A program made the position numbers and the translations under genes. DNA of 64,000 bases from an uncultured Roseburia sp. (GTDB lineage Bacteria; Bacillota; Clostridia; Lachnospirales; Lachnospiraceae), in assembly GCA_947573605.1 (NCBI GenBank), contig CANPGM010000004.1, forward strand, positions 58,634 through 122,633, given 5' to 3'. The notes beneath the pieces are model-generated. The model was not told the origin of the DNA. It worked only from the letters and a program-made list of their open reading frames with translations, and ran no database searches. Positions 1-64,000 of this stretch are shown piece by piece (within the stretch, counting starts at the first letter, position 1; each line of letters starts with the position of its first letter).

Positions 1-974
1 AAGGTGGGCGTACGCACTCTCATTCTGTCTACAAACTTTGAACCGTTTGCTCTTACATAATAAAACGCTTCTCCTCTCGGCTGCTCCAGTCGAACATAAG
101 CTTCTCCATTCGGGAACCCCTTTACCGGAACCGAAATTTCCGTATCCGGTATCTTGGATACCGCCTGGCGAATAATCTCGATTGACTGAAAAAGTTCCGC
201 GATACGCACTTTACAGCGGGCAAAACTATCACATTCTTTACTGGTTATTACCTGAAAGTCAATTTCGTCATAAGCCGCATAACCTGTTTTTCTCATATCC
301 ACTTCAATACCGCTTGCACGCATCATCGGCCCTACCGCGCCGCGCCTGATCGCGTCCTCTTCTGTCAGGATTCCCACGCCCACAAGACGGCTCTTCACGG
401 TATAATCATCCAGAAAGGTCTGCGTCGTCTCGCGCAGCTCTTTTTCCATCCCGTCCAAAACAGCTACAAAATTCGAAAGCATCTCCGCCGGCATATCTTT
501 CAGTACGCCGCCGATTTTATTTACGGAAAAAATCACACGTCCGCCGGTAGCAATCTCAAACATATCGAGAATCTTTTCACGAAGCCTCCAGGACTGCATA
601 AACAGCGCTTCAAAACCGAACGCGTCCGCAAGCAGTCCCAGCCACAGCAAATGACTGTGAATCCGCGACATTTCCGCCCAAATCGTACGCAAAAACTCCG
701 CCCTTCTCGGAATCTGCACATTCATAATCTGCTCCACCGCCGAACAGTAGCCCATCCCATGCATAAAAGAACAGATTCCGCAGATTCGTTCCGTAACGTA
801 AACCATCTCGTTAAAATCTTTTTTCGCAACCAGACTTTCCAGTCCCCTGTGCACATATCCGATAGAGGGAATTGCCTCAATTACCAGCTCGTCCTCCAAA
901 ACCAAATCCAGATGAATCGGCTCAGGCAGAACCGGATGCTGCGGGCCAAACGGCACAATACTTCTCTTTGGCAT
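1..974 (-). CDS. echE: Ech-type [NiFe] hydrogenase large subunit (EchE), partial
   Basis: Catalytic subunit of a membrane-bound group 4 [NiFe] hydrogenase that makes H2 from reduced ferredoxin while pumping ions. Only the first 324 residues are present because the gene runs off the left edge, so the C-terminal nickel motif cannot be checked. The first nickel motif is visible near residue 63 as RICGICSFMH with both cysteines. NuoD of complex I lacks these cysteines, so a hydrogenase is preferred. The ATG at 974 has GGAGG upstream and abuts the echD stop, which implies translational coupling. The order echA-B-C-D-E upstream and the subunit sizes match Ech; echF is expected beyond the edge. Confidence 0.88.
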   Translation of the reverse strand, partial: MPKRSIVPFGPQHPVLPEPIHLDLVLEDELVIEAIPSIGYVHRGLESLVAKKDFNEMVYVTERICGICSFMHGMGYCSAVEQIMNVQIPRRAEFLRTIWAEMSRIHSHLLWLGLLADAFGFEALFMQSWRLREKILDMFEIATGGRVIFSVNKIGGVLKDMPAEMLSNFVAVLDGMEKELRETTQTFLDDYTVKSRLVGVGILTEEDAIRRGAVGPMMRASGIEVDMRKTGYAAYDEIDFQVITSKECDSFARCKVRIAELFQSIEIIRQAVSKIPDTEISVPVKGFPNGEAYVRLEQPRGEAFYYVRANGSKFVDRMRVRTPT

Positions 975-1331
975 TTATCTGTCCTCCTTTTTCAGGAATG
1001 GGGTTTCCTCATTAATACGGTAAAGCTTATCATGATAATCTACTTTAATAAATTCCACGTTGAGACCGAACAGCTCCCGCATTTCGTTTTCATAGAGAAT
1101 TGCCGACTTGTAAACACGGGAAATACTTGGTACAGACTCTTCCTTACCTACAATCAGACGATAATTGCTGATCTCATAACCGGTGGCAAACGAATAGGTT
1201 ACTTCATAGTTGCCTTCCACAAAGGAACAGCAAATCTGTACCAGCCGCCACATATCGTTTTTCTTTTCCATAATAACCGGAAAAAGCTCTACCTGCTCGA
1301 TTTTATAGATATTTTTCTGAATTTCTTCCAT
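975..1331 (-). CDS. echD: Ech hydrogenase subunit EchD (NuoC-like)
   Basis: 118-residue protein related to the NuoC / 30-kDa subunit of complex I. In Ech it packs on the hydrogenase module and has no cofactor of its own. The central part carries the NuoC-like pattern ending in MRELFGLN, followed by a short C-terminal tail. The length fits EchD, which is much shorter than complex I NuoC. The start overlaps the echC stop in a TAATG arrangement and the stop abuts the echE ATG, so the three genes are translationally coupled. Assignment rests on position and size as much as on sequence. Confidence 0.8.
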   Translation of the reverse strand: MEEIQKNIYKIEQVELFPVIMEKKNDMWRLVQICCSFVEGNYEVTYSFATGYEISNYRLIVGKEESVPSISRVYKSAILYENEMRELFGLNVEFIKVDYHDKLYRINEETPFLKKEDR

Positions 1332-1780
1332 TATGATTTTGCCGCCCTCTCTTTCCGTTTCTTTTTGTCATGCTTTTCCTGAAACAGCGCAACCGCCTTC
1401 ACAACGCCGTCAATAATCGATTCCGGTCTTGCGGCGCAGCCCGGCACATAAATGTCTACCGGTATCACGGTATCTACTCCGCCTTTTATATTGTAGCATT
1501 CTTTAAAAATTCCGCCCGTGCAGGCGCAGGTACCGACTGCAACTACCACCTTCGGACCGGGCATCTGTTCGTAAATCTGTTTCACCACGTCCTCGTTCTG
1601 ACTGTTAATCCCGCCGGTAATCAGAAAAATATCGGCATGCATCGGATTCCCCGTATTGACGACGCCGAACCGCTCCACATCATACACCGGTGTCGTACAA
1701 GCCAGCACTTCAATATCGCATCCGTTACAGCTTGAACCGTCATAATGAAGAAGCCACGGTGATTTATGTATATTTTTCAT
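1331..1780 (-). CDS. echC: Ech hydrogenase small subunit EchC (NuoB-like)
   Basis: Small electron-transfer subunit (149 aa) that holds the [4Fe-4S] cluster next to the NiFe site. Cysteine motifs are visible: SSCNGCDIE near residue 18, GTCACTGG in the middle and VPGCAARPE near the C terminus, the NuoB pattern. The ORF track starts 22 codons earlier (MCLRAACHK...), but that stretch is the leader repeat also seen before atpD. The start at 1780 is preceded by GAGG at good spacing. It is separated from echB by about 270 bp of repeat-rich DNA, unusual inside an ech operon. Confidence 0.88.
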   Translation of the reverse strand: MKNIHKSPWLLHYDGSSCNGCDIEVLACTTPVYDVERFGVVNTGNPMHADIFLITGGINSQNEDVVKQIYEQMPGPKVVVAVGTCACTGGIFKECYNIKGGVDTVIPVDIYVPGCAARPESIIDGVVKAVALFQEKHDKKKRKERAAKS

Positions 1781-1904
1781 ATTTTCCTCATTTCTGTGCT
1801 GCTTTTCGCGCATAACGAGTTTGTGGCAAGCAGCGCGCAGACACAAATCTCGCGATTGAAAATTTTAATTTTCAATCTTGCCTCATTTCTGCCGCTTTCG
1901 CAGC
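1781..1904 (-). repeat. Leader repeat copy 1, upstream of echC
   Basis: On the minus strand this holds a TTGAAA...TTTCAA hairpin, then a conserved block around GATTTGTG flanked by partly complementary arms, then the echC Shine-Dalgarno region. A similar block lies upstream of atpD (7021-7080) and a more diverged one upstream of ribBA (about 26355-26406). The sequence CCTCATTTCTG occurs at 1786-1796 and again at 1881-1891, so the ribosome-binding region seems duplicated with a 95-bp period. It may be a small mobile repeat or a cis-acting RNA. Confidence 0.6.
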
Positions 1905-2046
1905 CTTTCCTATGCCCCTGGTAAAGCTTTCACACCATCCAATCGAGAGGAAGAATGCCTGCATTTTGGCATTCTTGCGTGTGAAGCTTTAGAAGTTTTC
2001 AGCAAAACAGCCTCTGCTGTGAGCTTTAAAACTTCTCTTCACACTT
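1905..2046. other. echB-echC intergenic DNA
   Basis: No gene is visible. It contains short complementary blocks such as GTAAAGCTTTCACAC paired with GTGTGAAGCTTTA, and GAATGCC...GGCATTC. It can therefore fold, but I see no clear terminator T-run for the operon direction. It may be an extension of the leader repeat. Confidence 0.4.
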
Positions 2047-2928
2047 TTAGCGTTTAATCAGCTCCAGAATAAACAGATTCAGGCCGCCTGTTACAATTGT
2101 AACACCCCAGGCCATCTTTAACATCATCTGCCATTTCACACGCGCCGATGTATTGTCAATTAATATTTCCAGAAAGAAGACAACCAGCACCGCGGCAATT
2201 GCCCCAATAAAACTGAGCGGATTCGCCGTCACAAAAAACAGACCGATTACGCCGAACAGAAAAATATTTTCATACCATTCCGTCACTGTCGTTAAGGCAT
2301 ATTCCACGCCGACCATTTCCGTCGTTACACCCTTGACCACTTCCTGATGCGCATGATGCGTCGTACTTAAATCAAACGGCGATTTCCTCAGCTTAATTGA
2401 AAGGACAAATACAAAACCTGCAAAAAAGCCGGGCGCATATAATATAATCGGCGTAGTCCCCTCAATAATATCGCTCACCTGAAACGTTCCTGCCGCCAGA
2501 TAAAATCCGACCGCCGTAAGTAAAATCATCGGTTCATATGCCATCATCTGCGCCATCTCACGGTGCGTTCCGATCGTAGAAAACGGCGAATGCGTCGAGG
2601 TGGACGCCAAAATTAAAAACATTTCCGCCGTCGACAACGAGAAAAAGCACAACAGCATATCAAAACCGCCGAAAAACAGCACTCCCGACATGATGACAAA
2701 AAACAAATACGACATCACCATCAATAACTGAAACCGATTGACGGATAAAAGCTGTTTCTGCGTCAGCTTTGCGACGTCGTAAAAAGGCTGTAAAATAGAG
2801 GGGCCTTTTCTGCCCTGCATTCTTGCAGAGATTTTCCGGTCAAGCCCGTCAAGCAGTCCTCCGAGCAGGGGAGCCGCCACAATATAAAGCGCCATACAAA
2901 TGACTCTGATTCCAAACTCGTTAAGCAT
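2047..2928 (-). CDS. echB: Ech hydrogenase membrane subunit EchB (NuoH-like)
   Basis: Polytopic membrane protein (293 aa) of the NuoH/HyfC family that anchors the hydrogenase arm and helps form the ion path. Family features include GLLDGLDRKISARMQGRKGP near residue 30 and the cytoplasmic loop STSTHSPFSTIGTHREMAQ with acidic and histidine residues. About eight hydrophobic segments can be counted. The ORF track start is six codons upstream, but the ATG at 2928 has GGGAGGTG at about 8 nt. The first 8 nt overlap the end of echA, consistent with coupling. Confidence 0.88.
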   Translation of the reverse strand: MLNEFGIRVICMALYIVAAPLLGGLLDGLDRKISARMQGRKGPSILQPFYDVAKLTQKQLLSVNRFQLLMVMSYLFFVIMSGVLFFGGFDMLLCFFSLSTAEMFLILASTSTHSPFSTIGTHREMAQMMAYEPMILLTAVGFYLAAGTFQVSDIIEGTTPIILYAPGFFAGFVFVLSIKLRKSPFDLSTTHHAHQEVVKGVTTEMVGVEYALTTVTEWYENIFLFGVIGLFFVTANPLSFIGAIAAVLVVFFLEILIDNTSARVKWQMMLKMAWGVTIVTGGLNLFILELIKR

Positions 2929-4834
2929 GAACGGCACCTCCCACAATTACGCATAAAAATATCAGTAATATCAACGCCCCGATTGCAACTGCCGGGCGAA
3001 ACAGCTTGTCCTCGCCAAACCAGTTTGTCATATACCAGTTCGAAATCTGAAGCTCCTTCGAATCCCCCTGAGAATCCACAAACCGTTTGTTGTCCCCGGT
3101 ATTTGCTCCGCCCATATAAACCATTACCGTTTTGTCCTTTCTGTTTCTCGTAAGCAGATAGTTGACGGACGGCACTACGAAAATCGCGCAAATCATAATA
3201 ACCATAATCGCAATATTTCCTTCCGAAATAACGGGACTTGCGCTTCCGTACATATCGTTCATCAAAGGCTCAATGACATATTTCGACAAAAACGGGAAAC
3301 CAACGCACAAAAGAATCAGAAAAATCGCATGAAAATACATGGAGACATATTCGTTTCGCTGTGTAACGTCTTTTCCTCTGGATTCGTGAATCCCTAAAAT
3401 TTTCGCAAACCATTTTGTCCAGTAAAACATTGTTGTAGCGCTTCCGAAAACGATAAATAATACCATAAGCGCACTTGGCGCATCGACAAACGCCTTTAAC
3501 GCCGCCCATTTGGAAATCAGCATACCAAACGGAGCCAAAAACATTCCGGCAATTCCAACCATTAAAATAAACGCAAGCTTCGGATAGCGAACTGCCAGCC
3601 CCTCCATATCCTCAATATCGCGGCTGCCCGTCGTATTTTCTATCGCGCCGACGCACTGGAACAGCATTGATTTTGAAACCGCATGAAAAATAACCAGAAA
3701 CACAGCCGCCCAGATGGTTTCCTGATAACCGGCTCCCGCGCAGGCTACAATCAGGCCAAGATTCGATATGGTCGAATACGCAAGAACCTTTTTTCCGTCG
3801 CTTTGCGAGATAGCAAGGCAGGAAGCCACCAAAAACGTAAATCCGCCGCAGAGATATACCATCTGTCCGACGTAATTTCCATTCATGGCAATTGCCAGCC
3901 GGATCAGAAGATAAACGCCCGCTTTTACCATCGTCGCACTGTGCAGAAGAGCGGAAGACGGCGTCGGAGCGGCCATCGCGCCCAGCAGCCAGCCGGAAAA
4001 CGGAAACTGCGCCGATTTCGTAAGCGCTGCAAACGCAAGCATTCCGACCGGTATCAAAAGTCCCGCTTCCTTGCCGAAATCAATCACATCATATAAGTTC
4101 ACCGTATGTTCCGCGTAAACCGCATACGTTATTGCCACCGCAATGCCCAATCCGCCAAGCAGGTTCATCCAGAGTGCGCCGAATGAGTTGTTTACCGCTT
4201 CTTCGGTCCGCGTATATCCGATCAGCAAAAACGAACATACGCTTGTAATTTCCCAGAAAAAATAAAGCCATATCAGATTCATGGAAAATACAAGACCAAA
4301 CATCGCTCCGTAAAATACAAATATCATAGAAAGGAAAAAGTTACTGCGGTCCGCAAACTCCTTATGGTGGATATGGTAGCCCCGCATATAACCTACCGCA
4401 TAAATCCCGATTGCAACTCCGATAATACCGATAATCAATATCATAATAAACGTCAGCCAGTCAATCCGGATATGATGCGCATTGACCGCCTCCGGTCCGA
4501 ACAATTCCGTCCAGATCACAAGACAGGTCTGTATCACAGAAAGCAGAGAAATAACTGTCTTCCGATGCTTCACTGAAAGATAGATAATCAAAAACATCAG
4601 AAATACATCCCCTGCCAGTATTGCCTTATCAAAAATTTCCGTAAAAGGCAGATCAAACGTAAGTACTTCACCGCCGCGCGCATACCACAGACCCGCCGTA
4701 AAAACAGCGAGAGCCGCTATGACAAAACCGCATAAGTAAACGGCATAACCCCGTATCCTGTCATGCTTTATGACAGCCGGGAGCAGCGCCATTAGAAACG
4801 GCAGGCATATCAGTACTGTAACCAATTTATCCAT
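2921..4834 (-). CDS. echA: Ech hydrogenase antiporter-like subunit EchA (NuoL-like)
   Basis: 637-residue polytopic protein related to NuoL and Mrp antiporter subunits, the presumed proton or sodium pump of Ech. The Proton_antipo_M region is seen in WLLGAMAAPTPSSALLHSATM near the middle. Lysines and glutamates within helices, such as LTKSAQFPFSGW, fit the ion channel. The ATG at 4834 is preceded by GAGGAGG at 10 nt. The longer ORF start adds 40 unlikely residues. It is the first gene of the operon, with a convincing promoter upstream at 4872-4900. Confidence 0.88.
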   Translation of the reverse strand: MDKLVTVLICLPFLMALLPAVIKHDRIRGYAVYLCGFVIAALAVFTAGLWYARGGEVLTFDLPFTEIFDKAILAGDVFLMFLIIYLSVKHRKTVISLLSVIQTCLVIWTELFGPEAVNAHHIRIDWLTFIMILIIGIIGVAIGIYAVGYMRGYHIHHKEFADRSNFFLSMIFVFYGAMFGLVFSMNLIWLYFFWEITSVCSFLLIGYTRTEEAVNNSFGALWMNLLGGLGIAVAITYAVYAEHTVNLYDVIDFGKEAGLLIPVGMLAFAALTKSAQFPFSGWLLGAMAAPTPSSALLHSATMVKAGVYLLIRLAIAMNGNYVGQMVYLCGGFTFLVASCLAISQSDGKKVLAYSTISNLGLIVACAGAGYQETIWAAVFLVIFHAVSKSMLFQCVGAIENTTGSRDIEDMEGLAVRYPKLAFILMVGIAGMFLAPFGMLISKWAALKAFVDAPSALMVLFIVFGSATTMFYWTKWFAKILGIHESRGKDVTQRNEYVSMYFHAIFLILLCVGFPFLSKYVIEPLMNDMYGSASPVISEGNIAIMVIMICAIFVVPSVNYLLTRNRKDKTVMVYMGGANTGDNKRFVDSQGDSKELQISNWYMTNWFGEDKLFRPAVAIGALILLIFLCVIVGGAVHA

Positions 4835-4871
4835 TGTAAAAAATCCTCCTCGAAAAATTTTCCCACATACT

Positions 4872-4900
4872 GTTATACCACTAATTTTAGAAATTGTTAA
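4872..4900 (-). promoter_or_regulatory. Promoter of the ech operon
   Basis: Minus-strand TTAACA, 17-nt spacer, TATAAC, about 40 bp upstream of the echA start. Good sigma-A-like match in an AT-rich gap. Confidence 0.65.
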
Positions 4901-5002
4901 TCTTTTTTTTAGAAATATTTTGGTATTATTTTCCTGGTTGGATTCGATTGTCAAAAAGGAATCCCGTTTTTAAAATCGGGCTCTTACGCCCTGTTTTTCA
5001 CA

Positions 5003-5042
5003 TAAAAAGACAGACGAAATGGCGGTCCATTTTCGCCTGTCT
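5003..5042 (-). terminator. Terminator of the atp operon
   Basis: Minus-strand hairpin AGACAGGCGAAAATGG with a four-base loop and its near-perfect complement, followed by TTTTT. It lies about 60 bp after the atpC stop. Confidence 0.85.
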
Positions 5043-5101
5043 GATACCCGGTGTTACGTCACGTTTCTGTTTGTGATTTCGTTTCCCGTAGTATGTTTTG
5101 T

Positions 5102-5512
5102 TTATTTCGCAATATCAATACGAATCAAAGCCTTGCGAAGCGCAAATTCGGCGCGCTTTATGTCTGTTTCTCCTGTTTTATGAGAAAGACGTTCCTCTGC
5201 GCGCTGCCTGGCCGCTTCCGCACGTCCTTTGTCGATTTCATCCGGCCATTCCGCAATCTCTGCAAGAAGAGTTACTTTTTCCGGCAGAATTTCCGCGAAG
5301 CCGGAATGCACTGCCGCGATTACATCATCTTCTCCGTCTTTGTGAATCTTTACGATCCCCGGAGCCAGTACCGTAGTAAGCGGTATATGACGTTTATACA
5401 CACCCAGTTCACCGGCAGCCGTATTAAACTCAATCATCGTCGCTTCGCCTCTGTAAAAAACGCGGTCCGGCGTAATGATTTCCACCTCAAAAATCCTGCT
5501 TTCGTCTGCCAT
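5102..5512 (-). CDS. atpC: F1Fo ATP synthase subunit epsilon
   Basis: 136-residue epsilon subunit of the central stalk. The N-terminal beta barrel (FEVEIITPDRVFYRGEA, GELGVYKRHIPL) and the C-terminal helical pair rich in Arg and Ala are both present. The ORF track begins two codons earlier. The ATG at 5512 lies about 7 nt after GGATGGAGG and gives MADESR, so I prefer it. Last gene of the operon, just after atpD and before a strong terminator. Confidence 0.93.
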   Translation of the reverse strand: MADESRIFEVEIITPDRVFYRGEATMIEFNTAAGELGVYKRHIPLTTVLAPGIVKIHKDGEDDVIAAVHSGFAEILPEKVTLLAEIAEWPDEIDKGRAEAARQRAEERLSHKTGETDIKRAEFALRKALIRIDIAK

Positions 5513-5530
5513 ACTCATCCTCCATCCCGA

Positions 5531-6979
<1,449 letters not shown>

Positions 6980-7020
6980 TCATTACTGCGCCGCTTTAAT
7001 CGCTCGGCTTTGCCGAGACT

Positions 7021-7080
7021 ATGCGCATTGACGAGATTATGGCAGGCGACGCGCAGGCACAAATCCTGCGATTGAGAACA
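7021..7080 (-). repeat. Leader repeat copy 2, upstream of atpD
   Basis: On the minus strand, TTCTCAATCGCAGGATTTGT continuing into GCCTGCGCG forms a CGCAGG/CCTGCG hairpin with loop ATTTGTG. It then runs through sequence matching copy 1 (GCCATAATCTCGTCAATGCGC here). An extra CTCGGC/GCCGAG hairpin lies closer to atpD. The ORF that starts here is the spurious MCLRVACHNLV reading. Confidence 0.6.
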
Positions 7081-7115
7081 TTCCTGACTTTGAATCTTCC
7101 ATCTTATCTCCCAAA

Positions 7116-7976
7116 TCAGGAGATAGCCGCCGCGCCGGCTATAATCTCGGTTAATTCCTGAGTAATAGAGCCCTGACGCGCTCTATTGTATTTCAGAGTC
7201 AGATCACTGATCATTTCTTCCGCATTGCTGGTAGCAGAATCCATCGCCTGCATTCTTGCCCCGTTTTCACTGGCAACCGCTTCGACTAATGCGCCGTAAA
7301 AGAGACTGGTAATGTACTTCGGAATAATCGTATCAAGCGCTTCCTCTTCATTCGGCTCATAATTCATCAGCACGTTTGAGCCGGCCGCCTGCTCCATTTC
7401 ATTTTCGTCAAATTCTATCGGAAGCAGCTTCATTAATTTCGGCTCATGACTGACCGTATTTTTAAAATGAGTATACGCGAGATAAATCTCTCCGATTTCT
7501 CCGTTTGTATAGGCGTCAAGTACTGTTTTACAAAGTGCAGCCGCGTTTTCATAGGCCGGGGATTCAATCATACCGGACTCGTCGGCCTTAATGGAATATC
7601 CGCGTCTTGACAGCGCTTCATGTCCCTTGCTGCCGATCGCATAAATTTCCACGTCCTCTTTTAAAAGTCCGCTTGCGGTCACTGTTTTTACCACATTAGA
7701 GTTGTAGCCTCCGGCAAGTCCGCGGTTCGATGTAATCACCACAACAGCTTTCTTATCCGATCCTCCTGCTTTTAAGTACGGATGGTCTACATTACCCGAC
7801 TTCGCCAGCATGGAAGTAACCGTCTGATACATATAATTAAAATATGGATTCGTCTGCTCCGCCCTGTTTTTTGCTTTCTGCAATTTTACGGTGGAAACAA
7901 GCTTCATGGCTTTTGTGATCTGCTGCGTACTCTGTATGCTGCCTTTTCTTCTTTTTATGTCCCTCATCGAGGCCAT
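7116..7976 (-). CDS. atpG: F1Fo ATP synthase subunit gamma
   Basis: 286-residue central-stalk subunit. The N terminus MRDIKRRKGSIQSTQQITKAM and the C terminus YNRARQGSITQELTEI are the family's two conserved coiled-coil ends; the middle contains SNRGLAGGYN. The ATG at 7976 has AAGGAGG upstream. Just 5' of that SD is a GCCGC/GCGGC hairpin (7993-8008), the same arrangement as upstream of several unrelated genes in this window. Confidence 0.95.
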   Translation of the reverse strand: MASMRDIKRRKGSIQSTQQITKAMKLVSTVKLQKAKNRAEQTNPYFNYMYQTVTSMLAKSGNVDHPYLKAGGSDKKAVVVITSNRGLAGGYNSNVVKTVTASGLLKEDVEIYAIGSKGHEALSRRGYSIKADESGMIESPAYENAAALCKTVLDAYTNGEIGEIYLAYTHFKNTVSHEPKLMKLLPIEFDENEMEQAAGSNVLMNYEPNEEEALDTIIPKYITSLFYGALVEAVASENGARMQAMDSATSNAEEMISDLTLKYNRARQGSITQELTEIIAGAAAIS

Positions 7977-8032
7977 AAGAAAACCTCCTTCTGCCGCAAT
8001 CCTGCGGCCGCGAAATCACATGGCAAATCTGC

Positions 8033-10091
<2,059 letters not shown>

Positions 10092-10104
<13 letters not shown>

Positions 10105-10607
10105 GTCGAATCACCCATTTCTTTCAATGTCTGTTCTACCAGCGTATCCTGAATTGCCGTATCAATTTTAGCTGCAACTACTTTTGCTGCCATCATGGAT
10201 GCAACGGCTATCATTTCCTGTTTTACCTCATCCATCGCGCGCTTCTTTGAAAGCTCTGCTTCCTCGTTTGCTCTCTGGATAATACGGGCAGCCTCTTCCT
10301 TTGCCTCGTTTTCAATGCGGGACGCATTTTTCTGCGCCTTTCCACGGGCTTCGCTTAAAATATGCTCTGCTTCCTTTTCTATATCCTTCAGTTTTCCTTC
10401 ATATTCTGCTTTTAATGCGGCCGCGTCCTTCTTATCCGCATTTGCGGTATCGATATCGGACGCTATTTTATCCTGTCTGTCCTTTAACATCTTACGTACC
10501 GGATTAAACAGCAGATAAGACATGGCAAGGAACAGGAAAAATACCGCGATTGCAATCAGCAGCGTATCAAAGAGGAGCTGAGGGTCAAGACCAAAAAGAA
10601 ATTCCAT
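10092..10607 (-). CDS. atpF: F1Fo ATP synthase subunit b
   Basis: 171-residue peripheral-stalk subunit: one N-terminal membrane helix (LLIAIAVFFLFLAMSYLLF) followed by a long charged coiled coil of about 120 residues. Length is normal. The SD (GGGAGG) is about 13 nt from the ATG, rather far. No better start exists because the membrane helix begins almost immediately. Confidence 0.93.
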
Positions 10608-10645
10608 CTTCTACCACTGGCCTCCCTTCCGAGTTTTATTGTTTT

Positions 10646-11667
<1,022 letters not shown>

Positions 11668-11679
11668 AATTTCACCTCC

Positions 11680-12114
11680 TTATGTGATTTCATTATTTTC
11701 ATTGTCCGAAGACTCATCACCTCTTCCTTGTATTTTTAGTATCGTTTTATGTGTAAAAGGCTGTAAGTAAGCGGCTACTTTTAAGCCTAATACTCCCGCA
11801 AACGCACTGTAAAGATTCCCCAGGTTAAATTTCATCATTACAAAGAAAACAAACACAACTACTGCATAGCGCAGTATCGATTTCGCTATAATCTTTGCCT
11901 GCGCTTTTTCCTGGCCGTAAATATCCACCGCATCGCAGAGAACGGCCGCTATATTGACCGCCATCCCGCATGCTAAGAGGATTCCAATCAGCAGCCCGGT
12001 CGAAAAACGAAGTTTGTCGGATACAAACCAGACGCCAATAAGCTCAATCATAATACCATATACAATAATTCCCAGAATCAGCTCCGGCAATGCATTATTT
12101 AATCTTCTTAACAT
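11680..12114 (-). CDS. atpI: ATP synthase subunit I (AtpI-like)
   Basis: 144-residue protein with four hydrophobic segments, typical of the small AtpI proteins that precede atpB and help assemble the c-ring. The charged C-terminal tail (GRGDESSDNENNEIT) is soluble. It overlaps atpZ by 20 nt. Sequence conservation in this family is low; the call rests on topology, size and position. Confidence 0.75.
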   Translation of the reverse strand: MLRRLNNALPELILGIIVYGIMIELIGVWFVSDKLRFSTGLLIGILLACGMAVNIAAVLCDAVDIYGQEKAQAKIIAKSILRYAVVVFVFFVMMKFNLGNLYSAFAGVLGLKVAAYLQPFTHKTILKIQGRGDESSDNENNEIT

Positions 12115-12346
12115 CCTTTTCTTTCCTGCCGTCTCCCAGACCGTAGATCTTTTTTGCCATTTTATAGATATTGGTAAACCCCGCCAGCGCCCCGACGAGA
12201 AACAGCGGCACGGTGATAATGGGTATGTCGTATTTCTTTCCCAGCCATACGCCTAACATCGTGCAAAGACAGATCGGAACAATCATGTTCAGTCCGAACT
12301 GCAAAATTAAAGTCAGGGACGACAATACTTTTCTCCGGTTCTTCAT
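12095..12346 (-). CDS. atpZ: AtpZ/AtpI family membrane protein
   Basis: 83-residue protein with two membrane helices: LQFGLNMIVPICLCTMLGVW and a second ending in a GxxxGF-type pattern (LVGALAGFTNIYKM). This is the AtpZ layout. AtpZ and AtpI are associated with ion uptake and ATP synthase assembly. First gene of the operon, with a strong promoter about 35 bp upstream. The SD is weak (GGGGT). Confidence 0.75.
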   Translation of the reverse strand: MKNRRKVLSSLTLILQFGLNMIVPICLCTMLGVWLGKKYDIPIITVPLFLVGALAGFTNIYKMAKKIYGLGDGRKEKDVKKIK

Positions 12347-12379
12347 TTTGCTACCCCGTACAAATCACTATACTTTTCC

Positions 12380-12407
12380 ATTATATCATTTTTCTATCTT
12401 TTGTCCA
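12380..12407 (-). promoter_or_regulatory. Promoter of the atp operon
   Basis: Minus-strand TGGACA, 16-nt spacer, TATAAT, about 34 bp upstream of atpZ. A perfect -10 box and five of six bases in the -35 box. Confidence 0.75.
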
Positions 12408-12461
12408 TAAAATAATGCGTAACGCCGTAACTATTTATGCAACTTTTCCCCGTTTCCTTTT

Positions 12462-12947
12462 CTACAATGTGATTCCGATTTCCCGCCCCGTATGTTCATA
12501 CTGCTGCAAAACCACGCCCGCCGAACGCAGCATTCGTTTAGAAGCAATGACGGGAGGCGTTCCGTCATATTTGTCGCTGTCGTATACGATCCGTTTAATC
12601 CCCGACTGAATAATCGCTTTCGCGCATTCGTTGCACGGAAACAGCGACACATAAATAGTCGCTCCTTCCAGGCTGCCTCCCCGATAATTTAAAATGGCGT
12701 TGAGTTCACTGTGGGTAGTATACAAATATTTGTTCTCCAGCGGACCGCCGTCTCTCTCCCACGGATATTCGTCGTCCGAACATCCGATCGGAAGTCCGTT
12801 ATAGCCCATTGACAAAATTTTATGATCGGAACTTACAATACATGCCCCCACCTGTGTATTCGGGTCTTTAGACCGCATACCGCTAAGCTTCGCAACTCCC
12901 ATAAAATACTCGTCCCAGCTGATATAATCCTCTCGTTTTCCGCCCAT
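12462..12947 (-). CDS. dCMP deaminase family protein (ComEB-like)
   Basis: 161-residue zinc deaminase of the cytidine/deoxycytidylate family, expected to convert dCMP to dUMP for dTTP synthesis. Zinc ligands and the catalytic Glu are in THSELNAI and FPCNECAKAI. The N-terminal substrate region SKDPNTQVGACIV is also typical. It lies 11 nt downstream of upp and so is probably cotranscribed in a pyrimidine salvage unit. SD-like GAGGGGG precedes the ATG. Confidence 0.9.
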   Translation of the reverse strand: MGGKREDYISWDEYFMGVAKLSGMRSKDPNTQVGACIVSSDHKILSMGYNGLPIGCSDDEYPWERDGGPLENKYLYTTHSELNAILNYRGGSLEGATIYVSLFPCNECAKAIIQSGIKRIVYDSDKYDGTPPVIASKRMLRSAGVVLQQYEHTGREIGITL

Positions 12948-12958
12948 ATCCCCCTCAT

Positions 12959-13588
12959 CTATTTCGTTCCGAAAATACGGTCGCCTGCATCTCCCAGTCC
13001 CGGAACGATGTATCCGTGATCGTTTAAATGGTCATCTAACGCTCCGATGTAAATATCCACGTCGCCATGCGTCTCCTGCATTTTCTTCACGCCTTCGGGC
13101 GCGGCGATAATACACATCAGGTGAATGCTCTTTACTCCCTTTTCCTTTAACATCTGAATTGCCGCAATCGCGGAACCACCGGTGGCAAGCATCGGGTCTA
13201 CGACAAATACCTCACGATTTGCGCAGTCCTCCGGCAGCTTGCAATAATATTCCACCGGCTCTAATGTCGCGGGATCACGATACAATCCGATATGGCCTAC
13301 TTTCGCAGCGGGTATCATGGTCAGCATACCGTCTACCATTCCGAGACCCGCGCGCAGAATCGGCACAACCGCAAGCTTTTTTCCTTTTAACTCCTTCACG
13401 GTCGTACGACAGATCGGCGTATCAACTTCTACATCCGTAAGCTTTAAATCACGGGTTGCCTCGTAACATTCCATCATGGCAATTTCACTGACCAGCGTAC
13501 GAAAATCCTTTGAGCCGGTTTCCGCTCTGCGGAGCAGCCCTATCTTATGCTGAATCAACGGATGATCCATAACTACTATTTTTGACAT
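12959..13588 (-). CDS. upp: Uracil phosphoribosyltransferase
   Basis: 209-residue salvage enzyme that makes UMP from uracil and PRPP. The PRPP-binding loop is [12 protein letters not shown] near residue 130 and the uracil site is [12 protein letters not shown] near the C terminus. Length is standard. Good SD (AAGGAG). Placement next to the atp operon matches the Bacillus upp-atp neighbourhood, although glyA and rpiB are absent between them here. Confidence 0.96.
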
Positions 13589-13653
13589 TGTTTTTCTCCT
13601 TCCGGGAACGTCATATTTCGTTTTATTCCGCCCTTCGTATCACGTCTGATTAT

Positions 13654-14109
13654 TTATGCTTCATTCAGAAGATTCACCAATTTATAAATGGATTTCTTCA
13701 TCGTTTCATAACACAGCCCGTACGACTGCAGCGTTCCTCCGTACGGATCCAGTATCTCCAGCTCGTCGCCTACCAGCTCTGTTAATACAAAAAGATTCTC
13801 CGGTATGACACTTCCGTATTTCTCCAGAATTTTTTCCAACTGTGTACGCTCCATCACCAGTACCAGCGTATCCTCCGTAAAATCTTCCTCTGATAATTGT
13901 GTGGAAGAAAAGTCCTCCATTGAAATTCCGTTGCTTTTCATCACAGCTTCCGCCTTCTGATTCAACGGTTCCGGAAAAAGTACTACAAGTCCTCTGCTTT
14001 CAATTGTTGCCGGATGTTTTAACGTATATTCACTTAAGATTCCCGCCGCCATCGGCTCACGGCAGGTTCCGCTTTCCGCTACAAATAGTATCCTGTTAAA
14101 CTGCCTCAT
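13654..14109 (-). CDS. YwlE-like low-molecular-weight phosphatase homologue lacking the catalytic cysteine
   Basis: 151-residue member of the low-molecular-weight tyrosine/arginine phosphatase fold. The family's P-loop is normally CxGNxCRSP; here it reads VAESGTCREPMA. The nucleophilic cysteine is Ala11, the Asn is Gly, and the Ser after Arg17 is Glu. The C-terminal acid loop is still present (EILDPYGG, DP pair). It follows tsaC and precedes upp as ywlE does in Bacillus. Probably a pseudo-enzyme, unless another residue takes over. Start at 14109 chosen as it begins just before the fold; the ORF start 12 codons upstream is possible. Confidence 0.8.
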   Translation of the reverse strand: MRQFNRILFVAESGTCREPMAAGILSEYTLKHPATIESRGLVVLFPEPLNQKAEAVMKSNGISMEDFSSTQLSEEDFTEDTLVLVMERTQLEKILEKYGSVIPENLFVLTELVGDELEILDPYGGTLQSYGLCYETMKKSIYKLVNLLNEA

Positions 14110-14160
14110 AAAATACCCAGCCTTTCTTTTCTTAAGGTCTTCCATGCGGCAAAATAAGGC

Positions 14161-15231
14161 TCACACATATAAAATCCGATGTCCCGCCGCCTTTTTAAGG
14201 CGGTTCATAACTGCCTCGAAAAGCCCTTTCGCCGCAAAGCTTTCGGAATAAATGATATCAACCTCTGATTGATCAAATTCCCGCAAAATTTTATATAAAT
14301 GACGCGCAATCGCATCCTTATCCTCTCTCGCACCAATACTTACCGTAAAATCGCTCAGATACTGTTCTTTTGTTTCGTCGGTCGCAATTACTCCAACCTT
14401 TAACCCCTCCTTCTTTTTTGTTTTGATCAGCTCATTGATGCTTTTTACTACAGATGCCATATCGCCTTCTACCAGCACCAGCTCCGCTTTCGGCGCATAA
14501 TGCCTGTATTTCATCCCAGGCGCTTTCGGTTTTAATCCCGACTGTCTGCCGGTCTCCTGCTCTCCCGCAAGAATGCCGGGGTCCATAAAGACTTCCACTC
14601 CAAGCGCTTCTTCCAGCATTTCTTTTGTAATATAACCCGGCCGCAGAATGACAGGCCTTTGTTCCGTTAGATCTACAATCGTCGATTCCAATCCGATTCC
14701 TACGGGTCCGCCGTCCAGAATCAACGGTATCCTTCCGTTCATATCAAATGCAACATGCGACGCTTCCGTAGGGCTCGGCTTTCCGGATGTGTTTGCGCTT
14801 GGAGCCGCAATCAGGCAGCCGCTTTCCTTAATCAGCGCAAGCGCTGCGGCATGATTCGGCATCCTGACCGCAACCGTTTCCATTCCGCCGGTCGTTTCGT
14901 AAGGCACCCTGTCATTCTTCCAAACGATAATGGTAAGCGGCCCCGGCCAAAATGCAGCCGCAAGCTTAAGCGCGGTTTCCGGCACTTCTTTTGCAATCAA
15001 GGCAAGCTCTTTTATCTCCTGAATATGTACAATCAAAGGGTTGTCCGAGGGCCGGCCTTTCGCCGCATATATTTTCTTAGAAGCGTCCGGCCGCAGCGCG
15101 TCCGCGCCGAGTCCGTATACTGTTTCCGTCGGAAACGCCACCAGTTCCCCCTGCCGGATCAGCTCCGCCGCTTTTTTTATAACCTCCGTATCAATATGGC
15201 GGGAATCTATTTTCAACAATTGGGTCTGCAT
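14161..15231 (-). CDS. tsaC: L-threonylcarbamoyladenylate synthase (Sua5/YwlC type)
   Basis: 356-residue two-domain Sua5 protein that makes threonylcarbamoyl-AMP for the t6A modification of tRNAs reading ANN codons. The YrdC domain (residues about 10-205) shows FPTETVYGLG, KGRPSDNPL and PSANTSGKPSPT. A C-terminal Sua5 domain follows after a linker at about 240. The ATG at 15231 has GAGAGG upstream and, just 5' of that, a GCCG/CGGC hairpin (15247-15259). Confidence 0.93.
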   Translation of the reverse strand: MQTQLLKIDSRHIDTEVIKKAAELIRQGELVAFPTETVYGLGADALRPDASKKIYAAKGRPSDNPLIVHIQEIKELALIAKEVPETALKLAAAFWPGPLTIIVWKNDRVPYETTGGMETVAVRMPNHAAALALIKESGCLIAAPSANTSGKPSPTEASHVAFDMNGRIPLILDGGPVGIGLESTIVDLTEQRPVILRPGYITKEMLEEALGVEVFMDPGILAGEQETGRQSGLKPKAPGMKYRHYAPKAELVLVEGDMASVVKSINELIKTKKKEGLKVGVIATDETKEQYLSDFTVSIGAREDKDAIARHLYKILREFDQSEVDIIYSESFAAKGLFEAVMNRLKKAAGHRILYV

Positions 15232-15410
15232 TTTTCCTCTCATTCCGCCGTTTTACGGCATCCACGTAAAACTTTATCCTATTTCCCCTATTGCAATCCA
15301 TTATGGCACAATTCCTATTTTTAGGCAACCTTCTTTTATATGGTACGCCCTTGCAAATGCCGGTCATTGTCTTGTATGCACTTTAGTACACGTTTTTTTT
15401 CACGAATGAC

Positions 15411-15439
15411 TTGTAATGCAATTTTTTTTGTATTAGAAT
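15411..15439 (+). promoter_or_regulatory. Promoter of the ferredoxin gene
   Basis: TTGTAA, 17-nt spacer, TAGAAT, about 60 bp upstream of the ferredoxin ATG. Confidence 0.6.
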
Positions 15440-15465
15440 AATCAATAGGCTATCCGTTTCGATAG

Positions 15466-15672
<207 letters not shown>

Positions 15673-15701
15673 TCTTTGAAGAAAGCAAAAATCAGACACA
15701 T

Positions 15702-15740
15702 AAAGACCCTGTCTCCGTAAGCGGAGAACAGGGTCTTTTT
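15702..15740. terminator. Bidirectional terminator between ferredoxin and merR-type gene
   Basis: AAAGACCCTGTCTCCG pairs with CGGAGAACAGGGTCTTT; U-runs are available on both strands. It serves the converging ferredoxin and MerR-type genes. Confidence 0.9.
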
Positions 15741-15759
15741 ACAGAAACAAAGCGACTTC

Positions 15760-16392
15760 TCAGATTTTCTTTGTTTTCTGTGCACGGTTCTTTTTCCAGT
15801 TTTTAATCCCGAAGCTTCTTTTCTTTTTCAGGTTCCCTCGGATCGCCTCGTCAAGAATGCGAAAGTGTTCTTCTTCCGCCTCTTCCCGCTCACGCATCAG
15901 ATAATTCATCTCTTTTAATACCTGTTCGCTTACATTGTCGCTGATGTTTTTACTCAGCGCCTCGTTATTTGCCGCGATTGCCTTTTCTACTATTTCTGTC
16001 ATTAATTCCGTAAACTGTGCCATCCGATCCGTATTGTCAAGAATGCTCTTTGTATTCTCCTTCGACGACACCATATACGGGCTGCGAAACAGGACTGTCC
16101 CCTGAAGAGACTTATCCGTCAGGTCCGTATCCAGCCCCGAAGTCAGCTCCGGTAATTTTTCGGAAATATTTCCGCTATGTACGATCATGCGAATTGCCTT
16201 TAACTGATAGCCTTTTTCTTTCAATTCTTTTATTTTCAAAAAATCATTTATATTTTCCTGCGTATAATACCTGTGGCCCATTTCGTTTCTCGGAATATCC
16301 AGCTCAAGTTCATCTTCCCAGTAACGCAATACATGCGACTCCACATTTACTAAACTCGCGGCGTCGGAAATCATGTAACGTACCTTTTCCAT
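15760..16392 (-). CDS. MerR-family helix-turn-helix protein
   Basis: 210-residue DNA-binding protein. Residues 1-75 carry the winged helix of the MerR family (MISDAASLVNVESHVLRYWE, then GHRYYTQENINDFLKIKELKEKGYQLKAI). The rest is a long helical region with no recognisable ligand domain and a very basic C terminus (KKNRAQKTKK). The start at 16392 follows AAGGAGG at 8 nt; the ORF track start is 31 codons too long. The target is unknown. Confidence 0.85.
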   Translation of the reverse strand: MEKVRYMISDAASLVNVESHVLRYWEDELELDIPRNEMGHRYYTQENINDFLKIKELKEKGYQLKAIRMIVHSGNISEKLPELTSGLDTDLTDKSLQGTVLFRSPYMVSSKENTKSILDNTDRMAQFTELMTEIVEKAIAANNEALSKNISDNVSEQVLKEMNYLMREREEAEEEHFRILDEAIRGNLKKKRSFGIKNWKKNRAQKTKKI

Positions 16393-16456
16393 TGCTTGTC
16401 CTCCTTCTAAGCAGCAGGGATTGCCGCAATAATGCGACAGCCCTTTTCTTGTTTTT

Positions 16457-16485
16457 ATTATAGCTTTATTAAATTCGGCACACAA
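16457..16485 (-). promoter_or_regulatory. Promoter of the MerR-type gene
   Basis: Minus-strand TTGTGT, 17-nt spacer, TATAAT, about 65 bp upstream of the start at 16392. The -35 box is weak. Confidence 0.5.
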
Positions 16486-16529
16486 TGAAAATCGCTCGCC
16501 TTATTTTGACAGCCTTCGCGTTTTTTCTG

Positions 16530-17012
16530 CTACTGAATAATACCGCATCCGATTTTTTCTCCCGAATTGCCGGACGGCTGTGTCGTAAAATCGTCCGGTT
16601 CCGCATGAACGACAATCGATCGTCCAATGATCTCCGGAATCGTTATCCGTTTATCATAAAACGCCATCCATGCATAGCCTTCATTTCCGAGCAGCGGCAT
16701 CAGATCCCCGGTATGATTGGGATGGTCCGCTTTTGTTCTGCTGTAATGATTTCCCGTTTGATCAAACGGTTTCGTACAGTCGCCTTTTTCATGGATATGC
16801 AGCGCATATACATTCACGGCGCCTTTTTTTGTTACGTTTGGCAGATTGAACAATTCCGCCTCTACTAAGACACCGTCGTTTTGAGTCCTGTAGAATTTTA
16901 CCAATCCATTTAAATCCGGATATTTGTCATTTCCCGTAATCCACGCAACCGCATCCGGGTTTCCGATTCTTAAAATGTCATTATAAAGCGTTCCGGGCAT
17001 ACTTTCTCTCAT
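16530..17012 (-). CDS. Cu/Zn superoxide dismutase family protein, apparently cytoplasmic
   Basis: 160-residue SodC-like protein. All metal ligands can be placed: HIH in ALHIHEKGDC, the bridging His in GNHYS, zinc ligands in DHPNHTGDL, and the last copper His in VVHAEPDDF. The active-site arginine usually found in GNSGxR is Lys here (GNSGEK). No signal peptide is visible, unlike most bacterial SodC. Both cysteines of the intradomain disulfide pattern seem present. A dismutase role is inferred and the Arg-to-Lys change could lower activity. SD GGGGG precedes the ATG. Confidence 0.85.
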   Translation of the reverse strand: MRESMPGTLYNDILRIGNPDAVAWITGNDKYPDLNGLVKFYRTQNDGVLVEAELFNLPNVTKKGAVNVYALHIHEKGDCTKPFDQTGNHYSRTKADHPNHTGDLMPLLGNEGYAWMAFYDKRITIPEIIGRSIVVHAEPDDFTTQPSGNSGEKIGCGIIQ

Positions 17013-17120
17013 AAAAATCCCCCGCCGTAAAGCTTTTCTTTCTATTTAATATATGTATCCGGGCAGCGGAGGGATACAGCAAATAAAAAGGAGGCTTCAA
17101 AACGGGCGGCTTTACTGCTT

Positions 17121-18455
17121 TTATTTTTCCATATTTCCGAATTTTGTGTACTGCGGCAGCCAAACCAGATTGATTGTTCCGATCGGACCGTTTCTCTGTT
17201 TTGCAATGATAATTTCGGAAATACCTTTCATATCCGAATCATGATTGTAATAATCGTCGCGGTAAATAAACATAACCACATCGGCGTCCTGCTCGATGGC
17301 TCCCGATTCGCGCAAATCCGACAGCATCGGACGGTGATCCGGGCGCTGTTCCACGGCGCGGGAAAGCTGCGACAATGCAATAACGGGAATTGACAGTTCA
17401 CGGGCAAGCGCCTTTAACGATCGGGAAATTTCCGAAATTTCCTGTTGTCTTGAATCCGACGAACGGCCGGAACCGGACATTAATTGCAAATAGTCGATCA
17501 TAATCAGCTTTAAATTATGTTCGAGCTTATATTTCCGGCATTTGCTCCGAAGCTCCGAAATGGAGATTCCCGGCGTATCGTCAATAATCAGCTTTGAATT
17601 TCCGATCACGCCCGCTCCCTCAATCAGTTTCTCCCAATCGGCGTCCGAAAGATTTCCGGTACGAAGCGCCTGCGCGTCCACATGCGATTCCAATGAGAAC
17701 AGACGATTTACAAGCTGCTCTTTCGACATTTCCAAAGAAAAAATCGCCGTACACAAATCTTCATGAAACGCGGTGTACTGGGCAATATTTAATGCAAACG
17801 CCGTTTTTCCCATAGAAGGACGCGCTGCAATCAAAATCAGATCGGACGGCTGAAGTCCCGCCGTCCGATAGTCCAAGTCGATAAAACCTGTCGGTATTCC
17901 GGTTACATTCCCCGATGCTTTGGCAGAATTTTCGATTTTTTCCAGCGCGTTCATAACTACCTGACGAATCGGTACATAATCACTGCCGCTGCCGCGCGCG
18001 GAGATCAGATCGAAAACTTTTTTTTCGGTCAGATCCATTACGGAATCAATGCTTTCTCTTCCGAGATAACATTCGTTTTCAATTTCTTCATTTAATTTAA
18101 TCAGCCTGCGGCGCAGCGCATGATCTTTTACGATTTTCGCATAATACTTTACATTTGCCGAAGTCGGAACCGCTGTTATCAAATCCCGCACGTAGTCCAG
18201 GCTTGCAATTTCATCCGGAACGTCCTTTTCTTTTAATCTGTTCTGCAGTGTGATAAGATCGACCGGAAGGCCGGCGCCGTACAGTTCAATCATCGCATCA
18301 AACAATACGCCGTACTGGCGATAGTAAAAATCGTCGCCGACCAGCATTTCCATTGCGGTCAGAATGGCGTCTTTGTCCATTATCATAGAACCTATTACAG
18401 ACTGCTCGGCCTCCAGACTGTTCGGCATAATCCGCTTTATAAGCGTCTCTTCCAT
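17121..18455 (-). CDS. dnaB: Replicative DNA helicase DnaB
   Basis: 444-residue hexameric helicase. The N-terminal helical domain begins PNSLEAEQSVIGSM, and the RecA-like domain has Walker A ARPSMGKTAF near residue 205 and a Walker B region MIDYLQLM. Length is normal and no intein is present. It starts 3 nt after the rplI stop, the classic rplI-dnaB pair, with the SD (GAGG) inside the rplI end. Confidence 0.96.
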   Translation of the reverse strand: MEETLIKRIMPNSLEAEQSVIGSMIMDKDAILTAMEMLVGDDFYYRQYGVLFDAMIELYGAGLPVDLITLQNRLKEKDVPDEIASLDYVRDLITAVPTSANVKYYAKIVKDHALRRRLIKLNEEIENECYLGRESIDSVMDLTEKKVFDLISARGSGSDYVPIRQVVMNALEKIENSAKASGNVTGIPTGFIDLDYRTAGLQPSDLILIAARPSMGKTAFALNIAQYTAFHEDLCTAIFSLEMSKEQLVNRLFSLESHVDAQALRTGNLSDADWEKLIEGAGVIGNSKLIIDDTPGISISELRSKCRKYKLEHNLKLIMIDYLQLMSGSGRSSDSRQQEISEISRSLKALARELSIPVIALSQLSRAVEQRPDHRPMLSDLRESGAIEQDADVVMFIYRDDYYNHDSDMKGISEIIIAKQRNGPIGTINLVWLPQYTKFGNMEK

Positions 18456-18458
18456 AAT

Positions 18459-18905
18459 CTATTCCTCTGTCACATGTACAATTAACGTTCCGGTCACTTT
18501 CGGATGAAGCTTAATTCCCACTTCTACCATACCAAACGATTTGATTGCCTCCGGAAGCAGCATCTTCTTTTTGTCCAGTTCCAGACCAAGCTGCTTTTTC
18601 GCTTCCTGCGCAATTTCTTTTGTGGATACGGAGCCGAAAATTCTTCCTCCCTCTCCGCCTTTCATCTTAACGACTACTTTTTTATCTTTCAATTCCTCCG
18701 CAAGCGCAAGCGCCGCCTCATAATTTTCCTGTGCGACTTTATCCGCATGCTGATTTTTCAGTTTTAAATCATTTAAGTTTTTCGCATTTGCTTCAACGCC
18801 AAGCTTTTTCGGAAAAATCGCATTGCGCGCATAACCGTCGCTTACGTTTACAATTTCCCCTTTTTTCCCAAGCGCTTTTACGTCTTCTAACAAAATTACT
18901 TTCAT
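18459..18905 (-). CDS. rplI: Ribosomal protein bL9
   Basis: 148-residue L9: N-terminal RNA-binding domain ([28 protein letters not shown]), connecting helix, and C-terminal domain. Typical length. Upstream of its SD (CGGAGG) is a short GC-rich hairpin (18921-18933) of the GCCG/CGGC kind. It sits between gdpP and dnaB, an order common in Firmicutes. Confidence 0.96.
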
Positions 18906-18953
18906 TCCGTCCTCCGTTCCGCCGCCGCGCGGCTTTCTGCATGTCTGTATTTC

Positions 18954-21008
18954 TTATTTATCTGCAATGGCCCCTTCTTTTAACATATCGTCAAGCGTAC
19001 TTTGAATCATACGTTTGGCTTCCGCTACGGTGCAGTTCGTAAGCTGCGCTCCTGCGACATTCAAATGTCCGCCGCCGCCGAGGCGCTCCATAATAAGCTG
19101 CACGTTAATTTCGTCAATCGAACGGGAACTTACGTATATCTTTCCCTGATATTCTGTCAGTACAAAAGAAGCCTTGATTCCAACAATATTTAAAAGTTCG
19201 TTTGCCGCCTGTGCACCTACAATTGTAGGGCTTTCTACATTATCTGCAGGACAGACGGAAATCGCAAACGCGCCGCGGTAAACCTCCGCACGACGGACCG
19301 CTTCGGCTCTTGCTTTATACGCCGTCATGTCGTCCCGCAGCAGCTTTCGCACACGCGTTACCTCGGCGCCCGCCCTTCTTAAATACGCGGCGGCTTCAAA
19401 GGTTCTGACGCCTGTTTTCGTAACAAAATTATTGGTATCTATCAAGATTCCGGCATAGATACAGTCCGCCTCGCAAGGCTCAAGTCTGATATTTTCGGAA
19501 AAATACTGCAGTACTTCGGCTATCATTTCACACGCGCTTGAAGCATACGGCTCAATATAGGAAAGTACCGGATTCTCAATGACTTCGCTTCCCTGCCTGT
19601 GGTGATCAAACACACAGACCGTATCGGTTCTTTTCAACAATTCCGGACATTCCGTATAGCTTGGGCGATTCGTATCGACTACCATAACCAGCGTGTTGTG
19701 ATTGGTAATAGAAAGCGCCTCTTCGCTGTTAATAAATAAGTCCGCCGGATATCCTCTTTCTTCCGTAAAGCATTCTACCAGAGGTCTTAACGATGTTGTG
19801 ACTTCGTTTATGACAATCTGCGCTTTCTTTCCCAGTACTTTCGCAGCGCAGTATACGCCGATAGCCGCGCCGAGGGAATCCACATCGCTGATAGAATGGC
19901 CCATAATAACGACATGTTCTCTGCTTTCTAACATTTCCCGCAGGGCATGCGCCTTGACTCTCGCTTTCACACGGGTATTCCGCTCTACCTGCTTTGTTTT
20001 TCCGCCGTAATAAGAGACCTCTTCTCCTTCACGCACCACAACCTGATCTCCGCCGCGTCCCAACGCAAGGTCGATACCCATGCGGGCATACTCGTAATTC
20101 TGATTATAGCTGACTCCTTCGGAGCCGATTCCGATACTTAACGTAACGGCCATTTCGTTTCCGACTTTTACCCCTTTTACATCTTCAATCAGGCTGAATC
20201 TGTCCTGTTTTAGCTGATCCAGATATTTGTGCCGGAATACAATAAAATACTTGTCCTTTTCTATTTTCCTGACTAATGCGTCAATCTCCGCAAAGTATTT
20301 GTTTACCTTCCGGTCGACTAACGCCGTAAGCAGCGAACGTTTTACCTCTTCGATACTGTTTAAGGCTTCCTCGTAATTGTCAATATATACAAGCCCCGCT
20401 ACAAGCTGCTGTTCTCTGTTGTCGCGGATGTACTGATTCAGCTCCGTTTCATCAAACAAATACAGCGCCGTCAAATATTCGCTTCCTTCTTCCAGCGATA
20501 CAATTTCGCTTTCTTCAGTGAGCGAATCAAAATAGATTCTGCGCATTGTCGCACGATAAAACTTCTCCCCCAGCTCCAGATTTACCGCGTATACATCCTC
20601 ATCTTTCTGCAAAAGCTCTTTGGTCAGACTCGGAAATACCGTCGTAATAGACTTATGATATTTTTTTTCTTTTCCCGTTATTTCCGTAAATTTGTCATTG
20701 ACCCATAACAGCCGCGCATTATAGTCCAAAAGCGCATAAGGAACCTCCATTTCGTTCAAAAGCTGCTTTTGTACGGTAGCATATCTTGTGGCAAAATTTA
20801 TCATTTCGTTTAAAAGCTGCGTTCTGCTTTTTCTGCCTACAAGCTGCATGGTAACAAAATAAACTGCAATTAATCCGGAAAATAAAATACCGTCCGTAAT
20901 ATTATGTCTGTATAGCAGAATATTAAAAAGAATTAATAATATGGTAAAAAACAGCGGGAGATATAGATAAAATCGCAGTTTTCCTTTTATTTCTACTGTA
21001 GTTTTCAT
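18954..21008 (-). CDS. gdpP: Cyclic-di-AMP phosphodiesterase GdpP
   Basis: 684-residue membrane enzyme that degrades c-di-AMP and thereby controls cell-wall and potassium homeostasis. Two N-terminal membrane helices (residues about 10-58) are followed by a PAS-like domain, a degenerate GGDEF domain (about 170-310), and DHH/DHHA1 domains from about 345. Catalytic motifs are seen as MGHSISDVDSLGAA, VVDTNRPSY, FDHHRQG and GGGGHLNVAG. Domain order is complete. It heads the gdpP-rplI-dnaB operon. Confidence 0.95.
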   Translation of the reverse strand: MKTTVEIKGKLRFYLYLPLFFTILLILFNILLYRHNITDGILFSGLIAVYFVTMQLVGRKSRTQLLNEMINFATRYATVQKQLLNEMEVPYALLDYNARLLWVNDKFTEITGKEKKYHKSITTVFPSLTKELLQKDEDVYAVNLELGEKFYRATMRRIYFDSLTEESEIVSLEEGSEYLTALYLFDETELNQYIRDNREQQLVAGLVYIDNYEEALNSIEEVKRSLLTALVDRKVNKYFAEIDALVRKIEKDKYFIVFRHKYLDQLKQDRFSLIEDVKGVKVGNEMAVTLSIGIGSEGVSYNQNYEYARMGIDLALGRGGDQVVVREGEEVSYYGGKTKQVERNTRVKARVKAHALREMLESREHVVIMGHSISDVDSLGAAIGVYCAAKVLGKKAQIVINEVTTSLRPLVECFTEERGYPADLFINSEEALSITNHNTLVMVVDTNRPSYTECPELLKRTDTVCVFDHHRQGSEVIENPVLSYIEPYASSACEMIAEVLQYFSENIRLEPCEADCIYAGILIDTNNFVTKTGVRTFEAAAYLRRAGAEVTRVRKLLRDDMTAYKARAEAVRRAEVYRGAFAISVCPADNVESPTIVGAQAANELLNIVGIKASFVLTEYQGKIYVSSRSIDEINVQLIMERLGGGGHLNVAGAQLTNCTVAEAKRMIQSTLDDMLKEGAIADK

Positions 21009-21088
21009 TCACTCTCATACCCCGTTTAAATCAACAATTTGGAAATATCTTTTGATATTTATATTATCTCAAAGTATCATGATTCTTT

Positions 21089-21117
21089 ATTATACCATTT
21101 TACCGGCTCAATATAAA
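21089..21117 (-). promoter_or_regulatory. Promoter of gdpP-rplI-dnaB
   Basis: Minus-strand TTTATA, 17-nt spacer, TATAAT, about 80 bp upstream of gdpP. Perfect -10 box, weak -35 box. Confidence 0.5.
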
Positions 21118-21169
21118 GCATATTTTTATATTAGGCGGCTGCCCGTAGAATCGAATCCGAACCGTTACA

Positions 21170-21255
21170 AAAAAAATCCCCTTTTAAACCAATCCCATTC
21201 GTCAAGCCATTCTTACTATGTGCTTTAACGAAATGGCATCACTTTAAAAGGGTCG
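21170..21255 (-). terminator. Terminator after the lipoprotein gene
   Basis: Minus-strand CCCTTTTAAA pairs with TTTAAAAGGG over an imperfect inner hairpin (ATGCCATT/AATGGC) and is followed by ATTTTTTTT. Confidence 0.75.
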
Positions 21256-21259
21256 CATT

Positions 21260-21919
21260 TTATTCGTCCAATGTTAAATAAATTCCTTTGTCCATGTCGT
21301 CAATTAAATTATTCGATAAAATCTGCGTTCCGGTTACCGCGGCAGGAAGCGTGTCTGAAAACAGCTCTTCCTGCTCCAGATACCCGGCCTGCTCTACTTT
21401 TGTATTGTAACGGCAGGTAATATATCCGGTTTCAAGAACACTGCTGCATACCGGAAAAATAATCTCCCGCCATCCGTTTTCCACGGTGTCGCTTATGATT
21501 ACAGGTGTTCTTACGCCTGCAAAACTGCCGATTACATGAAAATCGCTTCCATTCTCTTCCAGCAGCAGCACACAATCTCCGCCGTCCTTCATTGTATATT
21601 CGCCGATTACGGCTGCTGCAATTTCATTCTTGCCGTCTTCGTTTAAATCAACATAATTATAGTAATACCTTGTTTCCGCCAGGCGCTCGTCCGGTATTTG
21701 GTAATATTCCGTTAAAAAAGCCGCAAGCAAAGGATTATGTTCCGTCTCCGAAAAAACGATTGTCAGATTCGGAACATCCGGTCCTTCCCCAAGCGCGTCA
21801 AAAAAAGAATCCTGTTCGTTTTCCTTCTCTGTCGGCTCACTACAGCCCTGACATATAACAAAAAACAGTAGCAATGCCGTTAATAGCCCTGTCCGTCTGA
21901 TAAGTGATTTCCGTTTCAT
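21260..21919 (-). CDS. Putative lipoprotein of unknown function
   Basis: 219-residue exported protein. A signal peptide ends in a lipobox VICQGC, so the mature protein should be lipid-anchored at Cys. The body contains a calcium-loop-like element YVDLNEDGKNEIAAAV, as in FG-GAP or dockerin-like proteins, but I recognise no family. The start at 21919 gives a normal signal peptide; the ORF track start is 13 codons longer and lacks an SD. It is flanked by its own terminator. Confidence 0.75.
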   Translation of the reverse strand: MKRKSLIRRTGLLTALLLFFVICQGCSEPTEKENEQDSFFDALGEGPDVPNLTIVFSETEHNPLLAAFLTEYYQIPDERLAETRYYYNYVDLNEDGKNEIAAAVIGEYTMKDGGDCVLLLEENGSDFHVIGSFAGVRTPVIISDTVENGWREIIFPVCSSVLETGYITCRYNTKVEQAGYLEQEELFSDTLPAAVTGTQILSNNLIDDMDKGIYLTLDE

Positions 21920-22077
21920 GATGTCGGATACTCCTGTCTGCTTATAGATATGTATCAAGTTACGCCGTTTTTCAGATATAAAAATCCGGTCGCCTGACTA
22001 AGCCATAATAGCATATAATATGCAGGAAAATCCTTAATAATATATTAATTTTTACGAAATATTGCTGACAAATTCTT

Positions 22078-22105
22078 CAAAAAAAGAGGATGCCGCAGCA
22101 TCCTC
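22078..22105 (-). terminator. Terminator of rpsF-ssb-rpsR
   Basis: Minus-strand GAGGATGC, loop, GCATCCTC followed by TTTTTTT, 14 bp after the rpsR stop. Confidence 0.93.
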
Positions 22106-22118
22106 CTATATAAAACGT

Positions 22119-22382
22119 TTATTCGCATACGTACGGCATAAGCGCAACATGACGCGCTCTTTTAATCGCCGATGTTAATGCTCTCTGATGTTTCGCACAG
22201 TTACCTGTAATACGGCGCGGAAGAATTTTTCCTCTCTCAGAGATGTATCTTTTTAATTTGTTTGTATCTTTGTAATCAATTACATTATCTTTACCGCAGA
22301 ATACACAAACTTTTTTTCTTCTATGCATCGGACGTCTCTTCATGGAGCCGCCTTCTTTATCTGCTGCCTTATTAAAAGCCAT
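22119..22382 (-). CDS. rpsR: Ribosomal protein bS18
   Basis: 87-residue S18. It has the zinc-type pattern CVFCGKDN near the N terminus, then [24 protein letters not shown], the core family signature. The start at 22382 (MAFNKAADK) has GGAGG at 6 nt; the ORF start four codons upstream overlaps the SD. A GCCG/CGGC hairpin (22398-22412) lies just 5' of the SD. Last gene of the rpsF-ssb-rpsR operon. Confidence 0.96.
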
Positions 22383-22466
22383 GATTTCCTCCATTCTGCC
22401 GCCAATTGCGGCGCTAACTTAAAACTGATGCCGGCCGGTCAACAAAAGGCTCTGCTTGCAGAACTC

Positions 22467-22907
22467 CTAGTTAAACGGCAGCTCTTCGTCTATTCCGTCA
22501 GGAATATTCATAAAACCGTCTCCTGCGGCGCTGCCGGGCGACGGTCTGTCAACCGGTATAAATCCGGAATTATCTCCGCCCGCGTTTTTGCTTTCCGCAA
22601 ATTCGCACTCTTCAACAACCACGTCTGTAGTGTACACTTTCTGGCCGTCTCGATTCGTATAGCTTCCGGTCTGAATACGCCCGGTAATCGCTACTTTTGT
22701 TCCCTTGCGGAGATACTTTTCCGCAAATTCACCAAGACGACCGAATGCTACGCAGCCGATAAAATCCGCGCTCTGCTGATCGCCGTCTCTCTTAAATCTG
22801 CGGTCCACCGCGATTGTATATCTTGCAACTGCGGTTGCCTGCTCCCCCTGGGAATAGCGAACCTCGGGATCTCTGGTCAATCGTCCCATAAGAATCACTT
22901 TATTCAT
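22467..22907 (-). CDS. ssb: Single-stranded DNA-binding protein
   Basis: 146-residue SSB with an N-terminal OB fold (MNKVILMGRLTRDPEVRY, FIGCVAFGRLGEFAEKYLRKG), a low-complexity Gly/Asp/Pro linker and the acidic tip DEELPFN used to recruit partners. The ORF track start is 40 codons too long and runs into rpsF; the ATG at 22907 has AGAGGAAAC upstream. Standard position between rpsF and rpsR. Confidence 0.95.
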   Translation of the reverse strand: MNKVILMGRLTRDPEVRYSQGEQATAVARYTIAVDRRFKRDGDQQSADFIGCVAFGRLGEFAEKYLRKGTKVAITGRIQTGSYTNRDGQKVYTTDVVVEECEFAESKNAGGDNSGFIPVDRPSPGSAAGDGFMNIPDGIDEELPFN

Positions 22908-22929
22908 ATGCGGTTTCCTCTTTTCAAAT

Positions 22930-23220
22930 CTATGCCTCGTCTTTTCTGACACATAAGAAACGAAGAATGTTGTCCATAATACGAACGTCCTGCTCAACGG
23001 CTGCGGGCACGTTTGCTTCCGCATCAAACTGAATGAAGTAGTAATAACCTTCGGTCATCTTCCGAATCTCGTAAGCAAGCTTTTTCTTGCCCCAGTCTTC
23101 TACTTCCGTTACCGTACCGCCGGCGCGAGTAATATACTCCTTCGCCTTTTCTACGGTTGCCGTTCTCGCATCATCCTCGATCTTTGCACTAACGACGAGC
23201 GCTAACTCATACTTATTCAT
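22930..23220 (-). CDS. rpsF: Ribosomal protein bS6
   Basis: 96-residue S6 starting MNKYELALVVSAKIEDDAR, with the central DWGKKKLAYEIRKMTEGYY signature. Good SD (AAAGGAGG). First gene of the rpsF-ssb-rpsR operon; a strong promoter lies 85-110 bp upstream, overlapping the end of the DUF951 gene. Confidence 0.96.
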   Translation of the reverse strand: MNKYELALVVSAKIEDDARTATVEKAKEYITRAGGTVTEVEDWGKKKLAYEIRKMTEGYYYFIQFDAEANVPAAVEQDVRIMDNILRFLCVRKDEA

Positions 23221-23303
23221 GCAATTTTCCTCCTTTTGGTCTCTGGCCCATCTTCCGGTTCCGAAAAATGAGCAAGGATAATTTTAACATATCACAAGCA
23301 GTT

Positions 23304-23332
23304 ACTATAGCATGGTTTTCGCGGAATTTCAA
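23304..23332 (-). promoter_or_regulatory. Promoter of rpsF-ssb-rpsR
   Basis: Minus-strand TTGAAA, 17-nt spacer, TATAGT. It overlaps the last codons of the DUF951 gene. The roughly 85-bp leader may hold S6/S18 autoregulation, but I could not identify a specific structure. Confidence 0.7.
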
Positions 23333-23520
23333 GCTTTTTTTCGGATTTCTTTCGTATTTTTTTCCACAAGCTTTCTTGCAATCATAATCTGATGACCGCA
23401 CCCGGTACATTTTAACCGAAAATCTGCCCCTACGCGCAAAATTTCCCACTCGCTGCTGCCGCAGGGATGCTTTTTTTTCAGGCGGACGATGTCGCCCACT
23501 TCATAATTGATTCCGTTCAT
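23329..23520 (-). CDS. DUF951 family protein
   Basis: 63-residue protein of the DUF951 family, which commonly sits beside rpsF in Clostridia. It shows YEVGDIVRLKKKHPCGSSEW and a CTGCGH element, so three cysteines might bind a metal. The function is unknown. Its SD region is preceded by a 6-bp CCGCCG/CGGCGG hairpin (23537-23552). Confidence 0.88.
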   Translation of the reverse strand: MNGINYEVGDIVRLKKKHPCGSSEWEILRVGADFRLKCTGCGHQIMIARKLVEKNTKEIRKKA

Positions 23521-23573
23521 GCTTTTCCCCGTTTCCCCGCCGTCTGCGGCGGCGCAAATATTGCTCTGTCTGA

Positions 23574-23750
23574 TTACTCTGCGATCTCATACTGCATCAT
23601 TTCGTATTTCAGTTTTATACCTTCTGAAATCTCTGCGGGAAGCAGCGCCCGTGCGACCAGCTTCGGTTCCGCAGAAGAATCGTCTGTCCGCTTCAGATTT
23701 GCATAATCTCCGTCAATACTCAGCACTTCATAGTAAAGCGTTTCAAACAT
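23574..23750 (-). CDS. Small conserved-looking protein, 58 aa
   Basis: Missed by the ORF track because it is short. It reads MFETLYYEVLSIDGDYANLK... and ends KLKYEMMQYEIAE. GGGAG stands at good distance before the ATG, and codon use is like the neighbours. It lies in tight succession between the sirtuin and DUF951 genes, so it is probably cotranscribed. The pattern resembles small uncharacterised proteins that I recall from Lachnospiraceae. No function can be assigned. Confidence 0.75.
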   Translation of the reverse strand: MFETLYYEVLSIDGDYANLKRTDDSSAEPKLVARALLPAEISEGIKLKYEMMQYEIAE

Positions 23751-23788
23751 CTGACATCTCCCTGTTCTTTCAATAATAATATTTGAAT

Positions 23789-24514
23789 TTATCCGACAGT
23801 CAGTTTTCCAAAAATCTCACCCAGTCCCGCCTGGATGACAAGATCCGCCCTGCCGTCCATCGGCGTCGTGGATTTATTAATTAAAACCAGCTTATTTCCT
23901 CTGTAGTAGTCAATTAATCCTGCCGCCGGGTAGACCGCAAGCGAGGTGCCGCCAATAATCAGCATATCCGCATGACTGATATAAAATACGGCGTCTTCCA
24001 ACGTCTTCTGATCCAAACCTTCCTCATATAATACGACATCCGGTTTAATCTGTCCGCCGCACGAATCACAAAGCGGAATATCTTTTGAATCCAGAATATA
24101 CTGCGCGTCAAAATTTTTTTTGCATTTTCTGCAATAATTCCTGTGCACGCTTCCGTGAAGCTCCAGCACGGTTTTGCTGCCCGCCGCCTGATGAAGCCCG
24201 TCTATATTCTGTGTAATTACGGCTTTCAGCTTCCCGGCCCGTTCCAGTTCGGCAAGCATTTTATGCGTAATATTCGGTTTCGCGTCTATACATAACATTT
24301 TTTCCCGGTAAAAACGGTAAAATTCTTCCGTGTTCCTTTCATAAAAGGAATGACTTAAAATTGTTTCCGGCGGATAGTCGTATTTTTGGTGGTACAGGCC
24401 GTCGACACTCCGAAAATCCGGTATACCGCTCTCTGTCGAAACGCCTGCGCCGCCGAAAAATACAATATTATCGGATTCTTCTACCATTTTTCTGAATTTT
24501 TCCGAATCAGCCAT
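23789..24514 (-). CDS. cobB: Sirtuin, NAD-dependent protein deacylase (Sir2/CobB)
   Basis: 241-residue sirtuin. The NAD-binding motifs FFGGAGVSTESGIPDFRS and TQNIDGLH are present, as is the catalytic His in LHGSVHRNYC. The zinc site is CRKC...CDSC. Length is typical of class III/U bacterial sirtuins. The ATG at 24514 follows GGGAGG at 5 nt; the ORF track start is 20 codons longer. It lies downstream of ribH with about 100 bp between, perhaps with its own promoter. Confidence 0.94.
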   Translation of the reverse strand: MADSEKFRKMVEESDNIVFFGGAGVSTESGIPDFRSVDGLYHQKYDYPPETILSHSFYERNTEEFYRFYREKMLCIDAKPNITHKMLAELERAGKLKAVITQNIDGLHQAAGSKTVLELHGSVHRNYCRKCKKNFDAQYILDSKDIPLCDSCGGQIKPDVVLYEEGLDQKTLEDAVFYISHADMLIIGGTSLAVYPAAGLIDYYRGNKLVLINKSTTPMDGRADLVIQAGLGEIFGKLTVG

Positions 24515-24615
24515 AGGACCTCCCTCCCCGATAAAAAAGACTGTTTTTTCATTTACTGTTACTGATTGTAACATAGATACCTGGAGTGAGGACAGAATTT
24601 TTTTGTGTTTCGGCT

Positions 24616-25083
24616 CTATTCACCTATTTCCCGGATTAAATTTACCATCTCAATCGCTCCGACCGCACAGTCATATCCCTTGTTTCCGGCCTTTGTACCG
24701 GCCCGTTCAATCGCCTGTTCGATATTGTCCGTCGTAAGTACGCCAAACATCACCGGAATGCCGCTTTCAAGTGAAACGGCGGCAATCCCTTTCGAAACCT
24801 CGCTGCAGACATAATCATAATGGCTGGTAGACCCGCGGATAACCGCGCCCAGGCAGATCACGGCGTCATACTTTCCGCTTTTTGCCATTTTTGATGCAAT
24901 CAGTGGAATTTCAAATGCGCCCGGTACCCACGCCACCTGAATGTCCTCCTCCTTTACGTCATGACGGAGCAGTCCGTCAAGCGCGCCGCTTAAAAGCTTT
25001 GATGTAATAAATTCATTAAACCTTGCGGCAACAATACCGATTCTGATTTTTTCCGATACCAGTTTTCCTTCAAATGTTTTCAT
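24616..25083 (-). CDS. ribH: 6,7-dimethyl-8-ribityllumazine synthase
   Basis: 155-residue lumazine synthase, the penultimate step of riboflavin synthesis. Typical motifs are [41 protein letters not shown] with the catalytic His, and FGVLTTDN. Last gene of the rib operon, 26 nt after ribBA. Good SD (CAGGAGG). Confidence 0.96.
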
Positions 25084-25109
25084 AATTCCTCCTGTTTCAT
25101 TTTATAATC

Positions 25110-26309
25110 TTAATAATCCAGAATGTGTCCCATACGCTTTTGCTTTGTTTTCAAATAAATCAAATCATGTACGGTCGCGTCCATTTGAATCGGTACGCGC
25201 TCCGTGATTTCTATCCCAAATTCCGAAAGCTGGTAGACCTTATCCGGGTTGTTTGTCAGCAGTCTCATACTTTTTACCCCAAGCTCCCGTAAAATCTGTG
25301 CGCCGATATAGTATTCGCGTGAATCGCCCGCAAAACCGAGCGCAAGATTCGCCTCTAACGTATCCATCCCCTGTTCCTGCAGTTCATAGGCGCGCAGCTT
25401 ATTCATCAGCCCGATGCCGCGCCCTTCCTGGCGCATATAAAGCAGAATTCCCCGCCCTTCCTGTTCAATCTGCGTCATGGCTGCTGCAAACTGCTGCCCG
25501 CAGTCGCAGCGCAGCGAACCGAACGTATCGCCTGTGAGACATTCGGAATGCACGCGGCAGAGTACGTCTTTTCCGTCGCCGATCTCGCCTTTTACAAGCG
25601 CGACATGATGCTCGCCGTTTAACCGGTTTACAAATCCGTAAGCCATAAAATCACCGTATTTCGTAGGCATCTTTACGGCCGCAACCCGATCCGTCAGCGT
25701 TTCATGGCACTTACGGTAATTTTGCAGCGCCTGAATGGTAATAAATTTCATATTCCATTTTTTTGCCAGATTCATAAGCTCCGGCATCCGCATCATGGTC
25801 CCGTCTTCTTGCATAATTTCACAGCAGAGACCGCATTCCTTCAAACCGGCCAGCCGGCATAAATCCACGGTTGCCTCGGTATGGCCGCCGCGCTCTAACA
25901 CGCCGTTTTTACGGGCAAGAAGCGGAAACATATGTCCCGGTCGGCGAAAATCCTCCGGTTTGGCGTCCTCCGCCACGCAGTGAAGCGCCGTTACCGAACG
26001 TTCCGCCGCGGAAATGCCCGTAGCAGTCGACACATGGTCAATTGACACGGTAAACGCCGTTTCATGATTGTCGGTATTCTGCTGCACCATCTGCGGAAAC
26101 TTCAGCTTTCCGATAAATTCCTCCGACATCGGCATACAGATAAGCCCTCTTCCGTAGGTCGCCATAAAATTGATATTGGCTGTCGTGGCAAATTCCGCCG
26201 CGCAGATAAAGTCTCCTTCGTTTTCCCTGTTTTCATCATCCGTTACCAGAATAATTTTGCCGCTTTTTAAGTCGCAAAGCGCATCTTCTATACTATCAAA
26301 TTCACTCAT
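25110..26309 (-). CDS. ribBA: 3,4-dihydroxy-2-butanone 4-phosphate synthase / GTP cyclohydrolase II
   Basis: 399-residue fusion that makes both precursors of riboflavin. The N-terminal RibB half (about 1-200) has [16 protein letters not shown] and RPGHMFPL. The C-terminal RibA half has the zinc motif [15 protein letters not shown] and QEGRGIGL. Both active sites look intact. The SD (GAGAGG) is preceded by a GCCGC/GCGGC hairpin (26326-26339), and a copy of the leader repeat separates it from ribE. Confidence 0.96.
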
Positions 26310-26311
26310 TT

Positions 26312-26424
26312 TTCCTCTCCCTTCCGCCGCTTCAGCGGCAATTTAATAAGGAAGAACTTTGTGCGTCGGCACAAATTCCGGGTTGAAAGCGTTTTTCTTT
26401 CAACCTTCCTCTCCCTTCCGCCGC
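26312..26424 (-). repeat. Leader repeat copy 3 with 19-bp direct repeats, upstream of ribBA
   Basis: TTCCTCTCCCTTCCGCCGC occurs at 26312-26330 and again at 26406-26424, 94 bp apart. It flanks about 75 bp that contain a TTGAAAG...CTTTCAA hairpin and a CGG/CCG hairpin with loop AATTTGTG (minus strand). This duplicates the Shine-Dalgarno region of ribBA. The layout matches the 95-bp duplication upstream of echC. Confidence 0.65.
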
Positions 26425-27072
26425 CTAAAACCCGCAGCGGGCTAAAAAATCTCTTGTCAGGGCGCTCTCCTTCTGCTGCCCGGAAACCGAACCGAAAAGC
26501 TTCTCTACATATTTTCCGATAATGTCCGTTTCCAGATTTACCGAATCGCCTTCCCGCTTTCCGCTTAAAATGGTTTCTCTGACCGTGTGCGGTATCGTCG
26601 AAACGGAAAAGCAATCCGCCCCCGTTTCCGCCACGGTCAGGCTGATTCCGTCTATTGCAACGGAACCTTTTTCCACAATATAGCGCATAAGTTCCTCTCC
26701 CGCTTTCACCGTATACCAGACTGCGGTATCGTCACGCCGGATACGGACAATCGTTCCGACGCCGTCCACATGACCGGCGACAATATGACCGCCGAACCTT
26801 CCGTCCGCAGGCATTGCCCGCTCCAGATTAACGCGGCTTCCCCTCGTAAGGTGCGCCAGAGAAGAACGGTTTAGGGTTTCATGCATGACGTCCGCCGAAA
26901 ACATACCGGAGGAAAACGAGACGACTGTCAGACAGATCCCGTTTACCGCAATGCTGTCGCCGATTTTCATGTCCGCAAGTATTAAATCGGCGCGTATGGT
27001 CAATACGGCGGAAGCCTGCCCCCGTCTGACTTCCCAGACAGTTCCCACTTCCTCAATGATTCCCGTAAACGT
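26425..27072 (-). CDS. ribE: Riboflavin synthase, apparent ACG start
   Basis: 215-residue two-lobed riboflavin synthase; the repeated lobes contain AVNGICLTVV and AIDGISLTVAE. The family begins MFTGIIEE. In frame upstream of the first GTG the sequence reads ACG TTT ACG GGA ATC ATT GAG GAA, which is that signature with ACG in place of ATG. A GAGGTGGAG stretch stands suitably upstream, and the start overlaps ribD by 20 nt. The GTG at 27048, used by the ORF track, would remove eight conserved residues. ACG initiation with coupling, or a sequencing or real mutation, are the options. Confidence 0.85.
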   Translation of the reverse strand, partial: TFTGIIEEVGTVWEVRRGQASAVLTIRADLILADMKIGDSIAVNGICLTVVSFSSGMFSADVMHETLNRSSLAHLTRGSRVNLERAMPADGRFGGHIVAGHVDGVGTIVRIRRDDTAVWYTVKAGEELMRYIVEKGSVAIDGISLTVAETGADCFSVSTIPHTVRETILSGKREGDSVNLETDIIGKYVEKLFGSVSGQQKESALTRDFLARCGF

Positions 27073-28159
27073 GATTCTCCACCTCGCTTTCTATTAAAAA
27101 ATCCCCGTCAAGCTGCGTTATCATGCTGTTTTTTAAAAGAAACGCATCGGAAGGAGACGCGACGCCGGTTCCTTCTATCGGCGTTTTCGCCGTCTGCCCG
27201 CCGAACAGCTTCGGCGCAAGATACGCCTGTACTTTTTGTACGATTCCGCAATGTAACGCGGACCAGTTCAGCGTTCCTCCCCCTTCCAGCAAAATACTGT
27301 CAATCTGTTCCTGCCCCAGTTTTTCCATCAGCATTTGCAAATCTACATGACCTTCTTTTTCCTCTATGGGCATAATTCTGCATCCCGCAGTTTCATAAGG
27401 CCGCCACCGCTCTTTTTCGGTACGGCAGGTCGCAAGAATCGTCGGCGTCTCTTTTGCCGTAGCGACAACCTGCGCCGTAAGCGGCGTGCGAAGATTCGTA
27501 TCGCAGATAATGCGGATCGGATTTTTACTGTCTTTCAGCCGGCAGGTCAGCAGCGGATCGTCTGCCAGCACCGTTCCGACTCCCGCCATAATCGCAGTAT
27601 AACGGTGGCGCTGCTTTTGAACGTGCGCTCTTGCGCCTTCTCCGGTAATCCACTTCGACGCTCCGGTATAGGCGGCAATTTTACCGTCCATTGTCATGGC
27701 GTATTTCATTACAACAAACGGACGTTTTGTTTGTATAAAATGGAAAAATACTTCGTTTAGCCGATCGCATTCTTCTTTCAGCACATGCTCCGTTACCTCG
27801 ATCTGATGTTCTCGCAGCATTCGGATTCCTTTTCCCGCGACAAGCGGATTCGGGTCGTCCGATCCGATTATTACCCGGCGAATCCCCGCTTCCAGAATAG
27901 CCTCCGTACAGGGCGGCTGCTTTCCGTAATGGCAGCACGGTTCTAATGTGACATAAAGAGCCGCTCCTTCGGTTGATTCGCGGCAGGAAGTTAATGCGTT
28001 CCGCTCGGCGTGAGGCCCGCCGTATTTTTCATGCCATCCCTGCCCGATCACTTTTCCGTCTTTTACAAGAACAGCCCCCACCATCGGGTTCGGCGACGTC
28101 CATCCCATTCCTTTCTTCGCAAGCGCAAGCGCAAGCCGCATATATTCTTCGTCATTCAT
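27053..28159 (-). CDS. ribD: Bifunctional pyrimidine deaminase/reductase RibD
   Basis: 368-residue fusion. The N-terminal deaminase (about 1-145) has the zinc motifs HAERNAL and EPCCHYGKQPPC. The C-terminal reductase contains AMTMDGKIAAYTGASKWITG and ILLEGGGTLNWSAL. First gene of the rib operon, under the FMN riboswitch. The ORF track starts 47 codons too early inside the leader; ATG at 28159 follows AAAGGA. Confidence 0.95.
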   Translation of the reverse strand: MNDEEYMRLALALAKKGMGWTSPNPMVGAVLVKDGKVIGQGWHEKYGGPHAERNALTSCRESTEGAALYVTLEPCCHYGKQPPCTEAILEAGIRRVIIGSDDPNPLVAGKGIRMLREHQIEVTEHVLKEECDRLNEVFFHFIQTKRPFVVMKYAMTMDGKIAAYTGASKWITGEGARAHVQKQRHRYTAIMAGVGTVLADDPLLTCRLKDSKNPIRIICDTNLRTPLTAQVVATAKETPTILATCRTEKERWRPYETAGCRIMPIEEKEGHVDLQMLMEKLGQEQIDSILLEGGGTLNWSALHCGIVQKVQAYLAPKLFGGQTAKTPIEGTGVASPSDAFLLKNSMITQLDGDFLIESEVENHVYGNH

Positions 28160-28255
28160 AACGATAAGATTCCTTTCTCCCACGTTTTGGGCGGATAAAA
28201 AAACCCCGGGCAAAAGCTCAGGGCAAAGCAAAGGAAACAAAGGAATATGCCCTCC

Positions 28256-28294
28256 AAAAAGAAAAAGCTCCGGAATGTAAAAACAATCCAGAGC
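28256..28294 (-). terminator. Riboswitch-controlled terminator of the rib operon
   Basis: Minus-strand GCTCTGGATTG pairs with CATTCCGGAGC, then TTTTTCTTTTT. It lies between the FMN aptamer and ribD, as expected of a transcription-termination expression platform. A second weaker hairpin (CCCTG/CGGGG + T7) follows near 28200. Confidence 0.85.
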
Positions 28295-28326
28295 ATTCAC
28301 TCATACAGAAGGTTATCTGTTTCTCA

Positions 28327-28434
28327 CTCTTCTTTCATCCAGACTATACTGTCGGCTTCGGAATCGCACCGAATCATGCCTTGCGGCTCGTGGGCTGTAC
28401 CACCGGTAGGGAATCGCACCCTGCCCTGAAGAAA
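28327..28434 (-). ncRNA. FMN riboswitch (RFN element)
   Basis: Minus-strand sequence shows the conserved RFN blocks in order: TTCAGGGCAGGGTG, ATTCCCTACCGGTGGT, AGCCCACGAGC, GCATGATTCGGTGCGATTCC, GAAGCCGACAGTATAGTC and TGGATGAAAGAAGA. The aptamer binds FMN and here most probably drives premature termination ahead of ribD. Confidence 0.97.
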
Positions 28435-28451
28435 TTATTTGATTTATAAGT

Positions 28452-28480
28452 ATTATATGATTTCGATTTTCGGTTGTCAA
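28452..28480 (-). promoter_or_regulatory. Promoter of the rib operon
   Basis: Minus-strand TTGACA, 17-nt spacer, TATAAT, both boxes perfect, starting the transcript just before the FMN aptamer. Confidence 0.85.
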
Positions 28481-28742
28481 GTGTGCTACGTCTCATGTAC
28501 GGAAATTCACGCCTCCGATTTCCAAAAACAAAGCCATGCAAAAACTACACATTCCCTTTGTAACGAAGCTGTTTTGTGCAGGAAAATAAGATTCTTTTCA
28601 TACTCTGTTTCATACCCGTTAGTTCGGTACATGGATGAAATCAGAAGCAGCCTGCAATGAGCCGGGATAGCGATTGGCGGGCGGTTGCACTGCAGCAAAA
28701 TCACTCGGTCAGAACATTGAAAGAATCCATTTAAAACAGCAA
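28481..28742. other. Non-coding gap between the rib promoter and tRNA-fMet terminator
   Basis: No convincing gene. Two small ORFs on opposite strands lack SD sequences and look random. No repeat or RNA structure was recognised. Confidence 0.5.
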
Positions 28743-28782
28743 CAGACGGCAGGAACTATTATGCATAGTTCCCTGCCGTCTG
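28743..28782 (-). terminator. Hairpin downstream of tRNA-fMet
   Basis: CAGACGGCAGGAACTA pairs almost perfectly with TAGTTCCCTGCCGTCTG. On the minus strand it follows the tRNA at once and is succeeded by TTGCTGTTTT, a weak U-rich tract. Confidence 0.7.
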
Positions 28783-28786
28783 ATAA

Positions 28787-28860
28787 TTGCGGGAGCAGGA
28801 TTTGAACCTGCGGCCTTCGGGTTATGAGCCCGACGAGCTTCCAGACTGCTCCATCCCGCG
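28787..28860 (-). tRNA. Initiator tRNA-fMet(CAU)
   Basis: Cloverleaf reads CGCGGGATGGAGCAG... with anticodon loop CTCATAA. Initiator hallmarks are visible: the unpaired C1-A72 end, and three G-C pairs in the anticodon stem (GGG/CCC). CCA is not encoded. Confidence 0.95.
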
Positions 28861-28895
28861 AGATTTCTTTCTGATAAACCAGATCAATTGAGAGT

Positions 28896-28924
28896 ATTAT
28901 AGCCGTTTCCCTATCATTTGTCAA
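28896..28924 (-). promoter_or_regulatory. Promoter of tRNA-fMet
   Basis: Minus-strand TTGACA, 17-nt spacer, TATAAT, perfect boxes, about 35 bp before the tRNA and overlapping the very end of spmB. Confidence 0.85.
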
Positions 28925-28927
28925 ATT

Positions 28928-29452
28928 TTACATCATACCGGCTAATACCACGCTCGCCGCCGTTCCCGCCAGCGTAGCGAGAAGCGCGCCCCAAAGAGTA
29001 TAACGGCTTTTCTTTATTTTTACGGACATAAAATAGACTGACATAGTGTAAAAAATTGTTTCCGTACTGCTTAGCAGAATCGAAGCGATTCTTCCGTAAT
29101 AAGAATCCGTACCAAATTCTTTGTAAATATCGAGCAGCAGGCTAGTTGCCGCGGACGAGGAAAACATTTTTACAACCGAGAGCGGAAGCAGCTCCGACGG
29201 AAAATGAATCAGATTCGTCACTCTGCCAAACAGTCCCGAAATAAAGTCAAGAAAACCGGACGCGCGCAAAATTCCCACCGCTACCATAAGACCGATCAGC
29301 GTCGGCATAATTCCAATTACCGTATGAAAGCCGTCTTTTGCGCCGTCAATAAATTCCTCATAGACATTCTGACGGTTTAAAATCCCATAACCCACTATGA
29401 CAAATATTAAAATCGGAATCGTTACATCCGACAGGAAGATTAGAAATTTCAT
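28928..29452 (-). CDS. spmB: Spore maturation protein B
   Basis: 174-residue polytopic membrane protein of the nucleoside-recognition (Gate) family, needed for proper spore core dehydration in Bacillus. It has several hydrophobic helices and the family segment MPTLIGLMVAVGILRASGF. The partner spmA is normally adjacent; here it is 2.3 kb upstream because two foreign genes lie between them. The SD is poor (GACGGCGG), so in the ancestral arrangement it was probably coupled to spmA. Confidence 0.92.
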   Translation of the reverse strand: MKFLIFLSDVTIPILIFVIVGYGILNRQNVYEEFIDGAKDGFHTVIGIMPTLIGLMVAVGILRASGFLDFISGLFGRVTNLIHFPSELLPLSVVKMFSSSAATSLLLDIYKEFGTDSYYGRIASILLSSTETIFYTMSVYFMSVKIKKSRYTLWGALLATLAGTAASVVLAGMM

Positions 29453-29477
29453 AGTATGCCGCCGTCATTCGGAATTA

Positions 29478-29487
29478 TTATATTCTA
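29478..29487. repeat. Left flanking direct repeat of the spmAB insert
   Basis: TTATATTCTA, identical to 31734-31743. Removing one copy plus the intervening DNA would leave an intergenic spacer of about 50 bp between spmA and spmB. Confidence 0.65.
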
Positions 29488-29619
29488 TTCAAAAAAAACG
29501 GAAAATAGACCTGAACTTTTTCCCTCAGAATCAGTCTCATTCGCGATTCTCAGAGCGCAGGCACTTACGCTAAATTACTTTATAGCAGAGGATCTGCCAC
29601 ATTTCTGATACTTTCCTTT

Positions 29620-30276
29620 CTATTTACTCTCCAATAATTTCATCAGCATGGAGGGGTATGATATATATCCCCCTTTGTTTTTATAACAATATATATCATA
29701 TGGCGGTTTACTTCCCCTTATTTCTGCTTTTTTACATTTATTATCAGGTTTTATAATGCAAAAAAGCATAAACATATCTTTCACACTTTTTCTTTTAACG
29801 CTGATCGCCATCAACCTCTGACAAAGTGCTTTTAAATCTTTATTATTCAACGCTGGAAGTGTTTTATCCGGCGCTCCTGCAATAGCGGCAAATACATAGT
29901 CTCTATTATTAACATATTTAAATGCTTGCGGATATTCCACCTGATCTTGAAAATATTGTATACTTTTTATAATCTGCTTTATAGAATGTCTTGCTTCCTT
30001 AGGATTTCTGGTTCCTTTTAATTCTATAATCCAGGTAATTTTCAGTCCCATACTGTTATCTTTTATTGTATATACCAGATTGTCACATATAAACTCTCCT
30101 TCAGATAATCCTGTTATTAATCCACCGTCTACCTGTACAATTTCAACTGAATTCCCAGTGTCAATCTGTATTGGTACCCATGCTTTACTCTTATGTTCTA
30201 TATCATCAATTACATATTTCTGCCCCTCTGTCTGATTAGTGATAAATGACTCCTTATGCCTTTTGTTTATTGCCAT
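29620..30276 (-). CDS. Putative PD-(D/E)xK-type nuclease partner of the upstream ATPase
   Basis: 218-residue protein not recognised as a named family. A candidate nuclease core is ICDNLVYTIKD...WIIELKGT, with Asp65, Glu85 and Lys87 in a D-x(19)-ExK spacing on predicted strands, followed by a helix (KEARHSIKQIIKSIQYFQDQ). This is the PD-(D/E)xK pattern. A Lys/Arg-rich region (KRKSVKDM) follows. The start lies 9 nt after the ATPase stop, with GGGAA as SD, so the two form one unit. Base use is far more AT-rich than the host genes. Nuclease function is inference from a short motif; a structural or DNA-binding role is possible. Confidence 0.6.
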   Translation of the reverse strand: MAINKRHKESFITNQTEGQKYVIDDIEHKSKAWVPIQIDTGNSVEIVQVDGGLITGLSEGEFICDNLVYTIKDNSMGLKITWIIELKGTRNPKEARHSIKQIIKSIQYFQDQVEYPQAFKYVNNRDYVFAAIAGAPDKTLPALNNKDLKALCQRLMAISVKRKSVKDMFMLFCIIKPDNKCKKAEIRGSKPPYDIYCYKNKGGYISYPSMLMKLLESK

Positions 30277-30285
30277 ATTTATTCC

Positions 30286-31632
30286 CTATTCTTTATCCAA
30301 TTCAATACCATATAATGCTGTGTATAATTCATTTACCTGCAATGATACATCATCAATTAAATTTGATTCTATTTCCCTTTCCTCCTCATCCAGTAATTTA
30401 ATATAATGCTGTTCTTCAAGTACACTATTTGTAAGCAACTTATATGCCGAAAGCTCTCCTTTTTTAATTATATAATTTTTATTCAAAACCTTATAAACCT
30501 CTTTAGCCTGCCCATCCTCTGCCAATACGCCCGCGTAATATAAATTATTAGCAACAGTAAGAATATAAGGGCTGTGCGTTGTAATAAATACGCCTCTATC
30601 CTGCATATTGGTAAATAAGGTGATAAACTCCATTACCTTTTTTTGGAGTAATGGATAAATATGCGCCTCCGGTTCTTCAATAATTAAAAATACATTTTCT
30701 TCCCGCAACATTAAAACATACATAAAATTCAAAAGCCATAAAATTTCCTGTTGTCCTGACGACGCAAAATTAATTGCTATCGGATGCTCAGCATCTTCTT
30801 CTATTTTCAGGAATTCCCTTCCTCCGTTATAAAAATATTCTCCTTTTTCAATGTTTACAATAAAATCCGTTATATTTTTAACATCAAAAAATCTTTTTTC
30901 TACAGGATAAAAAAGGTGCGCTTTTCGCACGCCATTTCCAAAGCTATTACGGACGCTGTCAATTAACATCATAAACACGTCTGTAATAAGATCAAGATTA
31001 CCGGCATTATTCATTATCGCACGATTATTTGACATTACTGTCAAAAGACTTCGTCCTGCAGGGATATAATAAGTTTCCTTATTATCACAGAAAATCTCAT
31101 TCACTTTATGAATTATTATTTCATGATTCCTTTTTCTTTCTTCATTTGTAAGAACAAGACTGGCTTTGACCACCCCTTCATTACTATAATACATTTCCCG
31201 TATTTCCATTTGCAGCTTTTTAATCGAATTTAATAACTTCGGCGAATAGGTCACGCTTATATACTGCTTGTTTTTATCTCCTCTTTTCAATTTCACTTGT
31301 ATCCAAATGTCTGACGCATAATCATATTTCATATAAAATTCAGGATTTAAATCCCAACTATATCCAAACAACTTTATAAAGATATTCTTCAGTTCTGATT
31401 TTATTGCCTTATCAAACCAAACATTCTGCTGTGAAACACTATTATAAGAATTCGAATCATATACTTGTGTCAAATAGTCAATAATTTTGGTTTTAACAGT
31501 TTTAAAATAATAAACACTTTTGGCAACAGTGCTTTTACCTGTTGCCTGCTCCCCGATTAATAAATTGAATTTCTCAACTTCCATCTCAAAATTCTTTATT
31601 GGTCCGTTATTTCTGATATATATTTTTTGCAT
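30286..31632 (-). CDS. AAA/ABC-type ATPase (OLD/RecF-like), putative defence ATPase
   Basis: 448-residue P-loop ATPase. It starts MQKIYIRNNGPIKNFEMEVE, the usual edge strands of overcoming-lysogenization-like ATPases. Walker A is GEQATGKS near residue 27, the ABC-like signature is ASSGQQE, Walker B is FLIIEEPEAHIYP, and the H-loop is TTHSPYIL. After the H-loop only about 90 residues remain, so there is no TOPRIM domain; the effector is probably the next gene. The ATG at 31632 has GGAGTG upstream. AT-rich composition and a private promoter mark it as foreign to the spm operon. Confidence 0.85.
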   Translation of the reverse strand: MQKIYIRNNGPIKNFEMEVEKFNLLIGEQATGKSTVAKSVYYFKTVKTKIIDYLTQVYDSNSYNSVSQQNVWFDKAIKSELKNIFIKLFGYSWDLNPEFYMKYDYASDIWIQVKLKRGDKNKQYISVTYSPKLLNSIKKLQMEIREMYYSNEGVVKASLVLTNEERKRNHEIIIHKVNEIFCDNKETYYIPAGRSLLTVMSNNRAIMNNAGNLDLITDVFMMLIDSVRNSFGNGVRKAHLFYPVEKRFFDVKNITDFIVNIEKGEYFYNGGREFLKIEEDAEHPIAINFASSGQQEILWLLNFMYVLMLREENVFLIIEEPEAHIYPLLQKKVMEFITLFTNMQDRGVFITTHSPYILTVANNLYYAGVLAEDGQAKEVYKVLNKNYIIKKGELSAYKLLTNSVLEEQHYIKLLDEEEREIESNLIDDVSLQVNELYTALYGIELDKE

Positions 31633-31670
31633 CCTTATCACTCCATTACGAATAAGCTTATTATTGTAAT

Positions 31671-31700
31671 ATTGTACCATGAAGTTTTAAATGCATACAA
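31671..31700 (-). promoter_or_regulatory. Promoter inside the spmAB insert
   Basis: Minus-strand TTGTAT, 18-nt spacer, TACAAT, about 40 bp before the ATPase start. It would let the insert be expressed independently of spmA. Confidence 0.55.
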
Positions 31701-31733
31701 TAACTAATAGCAGCCAAATAAAAAAATTATGGC

Positions 31734-31743
31734 TTATATTCTA
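31734..31743. repeat. Right flanking direct repeat of the spmAB insert
   Basis: TTATATTCTA, second copy, 10 bp beyond the spmA stop codon. Confidence 0.65.
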
Positions 31744-31752
31744 ACAAAAATA

Positions 31753-32457
31753 TTATTTTCTCCGCCCCCTGTCCTTTAGCTTACAAAACACCACAGCCAC
31801 ACCAGTACTCACCGCCGTCGCTACAATCGCCGGACCAACGATTTCTGTTGGATTCACACTACCATACTGTTGGCGATAAGCAATGATATTTACGGGTATC
31901 AACTGCAATGAAGAAATGTTTATGATTAGAAAAGTACACATCTCATTGCTGGCAATCCGTTCCTGCTTTTTTTCTTTTCTATCCTCTGCTATCAGTCCCT
32001 CTATCAAATTTTTTCTTCCATACCTGTCTGATTCCCCAACATCTCCGTCTCTGTAAGCCTTCGCAGACAGATACCCCGGCGTCCCCTTCTCTTCCTCCAG
32101 TTCCGCCAGCGCCTCCATCGCCTTTAACCCCGCGGGAGTCGCGGCCCAGCCAAGCCCGAACACATTGGCAATCATATTTGTCGCAATATATTTGTTTGCG
32201 GAATGCCCTTCCGGAATATGCGGAAACAAAAATCTTAAAACAGGTTTTAATTTTCTCGACGCGCCTGCAATAATTCCGCCATTCTCCGCAATCTTCATAA
32301 GACCGACCCAAAAGGACATAATGCCCGTCATCGTAATACAAAGCGTAACGGCTTCCTTTGCGGAGTTTAGCGCTGCCGTCGTAATTTCCGGCAGCGTTCC
32401 GTGAAATGCCCCGTAAATTACGCCAATCAATATCATAATTGCCCAAAGATAATTCAA
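31753..32457 (-). CDS. spmA: Spore maturation protein A
   Basis: 234-residue membrane protein of the Gate family. Family features are MTGIMSFWVGLMKIAE and TNMIANVFGLGWAATPAGLKAM. Length is slightly above that of Bacillus SpmA because of a charged insert around residue 150 (DRKEKKQER). The start is TTG at 32457, with AAAAGG about 10 nt upstream. It should act with SpmB in spore core dehydration. Confidence 0.92.
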   Translation of the reverse strand: MNYLWAIMILIGVIYGAFHGTLPEITTAALNSAKEAVTLCITMTGIMSFWVGLMKIAENGGIIAGASRKLKPVLRFLFPHIPEGHSANKYIATNMIANVFGLGWAATPAGLKAMEALAELEEEKGTPGYLSAKAYRDGDVGESDRYGRKNLIEGLIAEDRKEKKQERIASNEMCTFLIINISSLQLIPVNIIAYRQQYGSVNPTEIVGPAIVATAVSTGVAVVFCKLKDRGRRK

Positions 32458-32564
32458 TTAAAATAACCTTTTCCTTTTTTTCTAATATATGAAAGCGGCG
32501 GGCCGCTTATGTAACTTTCGGCCGAAAACAATACGCTGTCCTTTTTTTCATATTCTGGGACGTC

Positions 32565-32594
32565 TTTACATATGATATGGTGATTCGCTATAAT
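32565..32594 (+). promoter_or_regulatory. Promoter of the DUF885 gene
   Basis: TTTACA, 18-nt spacer, TATAAT, about 57 bp before the ATG at 32652. Confidence 0.65.
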
Positions 32595-32651
32595 GAATCA
32601 GTATCTGCATACTGATTTTCCGGACACAGAAAAGGAAGGGATTTCAATCAT

Positions 32652-34517
32652 ATGAATTACCGTGAAAAAAAATCAGACAAACATCACACAAAAGCATTCT
32701 TTCCCATGAGAAAACTACAATTCCGGCATACGGGAAAACCGCTTTTCCTGCTTCTTAGCGCTGCGCTCACCTTTTCTTTTGCCGCCTGCAGCGTAAAGCC
32801 GACCACACAGCCGGAGCAAACGCCCTCCAGCCAGACGGAGCAGCCGGCGAAAGAGACACCCGATACGGCGACCCAATTTGAATCATATATGAACCGCATG
32901 TTCCGGGAAGAAGCGGTATCCAATACCGTAAATCTCCACTTTACAATCACTTCTCCGGAAAACTATGGAATCACCGATTATGAAATTACGCTTGGAGATC
33001 TGACGGATCAGGCTATTTCGGAAGGAAATGCCCGCATTGAAAATTATCTTAACCATTTAAAGGAATTTGACTATGGCAAGCTGACGCAAAAACAGCAGCT
33101 TACCTACGACGTACTATCCGATTTTCTGAAAACGCAGCTTAACGTTGCAAATCTCTATCTCTACGATGAACCGCTGAAAACGTCAACCGGCGTTCAGTCT
33201 CAGCTGCCCATTCTTTTTGAAGAATATGCATTTTACGATGAACAGGACATTATCGACTACTTACAGCTTATATCGCTGACTGACGAATATTTCGCTCAGG
33301 TAATCGAATTTGAAAAGAAAAAATCGGAGGCCGGACTGTTTATGTCCGACTTCGCCTGCAATACCATTATTTCTCAGTGCCGAGCCTTTACCGCGAATCC
33401 GGATGAACATTACCTGATAAAAACATTTAATAAACGAATCAACAATTTTGAAAATATTTCTCAGGAAAAAAGAGACTATTATACGCTGGAAAATATTAAA
33501 ATCGTGAAAGAGCAGGTGCTTCCCGCCTTTGATACGCTTGCGGCGGCAATGACAGAACTGATGGGCAGCGGAAAAAACAGCCAGGGACTCTGTTATCTTC
33601 CGGAAGGGAAAAAATATTACGAATATCTCGTTTATTACAACACGGGCTGTTCTTCTTCCGTAGCAGAAATCCGCGATATGATTTCCGCCGAACGCGCGTC
33701 CGACTTAAAGGAAGCCGCCGTGCTTATGGATCAGGATAAAGAACTCTGGAGCAAGTGCAATGCGGTTTCCCTGAACAACGAAGACCCAACCGCAACCTTA
33801 AACCGTCTGAAAGAAGCGTTGAAAAGCGATTTTCCGGCGGCTCCCGATACGGACTTTACGGTAAGTCTGATAGACGAGTGCGTAGCGGAATTTTTAGCGC
33901 CTGCCTTTTATGTGACGGCTCCCATTGATAACCATAACTCCAACTCCATCTATATCAACGGCGATACCGATACAACAGACATCCGTTATTTTACCACGCT
34001 GGCGCATGAAGGCTATCCGGGACACCTGTACCAGACCGTCATGTCCTATCAGGCAGGACTTTCGCCGATTCGCAGTATTTTGAATTATCCCGGCTACATA
34101 GAAGGATGGGCGACATATGTAGAAATGCAGTCCTATTTTTATGCGGGACTGGATACAAATATCGCTTCGCTGCTTCAGAAAAATCAATCCGCATTGTTAA
34201 GTCTCTACGCCACTACCGATATCGGGATTCATTACGAGGGCTGGTCTTTTGACGATACGGTTTCATTCTGGAAAGATTACGGGATCGCCAATGCGAATAC
34301 AATTAGAGAGATCTATGAATTGATTATCGAAGAGCCCGCACATTATCTGAAATATTACGTCGGCTATCTGCAGTTTAAACATTTAAAAGAAGAGTACAGC
34401 GCAAAATATCCGGATAAATTCAGTAATACGGGATTCCATCAGGCAGTATTAACCATTGGTCCCGCGCCGTTTGACATTATAAAAAAATATCTGGACGTCT
34501 ATTTTAAGACAAGATAA
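32652..34517 (+). CDS. DUF885 family lipoprotein, predicted metallopeptidase
   Basis: 621-residue exported protein. A long signal segment ends LTFSFAACS, a lipobox, followed by a Thr/Pro/Gln-rich linker. The body matches the DUF885 family of putative zinc peptidases, whose active site HEGYPGH is present (LAHEGYPGHLYQ), with a downstream Glu-rich helix (GYIEGWATYVEMQ) that should supply the third ligand. It probably processes peptides at the cell surface. It is monocistronic with its own promoter and terminator. Confidence 0.9.
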   Translation: MNYREKKSDKHHTKAFFPMRKLQFRHTGKPLFLLLSAALTFSFAACSVKPTTQPEQTPSSQTEQPAKETPDTATQFESYMNRMFREEAVSNTVNLHFTITSPENYGITDYEITLGDLTDQAISEGNARIENYLNHLKEFDYGKLTQKQQLTYDVLSDFLKTQLNVANLYLYDEPLKTSTGVQSQLPILFEEYAFYDEQDIIDYLQLISLTDEYFAQVIEFEKKKSEAGLFMSDFACNTIISQCRAFTANPDEHYLIKTFNKRINNFENISQEKRDYYTLENIKIVKEQVLPAFDTLAAAMTELMGSGKNSQGLCYLPEGKKYYEYLVYYNTGCSSSVAEIRDMISAERASDLKEAAVLMDQDKELWSKCNAVSLNNEDPTATLNRLKEALKSDFPAAPDTDFTVSLIDECVAEFLAPAFYVTAPIDNHNSNSIYINGDTDTTDIRYFTTLAHEGYPGHLYQTVMSYQAGLSPIRSILNYPGYIEGWATYVEMQSYFYAGLDTNIASLLQKNQSALLSLYATTDIGIHYEGWSFDDTVSFWKDYGIANANTIREIYELIIEEPAHYLKYYVGYLQFKHLKEEYSAKYPDKFSNTGFHQAVLTIGPAPFDIIKKYLDVYFKTR

Positions 34518-34528
34518 ACAGATCTTTG

Positions 34529-34575
34529 CCGGTGCGGTCAGGCATGTCACTTTGCCTGATCGCGCCGGAATTTTT
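34529..34575 (+). terminator. Terminator of the DUF885 gene
   Basis: CCGGTGCGGTCAGGCA, loop, GCCTGATCGCGCCGG, then AATTTTT. It overlaps the 3' end of the converging GNAT gene. Confidence 0.85.
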
Positions 34576-35149
34576 CTTCATCCAGACAGAAAGTCAGTCC
34601 ATCATAAACGCCGCCTCTGACTTTACGAATGCCGGCTCTCCGCATACATTCATAAAACCCCAGCTTTTGCGCGCATTGAATCATCCTTAGATTGCCGGAC
34701 CATGTCTGCACACAGATCTCTTTGTGACCGCTGTCAAGATGATACCAGATATACCCCGCAAGCGCCTTCGTACCAAATCCCCGGTTCCAATAAGCAGATT
34801 CATTGATTTCAATACCCACGGCATAAAACACTTTCTGACCTTCCCGCACATCCGTTTTCCGGACCCACTCATAATTTTCGTCAATCAGATATGTATTCAC
34901 AGAACCGATATGGTTCCCCTCTACAGTATCCACTTCCAGACGCCAGCGAAAGCCTTCTTTGGGCTTTTTCTGCAATTCAAGTTCCTTTTTCCGATACTCA
35001 TCCGGATTAAAATTGCGAAGTTCTTCTTCCGTTTCCCAGGGCGCATCCCATAGCGCCCAATCAGTTTCCACCGTATTCCAGCGAATCTCATCTTCGATAT
35101 CCGTTTCTTTGCTGTCCCGAAGAATCATATCCATATAGTTCCATTCCAT
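34547..35149 (-). CDS. GNAT family N-acetyltransferase
   Basis: 200-residue acetyltransferase. Acetyl-CoA-binding motif A is seen around VGIEINESAYWNRGFGTKAL near residue 115, followed by the family end NLRMIQCAQKLGFYECMRRAG. The N-terminal third is unusually acidic and Trp-rich. Substrate unknown; the RimJ/RimL-like subgroup is the closest by eye. SD-like GGGGTG precedes the ATG. Confidence 0.85.
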   Translation of the reverse strand: MEWNYMDMILRDSKETDIEDEIRWNTVETDWALWDAPWETEEELRNFNPDEYRKKELELQKKPKEGFRWRLEVDTVEGNHIGSVNTYLIDENYEWVRKTDVREGQKVFYAVGIEINESAYWNRGFGTKALAGYIWYHLDSGHKEICVQTWSGNLRMIQCAQKLGFYECMRRAGIRKVRGGVYDGLTFCLDEEKFRRDQAK

Positions 35150-35175
35150 AATTGCACCCCGTACAAATTCAAAAT

Positions 35176-35271
35176 TTACTCCTTATCATAATTGCCGCTA
35201 TGTCTTTCAAATGAAAATCCGACATACTCAAGCTTTTCAGTCAAATCTCCTTGTTTCAGCAATGTTCCCCT
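35176..35271 (-). pseudogene. Possible C-terminal remnant of an acyltransferase
   Basis: Minus-strand frame reads GTLLKQGDLTEKLEYVGFSF and ends shortly after at TAA. This looks like the tail of a GNAT-type protein. In-frame stops occur just upstream, so only about 30 codons survive. Low confidence: the match is by eye. Confidence 0.3.
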
Positions 35272-35353
35272 CGTAGCACATTATACACATTGATTACGCA
35301 ATAGGCAATGAGCTTATACACAACTTTTACACAATCATAGGCTTCCTGTTTTC

Positions 35354-37486
35354 TTATTCCAGAGAAAGCTTCTGCAGCTCCCGATATCCGTCCGTACGAT
35401 CAAAACTTACGATTTCTTCCGAATTTGCAAGATAAAAGCGGTCTCTGATATAAATACCCCTGTAATCCTCGCTCCGGTTCCAATCGCCAAGCGCAGTAGT
35501 CAGCCTGTTTTCAAAATGATCCCCTTCCCAGGAAAATACCAGATAACTTGCTTTTGCTTCGCGCGCATCATAATCGTACACGGCAAAAGCAGCAATATTT
35601 GCATTTTTCTCCGCGGTTACACATTTGTAATCATAAAGTGCGGGAGAATATTCTGCATTTTGAATGACAAGACTGCTGATTTCTTTTAACTCCGCCGGAT
35701 TGGAAATATCAAACATAATCAGCTTAATACCCATCTGCTCCCCCGTTTCGGGATTTGTCTCATATCCGATTCCCAACAGCTTATCCTCTCCCCACGGATG
35801 CAGATACTCCGAAAATCCCGTTACTTTCAGTTCGCCTGATAACTTCGGATTCTTCTCGTCCGACAAATCCACCGCAAACAGCGGGTCCGTATTCCGATAA
35901 GTAATAAAATATGCCGTATCGCCGAAATACCTCGCGGCATAAATCCGCTCGCCCCGCGCAATTCCCGTTACGGAGCCTGTCAGCTCAAGCGCTTCATTTA
36001 GAAGATAAAGATTGTTCGTTTCCGTACCGCCGTTTTCTTCCCGGCCGGTTGTCAGGACTCTTAACTTTCCGCTGTATTCATTAATTGCAAACGTATCGAG
36101 AATTTCTCCGTTTACCGAAGTCGCCCCGGATGCGTTTATCACGCCGTCTTTTAATAAAAACTTTGCAATCTGTGTTTTTATTTGCTCTGCGGAATAGTCG
36201 TTATGATACAGATATAACGCATCCGTACTTACATAAATATTCACAAAATCATTGACAATCATGGTCTTGTCTATTACCGTCTCCGGCTTATTTACATCAA
36301 ATGAGGATACAATCAATCCTTCGCTGCCCTGTTTCGGCAGATAGATACTGTCATAAGAAATCTGTTCTCCGTTGACAAGCGGAAGGAAACAGCCCTCCGT
36401 CCTTTCCATATCCGTCGCACGGTTTGCCGCCCCGAAAAGTCCCTGTTCCGTAAAGAGATAGACGATATCTCCGATTTTCCGCGAAGTACGGTAAAAACCG
36501 TCCTGTTCCGTTTTTCCGGTCAGTCTCGGCGCCTGTGGATTTGAAATATCATAGGTATAAATGACCGTACTGTTCTTTGATTCAATCCGATATGCACAGT
36601 CCTCGACCGGAAGCATACCGCTGCGTTTGCTTCCGCCGTTCGGAATATCAACCTCGTAAAGCTGATTTTCCTGAAGATACGTATCGTTTCTCTGTACAAT
36701 CAAAGTCAGATGTCCGTCGTCTACATACATTTCCAGCACATTGTCCGCCGCGGAATTCAGTCCCGGATCGATTTCCCCTGCAGACTCCATATTTCCGCTT
36801 CTTACGTCGGTAATAATTATTTTTCCGCCGGATACCGTAAAAATATAAGCTCCGTTTGTCTTAATGAAATCGCTCTCATCCACGCCTTCTGTCTGCAGAT
36901 TTGTTTTCGAATAATCTAAAGTGCTTTCATCAGACGCAGCGTCCGTCATAAACTTTACAGCGCTGCTGGAAAACTCGACGGATCCCGTTTCTTCCTCTGC
37001 TACAGCGTTGCCCGCCATACCGTCCCTGTCGTAATATCTTTCGCGTTCCTGTTCCAGACTCTGATAGACGTCCTCATAACTTTTGGCTACGGTATAAAGT
37101 TCTCCTGCATCCTGCTTCGGAGTCTGCGCCGGTTTAACGTCCGTTCTGTCGATTACATCTTGCATTTCCGTATTCTGATATTGGTTTAACGCGTACCCGC
37201 CGTCTGCAGAAGGCCGGCCGTTTTGCTTCAGATGAAACATTCCGGCCCCAGAGACGCTGACAGCTAGAAGAAGAACCGCCGCGGCCGCCGAATATTTTAA
37301 AATCCTTTGCTTCTTTCCGTTTGAAGTGTCTTTATGATCTGCCGCTTCCTCCTGCCAGCAGAAAGACGGCGTCTGCACCGCTTTTCGATTCAGCATACTC
37401 CTGATCTCCTCCGGTCCCAGCTTGACCGGAATTTCCACTCCTTCCGCGGATTCTTTTATTTTCTTCAATACTTCCTGCTCTGTCAT
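35354..37486 (-). CDS. Membrane-anchored beta-propeller protein, possible anti-sigma factor
   Basis: 710-residue protein. A cytoplasmic N terminus of about 85 residues is followed by one membrane helix (YSAAAAVLLLAVSVSGAGMF), a linker, and a large extracellular domain of the 'beta propeller domain' secreted family. That domain has repeated blade motifs such as YTYDISNPQAPRLTGK, AVDLSDEKNPKLSGEL and FDISNPAELKEISSL. It starts 21 nt after an ECF sigma gene, so the short cytoplasmic part may hold the sigma factor and the propeller may sense an external signal. That role is inferred only from context and topology. Confidence 0.8.
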   Translation of the reverse strand: MTEQEVLKKIKESAEGVEIPVKLGPEEIRSMLNRKAVQTPSFCWQEEAADHKDTSNGKKQRILKYSAAAAVLLLAVSVSGAGMFHLKQNGRPSADGGYALNQYQNTEMQDVIDRTDVKPAQTPKQDAGELYTVAKSYEDVYQSLEQERERYYDRDGMAGNAVAEEETGSVEFSSSAVKFMTDAASDESTLDYSKTNLQTEGVDESDFIKTNGAYIFTVSGGKIIITDVRSGNMESAGEIDPGLNSAADNVLEMYVDDGHLTLIVQRNDTYLQENQLYEVDIPNGGSKRSGMLPVEDCAYRIESKNSTVIYTYDISNPQAPRLTGKTEQDGFYRTSRKIGDIVYLFTEQGLFGAANRATDMERTEGCFLPLVNGEQISYDSIYLPKQGSEGLIVSSFDVNKPETVIDKTMIVNDFVNIYVSTDALYLYHNDYSAEQIKTQIAKFLLKDGVINASGATSVNGEILDTFAINEYSGKLRVLTTGREENGGTETNNLYLLNEALELTGSVTGIARGERIYAARYFGDTAYFITYRNTDPLFAVDLSDEKNPKLSGELKVTGFSEYLHPWGEDKLLGIGYETNPETGEQMGIKLIMFDISNPAELKEISSLVIQNAEYSPALYDYKCVTAEKNANIAAFAVYDYDAREAKASYLVFSWEGDHFENRLTTALGDWNRSEDYRGIYIRDRFYLANSEEIVSFDRTDGYRELQKLSLE

Positions 37487-37507
37487 ACGATCTCCCTCCT
37501 ATCTTCT

Positions 37508-38041
37508 TTAAACAACCGGTTTCTTTTTTTCCTTTGCTCCCATTTTTCCGGCGAGCTTTTTTAACGCGCGGCTTTCCTTTGAACGCACCGTATTTTCATT
37601 CATGTGCAAAAGCGCAGCCGTTTCCCGCCCGGTGTAACCGGCAAATAAATGCATTGCGAGAATCAGGCGTTCTTCCTCCGATAGCTCAAAAAACATTTGC
37701 CTTACCAGAATGTCATCCTCCGCCTCCCGACCTGGCTGCTCCTGTGTCAGATCCCCGCAAAAAAACCCTTCTTTTTTCTTATGTTCCCGCAGGCGGTCTT
37801 TGCATTTATTTGACAAAATCCGAAACATCCAGCTTTTGAACGCATCTTCCGACCGAAGTTCCGAAATAGCGGAAAACGCATATAAAACCGCCTCGCTGAC
37901 CGCATCCTCCGCATCGCTTTTTTCTCTCAGCGTATACAGTGCAAATCGGTATAAATCCGGATATATTTCCCGATAGAGATTCGCAAACGCCGTCGTATCG
38001 CCCTGTTTTGCTTTTCTTACCTGCTGCAGATAATTTTCCAT
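37508..38041 (-). CDS. ECF-type RNA polymerase sigma factor
   Basis: 177-residue sigma-70 family protein. Region 2 (AFANLYREIYPDLYRFALYTL...DAEDAVSEAVLYAF) and region 4 (LSEEERLILAMHLFAGYTGRETAALL) are both visible; the tail is basic. AAGGAG precedes the ATG. It sits between a lipoprotein gene upstream and the propeller protein downstream, in one apparent operon. Confidence 0.9.
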   Translation of the reverse strand: MENYLQQVRKAKQGDTTAFANLYREIYPDLYRFALYTLREKSDAEDAVSEAVLYAFSAISELRSEDAFKSWMFRILSNKCKDRLREHKKKEGFFCGDLTQEQPGREAEDDILVRQMFFELSEEERLILAMHLFAGYTGRETAALLHMNENTVRSKESRALKKLAGKMGAKEKKKPVV

Positions 38042-38064
38042 CCCAGATGTTCTCCTTCATACGC

Positions 38065-39033
38065 TTAATCGACGGCAATTACGGCAATATGGTATATTTC
38101 TGCCTGAGGCGCTCCCTCTTCCTGCCGGAAAAACATTTCCATCTGTTCATATGTAAGCGTTTCCGTATCCGTTAATACAATTTCCCGGTATCTTTTTCCG
38201 CCTTCGCCCGCCGTTTCTTCAATTGATCTTTCAAAGACCTTAAGATAAGGAAACGTATATTCCTGATATAAATCGCCCGTTCCGATAAAACCGTCTCTCG
38301 AATTGTCATGTACCAGATAAAAATCCGTTCCGTTATAGTTCAGGTAATCAATGATGGCATCTCCTTCTACCGTAAACTGAATGATTGTAAGTTCCGCAGG
38401 TTCACCGAGTGAAACTGCCTGATAAAACTGTTCAAAACGTTCTTCCCCCTGCTCCACACTTCCGTGTACGCTGATTAGGCAGTTCTCCGACTGCATCAGT
38501 TCCTCATACTCATTGGAAAATCCGGTTAAATATGCTTTTACCGTATCCAAATTCCGCTCTAACAACTCATTTTCGGCATTTAATTCACTTTCTGTCTCTT
38601 TTTCTCCGGCAGACGGAGCCTGGCTGCTTTCCCCCTTATCCGCTTCTTTCATGAGTTCCCATTTTACCGCCTGTATCTGCGCCGGATAACTCTCCGCAAT
38701 GTCGCCGGTATAGGTCACGGAAACAATATCCCCGACTTTTGCGCCGATATCGTCAAGTTCTTTCGTTCCGAAAAAGATCCGGTCCGCGCTTTTTCTGATT
38801 TCTTCGTCTAAATCCGGCTCTACCAACGCTCCGTCTTCTGTTAATTCCAGAATCGTCCCGGAAAAATCCGGACAGACAGATGTATCGCCTTTCCCGCATC
38901 CCGGAAAAAACAGAAATAATAACAGAATGGCCGCCGCGGTTATTTTCCCGGCCGTAAGCAAGTGCCTTGCATACATAGTCGTTTCATGAATATGTCTGTC
39001 TTTCCTTAATTTAAAATCCTTCTTCTCAATCAT
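38065..39033 (-). CDS. Lipoprotein with DUF3221/DUF4362-like regions
   Basis: 322-residue lipoprotein with lipobox FFPGC. The N-terminal part (about 50-125) resembles the small beta domain of DUF3221. The C-terminal part (about 180-310), with CLISVHGSVEQGEERFEQFY and later TVEGDAIIDYLNYNG, resembles DUF4362. A low-complexity acidic linker joins them. It is the first gene of the sigma-propeller operon, so it may be part of that signalling unit or one of its targets. Function unknown. SD (GGGAG) is good. Confidence 0.75.
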   Translation of the reverse strand: MIEKKDFKLRKDRHIHETTMYARHLLTAGKITAAAILLLFLFFPGCGKGDTSVCPDFSGTILELTEDGALVEPDLDEEIRKSADRIFFGTKELDDIGAKVGDIVSVTYTGDIAESYPAQIQAVKWELMKEADKGESSQAPSAGEKETESELNAENELLERNLDTVKAYLTGFSNEYEELMQSENCLISVHGSVEQGEERFEQFYQAVSLGEPAELTIIQFTVEGDAIIDYLNYNGTDFYLVHDNSRDGFIGTGDLYQEYTFPYLKVFERSIEETAGEGGKRYREIVLTDTETLTYEQMEMFFRQEEGAPQAEIYHIAVIAVD

Positions 39034-39123
39034 AGCATCGCTCCCTCTCTGTTTGTCTCTCTATTATATAAGACGCAGAAAAATATGGTTTTGTTGCAAA
39101 AAAATAAAATTTTTTTCGGATTC

Positions 39124-39187
39124 GGGTGTCAAAAGACAGACGTTAGGCTGTTGACTGACAAATTGAAAAGACTGCCTTTTGACGCCC
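39124..39187. repeat. Long inverted repeat A
   Basis: GGGTGTCAAAAGACAG and CTGCCTTTTGACGCCC form nearly perfect arms around about 32 bp. It lies in the gap between the lipoprotein and the anti-sigma gene. Confidence 0.6.
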
Positions 39188-39193
39188 AAATCT

Positions 39194-39267
39194 GTAAACC
39201 GGCGAACGCCGCCCATACCGGACAGTGAATTGTACTCTGTCTGATACAGGCGGCGTCCGCCGTTTAC
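39194..39267. repeat. Long inverted repeat B
   Basis: GTAAACCGGCGAACGCCGCC and GGCGGCGTCCGCCGTTTAC form a strong stem around about 33 bp holding a second short stem (GGACAG/CTGTC). On the minus strand it follows the DUF4179-like gene but lacks a U-run, so it may be a repeat or a processed RNA end rather than a simple terminator. Confidence 0.6.
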
Positions 39268-39298
39268 CTTTTCATATAATCTATTTCATAACCCGGAT

Positions 39299-40459
39299 TT
39301 AAGATTGTTTCGGAATATGAACTGCAAATGTAACAGTTCCGTCCTCGTTCAGCGTAAGCGTTTCGATTCTTAAAGACGAAAACTCATTGTCCGCAAAAGT
39401 ACAGTTATGAATTACCATTTGTGGTTTTTCCTTGAAGTATAACGGAACGTTGATACTTCCGGAACAGCCGCCGTATTCCTCCGAATCAAAGGAATATTGA
39501 ATATAACCATCCGCATCCGGCGTTAAAACCGAACTCTCTATAATCTCGCAGTACTCGGAAATGTTCTCCGGCGTCAGACGAGCCGCCCATTCCTTTATTT
39601 CTTCCGCCTCAGGATCCAATGGCTGGGTTTCGGGTTCCGTCTCATGCGATGAAAACAAATCTTCAATATAGCGCGCCGCTGCTTCCTTATCGCCTTTCGA
39701 AGCGTCAATCGGCAAATCAAAGAGGGCGTTTAGTCCCGTATATTCTTCGTTCCTTGTAATTTCACCTGTCGCAGCATCGTACACATAAGCTTTCTCATTA
39801 TAAAATGTTCCCTCGGATACGCACAAATACAGTCCGCAATCTGCAAATATTTCCACATTATCGCATTCTACCAGACGGTAAGTAACCCCATCCTCCGTAA
39901 ATTCCGTAAATCCGCCGTTCATCGACGCCGTATTATACATCCAGGGTTCATATCCTTTGATCAGCACGGATACGAAGAAGTCTGTGATGCTGTATGATTC
40001 GTCCGAAGTATCCGCCATCGGCGAATGATCGGAATTTTCGATTGCCACGGCAATGTACGACCTGTCTGTCGCAAGGGTACCGTTTGTAAATGCCTGTTTA
40101 TCGGCAAGATTTTCCCCCGATACAATTCCTAAGAAAGTAACGTCATATCCTGAATAACTCTGCGTTTCGTTCACTGCAATTGCATCCGCACCCGTAAACG
40201 CTTCCGTCAGCTTCCCGTCCTTGACCCGTTCCGCCACTTTATCAGGCGTTAAATACTTCCATGCAGCAAATACCGTGATAGAGCCTGTTGCAAGAATCAG
40301 CGCTGTAGAAAGCGCCAGTGCCGGCAGTCTTTTTATTTTCTTTATTTCCATATTTCCTCTTTCCTTTCCCTGATTTAATATTTTTTGGTTCAGCCAAAAA
40401 TCCGGTTCATCTGATGGAGTAAGGGCCTGTTTTAATAATTCGTCAAATTCTTTCTTCAT
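39299..40459 (-). CDS. Putative anti-sigma factor with one membrane helix (DUF4179-like)
   Basis: 386-residue protein. The N-terminal cytoplasmic 45 residues are followed by a membrane helix (LPALALSTALILATGSITVFA) and an extracellular beta-rich domain with an acidic linker near residue 285. The start overlaps the ECF sigma gene by 17 nt and its SD (GGAGG) lies inside it. That overlap, and the single-helix topology, suggest an anti-sigma role. The domain resembles DUF4179-type proteins, but this is a by-eye match. Confidence 0.7.
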   Translation of the reverse strand: MKKEFDELLKQALTPSDEPDFWLNQKILNQGKERGNMEIKKIKRLPALALSTALILATGSITVFAAWKYLTPDKVAERVKDGKLTEAFTGADAIAVNETQSYSGYDVTFLGIVSGENLADKQAFTNGTLATDRSYIAVAIENSDHSPMADTSDESYSITDFFVSVLIKGYEPWMYNTASMNGGFTEFTEDGVTYRLVECDNVEIFADCGLYLCVSEGTFYNEKAYVYDAATGEITRNEEYTGLNALFDLPIDASKGDKEAAARYIEDLFSSHETEPETQPLDPEAEEIKEWAARLTPENISEYCEIIESSVLTPDADGYIQYSFDSEEYGGCSGSINVPLYFKEKPQMVIHNCTFADNEFSSLRIETLTLNEDGTVTFAVHIPKQS

Positions 40460-40979
40460 TTAAAACAACCTCCAAATCTTTTTCTAATATCTTTCTTGCC
40501 TGATGCAGTCTGCTTTTCACGGTTCCGGCCGGTATTTTTACAACAGATGCAATCTGTGCCACGGAAAGCTCTTCCATATAATAAAGAAGCACAATCGTTT
40601 TCAGCCGATCCGGCAGTCTTTGTACCGACTGCCGTACTGCTCTTTCTTCCTCTTTGCAAAGCAGCGCCTCCTCCGGCGTCGGCTCTGTTGAAATGCCTGT
40701 CTCCGTATCCGAGTCGGGAAAACCTTCTTCCCAGTTAGCAATCCGCTTTCTCCATGCGTATTTTCGTTTTTTATTTTTCCAGATTTTCACCGCTATGGAA
40801 AGCAGATAACCCTTCGGCTGATTGCCGGCGTCTATTTTTTCCCCCAGCTCTATCGCCTTTAAAAAAGTATCCTGGTAAAGATCCTCCGCTTCCTGCAAAT
40901 TACAGGTTAGATATCTGCAAAAGGAAAAGATATCTTTTCCATATTTATTGATGCATAATTCTAATTCCGGTTTTGTCAT
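40443..40979 (-). CDS. ECF-type RNA polymerase sigma factor
   Basis: 178-residue sigma factor. Region 2 appears as FSFCRYLTCNLQEAEDLYQDTFLKA, and region 4 as RLPDRLKTIVLLYYMEELSVAQIASV with the recognition helix before SRLHQARKILEK. The ORF track start is 75 codons too early, in non-coding DNA. The ATG at 40979 has AGAGGT at 7 nt. It forms a two-gene module with the DUF4179-like protein. Confidence 0.92.
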   Translation of the reverse strand: MTKPELELCINKYGKDIFSFCRYLTCNLQEAEDLYQDTFLKAIELGEKIDAGNQPKGYLLSIAVKIWKNKKRKYAWRKRIANWEEGFPDSDTETGISTEPTPEEALLCKEEERAVRQSVQRLPDRLKTIVLLYYMEELSVAQIASVVKIPAGTVKSRLHQARKILEKDLEVVLNEERI

Positions 40980-41257
40980 TTTAATACCTCTTACGAACGT
41001 TCTGCAAAGGTTTTGTGACCCTTCACTTATATATTGTAATAACTCGGAAAACGGTTCATACAATTCGAAAAATTTTTTCCGTTTTTCTTTTGCAATGGAC
41101 AAAGATAGATATTCCTCATATAATAATAAGTATACACAGCGAAAACGGAGGAGAAAAGACGGAAAACGATTCTGTTTCCTCCTGGAATTTGTAACGCTGT
41201 GCATACCGAAATTCTCACTGACTTAAGTGCCGTTTAGGCGGCGGAATGAGAGGAAAT

Positions 41258-42139
41258 ATGAAAAATAACGTTGGATGGAACGACAGATTTAAAATTGGCG
41301 TGGATACGATTGATAAAGCGCACCAGAAATTGTTTGCCATCGTTTGCAGACTGATTAATTTAAATGAAGACGAAGAAAAAAGTCAATGGGCCTGTATGGA
41401 AGGCGTAAAATATTTTAAAAGTTACACCATGAAACATTTTGCAGAAGAAGAAGCCTATATGAGATATATTGACTACAGCGGATATGCCATGCATAAAAAA
41501 CTGCACGACGATTTGCGGGACAGAAAACTCCCCGCTCTTGAACGGGAACTGGAACTATCCGATTATTCGGCGGAATCGGTCAGACACTTTATCGGGATCT
41601 GCATCGGATGGCTGACGGAACATATTATGATTGAAGACCGCGCTATCACAGGAAAAATCGCGACAAAATGGGTCTATAATCCGGCCGACGAAGAATTGGA
41701 AACGGTTAAAAAAGCCGTTTCGCATGTGATGCAGGAAATTTTTCGATTCGACATGCGATTAATCAGCGAACATTACAGCGGCGAAGACTTCGGGTCTTCC
41801 CTGTGTTATCGGGTAAATTACATTTCTTTGGACGGCAAAAAAAGAATGCAGCTCTTTTTCATTCTCGAAGAACGGTTGCTTCTTTCCACGGTCAGCGGAC
41901 TGCTTGGAACGTCGTTTAAGCGAATCGACAATACGGTGCTCTCCACGGTAAAACAGCTTTTCCAGATTGTAATCAAACGTATGGGAATCAGCTATAAGCC
42001 GGAAAGCCAATATCGGCTGGAAAAAGACAATTTCCTGACGGATGAACAGATCGCGAAAATATTTGAAAGAGAATGTCCTCCTTTTAGCCTGCTCTATAAT
42101 ACCGGAAACGGCTATTTTGCTTTTTGCGTGAAAAAATAA
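41258..42139 (+). CDS. Bacteriohemerythrin with C-terminal CheX/FliM-like region
   Basis: 293-residue protein. The N-terminal hemerythrin domain (about 1-130) has all diiron ligands: DKAHQKLF, HFAEEEAYM, HKKLHDDL and HIMIED. From about 150 a second region (LDGKKRMQLFFILEERLLLSTVSGLLG) looks like the CheX/CheC/FliM phosphatase fold, though I cannot see its catalytic residues clearly. Oxygen or NO sensing is possible. The SD GAGAGG is preceded by the GCCG/CGGC hairpin (41229-41242). Start is four codons after the ORF track start. Confidence 0.85.
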   Translation: MKNNVGWNDRFKIGVDTIDKAHQKLFAIVCRLINLNEDEEKSQWACMEGVKYFKSYTMKHFAEEEAYMRYIDYSGYAMHKKLHDDLRDRKLPALERELELSDYSAESVRHFIGICIGWLTEHIMIEDRAITGKIATKWVYNPADEELETVKKAVSHVMQEIFRFDMRLISEHYSGEDFGSSLCYRVNYISLDGKKRMQLFFILEERLLLSTVSGLLGTSFKRIDNTVLSTVKQLFQIVIKRMGISYKPESQYRLEKDNFLTDEQIAKIFERECPPFSLLYNTGNGYFAFCVKK

Positions 42140-42153
42140 AGGCTGGAAACATA

Positions 42154-42194
42154 AAACTCGGAAAAATGCACAAAGACATTTTTCCGAGTTTTTC
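42154..42194. terminator. Bidirectional terminator between hemerythrin and ABC genes
   Basis: AAACTCGGAAAAATG and CATTTTTCCGAGTTT form a perfect stem with T/A runs on both sides; serves the converging genes. Confidence 0.92.
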
Positions 42195-42981
42195 AGGAAG
42201 CCAGATCACGTTTTTCATAAACGAACGCTGCGGCGGTCAGACAGACGGCGGTAACAGCCAGACTGATGACCGCCATTTCTATATCCGCGCTTTTGTTCGT
42301 AAACAGATCCGCAGCATTGGAAAAATAAAACGGGGTCAGATATTTTAAGCGTTCCAAATCGGGGATTGCCCGGCAAAGCAGATCCGCCAGATAAAGCAGC
42401 ACGGAAAAACCCAGGGCCATTCCAATCTGCCGTTTTTTACAGACAGCGGAAATCAGAAAACAGATGCTTCCGACTTCTAACTGCATCAAAAACTGCATAG
42501 CATGATAAAGAAAAAAGCTGTCTTTTTCCAAAAAAACGCCGATTCCGGCAAATCCGGCCGCAATCCAGAGCAGACAGACTGCCTGAAAGAACATAATTAA
42601 GAGTACCATCGCCGCATATTTGGATAACAGAATCTGTTTTCTGCCAAAGGGCAGCGTACATAAAAACTCAGCCGTGTGCCCCTCTTCCTCCTTTGCCACT
42701 ATCCCGGCCCCTGTCATTGCCGCAAACATTGCCCCGCCGATTGCAAAAATCAACGCAATTTCCGTTGCATAAAATCCTTCCGGCGTACCGATATTCAATC
42801 GGTCCAGCCCAAGCGCAGCCGAAAAAGCTCCCATCTGGGCGTATGCTCCCGCCATTTCTTCCATCGTATCCTCCAGACTGTGAAAGAGCATCAGGCAGGA
42901 AAAACAAATAAATCCTACGCATGTAGTCCATATAATCAGGGTCTTTACATTTCTTCTGATTTCATGTTTTAATATCGTCAC
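42193..42981 (-). CDS. ABC transporter permease (ABC-2 type)
   Basis: 262-residue membrane protein with about six hydrophobic helices and a soluble loop after the second (AKEEEGHTAEFLCTLPFGRKQILLSK), the typical ABC-2 layout. Start is GTG at 42981 with GGAGG at 9 nt. It should pair with the ATPase just upstream. The substrate is unknown; antimicrobial-peptide export or resistance is common for LytTR-linked systems. Confidence 0.88.
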   Translation of the reverse strand: MTILKHEIRRNVKTLIIWTTCVGFICFSCLMLFHSLEDTMEEMAGAYAQMGAFSAALGLDRLNIGTPEGFYATEIALIFAIGGAMFAAMTGAGIVAKEEEGHTAEFLCTLPFGRKQILLSKYAAMVLLIMFFQAVCLLWIAAGFAGIGVFLEKDSFFLYHAMQFLMQLEVGSICFLISAVCKKRQIGMALGFSVLLYLADLLCRAIPDLERLKYLTPFYFSNAADLFTNKSADIEMAVISLAVTAVCLTAAAFVYEKRDLAS

Positions 42982-42995
42982 TGATTTTTCCTCCG

Positions 42996-43829
42996 TTATT
43001 CATAATAATGCATAAACAGCTCTTCTAAGGGCGGTTCTTCAATCAGTAAATCATCAATCGGAACAGAAGCTTCCATTTCGTTTATTTGTCGAAGCAGTTC
43101 CTTGATACTCCCTTTGAAATCAAAGGTTTCCCGGCGGCCGTTTCCGGAAATTGTGACCCGTCTGATATTGGATTTGGAGAGGTGTTCCACCGTATCCGTT
43201 TTTATAATGCTTCCATCTTTTATAATCGCCGCATTTTTGCAGTAGCGCCTAACTTCCGAAAGGGCATGGGAAGACAGAAAAATAGTCGTCCCCTCACGGT
43301 TGTATTCCAATAATAAATCAAAAAACGCCTCCTGCATCAGAGGATCCAGCCCCGACGTCGGTTCATCCAATATTAATAGTCCCGGCTTATGCTGCATGGC
43401 GCAGACAATACTGACTTTTTTGCGGTTTCCAAGCGAAAGTTCCTCTGTTTTCTTATTTTTATCGATTTCAAGAATCTCACAAATCCGCGTCGCCTCTTTG
43501 CCGCAGTCCATCCTTCGCGCATCTGCTGCAAACCGAATGACCTCCGATACCTTCATTCCGGGATAAAACATTGCTTCCGAAGGCATATAGCCGATACTGC
43601 TTAACAGTTCTTTCTGCTGTTTACCGGCTTTTTTCCCAAAAATCCGAATCTCTCCATCCTGATAACGAAGCAGTCCGAGCATACTGCGGATTGTTGTAGA
43701 CTTTCCGGCGCCGTTCGGCCCAAGAAACCCAAAAATATCGCCTTCTGCAACAGTCAGGGAAATCTGTTCGACGCCCCGGTGCTTCCCGTATCGTTTCGTT
43801 AATTTTTCAATTTCAATCGCCTGCTTCAT
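42996..43829 (-). CDS. ABC transporter ATP-binding protein
   Basis: 277-residue ATPase with Walker A GPNGAGKST near residue 37, signature LSLGNRKKVS, Walker B LLILDEPTSG and H-loop SSHALSE. The signature is slightly divergent (SLGNRKK instead of SGGQ). A C-terminal extension of about 55 residues is typical for exporters of the drug/bacteriocin class. It overlaps the DUF3021 gene by 4 nt. Confidence 0.94.
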   Translation of the reverse strand: MKQAIEIEKLTKRYGKHRGVEQISLTVAEGDIFGFLGPNGAGKSTTIRSMLGLLRYQDGEIRIFGKKAGKQQKELLSSIGYMPSEAMFYPGMKVSEVIRFAADARRMDCGKEATRICEILEIDKNKKTEELSLGNRKKVSIVCAMQHKPGLLILDEPTSGLDPLMQEAFFDLLLEYNREGTTIFLSSHALSEVRRYCKNAAIIKDGSIIKTDTVEHLSKSNIRRVTISGNGRRETFDFKGSIKELLRQINEMEASVPIDDLLIEEPPLEELFMHYYE

Positions 43830-44293
43830 CTTTCCCTCCCTGATTTCTCCTTATACTCCGCCAACATTCGGTTCAGCCGATCCGTATCAATCCGCCTTTT
43901 TATTCTATTACAAAAATATACGCATAAAGATACGCCGATACAATATAGAAAAAATAGCAGCGTAGCGGCGGGAATCCTGTCATACCACCCGAATATATAA
44001 GAAGCGCCGGTATAAAGCCCGCTGCATAAAAAGAAAGACGCCGCTTCCTTTGCTCCGAACACTTCCGCTTCGTCCGGATTCTTAAGAACATAGACCTGAA
44101 AATATCCGATTGCATACGCAGTCAGAATCATTTCAAACATGGTTAGAATTTTTGCAGAATCTTGATGCCTGATCAATAAACAGGCAAAGTAAAAAGCCGT
44201 TATGCAGGAAAAATACAGACATGTTTTGTATTCGATTGTAATTTCCCTGCTTATGAACTTCGCAAGCCGCTGTTTTTTCTTACTCTTCGTCAC
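43826..44293 (-). CDS. DUF3021 family membrane protein
   Basis: 155-residue protein with four membrane helices and charged ends, as in DUF3021 proteins that accompany LytTR regulators. Start is GTG at 44293 with GGAGG upstream, overlapping the LytTR gene end by 14 nt. It probably controls the activity of that regulator at the membrane. Confidence 0.75.
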   Translation of the reverse strand: MTKSKKKQRLAKFISREITIEYKTCLYFSCITAFYFACLLIRHQDSAKILTMFEMILTAYAIGYFQVYVLKNPDEAEVFGAKEAASFFLCSGLYTGASYIFGWYDRIPAATLLFFLYCIGVSLCVYFCNRIKRRIDTDRLNRMLAEYKEKSGRER

Positions 44294-44735
44294 TGTCTGC
44301 GCCTCCTTTTAAAATCTGCCGAAGCTGCTTTGCGTACTTCCGCGAAATCATGACCTGTTCTCCGTTTTCAACTGTCGCACGGATGCGATTTCCAGGTTCG
44401 CTTTTTAAATAACTGATTTTATGGATATTCAGTACCATAGACTTCGAACAGCGGAAAAATCCCCTGCTTTCAAAAAGCAGCGTCAGCTCGGCAAGGCTTT
44501 TATCCACCTTCGCCACTTTATCTCTAAGATAAGCAAACGTCGTTCCATCTACGCTTTCCAGATAAAAAATATCCTCCGGTTTTAAGAGTAACGTCTGTTT
44601 TTCCCAGACTCCGGTCAGCTTTTTTCTGCCTCCCCCGACTATTTCGATGATTGACGCAATCGTTTCATTCATATTTTGGTAGCGGATAACGACTTCGTCC
44701 TCTCCTTCTGCAATTTGGTTCAATGTAAGTTTCAT
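44280..44735 (-). CDS. LytTR-family DNA-binding transcriptional regulator
   Basis: 151-residue protein made of a short N-terminal region and a LytTR domain (about 45-145): KPEDIFYLESVDGTTFAYLR and FFRCSKSMVLNIHKISYL are typical. There is no receiver domain, so it depends on a partner, here presumably the DUF3021 protein. First gene of the ABC operon, which it probably autoregulates. Confidence 0.9.
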   Translation of the reverse strand: MKLTLNQIAEGEDEVVIRYQNMNETIASIIEIVGGGRKKLTGVWEKQTLLLKPEDIFYLESVDGTTFAYLRDKVAKVDKSLAELTLLFESRGFFRCSKSMVLNIHKISYLKSEPGNRIRATVENGEQVMISRKYAKQLRQILKGGADSDEE

Positions 44736-44779
44736 TCGGCCCGTTCTGTTGCCTTTCTATGCGCTTTCCTTTTTTCTTT

Positions 44780-44807
44780 ATTATACCAGACAGTTTGATT
44801 TTCACAA
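44780..44807 (-). promoter_or_regulatory. Promoter of the LytTR-ABC operon
   Basis: Minus-strand TTGTGA, 16-nt spacer, TATAAT, about 45 bp before the LytTR start. Confidence 0.65.
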
Positions 44808-45067
44808 TTGCAGACCCGGCAGGATGCACTTTTTTACAGATAAGTTGCTGACGGAATTGCAATGTATTTTTCCTTGTGGACAACTTACAAGGGACTGTCC
44901 AATATTTTCTTCTGAAAACAAATCCTCTGTCTCTGCTTTTCGTTTCAGTGAAAGTGTGTATAAGTGGTTACAGAATTATCAAAAAGAAAAAGTTGAGGAA
45001 TAGCATTTTACAAAATGCGTAAAAATGTAATTCCTTCATTTTATTTGCACAATTTCTGCTATAAGAC
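44808..45067. other. Divergent intergenic region, no gene seen
   Basis: Between the LytTR promoter and the DeoR promoter. The only ORF (44749-45003, plus) has no SD and runs antisense into the promoter. Nothing further is recognised. Confidence 0.4.
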
Positions 45068-45096
45068 TTGCATATTCAAGAATAAACAATTATAAT
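45068..45096 (+). promoter_or_regulatory. Promoter of the DeoR-kinase-PHP operon
   Basis: TTGCAT, 17-nt spacer, TATAAT, about 50 bp before the DeoR-type gene. Confidence 0.7.
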
Positions 45097-45147
45097 CAAA
45101 TATAAATAAGTTAAAACAATTAAAAACACGAAATCGAGGTATTTATT

Positions 45148-45930
45148 ATGTTTATGGAAGAACGACAGAAAGATATTATTCGAAAAATAAACCAAACAGG
45201 ACGAATCCTGGTATCAGAAATTCAGGAATGTTATCAGATTTCGGCGGATTGTGCAAGGCGGGACTTAAAAGTATTGGAAAGTAAAGGATTGCTGCAGAGA
45301 ACACATGGGGGCGCCATTGCAGTTCATCCGAAAGAAAGATACCCTGCGCCGACATATAATCCAATAGATATAAAAGAAATAAAGACTGATTATCTGGCAG
45401 TTGCCAAAAAAGCAATCGAATATATTCAAAACAAGGAGGTCATTTATATTACCACGTCTTTAGTCGGATATTATATGGCTGAAAACTTACCGGAAGACAT
45501 AACCATTACAATATTGACAAATTCCGTTACCATTGCAGAGGTGTTGCGAAAAAAAATAAATATCTCCATTATATTATTGGGCGGAGAAATGTCCCATCGT
45601 GGTCACTGCCATGATTTTTATACCATTCAAATGGTAAAAAATATCCGCATGGATAAAGCGTTTTTATCGCACGCGGCATTGTCTTTGGATTTTGGAGCCT
45701 CCATTCATGATCCCGCCGGTGTGGAATTTGGAAAAGCTGTTATGGAGAACAGCAGGATGAATATCGGGCTATACCCGTCTAAGAAGATAGGAAAAAATTC
45801 CATCCATTCTGTATGTCAGGTAAAAGATTATGATTTACTGATTACGGATGATAATGTATCTGAGGATTTTCTGATACAGGTAGGGGAACTTGGTGTGGCT
45901 ATAGAAACAGTTCATTTGAAGGGGGTATGA
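45148..45930 (+). CDS. DeoR/GlpR-family transcriptional regulator
   Basis: 260-residue regulator. The N-terminal winged helix begins MEERQKDIIRKINQTGRILVSEIQECY and continues through ARRDLKVLESKGLLQRTHGGA, the DeoR signature. The C-terminal sugar-phosphate-isomerase-like domain has ITILTNSVTIAEVL, LLGGEMSHRG and DKAFLSHAALS. It would repress or activate the two genes that follow in response to a phosphorylated metabolite. The ATG at 45148 has GAGGT at 8 nt. AT-richer than its neighbours. Confidence 0.9.
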   Translation: MFMEERQKDIIRKINQTGRILVSEIQECYQISADCARRDLKVLESKGLLQRTHGGAIAVHPKERYPAPTYNPIDIKEIKTDYLAVAKKAIEYIQNKEVIYITTSLVGYYMAENLPEDITITILTNSVTIAEVLRKKINISIILLGGEMSHRGHCHDFYTIQMVKNIRMDKAFLSHAALSLDFGASIHDPAGVEFGKAVMENSRMNIGLYPSKKIGKNSIHSVCQVKDYDLLITDDNVSEDFLIQVGELGVAIETVHLKGV

Positions 45931-45933
45931 AAA

Positions 45934-46551
45934 ATGTATTGTATATTAGTGACAGGTATTCCGGCAGCAGGAAAAAGCGTTATGGCAGAAGTCCTGTCAA
46001 AAAGGTTGAAACTGCCTGTTATTTCAAAGGATACCGTAAAAGAATTGCTGTTTGACAATGTTGGTTTTCAGTCGAGAGCAGAAAAAGTGAAACTTGGAAT
46101 TGCCAGTATGGAAATCATGTATTATGTTGCAGGTCAGCTTATGAAAGCAGGGCAACCTTTTATCTTGGAGAATAATTTTGAATTTTCGTCAGAACATGGA
46201 ATGAAAAATCTTTTAGAAAACTATCAATATTCCGCATTGACCATTACCTTAACAGGTGATTACAAAGCGATTTACCAGCGTTTTCTGGAACGGGAAAACA
46301 GCCCTGACAGGCACAGGGGGCATGTTGTGAATGACTGTTATCCGGAAAAGAAAGAGGATAATCGAAAGGCTCTAAAAGCAAAAACTATTTCTTATGAAAA
46401 CTTTGTTCGTGGAATAGAACAAAGGGGATTTGATGCCTTGTGCGTTGATGGCAGGCAGATTAAGGTTGATACAACAGATTTCTCAAGAATTAATATGGAA
46501 GAGTTATTTTCACGGATTGAGGCGTGGAAGGAGGAAATTCTGCATGATTGA
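45934..46551 (+). CDS. P-loop kinase-like protein (AAA_33 type)
   Basis: 205-residue P-loop protein: Walker A GIPAAGKS at residue 8, then a kinase-like core with KDTVKELLFDNV and an Arg-rich lid (FLERENSPDRHRG). It resembles zeta-toxin / chloramphenicol-phosphotransferase-like kinases. The substrate is unknown. It starts 3 nt after the DeoR gene and overlaps the PHP gene by 8 nt, so the three make one unit. With a PHP phosphatase next to it, it may phosphorylate a small metabolite. Confidence 0.75.
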   Translation: MYCILVTGIPAAGKSVMAEVLSKRLKLPVISKDTVKELLFDNVGFQSRAEKVKLGIASMEIMYYVAGQLMKAGQPFILENNFEFSSEHGMKNLLENYQYSALTITLTGDYKAIYQRFLERENSPDRHRGHVVNDCYPEKKEDNRKALKAKTISYENFVRGIEQRGFDALCVDGRQIKVDTTDFSRINMEELFSRIEAWKEEILHD

Positions 46552-47332
46552 CGCGCATGTTCATCTGGAAAAAGGCGATTATTCGGTAGAATGGATCAAC
46601 CAGTTTGTTTCGTATGCCGTAAAAAGAAATATAGACGAAGTTTACTTTTTGGAACATACCCATATCTTCAAAGAATGCCGTAATCTCTATAATGAAATGT
46701 CTGTATATAATGAATATCAGAAGAATTGGTATCAGAAAAAATGGGAACAGGCACGTCCTCTAAAGGATTATATAGATTACATAGAAAAATTAAAACAAAT
46801 AGATTTCCCGATACGATTAAAATTTGGTCTGGAAGTATGTTATTCTCCTGAGCATGAAATTGACATTGCACAAATGAAACAAATGTATTCCTTTGATTTT
46901 TTAGTAGGCTCAATCCATTTTATTGATGGATGGGCATTCAGTCATCGGAAACAGCGGTGGGACAGGAACGATTATGATATGGATGAACTGTACGAAAGGT
47001 ATTACGCACTTATGCTGTCATTAATTAACAGCCGATTATTTTCAGGATTGGCACACCCACAGTCATTACAATGTTATGGGGCATACCCGCAAAAGGATTT
47101 TAGACATATTTATTTACAGCTTGCACAAGCGCTTTGTTTAAATGATATGTATATTGAGGAAAGCAGCGGATTGGCGATTAATTATGGCGATAAGCAGTTG
47201 GGAATGAATGCGGATATGTTGGAGTGCATGGTAAGGTGTAATGTGCCAATTCTGACAGCATCAGATGCACACTCGCCACAAAATGTTGGCTTATATATTA
47301 AAGAAATGAACGACTTGATTCAATCTGTATAA
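46544..47332 (+). CDS. PHP-domain phosphoesterase (histidinol-phosphatase-like)
   Basis: 262-residue metal-dependent phosphoesterase. Metal-binding motifs are MIDAHVHLEKGD at the N terminus, FLEHTH, a Glu in FGLEVCY, VGSIHFIDGWAF, LAHPQSL and SDAHSP at the C terminus, as in HisK-type PHP enzymes. No his genes are nearby and the operon partner is a kinase, so histidine synthesis is doubtful. ATG at 46544 follows GGAGG at 9 nt, inside the end of the kinase gene. The ORF track start is 38 codons too long. Confidence 0.82.
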   Translation: MIDAHVHLEKGDYSVEWINQFVSYAVKRNIDEVYFLEHTHIFKECRNLYNEMSVYNEYQKNWYQKKWEQARPLKDYIDYIEKLKQIDFPIRLKFGLEVCYSPEHEIDIAQMKQMYSFDFLVGSIHFIDGWAFSHRKQRWDRNDYDMDELYERYYALMLSLINSRLFSGLAHPQSLQCYGAYPQKDFRHIYLQLAQALCLNDMYIEESSGLAINYGDKQLGMNADMLECMVRCNVPILTASDAHSPQNVGLYIKEMNDLIQSV

Positions 47333-47630
47333 TAGACTTTGGGCACTCATTGGCGGTTCTATGGAGATTAATGAGAATGCATTTAAAGAATAATTAGAGA
47401 AATACCGGGATTTTGAAACCAGTCCCGCAAATGAAGGAACGGAAAAGATTGATTGATAGGCTGGAAGATATTCATGCTTCATGGAGAAAGTCGAACATAT
47501 TATATACAGCCACTGCGATCCCGTCGCTCACATGGGAATGCACGCGATTGAGCAACTGAAAACGGACTGGCTTGCCAATCCGTTGGAAAAGAAATCGGAT
47601 AATCCGATAGAAGTTGCTTCTTTAACTATT
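47333..47630. pseudogene. Decayed coding remnants
   Basis: Short protein-like stretches with interrupting stops are visible on the plus strand, for example ALIGGSMEINENAFKE, then KYRDFETSPANEGTEKID, then HIIYSHCDPVAHMGMHAIEQ. None is preceded by a full gene. The last reads on into sequence that is antisense to the methyltransferase remnant, so the junction looks like a deletion fusion. Parent genes not identified. Confidence 0.35.
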
Positions 47631-47991
47631 CTATTCATCCTTTATCTTTTTAACCATAATGCCTATAAAACAAGTGAATGGCTTTATGATGTTTTCATAA
47701 TATTTTTTATCTTCGAGTGCAAATTTATGCTTTGTATCGAACCATTCCTGCCAGGGCAGCTCAAATGACGACATTTCCCAGGTTTTCACTTCTCCGATCT
47801 CCCCATGCGCTCCAATCATTCGTTTCCAGAAATAAACTGGTTATCCCGCTCCCGCAGCCCAAATCAAGAACCAGATTGTCTGACGTATTTTGTAACGGAT
47901 ATGCTTCAAGCAGCTCGTCCAGCAGTCTTAAACAGTTTGGTCCCATCATATAGGGAGTTTTAAAATATTTTCTGTAATTGTCACTTCGCAA
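47631..47991 (-). pseudogene. SAM-dependent methyltransferase, internally deleted and frameshifted
   Basis: The N-terminal 50 codons (MRSDNYRKYFKTPYMMGPN..., then SAM motif I LVLDLGCGSGITSLFLETND) are in one frame. The last 62 codons (MIGAHGEIGEVKTWEMSSFE... to the stop) are in another. In the intact family these ends are separated by roughly 100 more residues, so the middle has been lost together with the frame. Family length is from memory; the deletion is inferred. Confidence 0.65.
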
Positions 47992-48055
47992 TATAAGTTG
48001 TCTCCTTATCTTTGTCTGTAATCTCTCGGATGATACGGCAGGGGTTCCCTGTCAT
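47981..48055 (-). pseudogene. C-terminal fragment of a hexapeptide O-acetyltransferase
   Basis: Minus-strand frame reads MTGNPCRIIREITDKDK..., the usual ending of maltose/galactoside O-acetyltransferases (GxPAKVIR-like). No hexapeptide repeats remain upstream, so only the tail survives. It overlaps the first codons of the methyltransferase remnant. Confidence 0.45.
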
Positions 48056-48185
48056 AAATAAAAATCCTCATAACTTTTATTCTTCACTGTCGTAAAATGC
48101 GACCCTCTCTTGACAAGGGCATACGCGCCTCAACCATGATGTTTCACCGATTGAAAGGAACGCAGCAGAACACAAAATTTACGGA

Positions 48186-49031
48186 TTACTCCAGCAGCGC
48201 CTGATAAACCTCCCGCTTCTGCACCCCTCGGTCCTTTGCGACCAGCTTCATCGCTTCCTTCCGGTCAATTCCCTGCGCTTCGTAATACGCCATATGTTCA
48301 GGGATCGTCATAGCTTCCCATGACTTTTTCTCTTCTGCCGCTATTTCCTCAAATGACTTTCCTGCGACCACAAGAACATACTCGCCGCGCGGTTCATTGT
48401 CTTTATAATATGTTATTACATCTGATAATGTCGTCAATGTCGTCTCTTCAAACTTTTTCGTAAGTTCTCTGCAAACCGATATCCGTCTGTCGCCAAGCGC
48501 ATCTTTCAGTTCCTTCAATGTTTTCACCAGATGGTGCGGCGCTTCATACAGTACAATCGTTCGCGTCTCATTCTTTAACTGCTCTAAAATCCGTTCGCGC
48601 TCCTTTTTTTCACGCGGTAAAAATGCCTCAAACGCAAACCGTCTTGTTTTCTGACCGGACATGGTAAGCGCTGTGATACAGGCCGAGGGACCCGGAAGCG
48701 ACGTTACGGTAATTCCCTCTTCGATACAAATACGGACCAGCTCTTCTCCGGGATCCGAGATACCGGGCGTCCCCGCGTCCGTAATCAGCGCTATATTCTT
48801 GCCTTCTTTCATTTTTCCGACAAGCTGGTATGCCTTTTCGATTTTATTATATTCATGGTAGCTGGTCATCGGCGTTTTAATTTCAAAATGATTCAAAAGC
48901 CGAATGGAATTTCTGGTATCTTCCGCCGCAATCAAATCCGCTTCTTTTAAGATCCGCAGCGCCCGAAACGTAATATCCTCCAGATTTCCAATCGGCGTTG
49001 CACATAAATACAGCTTTCCCGCTTTTTCCAT
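48186..49031 (-). CDS. rsmI: 16S rRNA (cytidine(1402)-2'-O)-methyltransferase RsmI
   Basis: 281-residue tetrapyrrole-methylase-fold enzyme. Motifs: LYLCATPIGNLEDITFRAL at the N terminus, AAEDTRNSIRLLNHF, ITDAGTPGISDPGEELV, and LPGPSACITAL. Length and end (HTH-like C-terminal KDRGVQKREVYQ) are typical. GAGAGGGTG precedes the ATG. In Bacillus (yabC) it also follows yabB. Confidence 0.95.
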   Translation of the reverse strand: MEKAGKLYLCATPIGNLEDITFRALRILKEADLIAAEDTRNSIRLLNHFEIKTPMTSYHEYNKIEKAYQLVGKMKEGKNIALITDAGTPGISDPGEELVRICIEEGITVTSLPGPSACITALTMSGQKTRRFAFEAFLPREKKERERILEQLKNETRTIVLYEAPHHLVKTLKELKDALGDRRISVCRELTKKFEETTLTTLSDVITYYKDNEPRGEYVLVVAGKSFEEIAAEEKKSWEAMTIPEHMAYYEAQGIDRKEAMKLVAKDRGVQKREVYQALLE

Positions 49032-49052
49032 ACGCTTTCACCCTCTCATTTA

Positions 49053-49796
49053 TTAATATCCGTATACATCATAGATTTCATCCGTATATACGCCCTGTTC
49101 CTTATAAACTATCAGAGGCTTTTCTACTGTTAATCTTGACTTGCCTCCGCGCAGTCCTTCAAGCAGCACCATATTCGGCTCTCTGTCTGCAAAAGGATAG
49201 ACAAGCCGCATCCGTTTCGGCTCGATTTGATACTCCACCATTTTACTCATAATCTCCGCCAGTCGAAACGGCCTGTGCACCATAAAAAACCGGCCTCCGG
49301 GCACAAGCAGTCTCGCGCTTTCCCGCAGCACATCGTCTAACGTACAAAGTACCTCATGTCTTGCAATCGCTTTCGCTTCGGACGGTGAATTTTCCCCATG
49401 CGTGCCGATCATATACGGCGGATTTGTCGTAATCACATGAAAAGAAGATGCTCCAAACAGATTTGAAGCATCTCTAATATCGCCCGTTACAATTTTTATT
49501 TTTTCTTCCAGATGATTATAGCATACGCTGCGGCGCGCCATATCGGCGCTGTCCTTTTGAATTTCCAGTCCGGTAAAGTCTTCGCTTTCCGTTTTCGCGG
49601 CTAAAAGGATCGGTATAATTCCGGTTCCGGTTCCGAGATCCAAAACTCTCTCTCCTTTTTTCGCGCGCGCAAAGCCGGATAAAAGCACCGCATCCATCCC
49701 AAAGCAAAAGCGAGACGGATCCTGAATAATTACGTAGCCGTTTCGCATCAGCTCGTCCAGCCGCTCTCCTTCATGAATCAAATCAGTTGGCGTCAT
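49053..49796 (-). CDS. tRNA1(Val) adenine-N6-methyltransferase-like protein (YabB/TrmN6)
   Basis: 247-residue SAM-dependent N6-adenine methyltransferase. SAM motif I is VLDLGTGTGIIPILLA, and the catalytic NPPY motif is TNPPYMIG. The C-terminal part (MRLVYPFADREPNMVLLEG) is typical of the YabB group. It overlaps the yaaT gene. I chose the ATG at 49796 over the TTG one codon earlier because the SD is GGAGG about 13 nt upstream in either case. Confidence 0.9.
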   Translation of the reverse strand: MTPTDLIHEGERLDELMRNGYVIIQDPSRFCFGMDAVLLSGFARAKKGERVLDLGTGTGIIPILLAAKTESEDFTGLEIQKDSADMARRSVCYNHLEEKIKIVTGDIRDASNLFGASSFHVITTNPPYMIGTHGENSPSEAKAIARHEVLCTLDDVLRESARLLVPGGRFFMVHRPFRLAEIMSKMVEYQIEPKRMRLVYPFADREPNMVLLEGLRGGKSRLTVEKPLIVYKEQGVYTDEIYDVYGY

Positions 49797-50715
49797 CAAT
49801 TTTAGATTTTCCTCCGCGGTCCTCTAAAGCCTTTAATTCCTTCATTTCCTCCGCCGTAAGCTTTCCGTTTTCCGAACTGTTCTTTCGGTTTTCTTTCCTT
49901 CGTCTCGGTTTAAACTTCAGCTCGTCCACATGATACTCATGCAGTTCCTTTTCGTCATTCACTTCCACAAGCACTTTTACAAGCTGACGAAGTACGTTTA
50001 CGGAAGAAACCTCTCCTCTCAGACCATCATTTGTCGTAACATAGTCTCCTACATTCGGCAGACGGCTGTTTAAATACTCGTAAGTATCTTCTTCATTTTT
50101 CAGACAGCACATCAACCGTCCGCAAACCCCGGAAATTTTTGTCGGATTCAGCGAAAGATTCTGTTCTTTCGCCATTTTAATGGAAACCGGAGCAAATTCA
50201 GACAAAAACGTGTGACAACAGAGCTGTCTTCCGCAGATACCGTATCCGCCGAGTATTTTTGTCTCGTCACGCACGCCAATCTGACGCAGCTCGATTCTTG
50301 TCCGGAATACCGCTGCCAAATCCTTGACCAGCTCCCGAAAATCAATACGCCCGTCAGCAGTAAAATAAAACAGCAATTTATTGTTATCAAACGTATATTC
50401 GGCATCGACCAGTTTCATTTCCAACTTGTGCTTTTCAATTTTTTCCAGACAGATTTTATAGGCTTCCTTTTCTTTTTCCCTGTTTTTCTCCGCTGTTTTT
50501 TCATCGGCTTCCGTTGCAATCCGAATAACCGGTTTTAACGGCTGAACGACTTCTTCGTCCGAAACCTCTTTCGGGTCCGTCATAACGGTACCCATTTCTA
50601 CGCCGCGGGCGGTTTCTACGATTGTATGCATACCCGCTTTTAAATCCAATTCTGCCGGATCAAAATAATAGATCTTTCCGGCGCTGCGGAAACGGATTCC
50701 CACTACTTTTATCAT
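49783..50715 (-). CDS. PSP1-domain protein YaaT (RicT-like)
   Basis: 310-residue protein. The PSP1 domain core has two conserved cysteine motifs, CGRQLCC and CGRLMCC, which in Bacillus RicT help bind an iron-sulfur cluster in the RicAFT complex that promotes RNase Y action and development. The C terminus is charged. Position between holB and yabB matches Bacillus yaaT. Confidence 0.93.
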   Translation of the reverse strand: MIKVVGIRFRSAGKIYYFDPAELDLKAGMHTIVETARGVEMGTVMTDPKEVSDEEVVQPLKPVIRIATEADEKTAEKNREKEKEAYKICLEKIEKHKLEMKLVDAEYTFDNNKLLFYFTADGRIDFRELVKDLAAVFRTRIELRQIGVRDETKILGGYGICGRQLCCHTFLSEFAPVSIKMAKEQNLSLNPTKISGVCGRLMCCLKNEEDTYEYLNSRLPNVGDYVTTNDGLRGEVSSVNVLRQLVKVLVEVNDEKELHEYHVDELKFKPRRRKENRKNSSENGKLTAEEMKELKALEDRGGKSKIDDAN

Positions 50716-50716
50716 G

Positions 50717-51742
50717 TTAGTTCTCCTTTATCGTAAGCAGCAGCAGTTCAATCACCAAATCAAAATTTACATTTGCGTTTAGACGAAGCTCCGCCTTTTT
50801 TAACGCCTCAAGAATGGCTTCTATTCCGCTGTAAGAGCTTTTTACTGCCTGCCTTTTAATATCATAGACTTCGTCTTTAAAAATCAGTTCGTTTACGTCC
50901 CCTGTCGCTTTAAAATACAAAACATCCCGGTACCAGACCATCAGCAAATCAAAATACTCGTTTATTTCCAGCTTATAATCGCTTACCTGTCTGACTGCTT
51001 CCGTCATTTCATGCAGCTCAATGTCCTCCATCCTCTTTACGAGCTGCAGCGCAGACGCTTTTAACTCGTTAAATTCATCCGAAGACGCCAGTCGAATTGC
51101 TTTTCCGACATTCCCCTGTGCAAACGCCACGCAGACCTTCGCCTGATAATCGGGAATCTGGTAATGACTCATCAGAAAGCTTTTGATTTTTTCATCCGGT
51201 ACGGCTTTTAAATTCAGCAGCACACTCCTGGATAAAATCGTCGGAAGAAATACGTCCGCATTGGCCGTCAGCAATAAAATCACTGCATACGAAGGCGGCT
51301 CCTCCATTGTTTTTAACAGGGCGTTCTGCGCCTGTACATTCATTTTTTCCGCTTCATCGACAATATAAATCTTATATCTGCCGCTGTACGGTTTAATTGC
51401 GATATCGTGATTGATCTGTGTACGAATATCGTCTACAGATATGGTATTCGGTTTATCATGGGATACATAGATAATATCGGGGTGGTTATGCGTTTGAGCC
51501 TGCTTACAGGAGCGGCATTCCAGACAGGGCCTTTCAAAATCCTGCTTCATCCGGTCTTTCCCGGTGCCGTCCTGTCCGGCCGTACACTGAAGCGTCGTTG
51601 CAAACGCCTCGGCCAGCATCATTTTACCTGATTTGTCCGGCCCGTTCAAAATATACGCATGAGAAATCTTATCCGTTCTTACTGCATTCTGCAAATGCTC
51701 GATCAATTGCTCATGCCCGATAATATCTTTAAACCCCGCCAT
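50717..51742 (-). CDS. holB: DNA polymerase III subunit delta' (HolB)
   Basis: 341-residue clamp-loader subunit. It has GPDKSGKMMLAEAFA in place of a full Walker A, the zinc-binding CLECRSCKQAQTHNHPD, and VDEAEKMNVQAQNALLKTMEEPPSYA, the clamp-loader signature. Delta' normally has a degenerate P-loop, which fits. It stops 1 nt before the yaaT start. Confidence 0.93.
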   Translation of the reverse strand: MAGFKDIIGHEQLIEHLQNAVRTDKISHAYILNGPDKSGKMMLAEAFATTLQCTAGQDGTGKDRMKQDFERPCLECRSCKQAQTHNHPDIIYVSHDKPNTISVDDIRTQINHDIAIKPYSGRYKIYIVDEAEKMNVQAQNALLKTMEEPPSYAVILLLTANADVFLPTILSRSVLLNLKAVPDEKIKSFLMSHYQIPDYQAKVCVAFAQGNVGKAIRLASSDEFNELKASALQLVKRMEDIELHEMTEAVRQVSDYKLEINEYFDLLMVWYRDVLYFKATGDVNELIFKDEVYDIKRQAVKSSYSGIEAILEALKKAELRLNANVNFDLVIELLLLTIKEN

Positions 51743-51775
51743 ATCCGATACCCCATTCTCCCCGTTTTCTCATCC

Positions 51776-52216
51776 TTATATCAAAATATCCAAAAGCAGT
51801 CCCCGGATTTCTCCGATTTTACTTAATATAGATATATGGTCTGTCTCATCCTTCACAAGTTCCTGCGCCAGTTCATCCAGATTGGAATCGATCAGGCGAA
51901 TGAGACCGTATACTCTGTGCCTGCCCTTCCGGTCCAGAAAATTCTCTCTCGAAAACTTATGGGAACGGTAGACAACTTCATTTAAAAATTCCTTAATCAG
52001 TCCCCGGTACTTTTTCAAATCCCGGATATCCATATGACGCGCAATCCGATCTCCCTGCGCCGTGATGTCCGTCATCAGCGCGTCAATCTTCGCCTGCAGC
52101 TCCGCGTCCGTTATTGCGCTCGCTAATGTAAATTTAAAAGAGCCATCGCCGCTTGCCACCGGTTCCGTATCGGGAACCTGTGTTACCTGTGTCATCTGAT
52201 TTACCTTGATATCCAA
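51776..52216 (-). CDS. DUF327 family protein YaaR
   Basis: 146-residue helical protein of the YaaR/DUF327 family; typical core [22 protein letters not shown] and an end RGLLLDILI. Function unknown. The start is TTG at 52216 with GGAAGGTG upstream, since no ATG is available before the conserved region. Fixed neighbour of holB in Firmicutes. Confidence 0.88.
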
Positions 52217-52222
52217 CGATGG

Positions 52223-52828
52223 TCACCTTCCTTTGCCGTTTCGTGTGTTCTTTACAATATATGCTTTTATCTCGTCTTCGGTTTCTTCCAGAGTCCGGTT
52301 ATAAAACCTTTTTTCTACCCCGGCCGCTTTCAGCTTTTCCTCGGAAAAATCTGCCGCATCGGCTAAAAACCGCCTGCAGAGTTCCTCATACTTCGGACGC
52401 GCCTGCTGCCTTTCGCGCGTAATCGCCCTCATCAGCCGTTCCCCGTCTTCCACCTCAATGTATATCGGAACAACGCGCTCCTTTCCGAAGTACTCCCTGA
52501 TCTTTAAATAGGACTCAAGCGTGCCGATAATCAGATAATCCTGTTTACCCAAATCAATCTGTCCGTCGTCCACGGTAAAATATTTCCAAATCCCCTGTAT
52601 CGTATCATACGCCCGCAGTTCAATGATTTTATTCTGTTCCGAGAGCCGTTTTACTTGATTCTCGTCGCAGAAAAAATACTCGACTCCTTCGTGTTCGCCT
52701 TCCCGAATCGGTCTTGTGGTATACGATACAATTGTCTTAAAAGACAGTCGTTGATCGCATAATAATCTTTTATAGATCGTATCCTTTCCGGCCGAGCTTT
52801 TTCCCATGATACAATAAATCTTTCCCAT
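52223..52828 (-). CDS. Guanylate-kinase-like nucleotide kinase
   Basis: 201-residue P-loop protein of the Gmk/MAGUK fold: MGKIYCIMGKSSAGKDTIYK, then TTRPIREGEHEGVEYFF as in guanylate kinases. The P-loop is GKSSAGKDT rather than the usual GPSGSGKST, and a second distal region (ERLMRAITRERQQARPKYEE) forms the lid. In Bacillus the equivalent slot is filled by thymidylate kinase. The true substrate is uncertain. Confidence 0.8.
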   Translation of the reverse strand: MGKIYCIMGKSSAGKDTIYKRLLCDQRLSFKTIVSYTTRPIREGEHEGVEYFFCDENQVKRLSEQNKIIELRAYDTIQGIWKYFTVDDGQIDLGKQDYLIIGTLESYLKIREYFGKERVVPIYIEVEDGERLMRAITRERQQARPKYEELCRRFLADAADFSEEKLKAAGVEKRFYNRTLEETEDEIKAYIVKNTRNGKGR

Positions 52829-52858
52829 ACAAAATCCCCCGCGCTTTTCGGAACCTTT

Positions 52859-54313
52859 TTAAGTATAATATAGTCTTTCGGAATATACAATCTTTATCCG
52901 GCTTTTCGCGGAATCCGCAAAACCTTCCACACAAAGCCCCCTGTCAAGGCATATGCCCAGATTCCTTACAAGTTCTTCCGTAATTTCCTCTCCCGGCACA
53001 ATCAAAGGAATACCGGGCGGAAACAGATACAGATATTCCGCGGCAATCCTTCCTGCAGCTTCTCGAAACGAAAGTTCTTCGGAAGGAAGCTTTAGCGCCT
53101 CATGTATCGAAAATTTCGCTGCAACAGCAGGATACATTTGTCGTATAAAGTCACCGTCGCATTGTTTCTCTATTTTATTATCCATATTTCTTTCGATTTT
53201 ATTGTCGATTTCATGTAAAGCGCGGCTTAATCTTGAAAAACCGGTTTCCTCATCAAAAATTGACGTCATTCCCAGCACATAGCCGTCGGAAACCATTTCC
53301 ATCTGAATTTTATAATCAGAGAGCAGTTTTCTGTGAAGCTCTTCCCCCGTCATCTTTGCTCGGTGCGTAAATATAACAAGTTTCGATTGATCCAGATCAT
53401 AAGCCGCGCGCCCGGATACGTCTTCCCGCCGCATTACATGAAGCCCCTTTAAATCAGCGGTATCCTGATAGAACTGTTCCAATTTTTTACGGAAAGACAA
53501 AAACAGCTCTGCTCCGTTATTCCGTAACTGACGAATACACGCATCCATTCCCGCCATGAAGAGATAAGAAGGCGAGCTTGTCTGAAAAATTCCGAGATAT
53601 CGTTTTACCTGTTCCTTTGAAATCAAATCGGAGCAAAGATGCAGCAGCGCCGTCTGTGTGAAAGAAGGCAGCGTTTTATGCAGGCTCATAATGACTGCGT
53701 CCGCTCCAAGCCTTACCGCATTCTCCGGAAAACCTCTGTCAAATCCAAAATGGGCCCCGTGCGCTTCGTCTACAATCAACGGAATTTTACGGGCGTGCAC
53801 CGCTTTTGCGATACCGGAAATATCCGACACAATCCCTTCGTAGGTTGGCGACGTCAAGATCACTGCATCCGCATCGGAATGCTTTCTTAGCGCCTCTTCT
53901 ACTTGTTTTACGCAAATCTGTCCCTGTATCCCCGATTCCGTAATTTCCGGATAGAGATATTCCGCCCGGATTTCATTTAAAAACAGCGCATGATAAACCG
54001 CTTTATGGCAATTGCGCGCGACCAGCGCTTTTCCGCCTTTCGGAATAGCAGCGCATATCGCGGCTAAAAGGCCGCAGGTACTTCCGTTTACCAGATAAAA
54101 ACAATCTTTCGATCCGTATAAAGCGGATGCCCTCTGCTGCGCCTCTAAAATCAGGCCTTTTGCATGATGCAGATTATCGAATCCGTCAATTTCTGTAATG
54201 TCAATTTCATAAGGATTCGGGAAAGACGTCGTCTTTCTTTTATGTCCCGGCATATGAAACGGATATATGCCGGAATTTCGATAGTTTTCTAACTCATCTA
54301 ATAAATAATTCAT
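52859..54313 (-). CDS. Orn/Lys/Arg decarboxylase family PLP enzyme (YaaO-like)
   Basis: 484-residue fold-type I PLP enzyme. The N terminus has PFHMPGHKRK; the PLP lysine lies in MSLHKTLPSFTQTALL, preceded by VDEAHGAHFGF. A C-terminal Orn/Arg/Lys decarboxylase domain (LFPPGIPLIVPGE) is present. It would decarboxylate a basic amino acid for polyamine synthesis; which one cannot be read from sequence. AAGGAA precedes the ATG. Top of the yaaO-holB cluster. Confidence 0.9.
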   Translation of the reverse strand: MNYLLDELENYRNSGIYPFHMPGHKRKTTSFPNPYEIDITEIDGFDNLHHAKGLILEAQQRASALYGSKDCFYLVNGSTCGLLAAICAAIPKGGKALVARNCHKAVYHALFLNEIRAEYLYPEITESGIQGQICVKQVEEALRKHSDADAVILTSPTYEGIVSDISGIAKAVHARKIPLIVDEAHGAHFGFDRGFPENAVRLGADAVIMSLHKTLPSFTQTALLHLCSDLISKEQVKRYLGIFQTSSPSYLFMAGMDACIRQLRNNGAELFLSFRKKLEQFYQDTADLKGLHVMRREDVSGRAAYDLDQSKLVIFTHRAKMTGEELHRKLLSDYKIQMEMVSDGYVLGMTSIFDEETGFSRLSRALHEIDNKIERNMDNKIEKQCDGDFIRQMYPAVAAKFSIHEALKLPSEELSFREAAGRIAAEYLYLFPPGIPLIVPGEEITEELVRNLGICLDRGLCVEGFADSAKSRIKIVYSERLYYT

Positions 54314-54337
54314 ATATTCCTTATGTAAAGATACGGA

Positions 54338-55270
54338 CTAATCGAGATATCGTCCCAGCTCCGGCATCCAGTCTCCGAAAAAAATCTCGTCCCGCGCCGA
54401 CGCATTCCAAATCGGAAGGAAGAACCGGAAAACTTTTTTTGATAAGTCCTTCCACTCCGGGATATCTGCGTTTTGAAAAGCCCCTTCTTTTTTTAATCCT
54501 CTTGAAAACTTTTCCCAGCGTTTTTTCATATAGGAATATTCCTGATAGTCCGAAAGCATTTCTCCCCGTTCTATGGAACATTCAATTTTTCTGTTCCTGC
54601 AAATCCCGGTTACGGCTTCCTGTAAACGCCGCCCGTCTATCATTTCTTTTGAAAGAATCTGATATACCATATAATAAGACTTCATGTCCGGAATCAGTTC
54701 CATATACTGTACAATCTGTATAAGCTGTTCAACCAGAATCGCTTCCATCGGATAATGTCTGTACGTCACTTTCCGTCCGCCCATGAAAAGCGGCTCAAAT
54801 TCTATCTCTTCCGGCGCTATTCCTCCTACTTTCAGTACACGGACGCCGAGTTCGAGAGGAACCTTCATTTCCTCAAACTCCGCCGTCGCCTCCACAGAAA
54901 GCTCCTCTTTCGTACAGATATAGCAGTATTTCCATCGGATACCGCGAAACCCGTCCTTTATAAAAATCGAGGACAACATCCGCTCAATGACTTCCTCCGA
55001 TAATTCTCTCTCGGAAACCTGTTTTTTTATGCGGGATGTCTTTTCATCCGGAACATACACAAAATCAAGGCGAAAATACTGTTCTTCCCTGTCCCGGCCG
55101 ACAGGAACAGTCTGATTCGTCTTAAGCCAGAGATGTTCCGAAAAATCGGATTCCGCCACCTCACACAGAATCGTCTCTAATATGTAGCCTGCCAACAGAT
55201 TCGGAAACGGGATATCAAGTTCTTCGCTTTTTTTCTTTAAATCTGCCTTCGTTATTTTATTTTCTTTCAT
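54338..55270 (-). CDS. Putative AbiEii-like toxin, diverged
   Basis: 310-residue protein encoded directly after an AbiEi-like antitoxin. The helical start LLAGYILETILCEVAESDFSE and the middle segment EAILVEQLIQIVQYM...MKSYYMVYQILS resemble AbiEii nucleotidyltransferase toxins. The canonical GG(S/T) and DxD-type active-site signature is not visible; instead there is LWLKTNQT and LDFVYV. It may be a diverged or inactive toxin. The start abuts the antitoxin stop (TAA then ATG). Confidence 0.55.
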   Translation of the reverse strand: MKENKITKADLKKKSEELDIPFPNLLAGYILETILCEVAESDFSEHLWLKTNQTVPVGRDREEQYFRLDFVYVPDEKTSRIKKQVSERELSEEVIERMLSSIFIKDGFRGIRWKYCYICTKEELSVEATAEFEEMKVPLELGVRVLKVGGIAPEEIEFEPLFMGGRKVTYRHYPMEAILVEQLIQIVQYMELIPDMKSYYMVYQILSKEMIDGRRLQEAVTGICRNRKIECSIERGEMLSDYQEYSYMKKRWEKFSRGLKKEGAFQNADIPEWKDLSKKVFRFFLPIWNASARDEIFFGDWMPELGRYLD

Positions 55271-55900
55271 TTAGAGCCAGACTCCTATGATACTCTGTAC
55301 TTTTTTAACCGCCTTCCGTTCCCTGGCATAGCGCATCAGCTTTGCAATATCTTTGTCAGGATCTTTGATATAAGACATCAATCCCTCTTTCAACACATCG
55401 CGGTCGATTTTATCCTCATATTTTAAACAATCGCAGATTAAGCGTTCCTTTTCAAAGACAGCCATCCGGCAGCCTCCGACTTTTGCTTCCGTTACTCCCA
55501 GTTTTAGAATCTCCGGCTCCGTATAAAGCGGCAGTACTTTCGGATAATCCATTTTAAACCGGGACTTCGAAGTATTTTTGTCTACGGACAGACGCCAGCC
55601 GTACGGCTTTTTTTCTATATAGCCATACGCATACAGACCGCTCTCTAAATTCAGCACGCAGTCGGGAAACAGCTTTGCAATCAGTTCCTCCTCAGCAAAA
55701 TCACTGATTCTTATAGTATAATAACCGTTCTTTAACCGAAGCAGATCGCCCTTCTCTACGAAGTCCAAAATCCGGCGGTAATCGATTCCAAGCTCATTCA
55801 ACTGGCTTTTTTTCGCAATACCGCCATTTTTTAATATAAACTCTTTGACCTGGTCAAGAATATGTTCTCTCTTTTCATTAATGACATATGAATCTGACAT
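55271..55900 (-). CDS. AbiEi-like antitoxin / winged-helix protein
   Basis: 209-residue protein. The N-terminal winged helix matches the AbiEi antitoxin type: ILDQVKEFILKNGGIAKKSQ, then RRILDFVEKGDLLRLKNGYY. The C-terminal part (VFEKERLICDCLKYEDKIDR, then LKEGLMSYI) is the usual extension. AbiEi proteins repress their own operon and neutralise the toxin. The perfect promoter upstream and immediate coupling with the next gene support a TA unit. Confidence 0.78.
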   Translation of the reverse strand: MSDSYVINEKREHILDQVKEFILKNGGIAKKSQLNELGIDYRRILDFVEKGDLLRLKNGYYTIRISDFAEEELIAKLFPDCVLNLESGLYAYGYIEKKPYGWRLSVDKNTSKSRFKMDYPKVLPLYTEPEILKLGVTEAKVGGCRMAVFEKERLICDCLKYEDKIDRDVLKEGLMSYIKDPDKDIAKLMRYARERKAVKKVQSIIGVWL

Positions 55901-55938
55901 TTTTCCGCTCCATGAATGATAATGTGGTATTTATTTAT

Positions 55939-55967
55939 ACTATAATCCTTTTTTTACAGAATGTCAA
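55939..55967 (-). promoter_or_regulatory. Promoter of the AbiE-like pair
   Basis: Minus-strand TTGACA, 17-nt spacer, TATAGT, about 40 bp before the antitoxin ATG. Confidence 0.75.
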
Positions 55968-56115
55968 TTTCAGCCGTATCTGTAAAATATGGTTGAATAA
56001 TTCTTTTTTCCGTCGTATAGTAAATTAAGACAATATATAAATGTCTTTTCTGTCATATTTAGGATCCTATAATCTCTGATTGAGATGCCGCTTACGCGGC
56101 AGAATGAGAGGAAAT

Positions 56116-56625
56116 ATGAATTATTCATCATCACACGCAAGAAAAAATCCCTCCAGAGAGACCTGCGAGGGAATTATCAAACGAATTTTAATGACGGAAG
56201 TTCTGGAAAACGGGAAAAACCGTCATTTTCGTTCCGCTTCTGATTTTATGAACTATTTTCAATCTCTGTACCCTGCCTCAGACGCATTGACAAAGCAGGT
56301 GCAGCGAGCCATTAAAGCGCTGGATATGCCCAAAGACGAATACGGATATTTTATCCCGAATAAAACGACGGAACAGTTAAATCATGAAACAGAATTGAAA
56401 CAGCTTTTTCAAAAGGCAAACATTTCGGTGATACCGATGGAAGGTCTGGAACCGCTTTTTCTCTCCGCGGACAAAGAACTGCGTTCTTATCTGATTCATG
56501 TGCTCGAACATTCGCCTCTTTTTGAAGGAAAATTCGTCACGGCCCTGGAAACAAACAACGGAATTATTGTATATACATTAAATCCAAATCAATTAAAAAT
56601 TCTGATAGAAAGTCTTATTGTATAG
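56116..56625 (+). CDS. ArgR-like small regulator, diverged
   Basis: 169-residue protein. The N-terminal part looks like a winged helix of the arginine-repressor kind (SASDFMNYFQSLYPASDALT, then AIKALDMPKDEYGYF). The C-terminal part (PLFLSADKELRSYLIHVLEH, then TNNGIIVYTLN) resembles the ArgR oligomerisation domain in layout, but the arginine-binding motif is not evident. The ATG at 56116 has GAGAGG upstream, and a GCCG/CGGC hairpin lies 5' of it (56087-56100). Only moderately supported. Confidence 0.45.
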   Translation: MNYSSSHARKNPSRETCEGIIKRILMTEVLENGKNRHFRSASDFMNYFQSLYPASDALTKQVQRAIKALDMPKDEYGYFIPNKTTEQLNHETELKQLFQKANISVIPMEGLEPLFLSADKELRSYLIHVLEHSPLFEGKFVTALETNNGIIVYTLNPNQLKILIESLIV

Positions 56626-56660
56626 TTATTCAATACAATTTTAACAGGGTCTTTTTTAAC

Positions 56661-56700
56661 AAAAAACGACAGCGAAAATTATCATTTCCTGTCGTTTTTT
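56661..56700. terminator. Bidirectional terminator
   Basis: AAAAAACGACAG pairs with CTGTCGTTTTTT; located between the converging ArgR-like and carboxypeptidase genes. Confidence 0.9.
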
Positions 56701-56705
56701 GTATC

Positions 56706-58112
56706 TTATCTTCTTCTTCGACGTCTTGTCCTGCGTTTTTTGACTTCCCGGAACTTTTGCTTTCTGTTTTTCCTTACCATTCTGTTATGACGAAAAATAT
56801 ACATATTGTCATAGATATATTTCAACAGAAATAAAAGCCCTGTCAATATCAGCGCTCCGACCATAATCAGCACAATCATAAGCGGATTCACTCTGCCGGC
56901 CGGTTTCTTTTCCTCTTCTTTTTTTGATTCCTCCGTTTCGGATTCCTTCTGATTATCAAAATCAAATGTCTCGATCTCCGCTCCGGTGGCAATAATATCG
57001 GCGCTTCCCACCGTCCGTCCGGCATACGTATAAGAAATGGTTCCCACTGTTTCCGAAACCTCGTCATTGTATTCAATTACGGATTGCGCTTCCGTAAATG
57101 CAGCCGTTTTCGGCAATACAATATTAGCTGCCGGGTCCATTTCGACAAAAGGGCTGTTGCCGTTTAAACTTCCTCTGTTTGCACGGTCGACGTCGGAATA
57201 GGCCGTCTCGTTTTCCGAAATATTAAAAAGCTGGAAATTGTCAAAACAGTAATTAAAAAGATTGGTACTGTCAACCCATTGGCTCTCGTTATCGGTATTC
57301 ATAACGACGCTGATTAAGGTCATTCCGTCCTTTTCCGCATATTCTACAAGTGTTGCATTCGCATTCGACGTATACCCGGTTTTTCCTCCGGTACAGTATT
57401 CGTAAACATACTTTGCCGACATATACGGATGCAGCATTTTGTTATGATTATTCAGAAGCGTTTCTTCCTCATGCTTATTGGTCGGCGGAATTACATAAGA
57501 CTTTGTTCCGGTTATAATGCGAAACGTCTCATTTTGGTATGCTTCTTTGGCAATCAGCGCCATATCGTAACAGGTGGTATAATGGTTATCGTCATGCAGA
57601 CCGTTCGGATTTACAAAATGCGTATTCGCACATCCCAGTTCTGCCGCTCTTTGGTTCATTCTGTCACAGAAGCCTTCGACATTTCCCTCCCCTGCAATAT
57701 GCTCGGCAACCGCATAGGCACATTCGTTTGCCGACTCTAACATTACCGCATACAGACACTGTTCCATCGTCATTTCTTCTTCCAGGTCTCTTGCAATATG
57801 CGAAGTGCCTCCTTCATTTTTAAACACCGCGTCAGCGGAGAATATAACCGTTTCGTCCAGACTGCTGTTCTCAAGCGCAATCAGCGACGTCATAATCTTT
57901 GTAATACTTGCCGGATAATGAACCTCCCTGCTGTTTTTTTCATATAAAATGGCTCCGGTAGAGGCCTCAATCACAATTGCCGACGGCGATGCAACCGCCG
58001 GCTCTTCGGGCCAGTAATCCACAGCCTTAACTCGTTCCGTATGAAGGGATAACAGGCACAGAACCGAGAAAAAAGCGCAGAACGCCTTCTTTCGTATTTT
58101 TTTTCTTATCAT
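56706..58112 (-). CDS. D-alanyl-D-alanine carboxypeptidase (DacA/DacF type)
   Basis: 468-residue low-molecular-weight penicillin-binding protein. Signal/anchor near the N terminus; active-site motifs SITK (in YPASITKIMTSL), SAN (LESANECAY) and KTG (TGGKTGYTSN). A C-terminal domain is followed by a membrane helix (LMIVLIMVGALILTGLLFLL) and a very basic tail ending in RRTRRRRRR. It trims peptidoglycan pentapeptides; a role in spore cortex or vegetative wall cannot be separated. The ORF track start is 17 codons too long. Confidence 0.9.
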   Translation of the reverse strand: MIRKKIRKKAFCAFFSVLCLLSLHTERVKAVDYWPEEPAVASPSAIVIEASTGAILYEKNSREVHYPASITKIMTSLIALENSSLDETVIFSADAVFKNEGGTSHIARDLEEEMTMEQCLYAVMLESANECAYAVAEHIAGEGNVEGFCDRMNQRAAELGCANTHFVNPNGLHDDNHYTTCYDMALIAKEAYQNETFRIITGTKSYVIPPTNKHEEETLLNNHNKMLHPYMSAKYVYEYCTGGKTGYTSNANATLVEYAEKDGMTLISVVMNTDNESQWVDSTNLFNYCFDNFQLFNISENETAYSDVDRANRGSLNGNSPFVEMDPAANIVLPKTAAFTEAQSVIEYNDEVSETVGTISYTYAGRTVGSADIIATGAEIETFDFDNQKESETEESKKEEEKKPAGRVNPLMIVLIMVGALILTGLLFLLKYIYDNMYIFRHNRMVRKNRKQKFREVKKRRTRRRRRR

Positions 58113-58202
58113 TCCAATAATCTTGCCCTTTCCGTAACCTGCCGGTAAAAAAACCGCAGGCACAAATAACCACGCATTTCTGTCAGAATATGGTATAGTA
58201 TC

Positions 58203-58231
58203 AGTATAAAGGCTGAAAAAAATACATGCAA
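58203..58231 (-). promoter_or_regulatory. Promoter of the carboxypeptidase gene
   Basis: Minus-strand TTGCAT, 17-nt spacer, TATACT, about 90 bp upstream of the start at 58112. Confidence 0.6.
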
Positions 58232-58375
58232 CCTCTTTATAAAAAATTAAAAAGTCATAGGAAACAATCGAATTGTCCCATCTTTTTTCTAATACATCTT
58301 TTCTTTTTCTTTTTTTTCGTATAGAATAAATCTGCTGGAGAGAACGTTTACACCGATTTCAGAAAGGTTTTTATC

Positions 58376-59014
58376 ATGAGATTACGAAATATACCGGGTG
58401 CGGATAAGGCAATCGAAGAAAGCGAATATTGTTTCAATAACCCTGAAACTTTAAAAGGAAGATGGAAGGAGCAATTTCCCGCCGTCCGACCGCTTTATAT
58501 TGAAATCGGAATGGGGAAAGGTCGTTTCATTATGGAAATGGCAGCGCGCAATCCGGATATTAATTTTCTCGGAATTGAACGCTATTCAAGTGTATTGCTG
58601 CGCGCACTTCAGAAAATGGAACAGACTCCTTTGCCAAACCTAAAGTTTATCTGCATGGACGCCGCAGAACTGGAAGAGGTATTTGCTCCCGGAGAAGTTT
58701 CCCGGATTTACCTTAACTTCTCGGACCCCTGGCCGAAGGACCGCCACGCAAAGCGAAGGCTGACCTCGCGGCAGTTTTTCTTCAGATATCACAATATTCT
58801 TGCAAAAGACGGACGGCTGGAATTCAAGACGGACAACCAGGATTTATTTTCCTTTTCCCTTGAAGAAATACCGTTAGCGGGCTGGCGGCTGGATGCTTTT
58901 ACCAGAGATTTACACCGCGACCCTGTTTTAAACGAGGGAAATATCATGACAGAATACGAAGAAAAGTTTTCGTCTCTTGGCAATCCGATTTGCAAATTAA
59001 TCGCATCACGGTAA
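58376..59014 (+). CDS. trmB: tRNA (guanine-N7-)-methyltransferase TrmB
   Basis: 212-residue SAM-dependent enzyme that makes m7G46 in tRNA. Motifs: YIEIGMGKGRFIMEMA for SAM binding, then IYLNFSDPWPKDRHAKRRLT with the catalytic acidic residue. Length typical. SD AAAGG precedes the ATG. Followed by the deacetylase gene after 34 bp. Confidence 0.96.
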   Translation: MRLRNIPGADKAIEESEYCFNNPETLKGRWKEQFPAVRPLYIEIGMGKGRFIMEMAARNPDINFLGIERYSSVLLRALQKMEQTPLPNLKFICMDAAELEEVFAPGEVSRIYLNFSDPWPKDRHAKRRLTSRQFFFRYHNILAKDGRLEFKTDNQDLFSFSLEEIPLAGWRLDAFTRDLHRDPVLNEGNIMTEYEEKFSSLGNPICKLIASR

Positions 59015-59048
59015 CAAACGCCGATAAAACGGCAGAATGGAGGTCACT

Positions 59049-59873
59049 ATGAAAATTTATACCTGTTTTCCGGGAGGGAAAGCAAAAGCGCTGACAATGA
59101 GCTATGACGACGGTAAGCTTGAAGACATCCGTCTGTTGGAAATTTTCAACAAATACGGCATCAGGGGAACGTTTAATCTAAACTATGGCCTGATGTGTCA
59201 GGATCAGACCGGACTTCCTCATCCGCGTATTCCAAAAGAGCGTATCGCAGAGCTTTACCAGGGTCATGAAGTTGCCACTCACGCTTACACACATCCGACG
59301 ATTGCCCGCTGCCCGCTGATTAGTATGGCGGACGAAATTTTAGAAGACCGGAAGGGGCTTGAAAAACTGACGGGCAATCTAGTACGCGGTCATGCCTATC
59401 CGAACGGTTCTTACAGTGAAGAAGTCAAACAGCTTTTTTACAAACTGGGTATTGCCTACGGAAGAGTGATTGAATGTATCCCTGATTATTCTCTTCCATC
59501 CGACCCGATGGAGTGGCATCCGACCTGCCATCATAAAGATCCGAAACTCATGGAAATGGCAAAATATTTTGCGGAATTTAAGAAAAAGCAATACCTGAAA
59601 TTAATGTATGTCTGGGGACACAGCTATGAATTTGCCGACAACGACAACTGGAATGTGATCGAAGAATTCTGCGCTTATATGGGAGGCAGAGACGATATCT
59701 GGTATGCGACTAATATAGAGATTATCGATTACATGAATGCCGCTAAAAATCTGATGTTTTCCGGAGACTGCGAAAGCGTTTATAATCCGAATGCACAAAG
59801 CGTCTGGCTGGAGCTGAATGATGAAAAAATCGTAGAAATTAAGAGCGGTGAATACGTAGATTTGAATTACTGA
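59049..59873 (+). CDS. Polysaccharide deacetylase family protein
   Basis: 274-residue NodB-homology protein. The first motif SYDDG appears early (ALTMSYDDGKLED), the metal histidines in HEVATHAYTHPTI, and a later loop (GHAYPNGSYSEEV). There is no signal peptide, so it is probably cytoplasmic. Substrate unknown. ATG at 59049 follows GGAGG; the ORF track start lies four codons upstream. A GCCG/CGGC hairpin (59020-59033) precedes the SD. Confidence 0.88.
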   Translation: MKIYTCFPGGKAKALTMSYDDGKLEDIRLLEIFNKYGIRGTFNLNYGLMCQDQTGLPHPRIPKERIAELYQGHEVATHAYTHPTIARCPLISMADEILEDRKGLEKLTGNLVRGHAYPNGSYSEEVKQLFYKLGIAYGRVIECIPDYSLPSDPMEWHPTCHHKDPKLMEMAKYFAEFKKKQYLKLMYVWGHSYEFADNDNWNVIEEFCAYMGGRDDIWYATNIEIIDYMNAAKNLMFSGDCESVYNPNAQSVWLELNDEKIVEIKSGEYVDLNY

Positions 59874-59963
59874 TTTTTGAAATAACCAAAAATTAAGCAC
59901 TAACAACGAGCCCTTTGCTTCGTCATTAATGCTTATCAACTGGTAAAAATTTTTTTAAAGTTA

Positions 59964-60036
59964 TGCGCCACCAGGGGTTCGAACCCTGGACACCCTGATT
60001 AAGAGTCAGGTGCTCTGCCAGCTGAGCTAGTGGCGC
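59964..60036 (-). tRNA. tRNA-Lys(CUU)
   Basis: Cloverleaf GCGCCACTAGCTCAGCTGGC... with anticodon loop CTCTTAA and matching GCGCCAC/GTGGCGC acceptor stem. CCA is not encoded. Confidence 0.95.
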
Positions 60037-60058
60037 ATACATCTTTAACACGAAAAAT

Positions 60059-60087
60059 ATTATATAACAGTTTTTTTAGAAATGCAA
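60059..60087 (-). promoter_or_regulatory. Promoter of tRNA-Lys
   Basis: Minus-strand TTGCAT, 17-nt spacer, TATAAT, about 25 bp before the tRNA. Confidence 0.7.
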
Positions 60088-60132
60088 GCCTTTTTTAAGA
60101 TAAATTTTAAAAAATATTCATATCTGTTTTTT

Positions 60133-60504
60133 TTACTGAAGCAGACTTAATACGCCGTTCGACTTCCGGTTTGCCTGCGCCAAAACTGCCTGTGCAGACT
60201 GAACCAAAATGTTGTTTTTATGGTATGCAACCAGTTCAAAGCCCATATCCGCATCACGAAAAACCGATTCGCTCGCCAAAAGATTCTCACCGGTATTCTC
60301 ATTGTTTGCAACGGAATGTTCCAGCCGGTTCTGCAGCGCGCCATAGGTAGTTCTTGCCGCATTAAAAAAATCGACTGCTGCGTCAAGCCGACGCAGCGCC
60401 TTATCGGCATATTTGGGTTTTGTAATCGTTACCGAATTAATACCGAGCGCCGCCGGAAACGGTCGCCGCTTTACTGGACGAGCTGCCATATCGCACATTG
60501 TCAT
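60133..60504 (-). pseudogene. Flagellin C-terminal remnant
   Basis: The last 85-90 residues match the flagellin C-terminal domain: YGALQNRLEHSVANNENTGE, NLLASESVFRDADMGFELVA and AVLAQANRKSNGVLSLLQ. No N-terminal flagellin half is found upstream, there is no SD before the ORF start, and several conserved positions have drifted. No other flagellar gene lies in the window. A truncated relic is the simplest reading; a short secreted flagellin-like protein is possible. Confidence 0.7.
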
Positions 60505-60875
60505 AAAAAACCGATGTATACACTTTTTCCGGATCCGACATTTGTATCATTTAATGACTGAACCGTTATGTGTGTTTCGAAAATTTTATCTCTGTCTCTT
60601 GCGCGACAGTAATAAATAAAACAGCTTATTAACTATTTTTATAAATTTATAAGCTGTTTCTTTTCTCTTCCGTATAATTTTAGCGCAAATTGTCAAATAT
60701 ATTTATATCTATTATATATAACAAATTCATTTTACACAAGCAGTTTAATCAATTTAAATTCATTCTTTCTATTTTTTATAAAATACCTTATAATAAGGAA
60801 AGAATCAGAATATGAAAGACAACGGTTCTATTGGCAGCTTTATTTTTCTGCAGATAGAAAGAAAGGACAGTTATT
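60505..60875. other. Intergenic region before pepT
   Basis: No intact gene. The part next to the flagellin remnant may be its decayed middle. AAACAGCTTAT/ATAAGCTGTTT (60619-60659) forms a hairpin with T-rich flanks. A TATAAT at 60790-60795 is the likely -10 box of pepT, although the -35 box is poor. Confidence 0.45.
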
Positions 60876-62108
60876 ATGCATGTGGAAGAAAGATTCCTGA
60901 AATATGTCTCTTACTGGACGACTTCGGACGAAAATAATACGCAAATTCCCTCCTCTGACCGTCAATTTAACCTTGCAAAGCTTTTGGCAAAAGAACTGAA
61001 AGACCTGGGACTGTCAAAAGTTACGTTGACAGATCATTGTTACGTCTATGGTCTTTTGCCTTCTACACCGGGCTATGAAAGAAAAAAAGCGCTCGGACTG
61101 ATTGCACATATGGATACTGCGCCGGATTTTTCCGGCAAAGAAGTAAAGCCGCAGATCATAGAAAATTATGACGGAAACGATGTTCTTTTAAGAGGAACCG
61201 GCGCTTATTTGAAAGTATCCGATTTTCCCGACCTGAAAAAATTAAAAGGAAAAACGCTGATTACCACGGACGGTACAACATTGCTTGGCGCCGACGATAA
61301 ATCCGGAATCGCCGAAATTATGACCGCGGTAGAAGAAATCATCTCTTCCAAAATTCCTCACGGCGATATCTGGATCGGCTTTACGCCGGACGAGGAAGTC
61401 GGACACGGAGCCGACTTATTTGATCTTACCTATTTCAAGGCTGATTTTGCTTACACCCTGGACGGAGATTACGAAGGAGAGGTCGCCTTTGAAAACTTTA
61501 ACGCTGCGGAAGCGATTTTTCAAATCAAAGGCGTTAATGTCCATCCCGGAGAAGCGAAAAATATTATGGTAAATGCGGGTATGCTTGCCTGCGAAATTCA
61601 GTCCATGCTTCCGGAGGCAGAAACTCCGGCGCATACGGAAGGCAAAGAAGGTTTCTTTCATTTAACTTCCATAAACGGAGATGTATCTCACGCAAAGCTT
61701 CATTATATTGTACGGGATCACGATAAAAATATATTTGAAACAAGACTGAATAAGCTTAGAATGATCGAAATCGAAATGAATCAGAAATACGGGGGAGGCA
61801 CCGTAAATCTAAAAGTCAATTCTTCTTATTCAAATATGCTTGAAGTAATTGAACATTCCCCCTTTACAGTAGATATTGCTAAAAAAGCAATTGCTTCCAC
61901 GGGACTAAAACCGATTTCCCGCCCTGTCCGAGGCGGTACAGATGGCGCGCGTTTGAGTTTTATGGGACTGCCCTGTCCCAATCTTGGTACGGGCGGTTAC
62001 GGATTTCATGGTCCTTTTGAACATATCACCGTAGAAGGCATGGAAACCTCCGTAAGAATTATAAAAGAAATTGCGCGGCTTACCGCAGAACTTCCTGAAG
62101 AAAAATAG
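60876..62108 (+). CDS. pepT: Peptidase T
   Basis: 410-residue M20 tripeptidase. Metal motifs: LIAHMDTAPD, LLGADDKSGIAE, the catalytic Glu pair in FTPDEEVGHG, YTLDGDYEG, and HGPFEHI near the end. Length matches PepT. GAAAGGAC precedes the ATG. Monocistronic with a strong terminator. Confidence 0.95.
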   Translation: MHVEERFLKYVSYWTTSDENNTQIPSSDRQFNLAKLLAKELKDLGLSKVTLTDHCYVYGLLPSTPGYERKKALGLIAHMDTAPDFSGKEVKPQIIENYDGNDVLLRGTGAYLKVSDFPDLKKLKGKTLITTDGTTLLGADDKSGIAEIMTAVEEIISSKIPHGDIWIGFTPDEEVGHGADLFDLTYFKADFAYTLDGDYEGEVAFENFNAAEAIFQIKGVNVHPGEAKNIMVNAGMLACEIQSMLPEAETPAHTEGKEGFFHLTSINGDVSHAKLHYIVRDHDKNIFETRLNKLRMIEIEMNQKYGGGTVNLKVNSSYSNMLEVIEHSPFTVDIAKKAIASTGLKPISRPVRGGTDGARLSFMGLPCPNLGTGGYGFHGPFEHITVEGMETSVRIIKEIARLTAELPEEK

Positions 62109-62116
62109 CAATATAA

Positions 62117-62170
62117 AAAAGCGCATTTTGATTCTTAAATAGCTAAGAATCAAAATGCGTTTTTATTTTT
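62117..62170. terminator. Terminator of pepT, bidirectional
   Basis: CGCATTTTGATTCTTA pairs with TAAGAATCAAAATGCG, followed by TTTTTATTTTTTT on the plus strand and an A-run upstream. Confidence 0.92.
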
Positions 62171-62198
62171 TTATGTAACGTATTTGAATATGGGAGCT

Positions 62199-63449
62199 TT
62201 ACATGCTTGCAAGCAGCGCTGCAATATCCTCCGGCGTCATCATTTTATTCGGATTCGATAAATCCGGTCCCGCCTTCTTTTCTTCTTTCACCGGAAGAGG
62301 CGCTTCTTCCATTATCGGAATTTCCTCCAAAACCGGTTCTTCGTCCGCTGTCTCTATCGGAGTTTCAAGAGAAAACAACTCTCTGGCGCCGGGCAGTTCC
62401 GGGTCTTTCTCTAAATCATTTATATCAAGTCCGATATCATCAAGCGTTCCTGCAATCAATGCCTCAATATCATCCGGCGTCATTGTCTGATTCGTATCCG
62501 GAACATCCGGTTCTATAGCCGGTTCTGTTTCCGATGGTTCGTTTTCCGGAACAATCTCCTCCGACGTATTGTCGTTTAGGACGGAATGAATGAGGTTTTC
62601 TACCGATACTTCATCCGGTATTTCCTCTTCCTTCGCAAAAGATTTCATAGAATCAGGAGCCGCTTCTTCGATCATTTCTGCAGGTACTTCGTCAATCAAA
62701 GAAGACTGCTCTTTTAATACGGCAAGACTTTTTGTCAATCCATCCATTGTATCAACGTTCATTTTTTCAATATGATCCGCGAGCCGCTCAATTTCCTCCT
62801 GAAAACCGGATACCTTTTCCGATAAAGTCAAAAGACTGTTGTTTAAAGAGGCTTCCATATTGTTTAACTCAATAAAAAGTCTGTCCTGCTTTGCAACAAC
62901 TTCATCGTTAAACGATTCGGTAAACGTTTCCTGATACTCCTGATTACTCCTGGCATTTGCTTCAGATTTTTCCTGAAATGCGTTAATTACATTTAAAATC
63001 TCATTATTTAATCTCAATACCGCATTTGTATGATCTTTGCTTTTATTGAGAATCGCTTTCGCCGTTGCTTTCTGCGAAATAATGATTTTATCGGAATCGT
63101 CTTCCTTCTTTTCGTCCGCTTTTTCAACCAGATAAGTTAACTCCTCATATGCTTTTTTCAGCAGTAAATAAGAAGCTTTCTCTGATTTAAAAATATTGTC
63201 ATAACGCTCGTCTTCCGCCGGATTCTGGTGCGCCGACATTTTGATTGCCGTATTTACCGCAACAAATAGCATTACCAAAACCAAATCCGCAAGAAGAATG
63301 ATTACAATAAAATTCTTCGGCTGATTAATCATAAAATACAACCCTGCAATAAACAGCGCTGTCGCCGCCAATACCGAAATGATGAATCTTTTTTGTAAAC
63401 TGCCGCTGTCTTTACCGGTTTTTTGTGTTCTGTTTTCTTCCATCTTCAC
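62199..63449 (-). CDS. Membrane-anchored coiled-coil protein with repeated MTPxDIxALxA motif
   Basis: About 416 residues, no recognised family. Two membrane helices (about residues 21-69 from this start) are followed by a long coiled coil (100-255) and a very acidic C-terminal half. There the motif MTPDDIEALIAG recurs as MTPEDIAALLAS at the extreme C terminus; it resembles the 'SQDEIDALL' peptide of FliM/FliN, which docks on partners. The start is GTG at 63449 with GGGAGG at 8 nt; ATG two codons later is also possible. The function is unknown. Confidence 0.7.
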   Translation of the reverse strand: MKMEENRTQKTGKDSGSLQKRFIISVLAATALFIAGLYFMINQPKNFIVIILLADLVLVMLFVAVNTAIKMSAHQNPAEDERYDNIFKSEKASYLLLKKAYEELTYLVEKADEKKEDDSDKIIISQKATAKAILNKSKDHTNAVLRLNNEILNVINAFQEKSEANARSNQEYQETFTESFNDEVVAKQDRLFIELNNMEASLNNSLLTLSEKVSGFQEEIERLADHIEKMNVDTMDGLTKSLAVLKEQSSLIDEVPAEMIEEAAPDSMKSFAKEEEIPDEVSVENLIHSVLNDNTSEEIVPENEPSETEPAIEPDVPDTNQTMTPDDIEALIAGTLDDIGLDINDLEKDPELPGARELFSLETPIETADEEPVLEEIPIMEEAPLPVKEEKKAGPDLSNPNKMMTPEDIAALLASM

Positions 63450-63514
63450 AATACCTGCCTCCCGATTAATCTTTCGCTTCAAAGCTCTTTTTATTTTATC
63501 ATAAATAGTACTAT

Positions 63515-63561
63515 AAAAAAAGTGCCGAAAACATGAAAAATCATATTTTCAGCACTTTTTT
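63515..63561. terminator. Hairpin terminator next to the tRNA-Arg fragment
   Basis: AAAAAAGTGCCGAAAA pairs with TTTTCAGCACTTTTTT. On the minus strand it directly follows the tRNA 3' end, so it was probably the terminator of the original tRNA-Arg gene. Confidence 0.85.
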
Positions 63562-63563
63562 AA

Positions 63564-63605
63564 CGTCGCTAAGAGGATTTGAACCTCCGGCCTACCGCTT
63601 AGGAG
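63564..63605 (-). repeat. 3' half of tRNA-Arg(CCU): probable attachment site
   Basis: Minus strand reads CTCCTAAGCGG, TAGG, CCGGAGGTTCAAATCCTCT and TAGCGACG, which is a correct anticodon loop, 3' anticodon arm, T arm and 3' acceptor strand. 5' of the anticodon loop the sequence (GGGGCTA) no longer pairs with GCGGT, and no GTCGCTA acceptor strand is found, so the 5' half is missing. This is what remains at one end of an element integrated into a tRNA gene. Confidence 0.75.
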
Positions 63606-63941
63606 TAGCCCCGTTTGCTAGTAGGCAGCTCCCTTTTAGTGTTATCTAATTCCTGTATTTCCTTGCTTGTCACGGATTCAGAATGTTATCTCGTACCTCC
63701 ATGTGACTGCTGATTTTAAGGTGTTTTAAATGTTCCTTTTAGCAGACGATTAGCAAGGGACTTGAATTTAGGGAAATGTTATGTTGTAAAGCCTTTCCCG
63801 ATTGATACCTGCATTTCACAACTAATCCAGTGTAGTTTAAGCTGTTTGCATTTTTTCTAAGGTCGTAAATTGCGACCTCAAAGAGTTTCTCATTCCTCTT
63901 TGCTTTTTCTAAGGTCACAAATTGTGACCTCAAAGAACTTC
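63606..63941. other. End of a putative integrated element
   Basis: No intact gene. It is AT-rich and holds two 20-bp palindromes (63859-63878 and 63911-63930) set in imperfect 52-bp direct repeats. The ORF at 63739-63933 is a translation of these repeats and has only a TTG start without SD. Confidence 0.5.
63859..63930. repeat. Two spaced palindromes in imperfect direct repeats
   Basis: AAGGTCGTAAATTGCGACCT and AAGGTCACAAATTGTGACCT lie 52 bp apart, each inside a common frame TTTTCTAAGGTC...GACCTCAAAGA. Their symmetry suggests binding sites for a dimeric or multimeric protein, such as an excisionase, replication initiator or regulator. Confidence 0.6.
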
Positions 63942-64000
63942 TTAGTTCTCCGTTTCCAGTTCCAACCTTTGCAGGATGTCTTTGATGATGCCTGCATCTT
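63942..64000 (-). CDS. C-terminal end of an unidentified gene of the element, partial
   Basis: Minus-strand frame entering from the right edge reads DAGIIKDILQRLELETEN and stops at TAA. The helical, charged character looks like a real protein end, but only 18 codons are visible and all three frames are open near the edge. Confidence 0.35.
   Translation of the reverse strand, partial: DAGIIKDILQRLELETEN

Follow-up and report, generated by a model that had tools for sequence, protein, structure and literature searches.

The attachment site at the right edge of the window

The DNA analysed here, referred to as the window, is a stretch of 64,000 nucleotides (G000:C4:58634-122633) whose contig, C4, stops at window position 64000. 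Toward this right edge lie a gene for a membrane-anchored coiled-coil protein, a terminator-like hairpin, a partial tRNA-Arg(CCU), an element arm with repeats and palindromes, and the end of an ORF6N/PLD-like gene (Table 1). The partial tRNA comprises 42 bp that read CTCCTAAGCGGTAGGCCGGAGGTTCAAATCCTCTTAGCGACG on the minus strand, running from the anticodon loop to the acceptor end and opening with the seven anticodon-loop bases CTCCTAA. A sequence-only reading of this DNA had described it as a 3' half alone, and ARAGORN indeed detected no complete tRNA at this position. When the 3.08-Mb genome was searched for the 42-bp core with up to 3 mismatches allowed, the only other copy was found within an intact tRNA-Arg(CCU) on contig C30 (L002:1469-1543), 658 bp from the end of that contig, and reversed-pattern controls gave no match. 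The identity between the two copies covers exactly 42 bp and ends on both sides, in agreement with the expectation of the earlier reading that a full tRNA-Arg(CCU) sharing about this length would mark the far end of the element. Together they form a direct repeat of the 3' portion of the tRNA, one copy of which completes an intact tRNA, as is found for tRNA-integrated elements.

Table 1. Features at the right edge of the window, in window coordinates.
Feature	Position	Strand	Basis
Membrane-anchored coiled-coil protein gene; chromosomal flank, directly after tRNA-Arg(CCU) in genus relatives	62199..63482	-	tblastn and synteny in L012, L014, L023, L025-L029; ORF call
Terminator-like hairpin native to the host tRNA-Arg, chromosomal side of attR	63520..63561	-	Flank 86% over 97 bp to L012 and 84% over 83 bp to L014, contiguous with the tRNA there
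attR core, tRNA-Arg(CCU) 3' half from the first anticodon-loop base	63564..63605	-	42-bp exact match to the C30 tRNA; relatives' empty sites have the same 3' half
Element right arm (attP' side)	63606..63875	-	Conservation in other cassettes and in elements with an integrase
Third right-arm YTGCTRA repeat	63707-63713	+	Sequence motif
Two arm-type YTGCTRA repeats (63750-63756 and 63739-63745)	63739..63756	-	Sequence motif count against shuffles
Palindrome AGGTCGTAAATTGCGACCT downstream of the ORF6N gene	63860..63878	.	Sequence; related palindromes also before and within the gene
Second palindrome AGGTCACAAATTGTGACCT	63912..63930	.	Sequence
ORF6N/PLD-like gene, final 18 codons and stop (...DAGIIKDILQRLELETEN*), truncated where the contig ends	63942..64000	-	Same residues end the complete 320-aa L053 protein

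The empty site in relatives and the probably displaced tRNA half

Species of the same genus (L012, L014, L023, L025-L029) carry the site uninterrupted: by tblastn and synteny, a gene that we take to be DUF3881-like, tRNA-Arg(CCU) and the coiled-coil gene follow one another contiguously. In G000 this order is divided between two contigs, with the DUF3881-like gene and the tRNA on C30 and the coiled-coil gene on C4. Spliced at the core, the C30 and C4 flanks align unbroken through the junction with the empty sites of L012 (82% over 194 bp) and L014 (88% over 121 bp). Since an uninterrupted site is present in these species, an element has integrated here and the window contains its attR, as the sequence-only reading had proposed. 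The terminator-like hairpin that follows the half-tRNA is common to the empty sites; the half-tRNA in the window is thus most simply the host's own original 3' half, displaced, and the intact tRNA on C30 most simply a host 5' half joined to a 3' half supplied by the element, both by established tRNA-integration logic.

DNA to the right of 63605 was not found in any of the other 61 same-genus genomes, so that the unit is present in 1 of 62, and is common to elements in other genera, which accords with the view that the sequence beyond the half-tRNA is foreign. The side of the element was also called correctly; the right-arm DNA conserved with other elements begins at 63606. A chimeric assembly join at a conserved tRNA might be suspected from the position near a contig end and from the nature of tRNAs as repeated sequences, but independent genomes (L053 and L103) have the same join of right arm and core, and the window's copy continues into genus-typical chromosomal flank; we consider such an artefact exceedingly improbable.

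In another genome, G023 (G023:C5:73000-115600; L031-L034), 42 kb separate the tRNA-Arg(CCU) from the coiled-coil gene, and a left arm adjoins the tRNA. This is probably another integration or rearrangement at the same tRNA-Arg(CCU) site, and as no second core was found in that interval, it was left out as a complete example.

A cassette of 1.85 kb with a single gene

A search of 84,980 genomes with the C30-side arm pattern matched six loci. The whole unit is carried by L053 (Lachnospiraceae A85_79), which belongs to the same genome as G064 and to another genus, in the order tRNA (6010-6084), left arm of ~190 bp, one ORF, right arm of ~270 bp and second core (7849-7890). From first core to second core it measures 1,849 bp, and it contains a single ORF6N/PLD-like gene and no integrase. 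The G000 sequences match it closely on both sides, at 97.9% over 661 bp on C30 and at 98.0% over 396 bp on C4, after which the second core follows, so that cores and conserved arms are kept at both ends. Both G000 contig ends fall within one ORF6N gene, with codons 1-65 at the end of C30 (L002:2004-2203), where alone they were found, and the last 18 on C4. The middle of the gene (~0.7 kb) is in no G000 contig, and no other contig overlaps the ends.

Most simply, the G000 unit would have the same size as that of L053, with ~0.7 kb unassembled. We infer the absence of an integrase in G000 itself from the L053 unit, as ~0.7 kb is missing from the assembly, and this stretch could hold extra genes or an integrase. 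All eight PF00589 hits in G000 were compared with int52 (L052:2345-3805), which stands for the integrase type of the larger tRNA-Arg elements in this family, and none proved close (best 22% identity), for which reason the G000 copy may now be immobile.

The sequence-only reading had expected a far end within about 100 kb, together with an integrase gene, which would suit a large prophage or ICE that has its attR in the window and its integrase and body in an assembly gap. The contig does stop inside the element, and among the relatives whose arms are similar, some measure 5-23 kb and bear an integrase. However, one contig ends in the N-terminal and the other in the C-terminal part of a single ORF6N gene, and L053, L052 and G433 have this gene uninterrupted; no other G000 contig contains the ORF6N middle or an int52-like gene, and a large element would need a big insert within the ORF6N gene. 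We find this explanation improbable and rejected a large prophage or ICE body at the G000 site, both contig ends being the ends of a single ORF6N gene. Thus, the attachment scar, the crossover, the interior side and the intact far tRNA of the earlier reading stand, whereas its large integrase-bearing element gives way to a homologous unit of 1.85 kb.

Arms, repeats and palindromes

Homologues of the right arm were found in 8 of 397 sampled family genomes, and a second sampling of the family added no further ones. The right arm is 97% identical to G064, 91-92% to G063 and G433, 88% to L103, and 79-80% to G405 and G066. Both arms are enriched in the repeat YTGCTRA: the right arm has 3 (0.21 expected; a fraction of 0.0025 of shuffles reaches 3), and the left arm on C30 has 4 (0.20 expected; 0 of 2000 shuffles reach 4). 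These repeats are consistent with integrase arm sites, and the arms most likely represent binding sites for an integrase of the int52 type. At the right ends in G063, G433, G313, G356 and G126, little is shared with the core beyond its opening CTCCTAAG(C), and the sequences then run into different tRNA 3' halves. The limited sharing places the overlap in the anticodon loop, where the sequence-only reading had put the crossover, and the different 3' halves indicate that the element family tolerates diverged tRNA-Arg genes.

Palindromes of the AGGTCRCAAATTGYGACCT type occur upstream of the ORF6N gene, inside it and twice downstream of it (L053:6460-6500 and 6790-6825, and the two window copies in Table 1). 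The one inside the gene encodes the LKSQIATS motif of ORF6N. Such palindromes are possibly operator sites for the ORF6N protein.

Related elements and tandem arrays

The same arms occur elsewhere with other contents (AbiD; TIR), and tandem arrays are found in G064, G063, G065, G066 and L103. G063 has the ORF6N/PLD gene with two small genes, G066 has it with a broken integrase, and in G405 the ORF6N gene is broken. Tyrosine integrases in G126, G356, L103 and G065 are about 40-48% identical to int52, and the four integrases that were aligned retain the catalytic R, HxxR, H and Y; an integrase, the same ORF6N gene and the right arm are found together in L103 and G066.

Several of these loci show further particulars. 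The second unit of G064 (L062:9849-11600, equal to G064:C33:31849-33600) has an AbiD/Abi_2 gene between the same arms and forms a second cassette in tandem; beside its truncated right arm, the last codons of an ORF6N/PLD gene remain as a scar. G066 (L067:11616-12473) carries a TIR-domain (CAP12-PCTIR) gene in a 5.1-kb unit with the same arms, which also includes a 440-aa unknown neighbour and the broken integrase. L103 contains two copies (5712-5926 and 4377-4535) of a short MITE-like sequence with terminal inverted repeats ATTACTAAGGYGGTTAAAT, one of which interrupts the ORF6N/PLD gene of the integrase-bearing relative. In the IMG/VR contig L112 (343-5845), a prophage-like stretch with an amidase-like gene and a second integrase in two pieces adjoins an ORF6N element, which suggests accretion of the element with a prophage.

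As a tentative and rather unlikely generalization, minimal cassettes without an integrase might form a dispersed system in which single defence genes (ORF6N/PLD-like, AbiD, TIR) are swapped within one common attP chassis of ~460 bp. Such cassettes would accumulate in tandem at tRNA-Arg(CCU), use in trans the integrases of elements whose cargo is unrelated, and pass between genera as units of at most 2 kb.

Transfer between genera and proposed mechanism

PepT, encoded next to the element in the window, shares 54-55% of its amino acids with its counterparts in G064, G063 and G433, whereas at the DNA level the cassette matches G064 at 97-98% identity and G063 at 90-96%. The disparity between 97-98% for the cassette and 54-55% for PepT indicates that the cassette has moved horizontally and recently between genera, though it could have travelled as part of a larger tandem array and not by itself. 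These data also bear on whether the unit is a dead remnant, that is, an old integrated element reduced by internal deletion, vertically inherited and never mobile as a unit. Such a history would account for the lack of an integrase, for the lost right end of the second G064 unit and for the broken ORF6N gene of G405, and an origin by deletion is likely, since relatives with both integrase and ORF6N gene exist. But the unit is 97-98% identical across genera in which PepT is 54% identical, ending at tRNA-Arg(CCU) in both, and the empty sites in genus relatives and its presence in 1 of 62 genus genomes speak against old vertical inheritance. Near-identity between genera together with empty sites argues for recent transfer instead of vertical decay, and we give a dead remnant little credence.

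Taken together, the window probably holds the attR of a small integrase-less cassette, which would be a deletion derivative of an integrase-bearing tRNA-Arg element and would have been moved by an integrase supplied from elsewhere. In the mechanism that we propose, a tyrosine recombinase would cross over in the 7-nt anticodon loop (CTCCTAA) and insert the cassette into tRNA-Arg(CCU). Recombination would join the host 5' half to the element-supplied 3' half, giving the intact tRNA on C30, and would push the host's own 3' half and its terminator to the other end, giving the attR of the window. Between the tRNA halves would lie the left arm with its four YTGCTRA repeats, the gene combining ORF6N DNA-binding and PLD-like parts, and the right arm with its three. 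The cassette would derive by deletion from a larger element, of which some still hold the integrase and the ORF6N gene, and would be mobilised when an int52-type integrase is provided, presumably either in cis by a tandem neighbour or in trans by a helper.

The cargo protein

The complete protein of L053 has 320 aa, contains an ORF6N domain (Pfam, 4.2e-34) and matches the candidate phage-defence family PDC-S05 of PADLOC (E 1.9e-126); in G000 the gene is assembled at its two ends only, and a defence role of the cargo there is presumed from this match. In a modest AlphaFold model (pLDDT 66), the fold of the C-terminal part is similar to those of NucT, Nuc and Zucchini (TMt about 0.45-0.58), and TrmBL2 is also among the structural resemblances of the PLD part. 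The position of the HxK(x)4D motif reads HDRFLILD, with an R for the K that is invariant in 9 sequences. This replacement makes nuclease activity uncertain, and the cargo may possibly be a regulator with an inactive PLD-like domain.

Relation to known mobile elements

In its arrangement, the cassette fits the cis-mobilizable (CIME-like) kind. CIMEs and their accretion model have been defined with examples such as the ICESt1-related CIMEs of Streptococcus thermophilus (PMC5704250). Similarly, the cassette is bounded by attL and attR, lacks integration and transfer genes in the complete L053 unit, occurs in tandem with integrase-bearing relatives that share its att sites (an arrangement seen in G063 and G065), and may have arisen by deletion from relatives such as L103 and G066, which carry an integrase and might themselves be of ICE or IME type. 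Unlike the ICESt1-related CIMEs, it is only 1.85 kb long with one gene, has nearly identical copies in different genera, exchanges cargo between copies and uses a tRNA anticodon loop as its site. The ssrA islands of Dehalococcoides without an integration module lie beside integrase-bearing islands and have been proposed to be cis-mobilizable (PMC3146451). They likewise pair integrase-less with integrase-bearing elements at the same RNA gene, but use a serine recombinase (CcrB-like) and a tmRNA target, carry reductive dehalogenase cargo and lie within one genus.

Scans of a viral collection matched 0 contigs with the left-arm pattern and 1 with the right-arm pattern, which places the cassette outside any recognised phage family in that collection. 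The L053 unit was unmatched in a plasmid collection, and ORF6N matches in phage records were partial only and <60% identical. With the literature search terms tried, we found no description of such cassettes. They indicate that <2 kb of DNA suffices to take one candidate defence gene from genus to genus among gut Lachnospiraceae, by way of attachment arms that belong to larger elements and with no recombinase gene in the unit. These cassettes are without the hallmark genes sought by mobile-element finders, and their arms offer a concrete search handle.

A further comparison is with tRNA-dependent lysogeny, known for example from mycobacteriophage Fionnbharth, whose prevalence outside actinobacteriophages has been described as open (PMC10865867). 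The short common core at a tRNA is shared with these phages, but in G000 the element's 3' half restores the host tRNA, which is not broken and replaced by an element tRNA. In G065 (L064:9060-9300, equal to G065:C26:84060-84300), G080 (L096:3180-3460) and G082 (L098:16840-17060, minus strand), the host tRNA-Arg(CCU) breaks off behind CTCCTAAG, and some tens of bp downstream stands a second tRNA-Arg(CCU) that is complete. A left arm follows the second tRNA in G080 and G082, and an int52-like gene lies near the site in G065, with fragments only in G080. This layout, in which the host tRNA is broken and a whole replacement is carried, matches the anatomy of tRNA-dependent lysogeny, although these Lachnospiraceae elements need not be phages.
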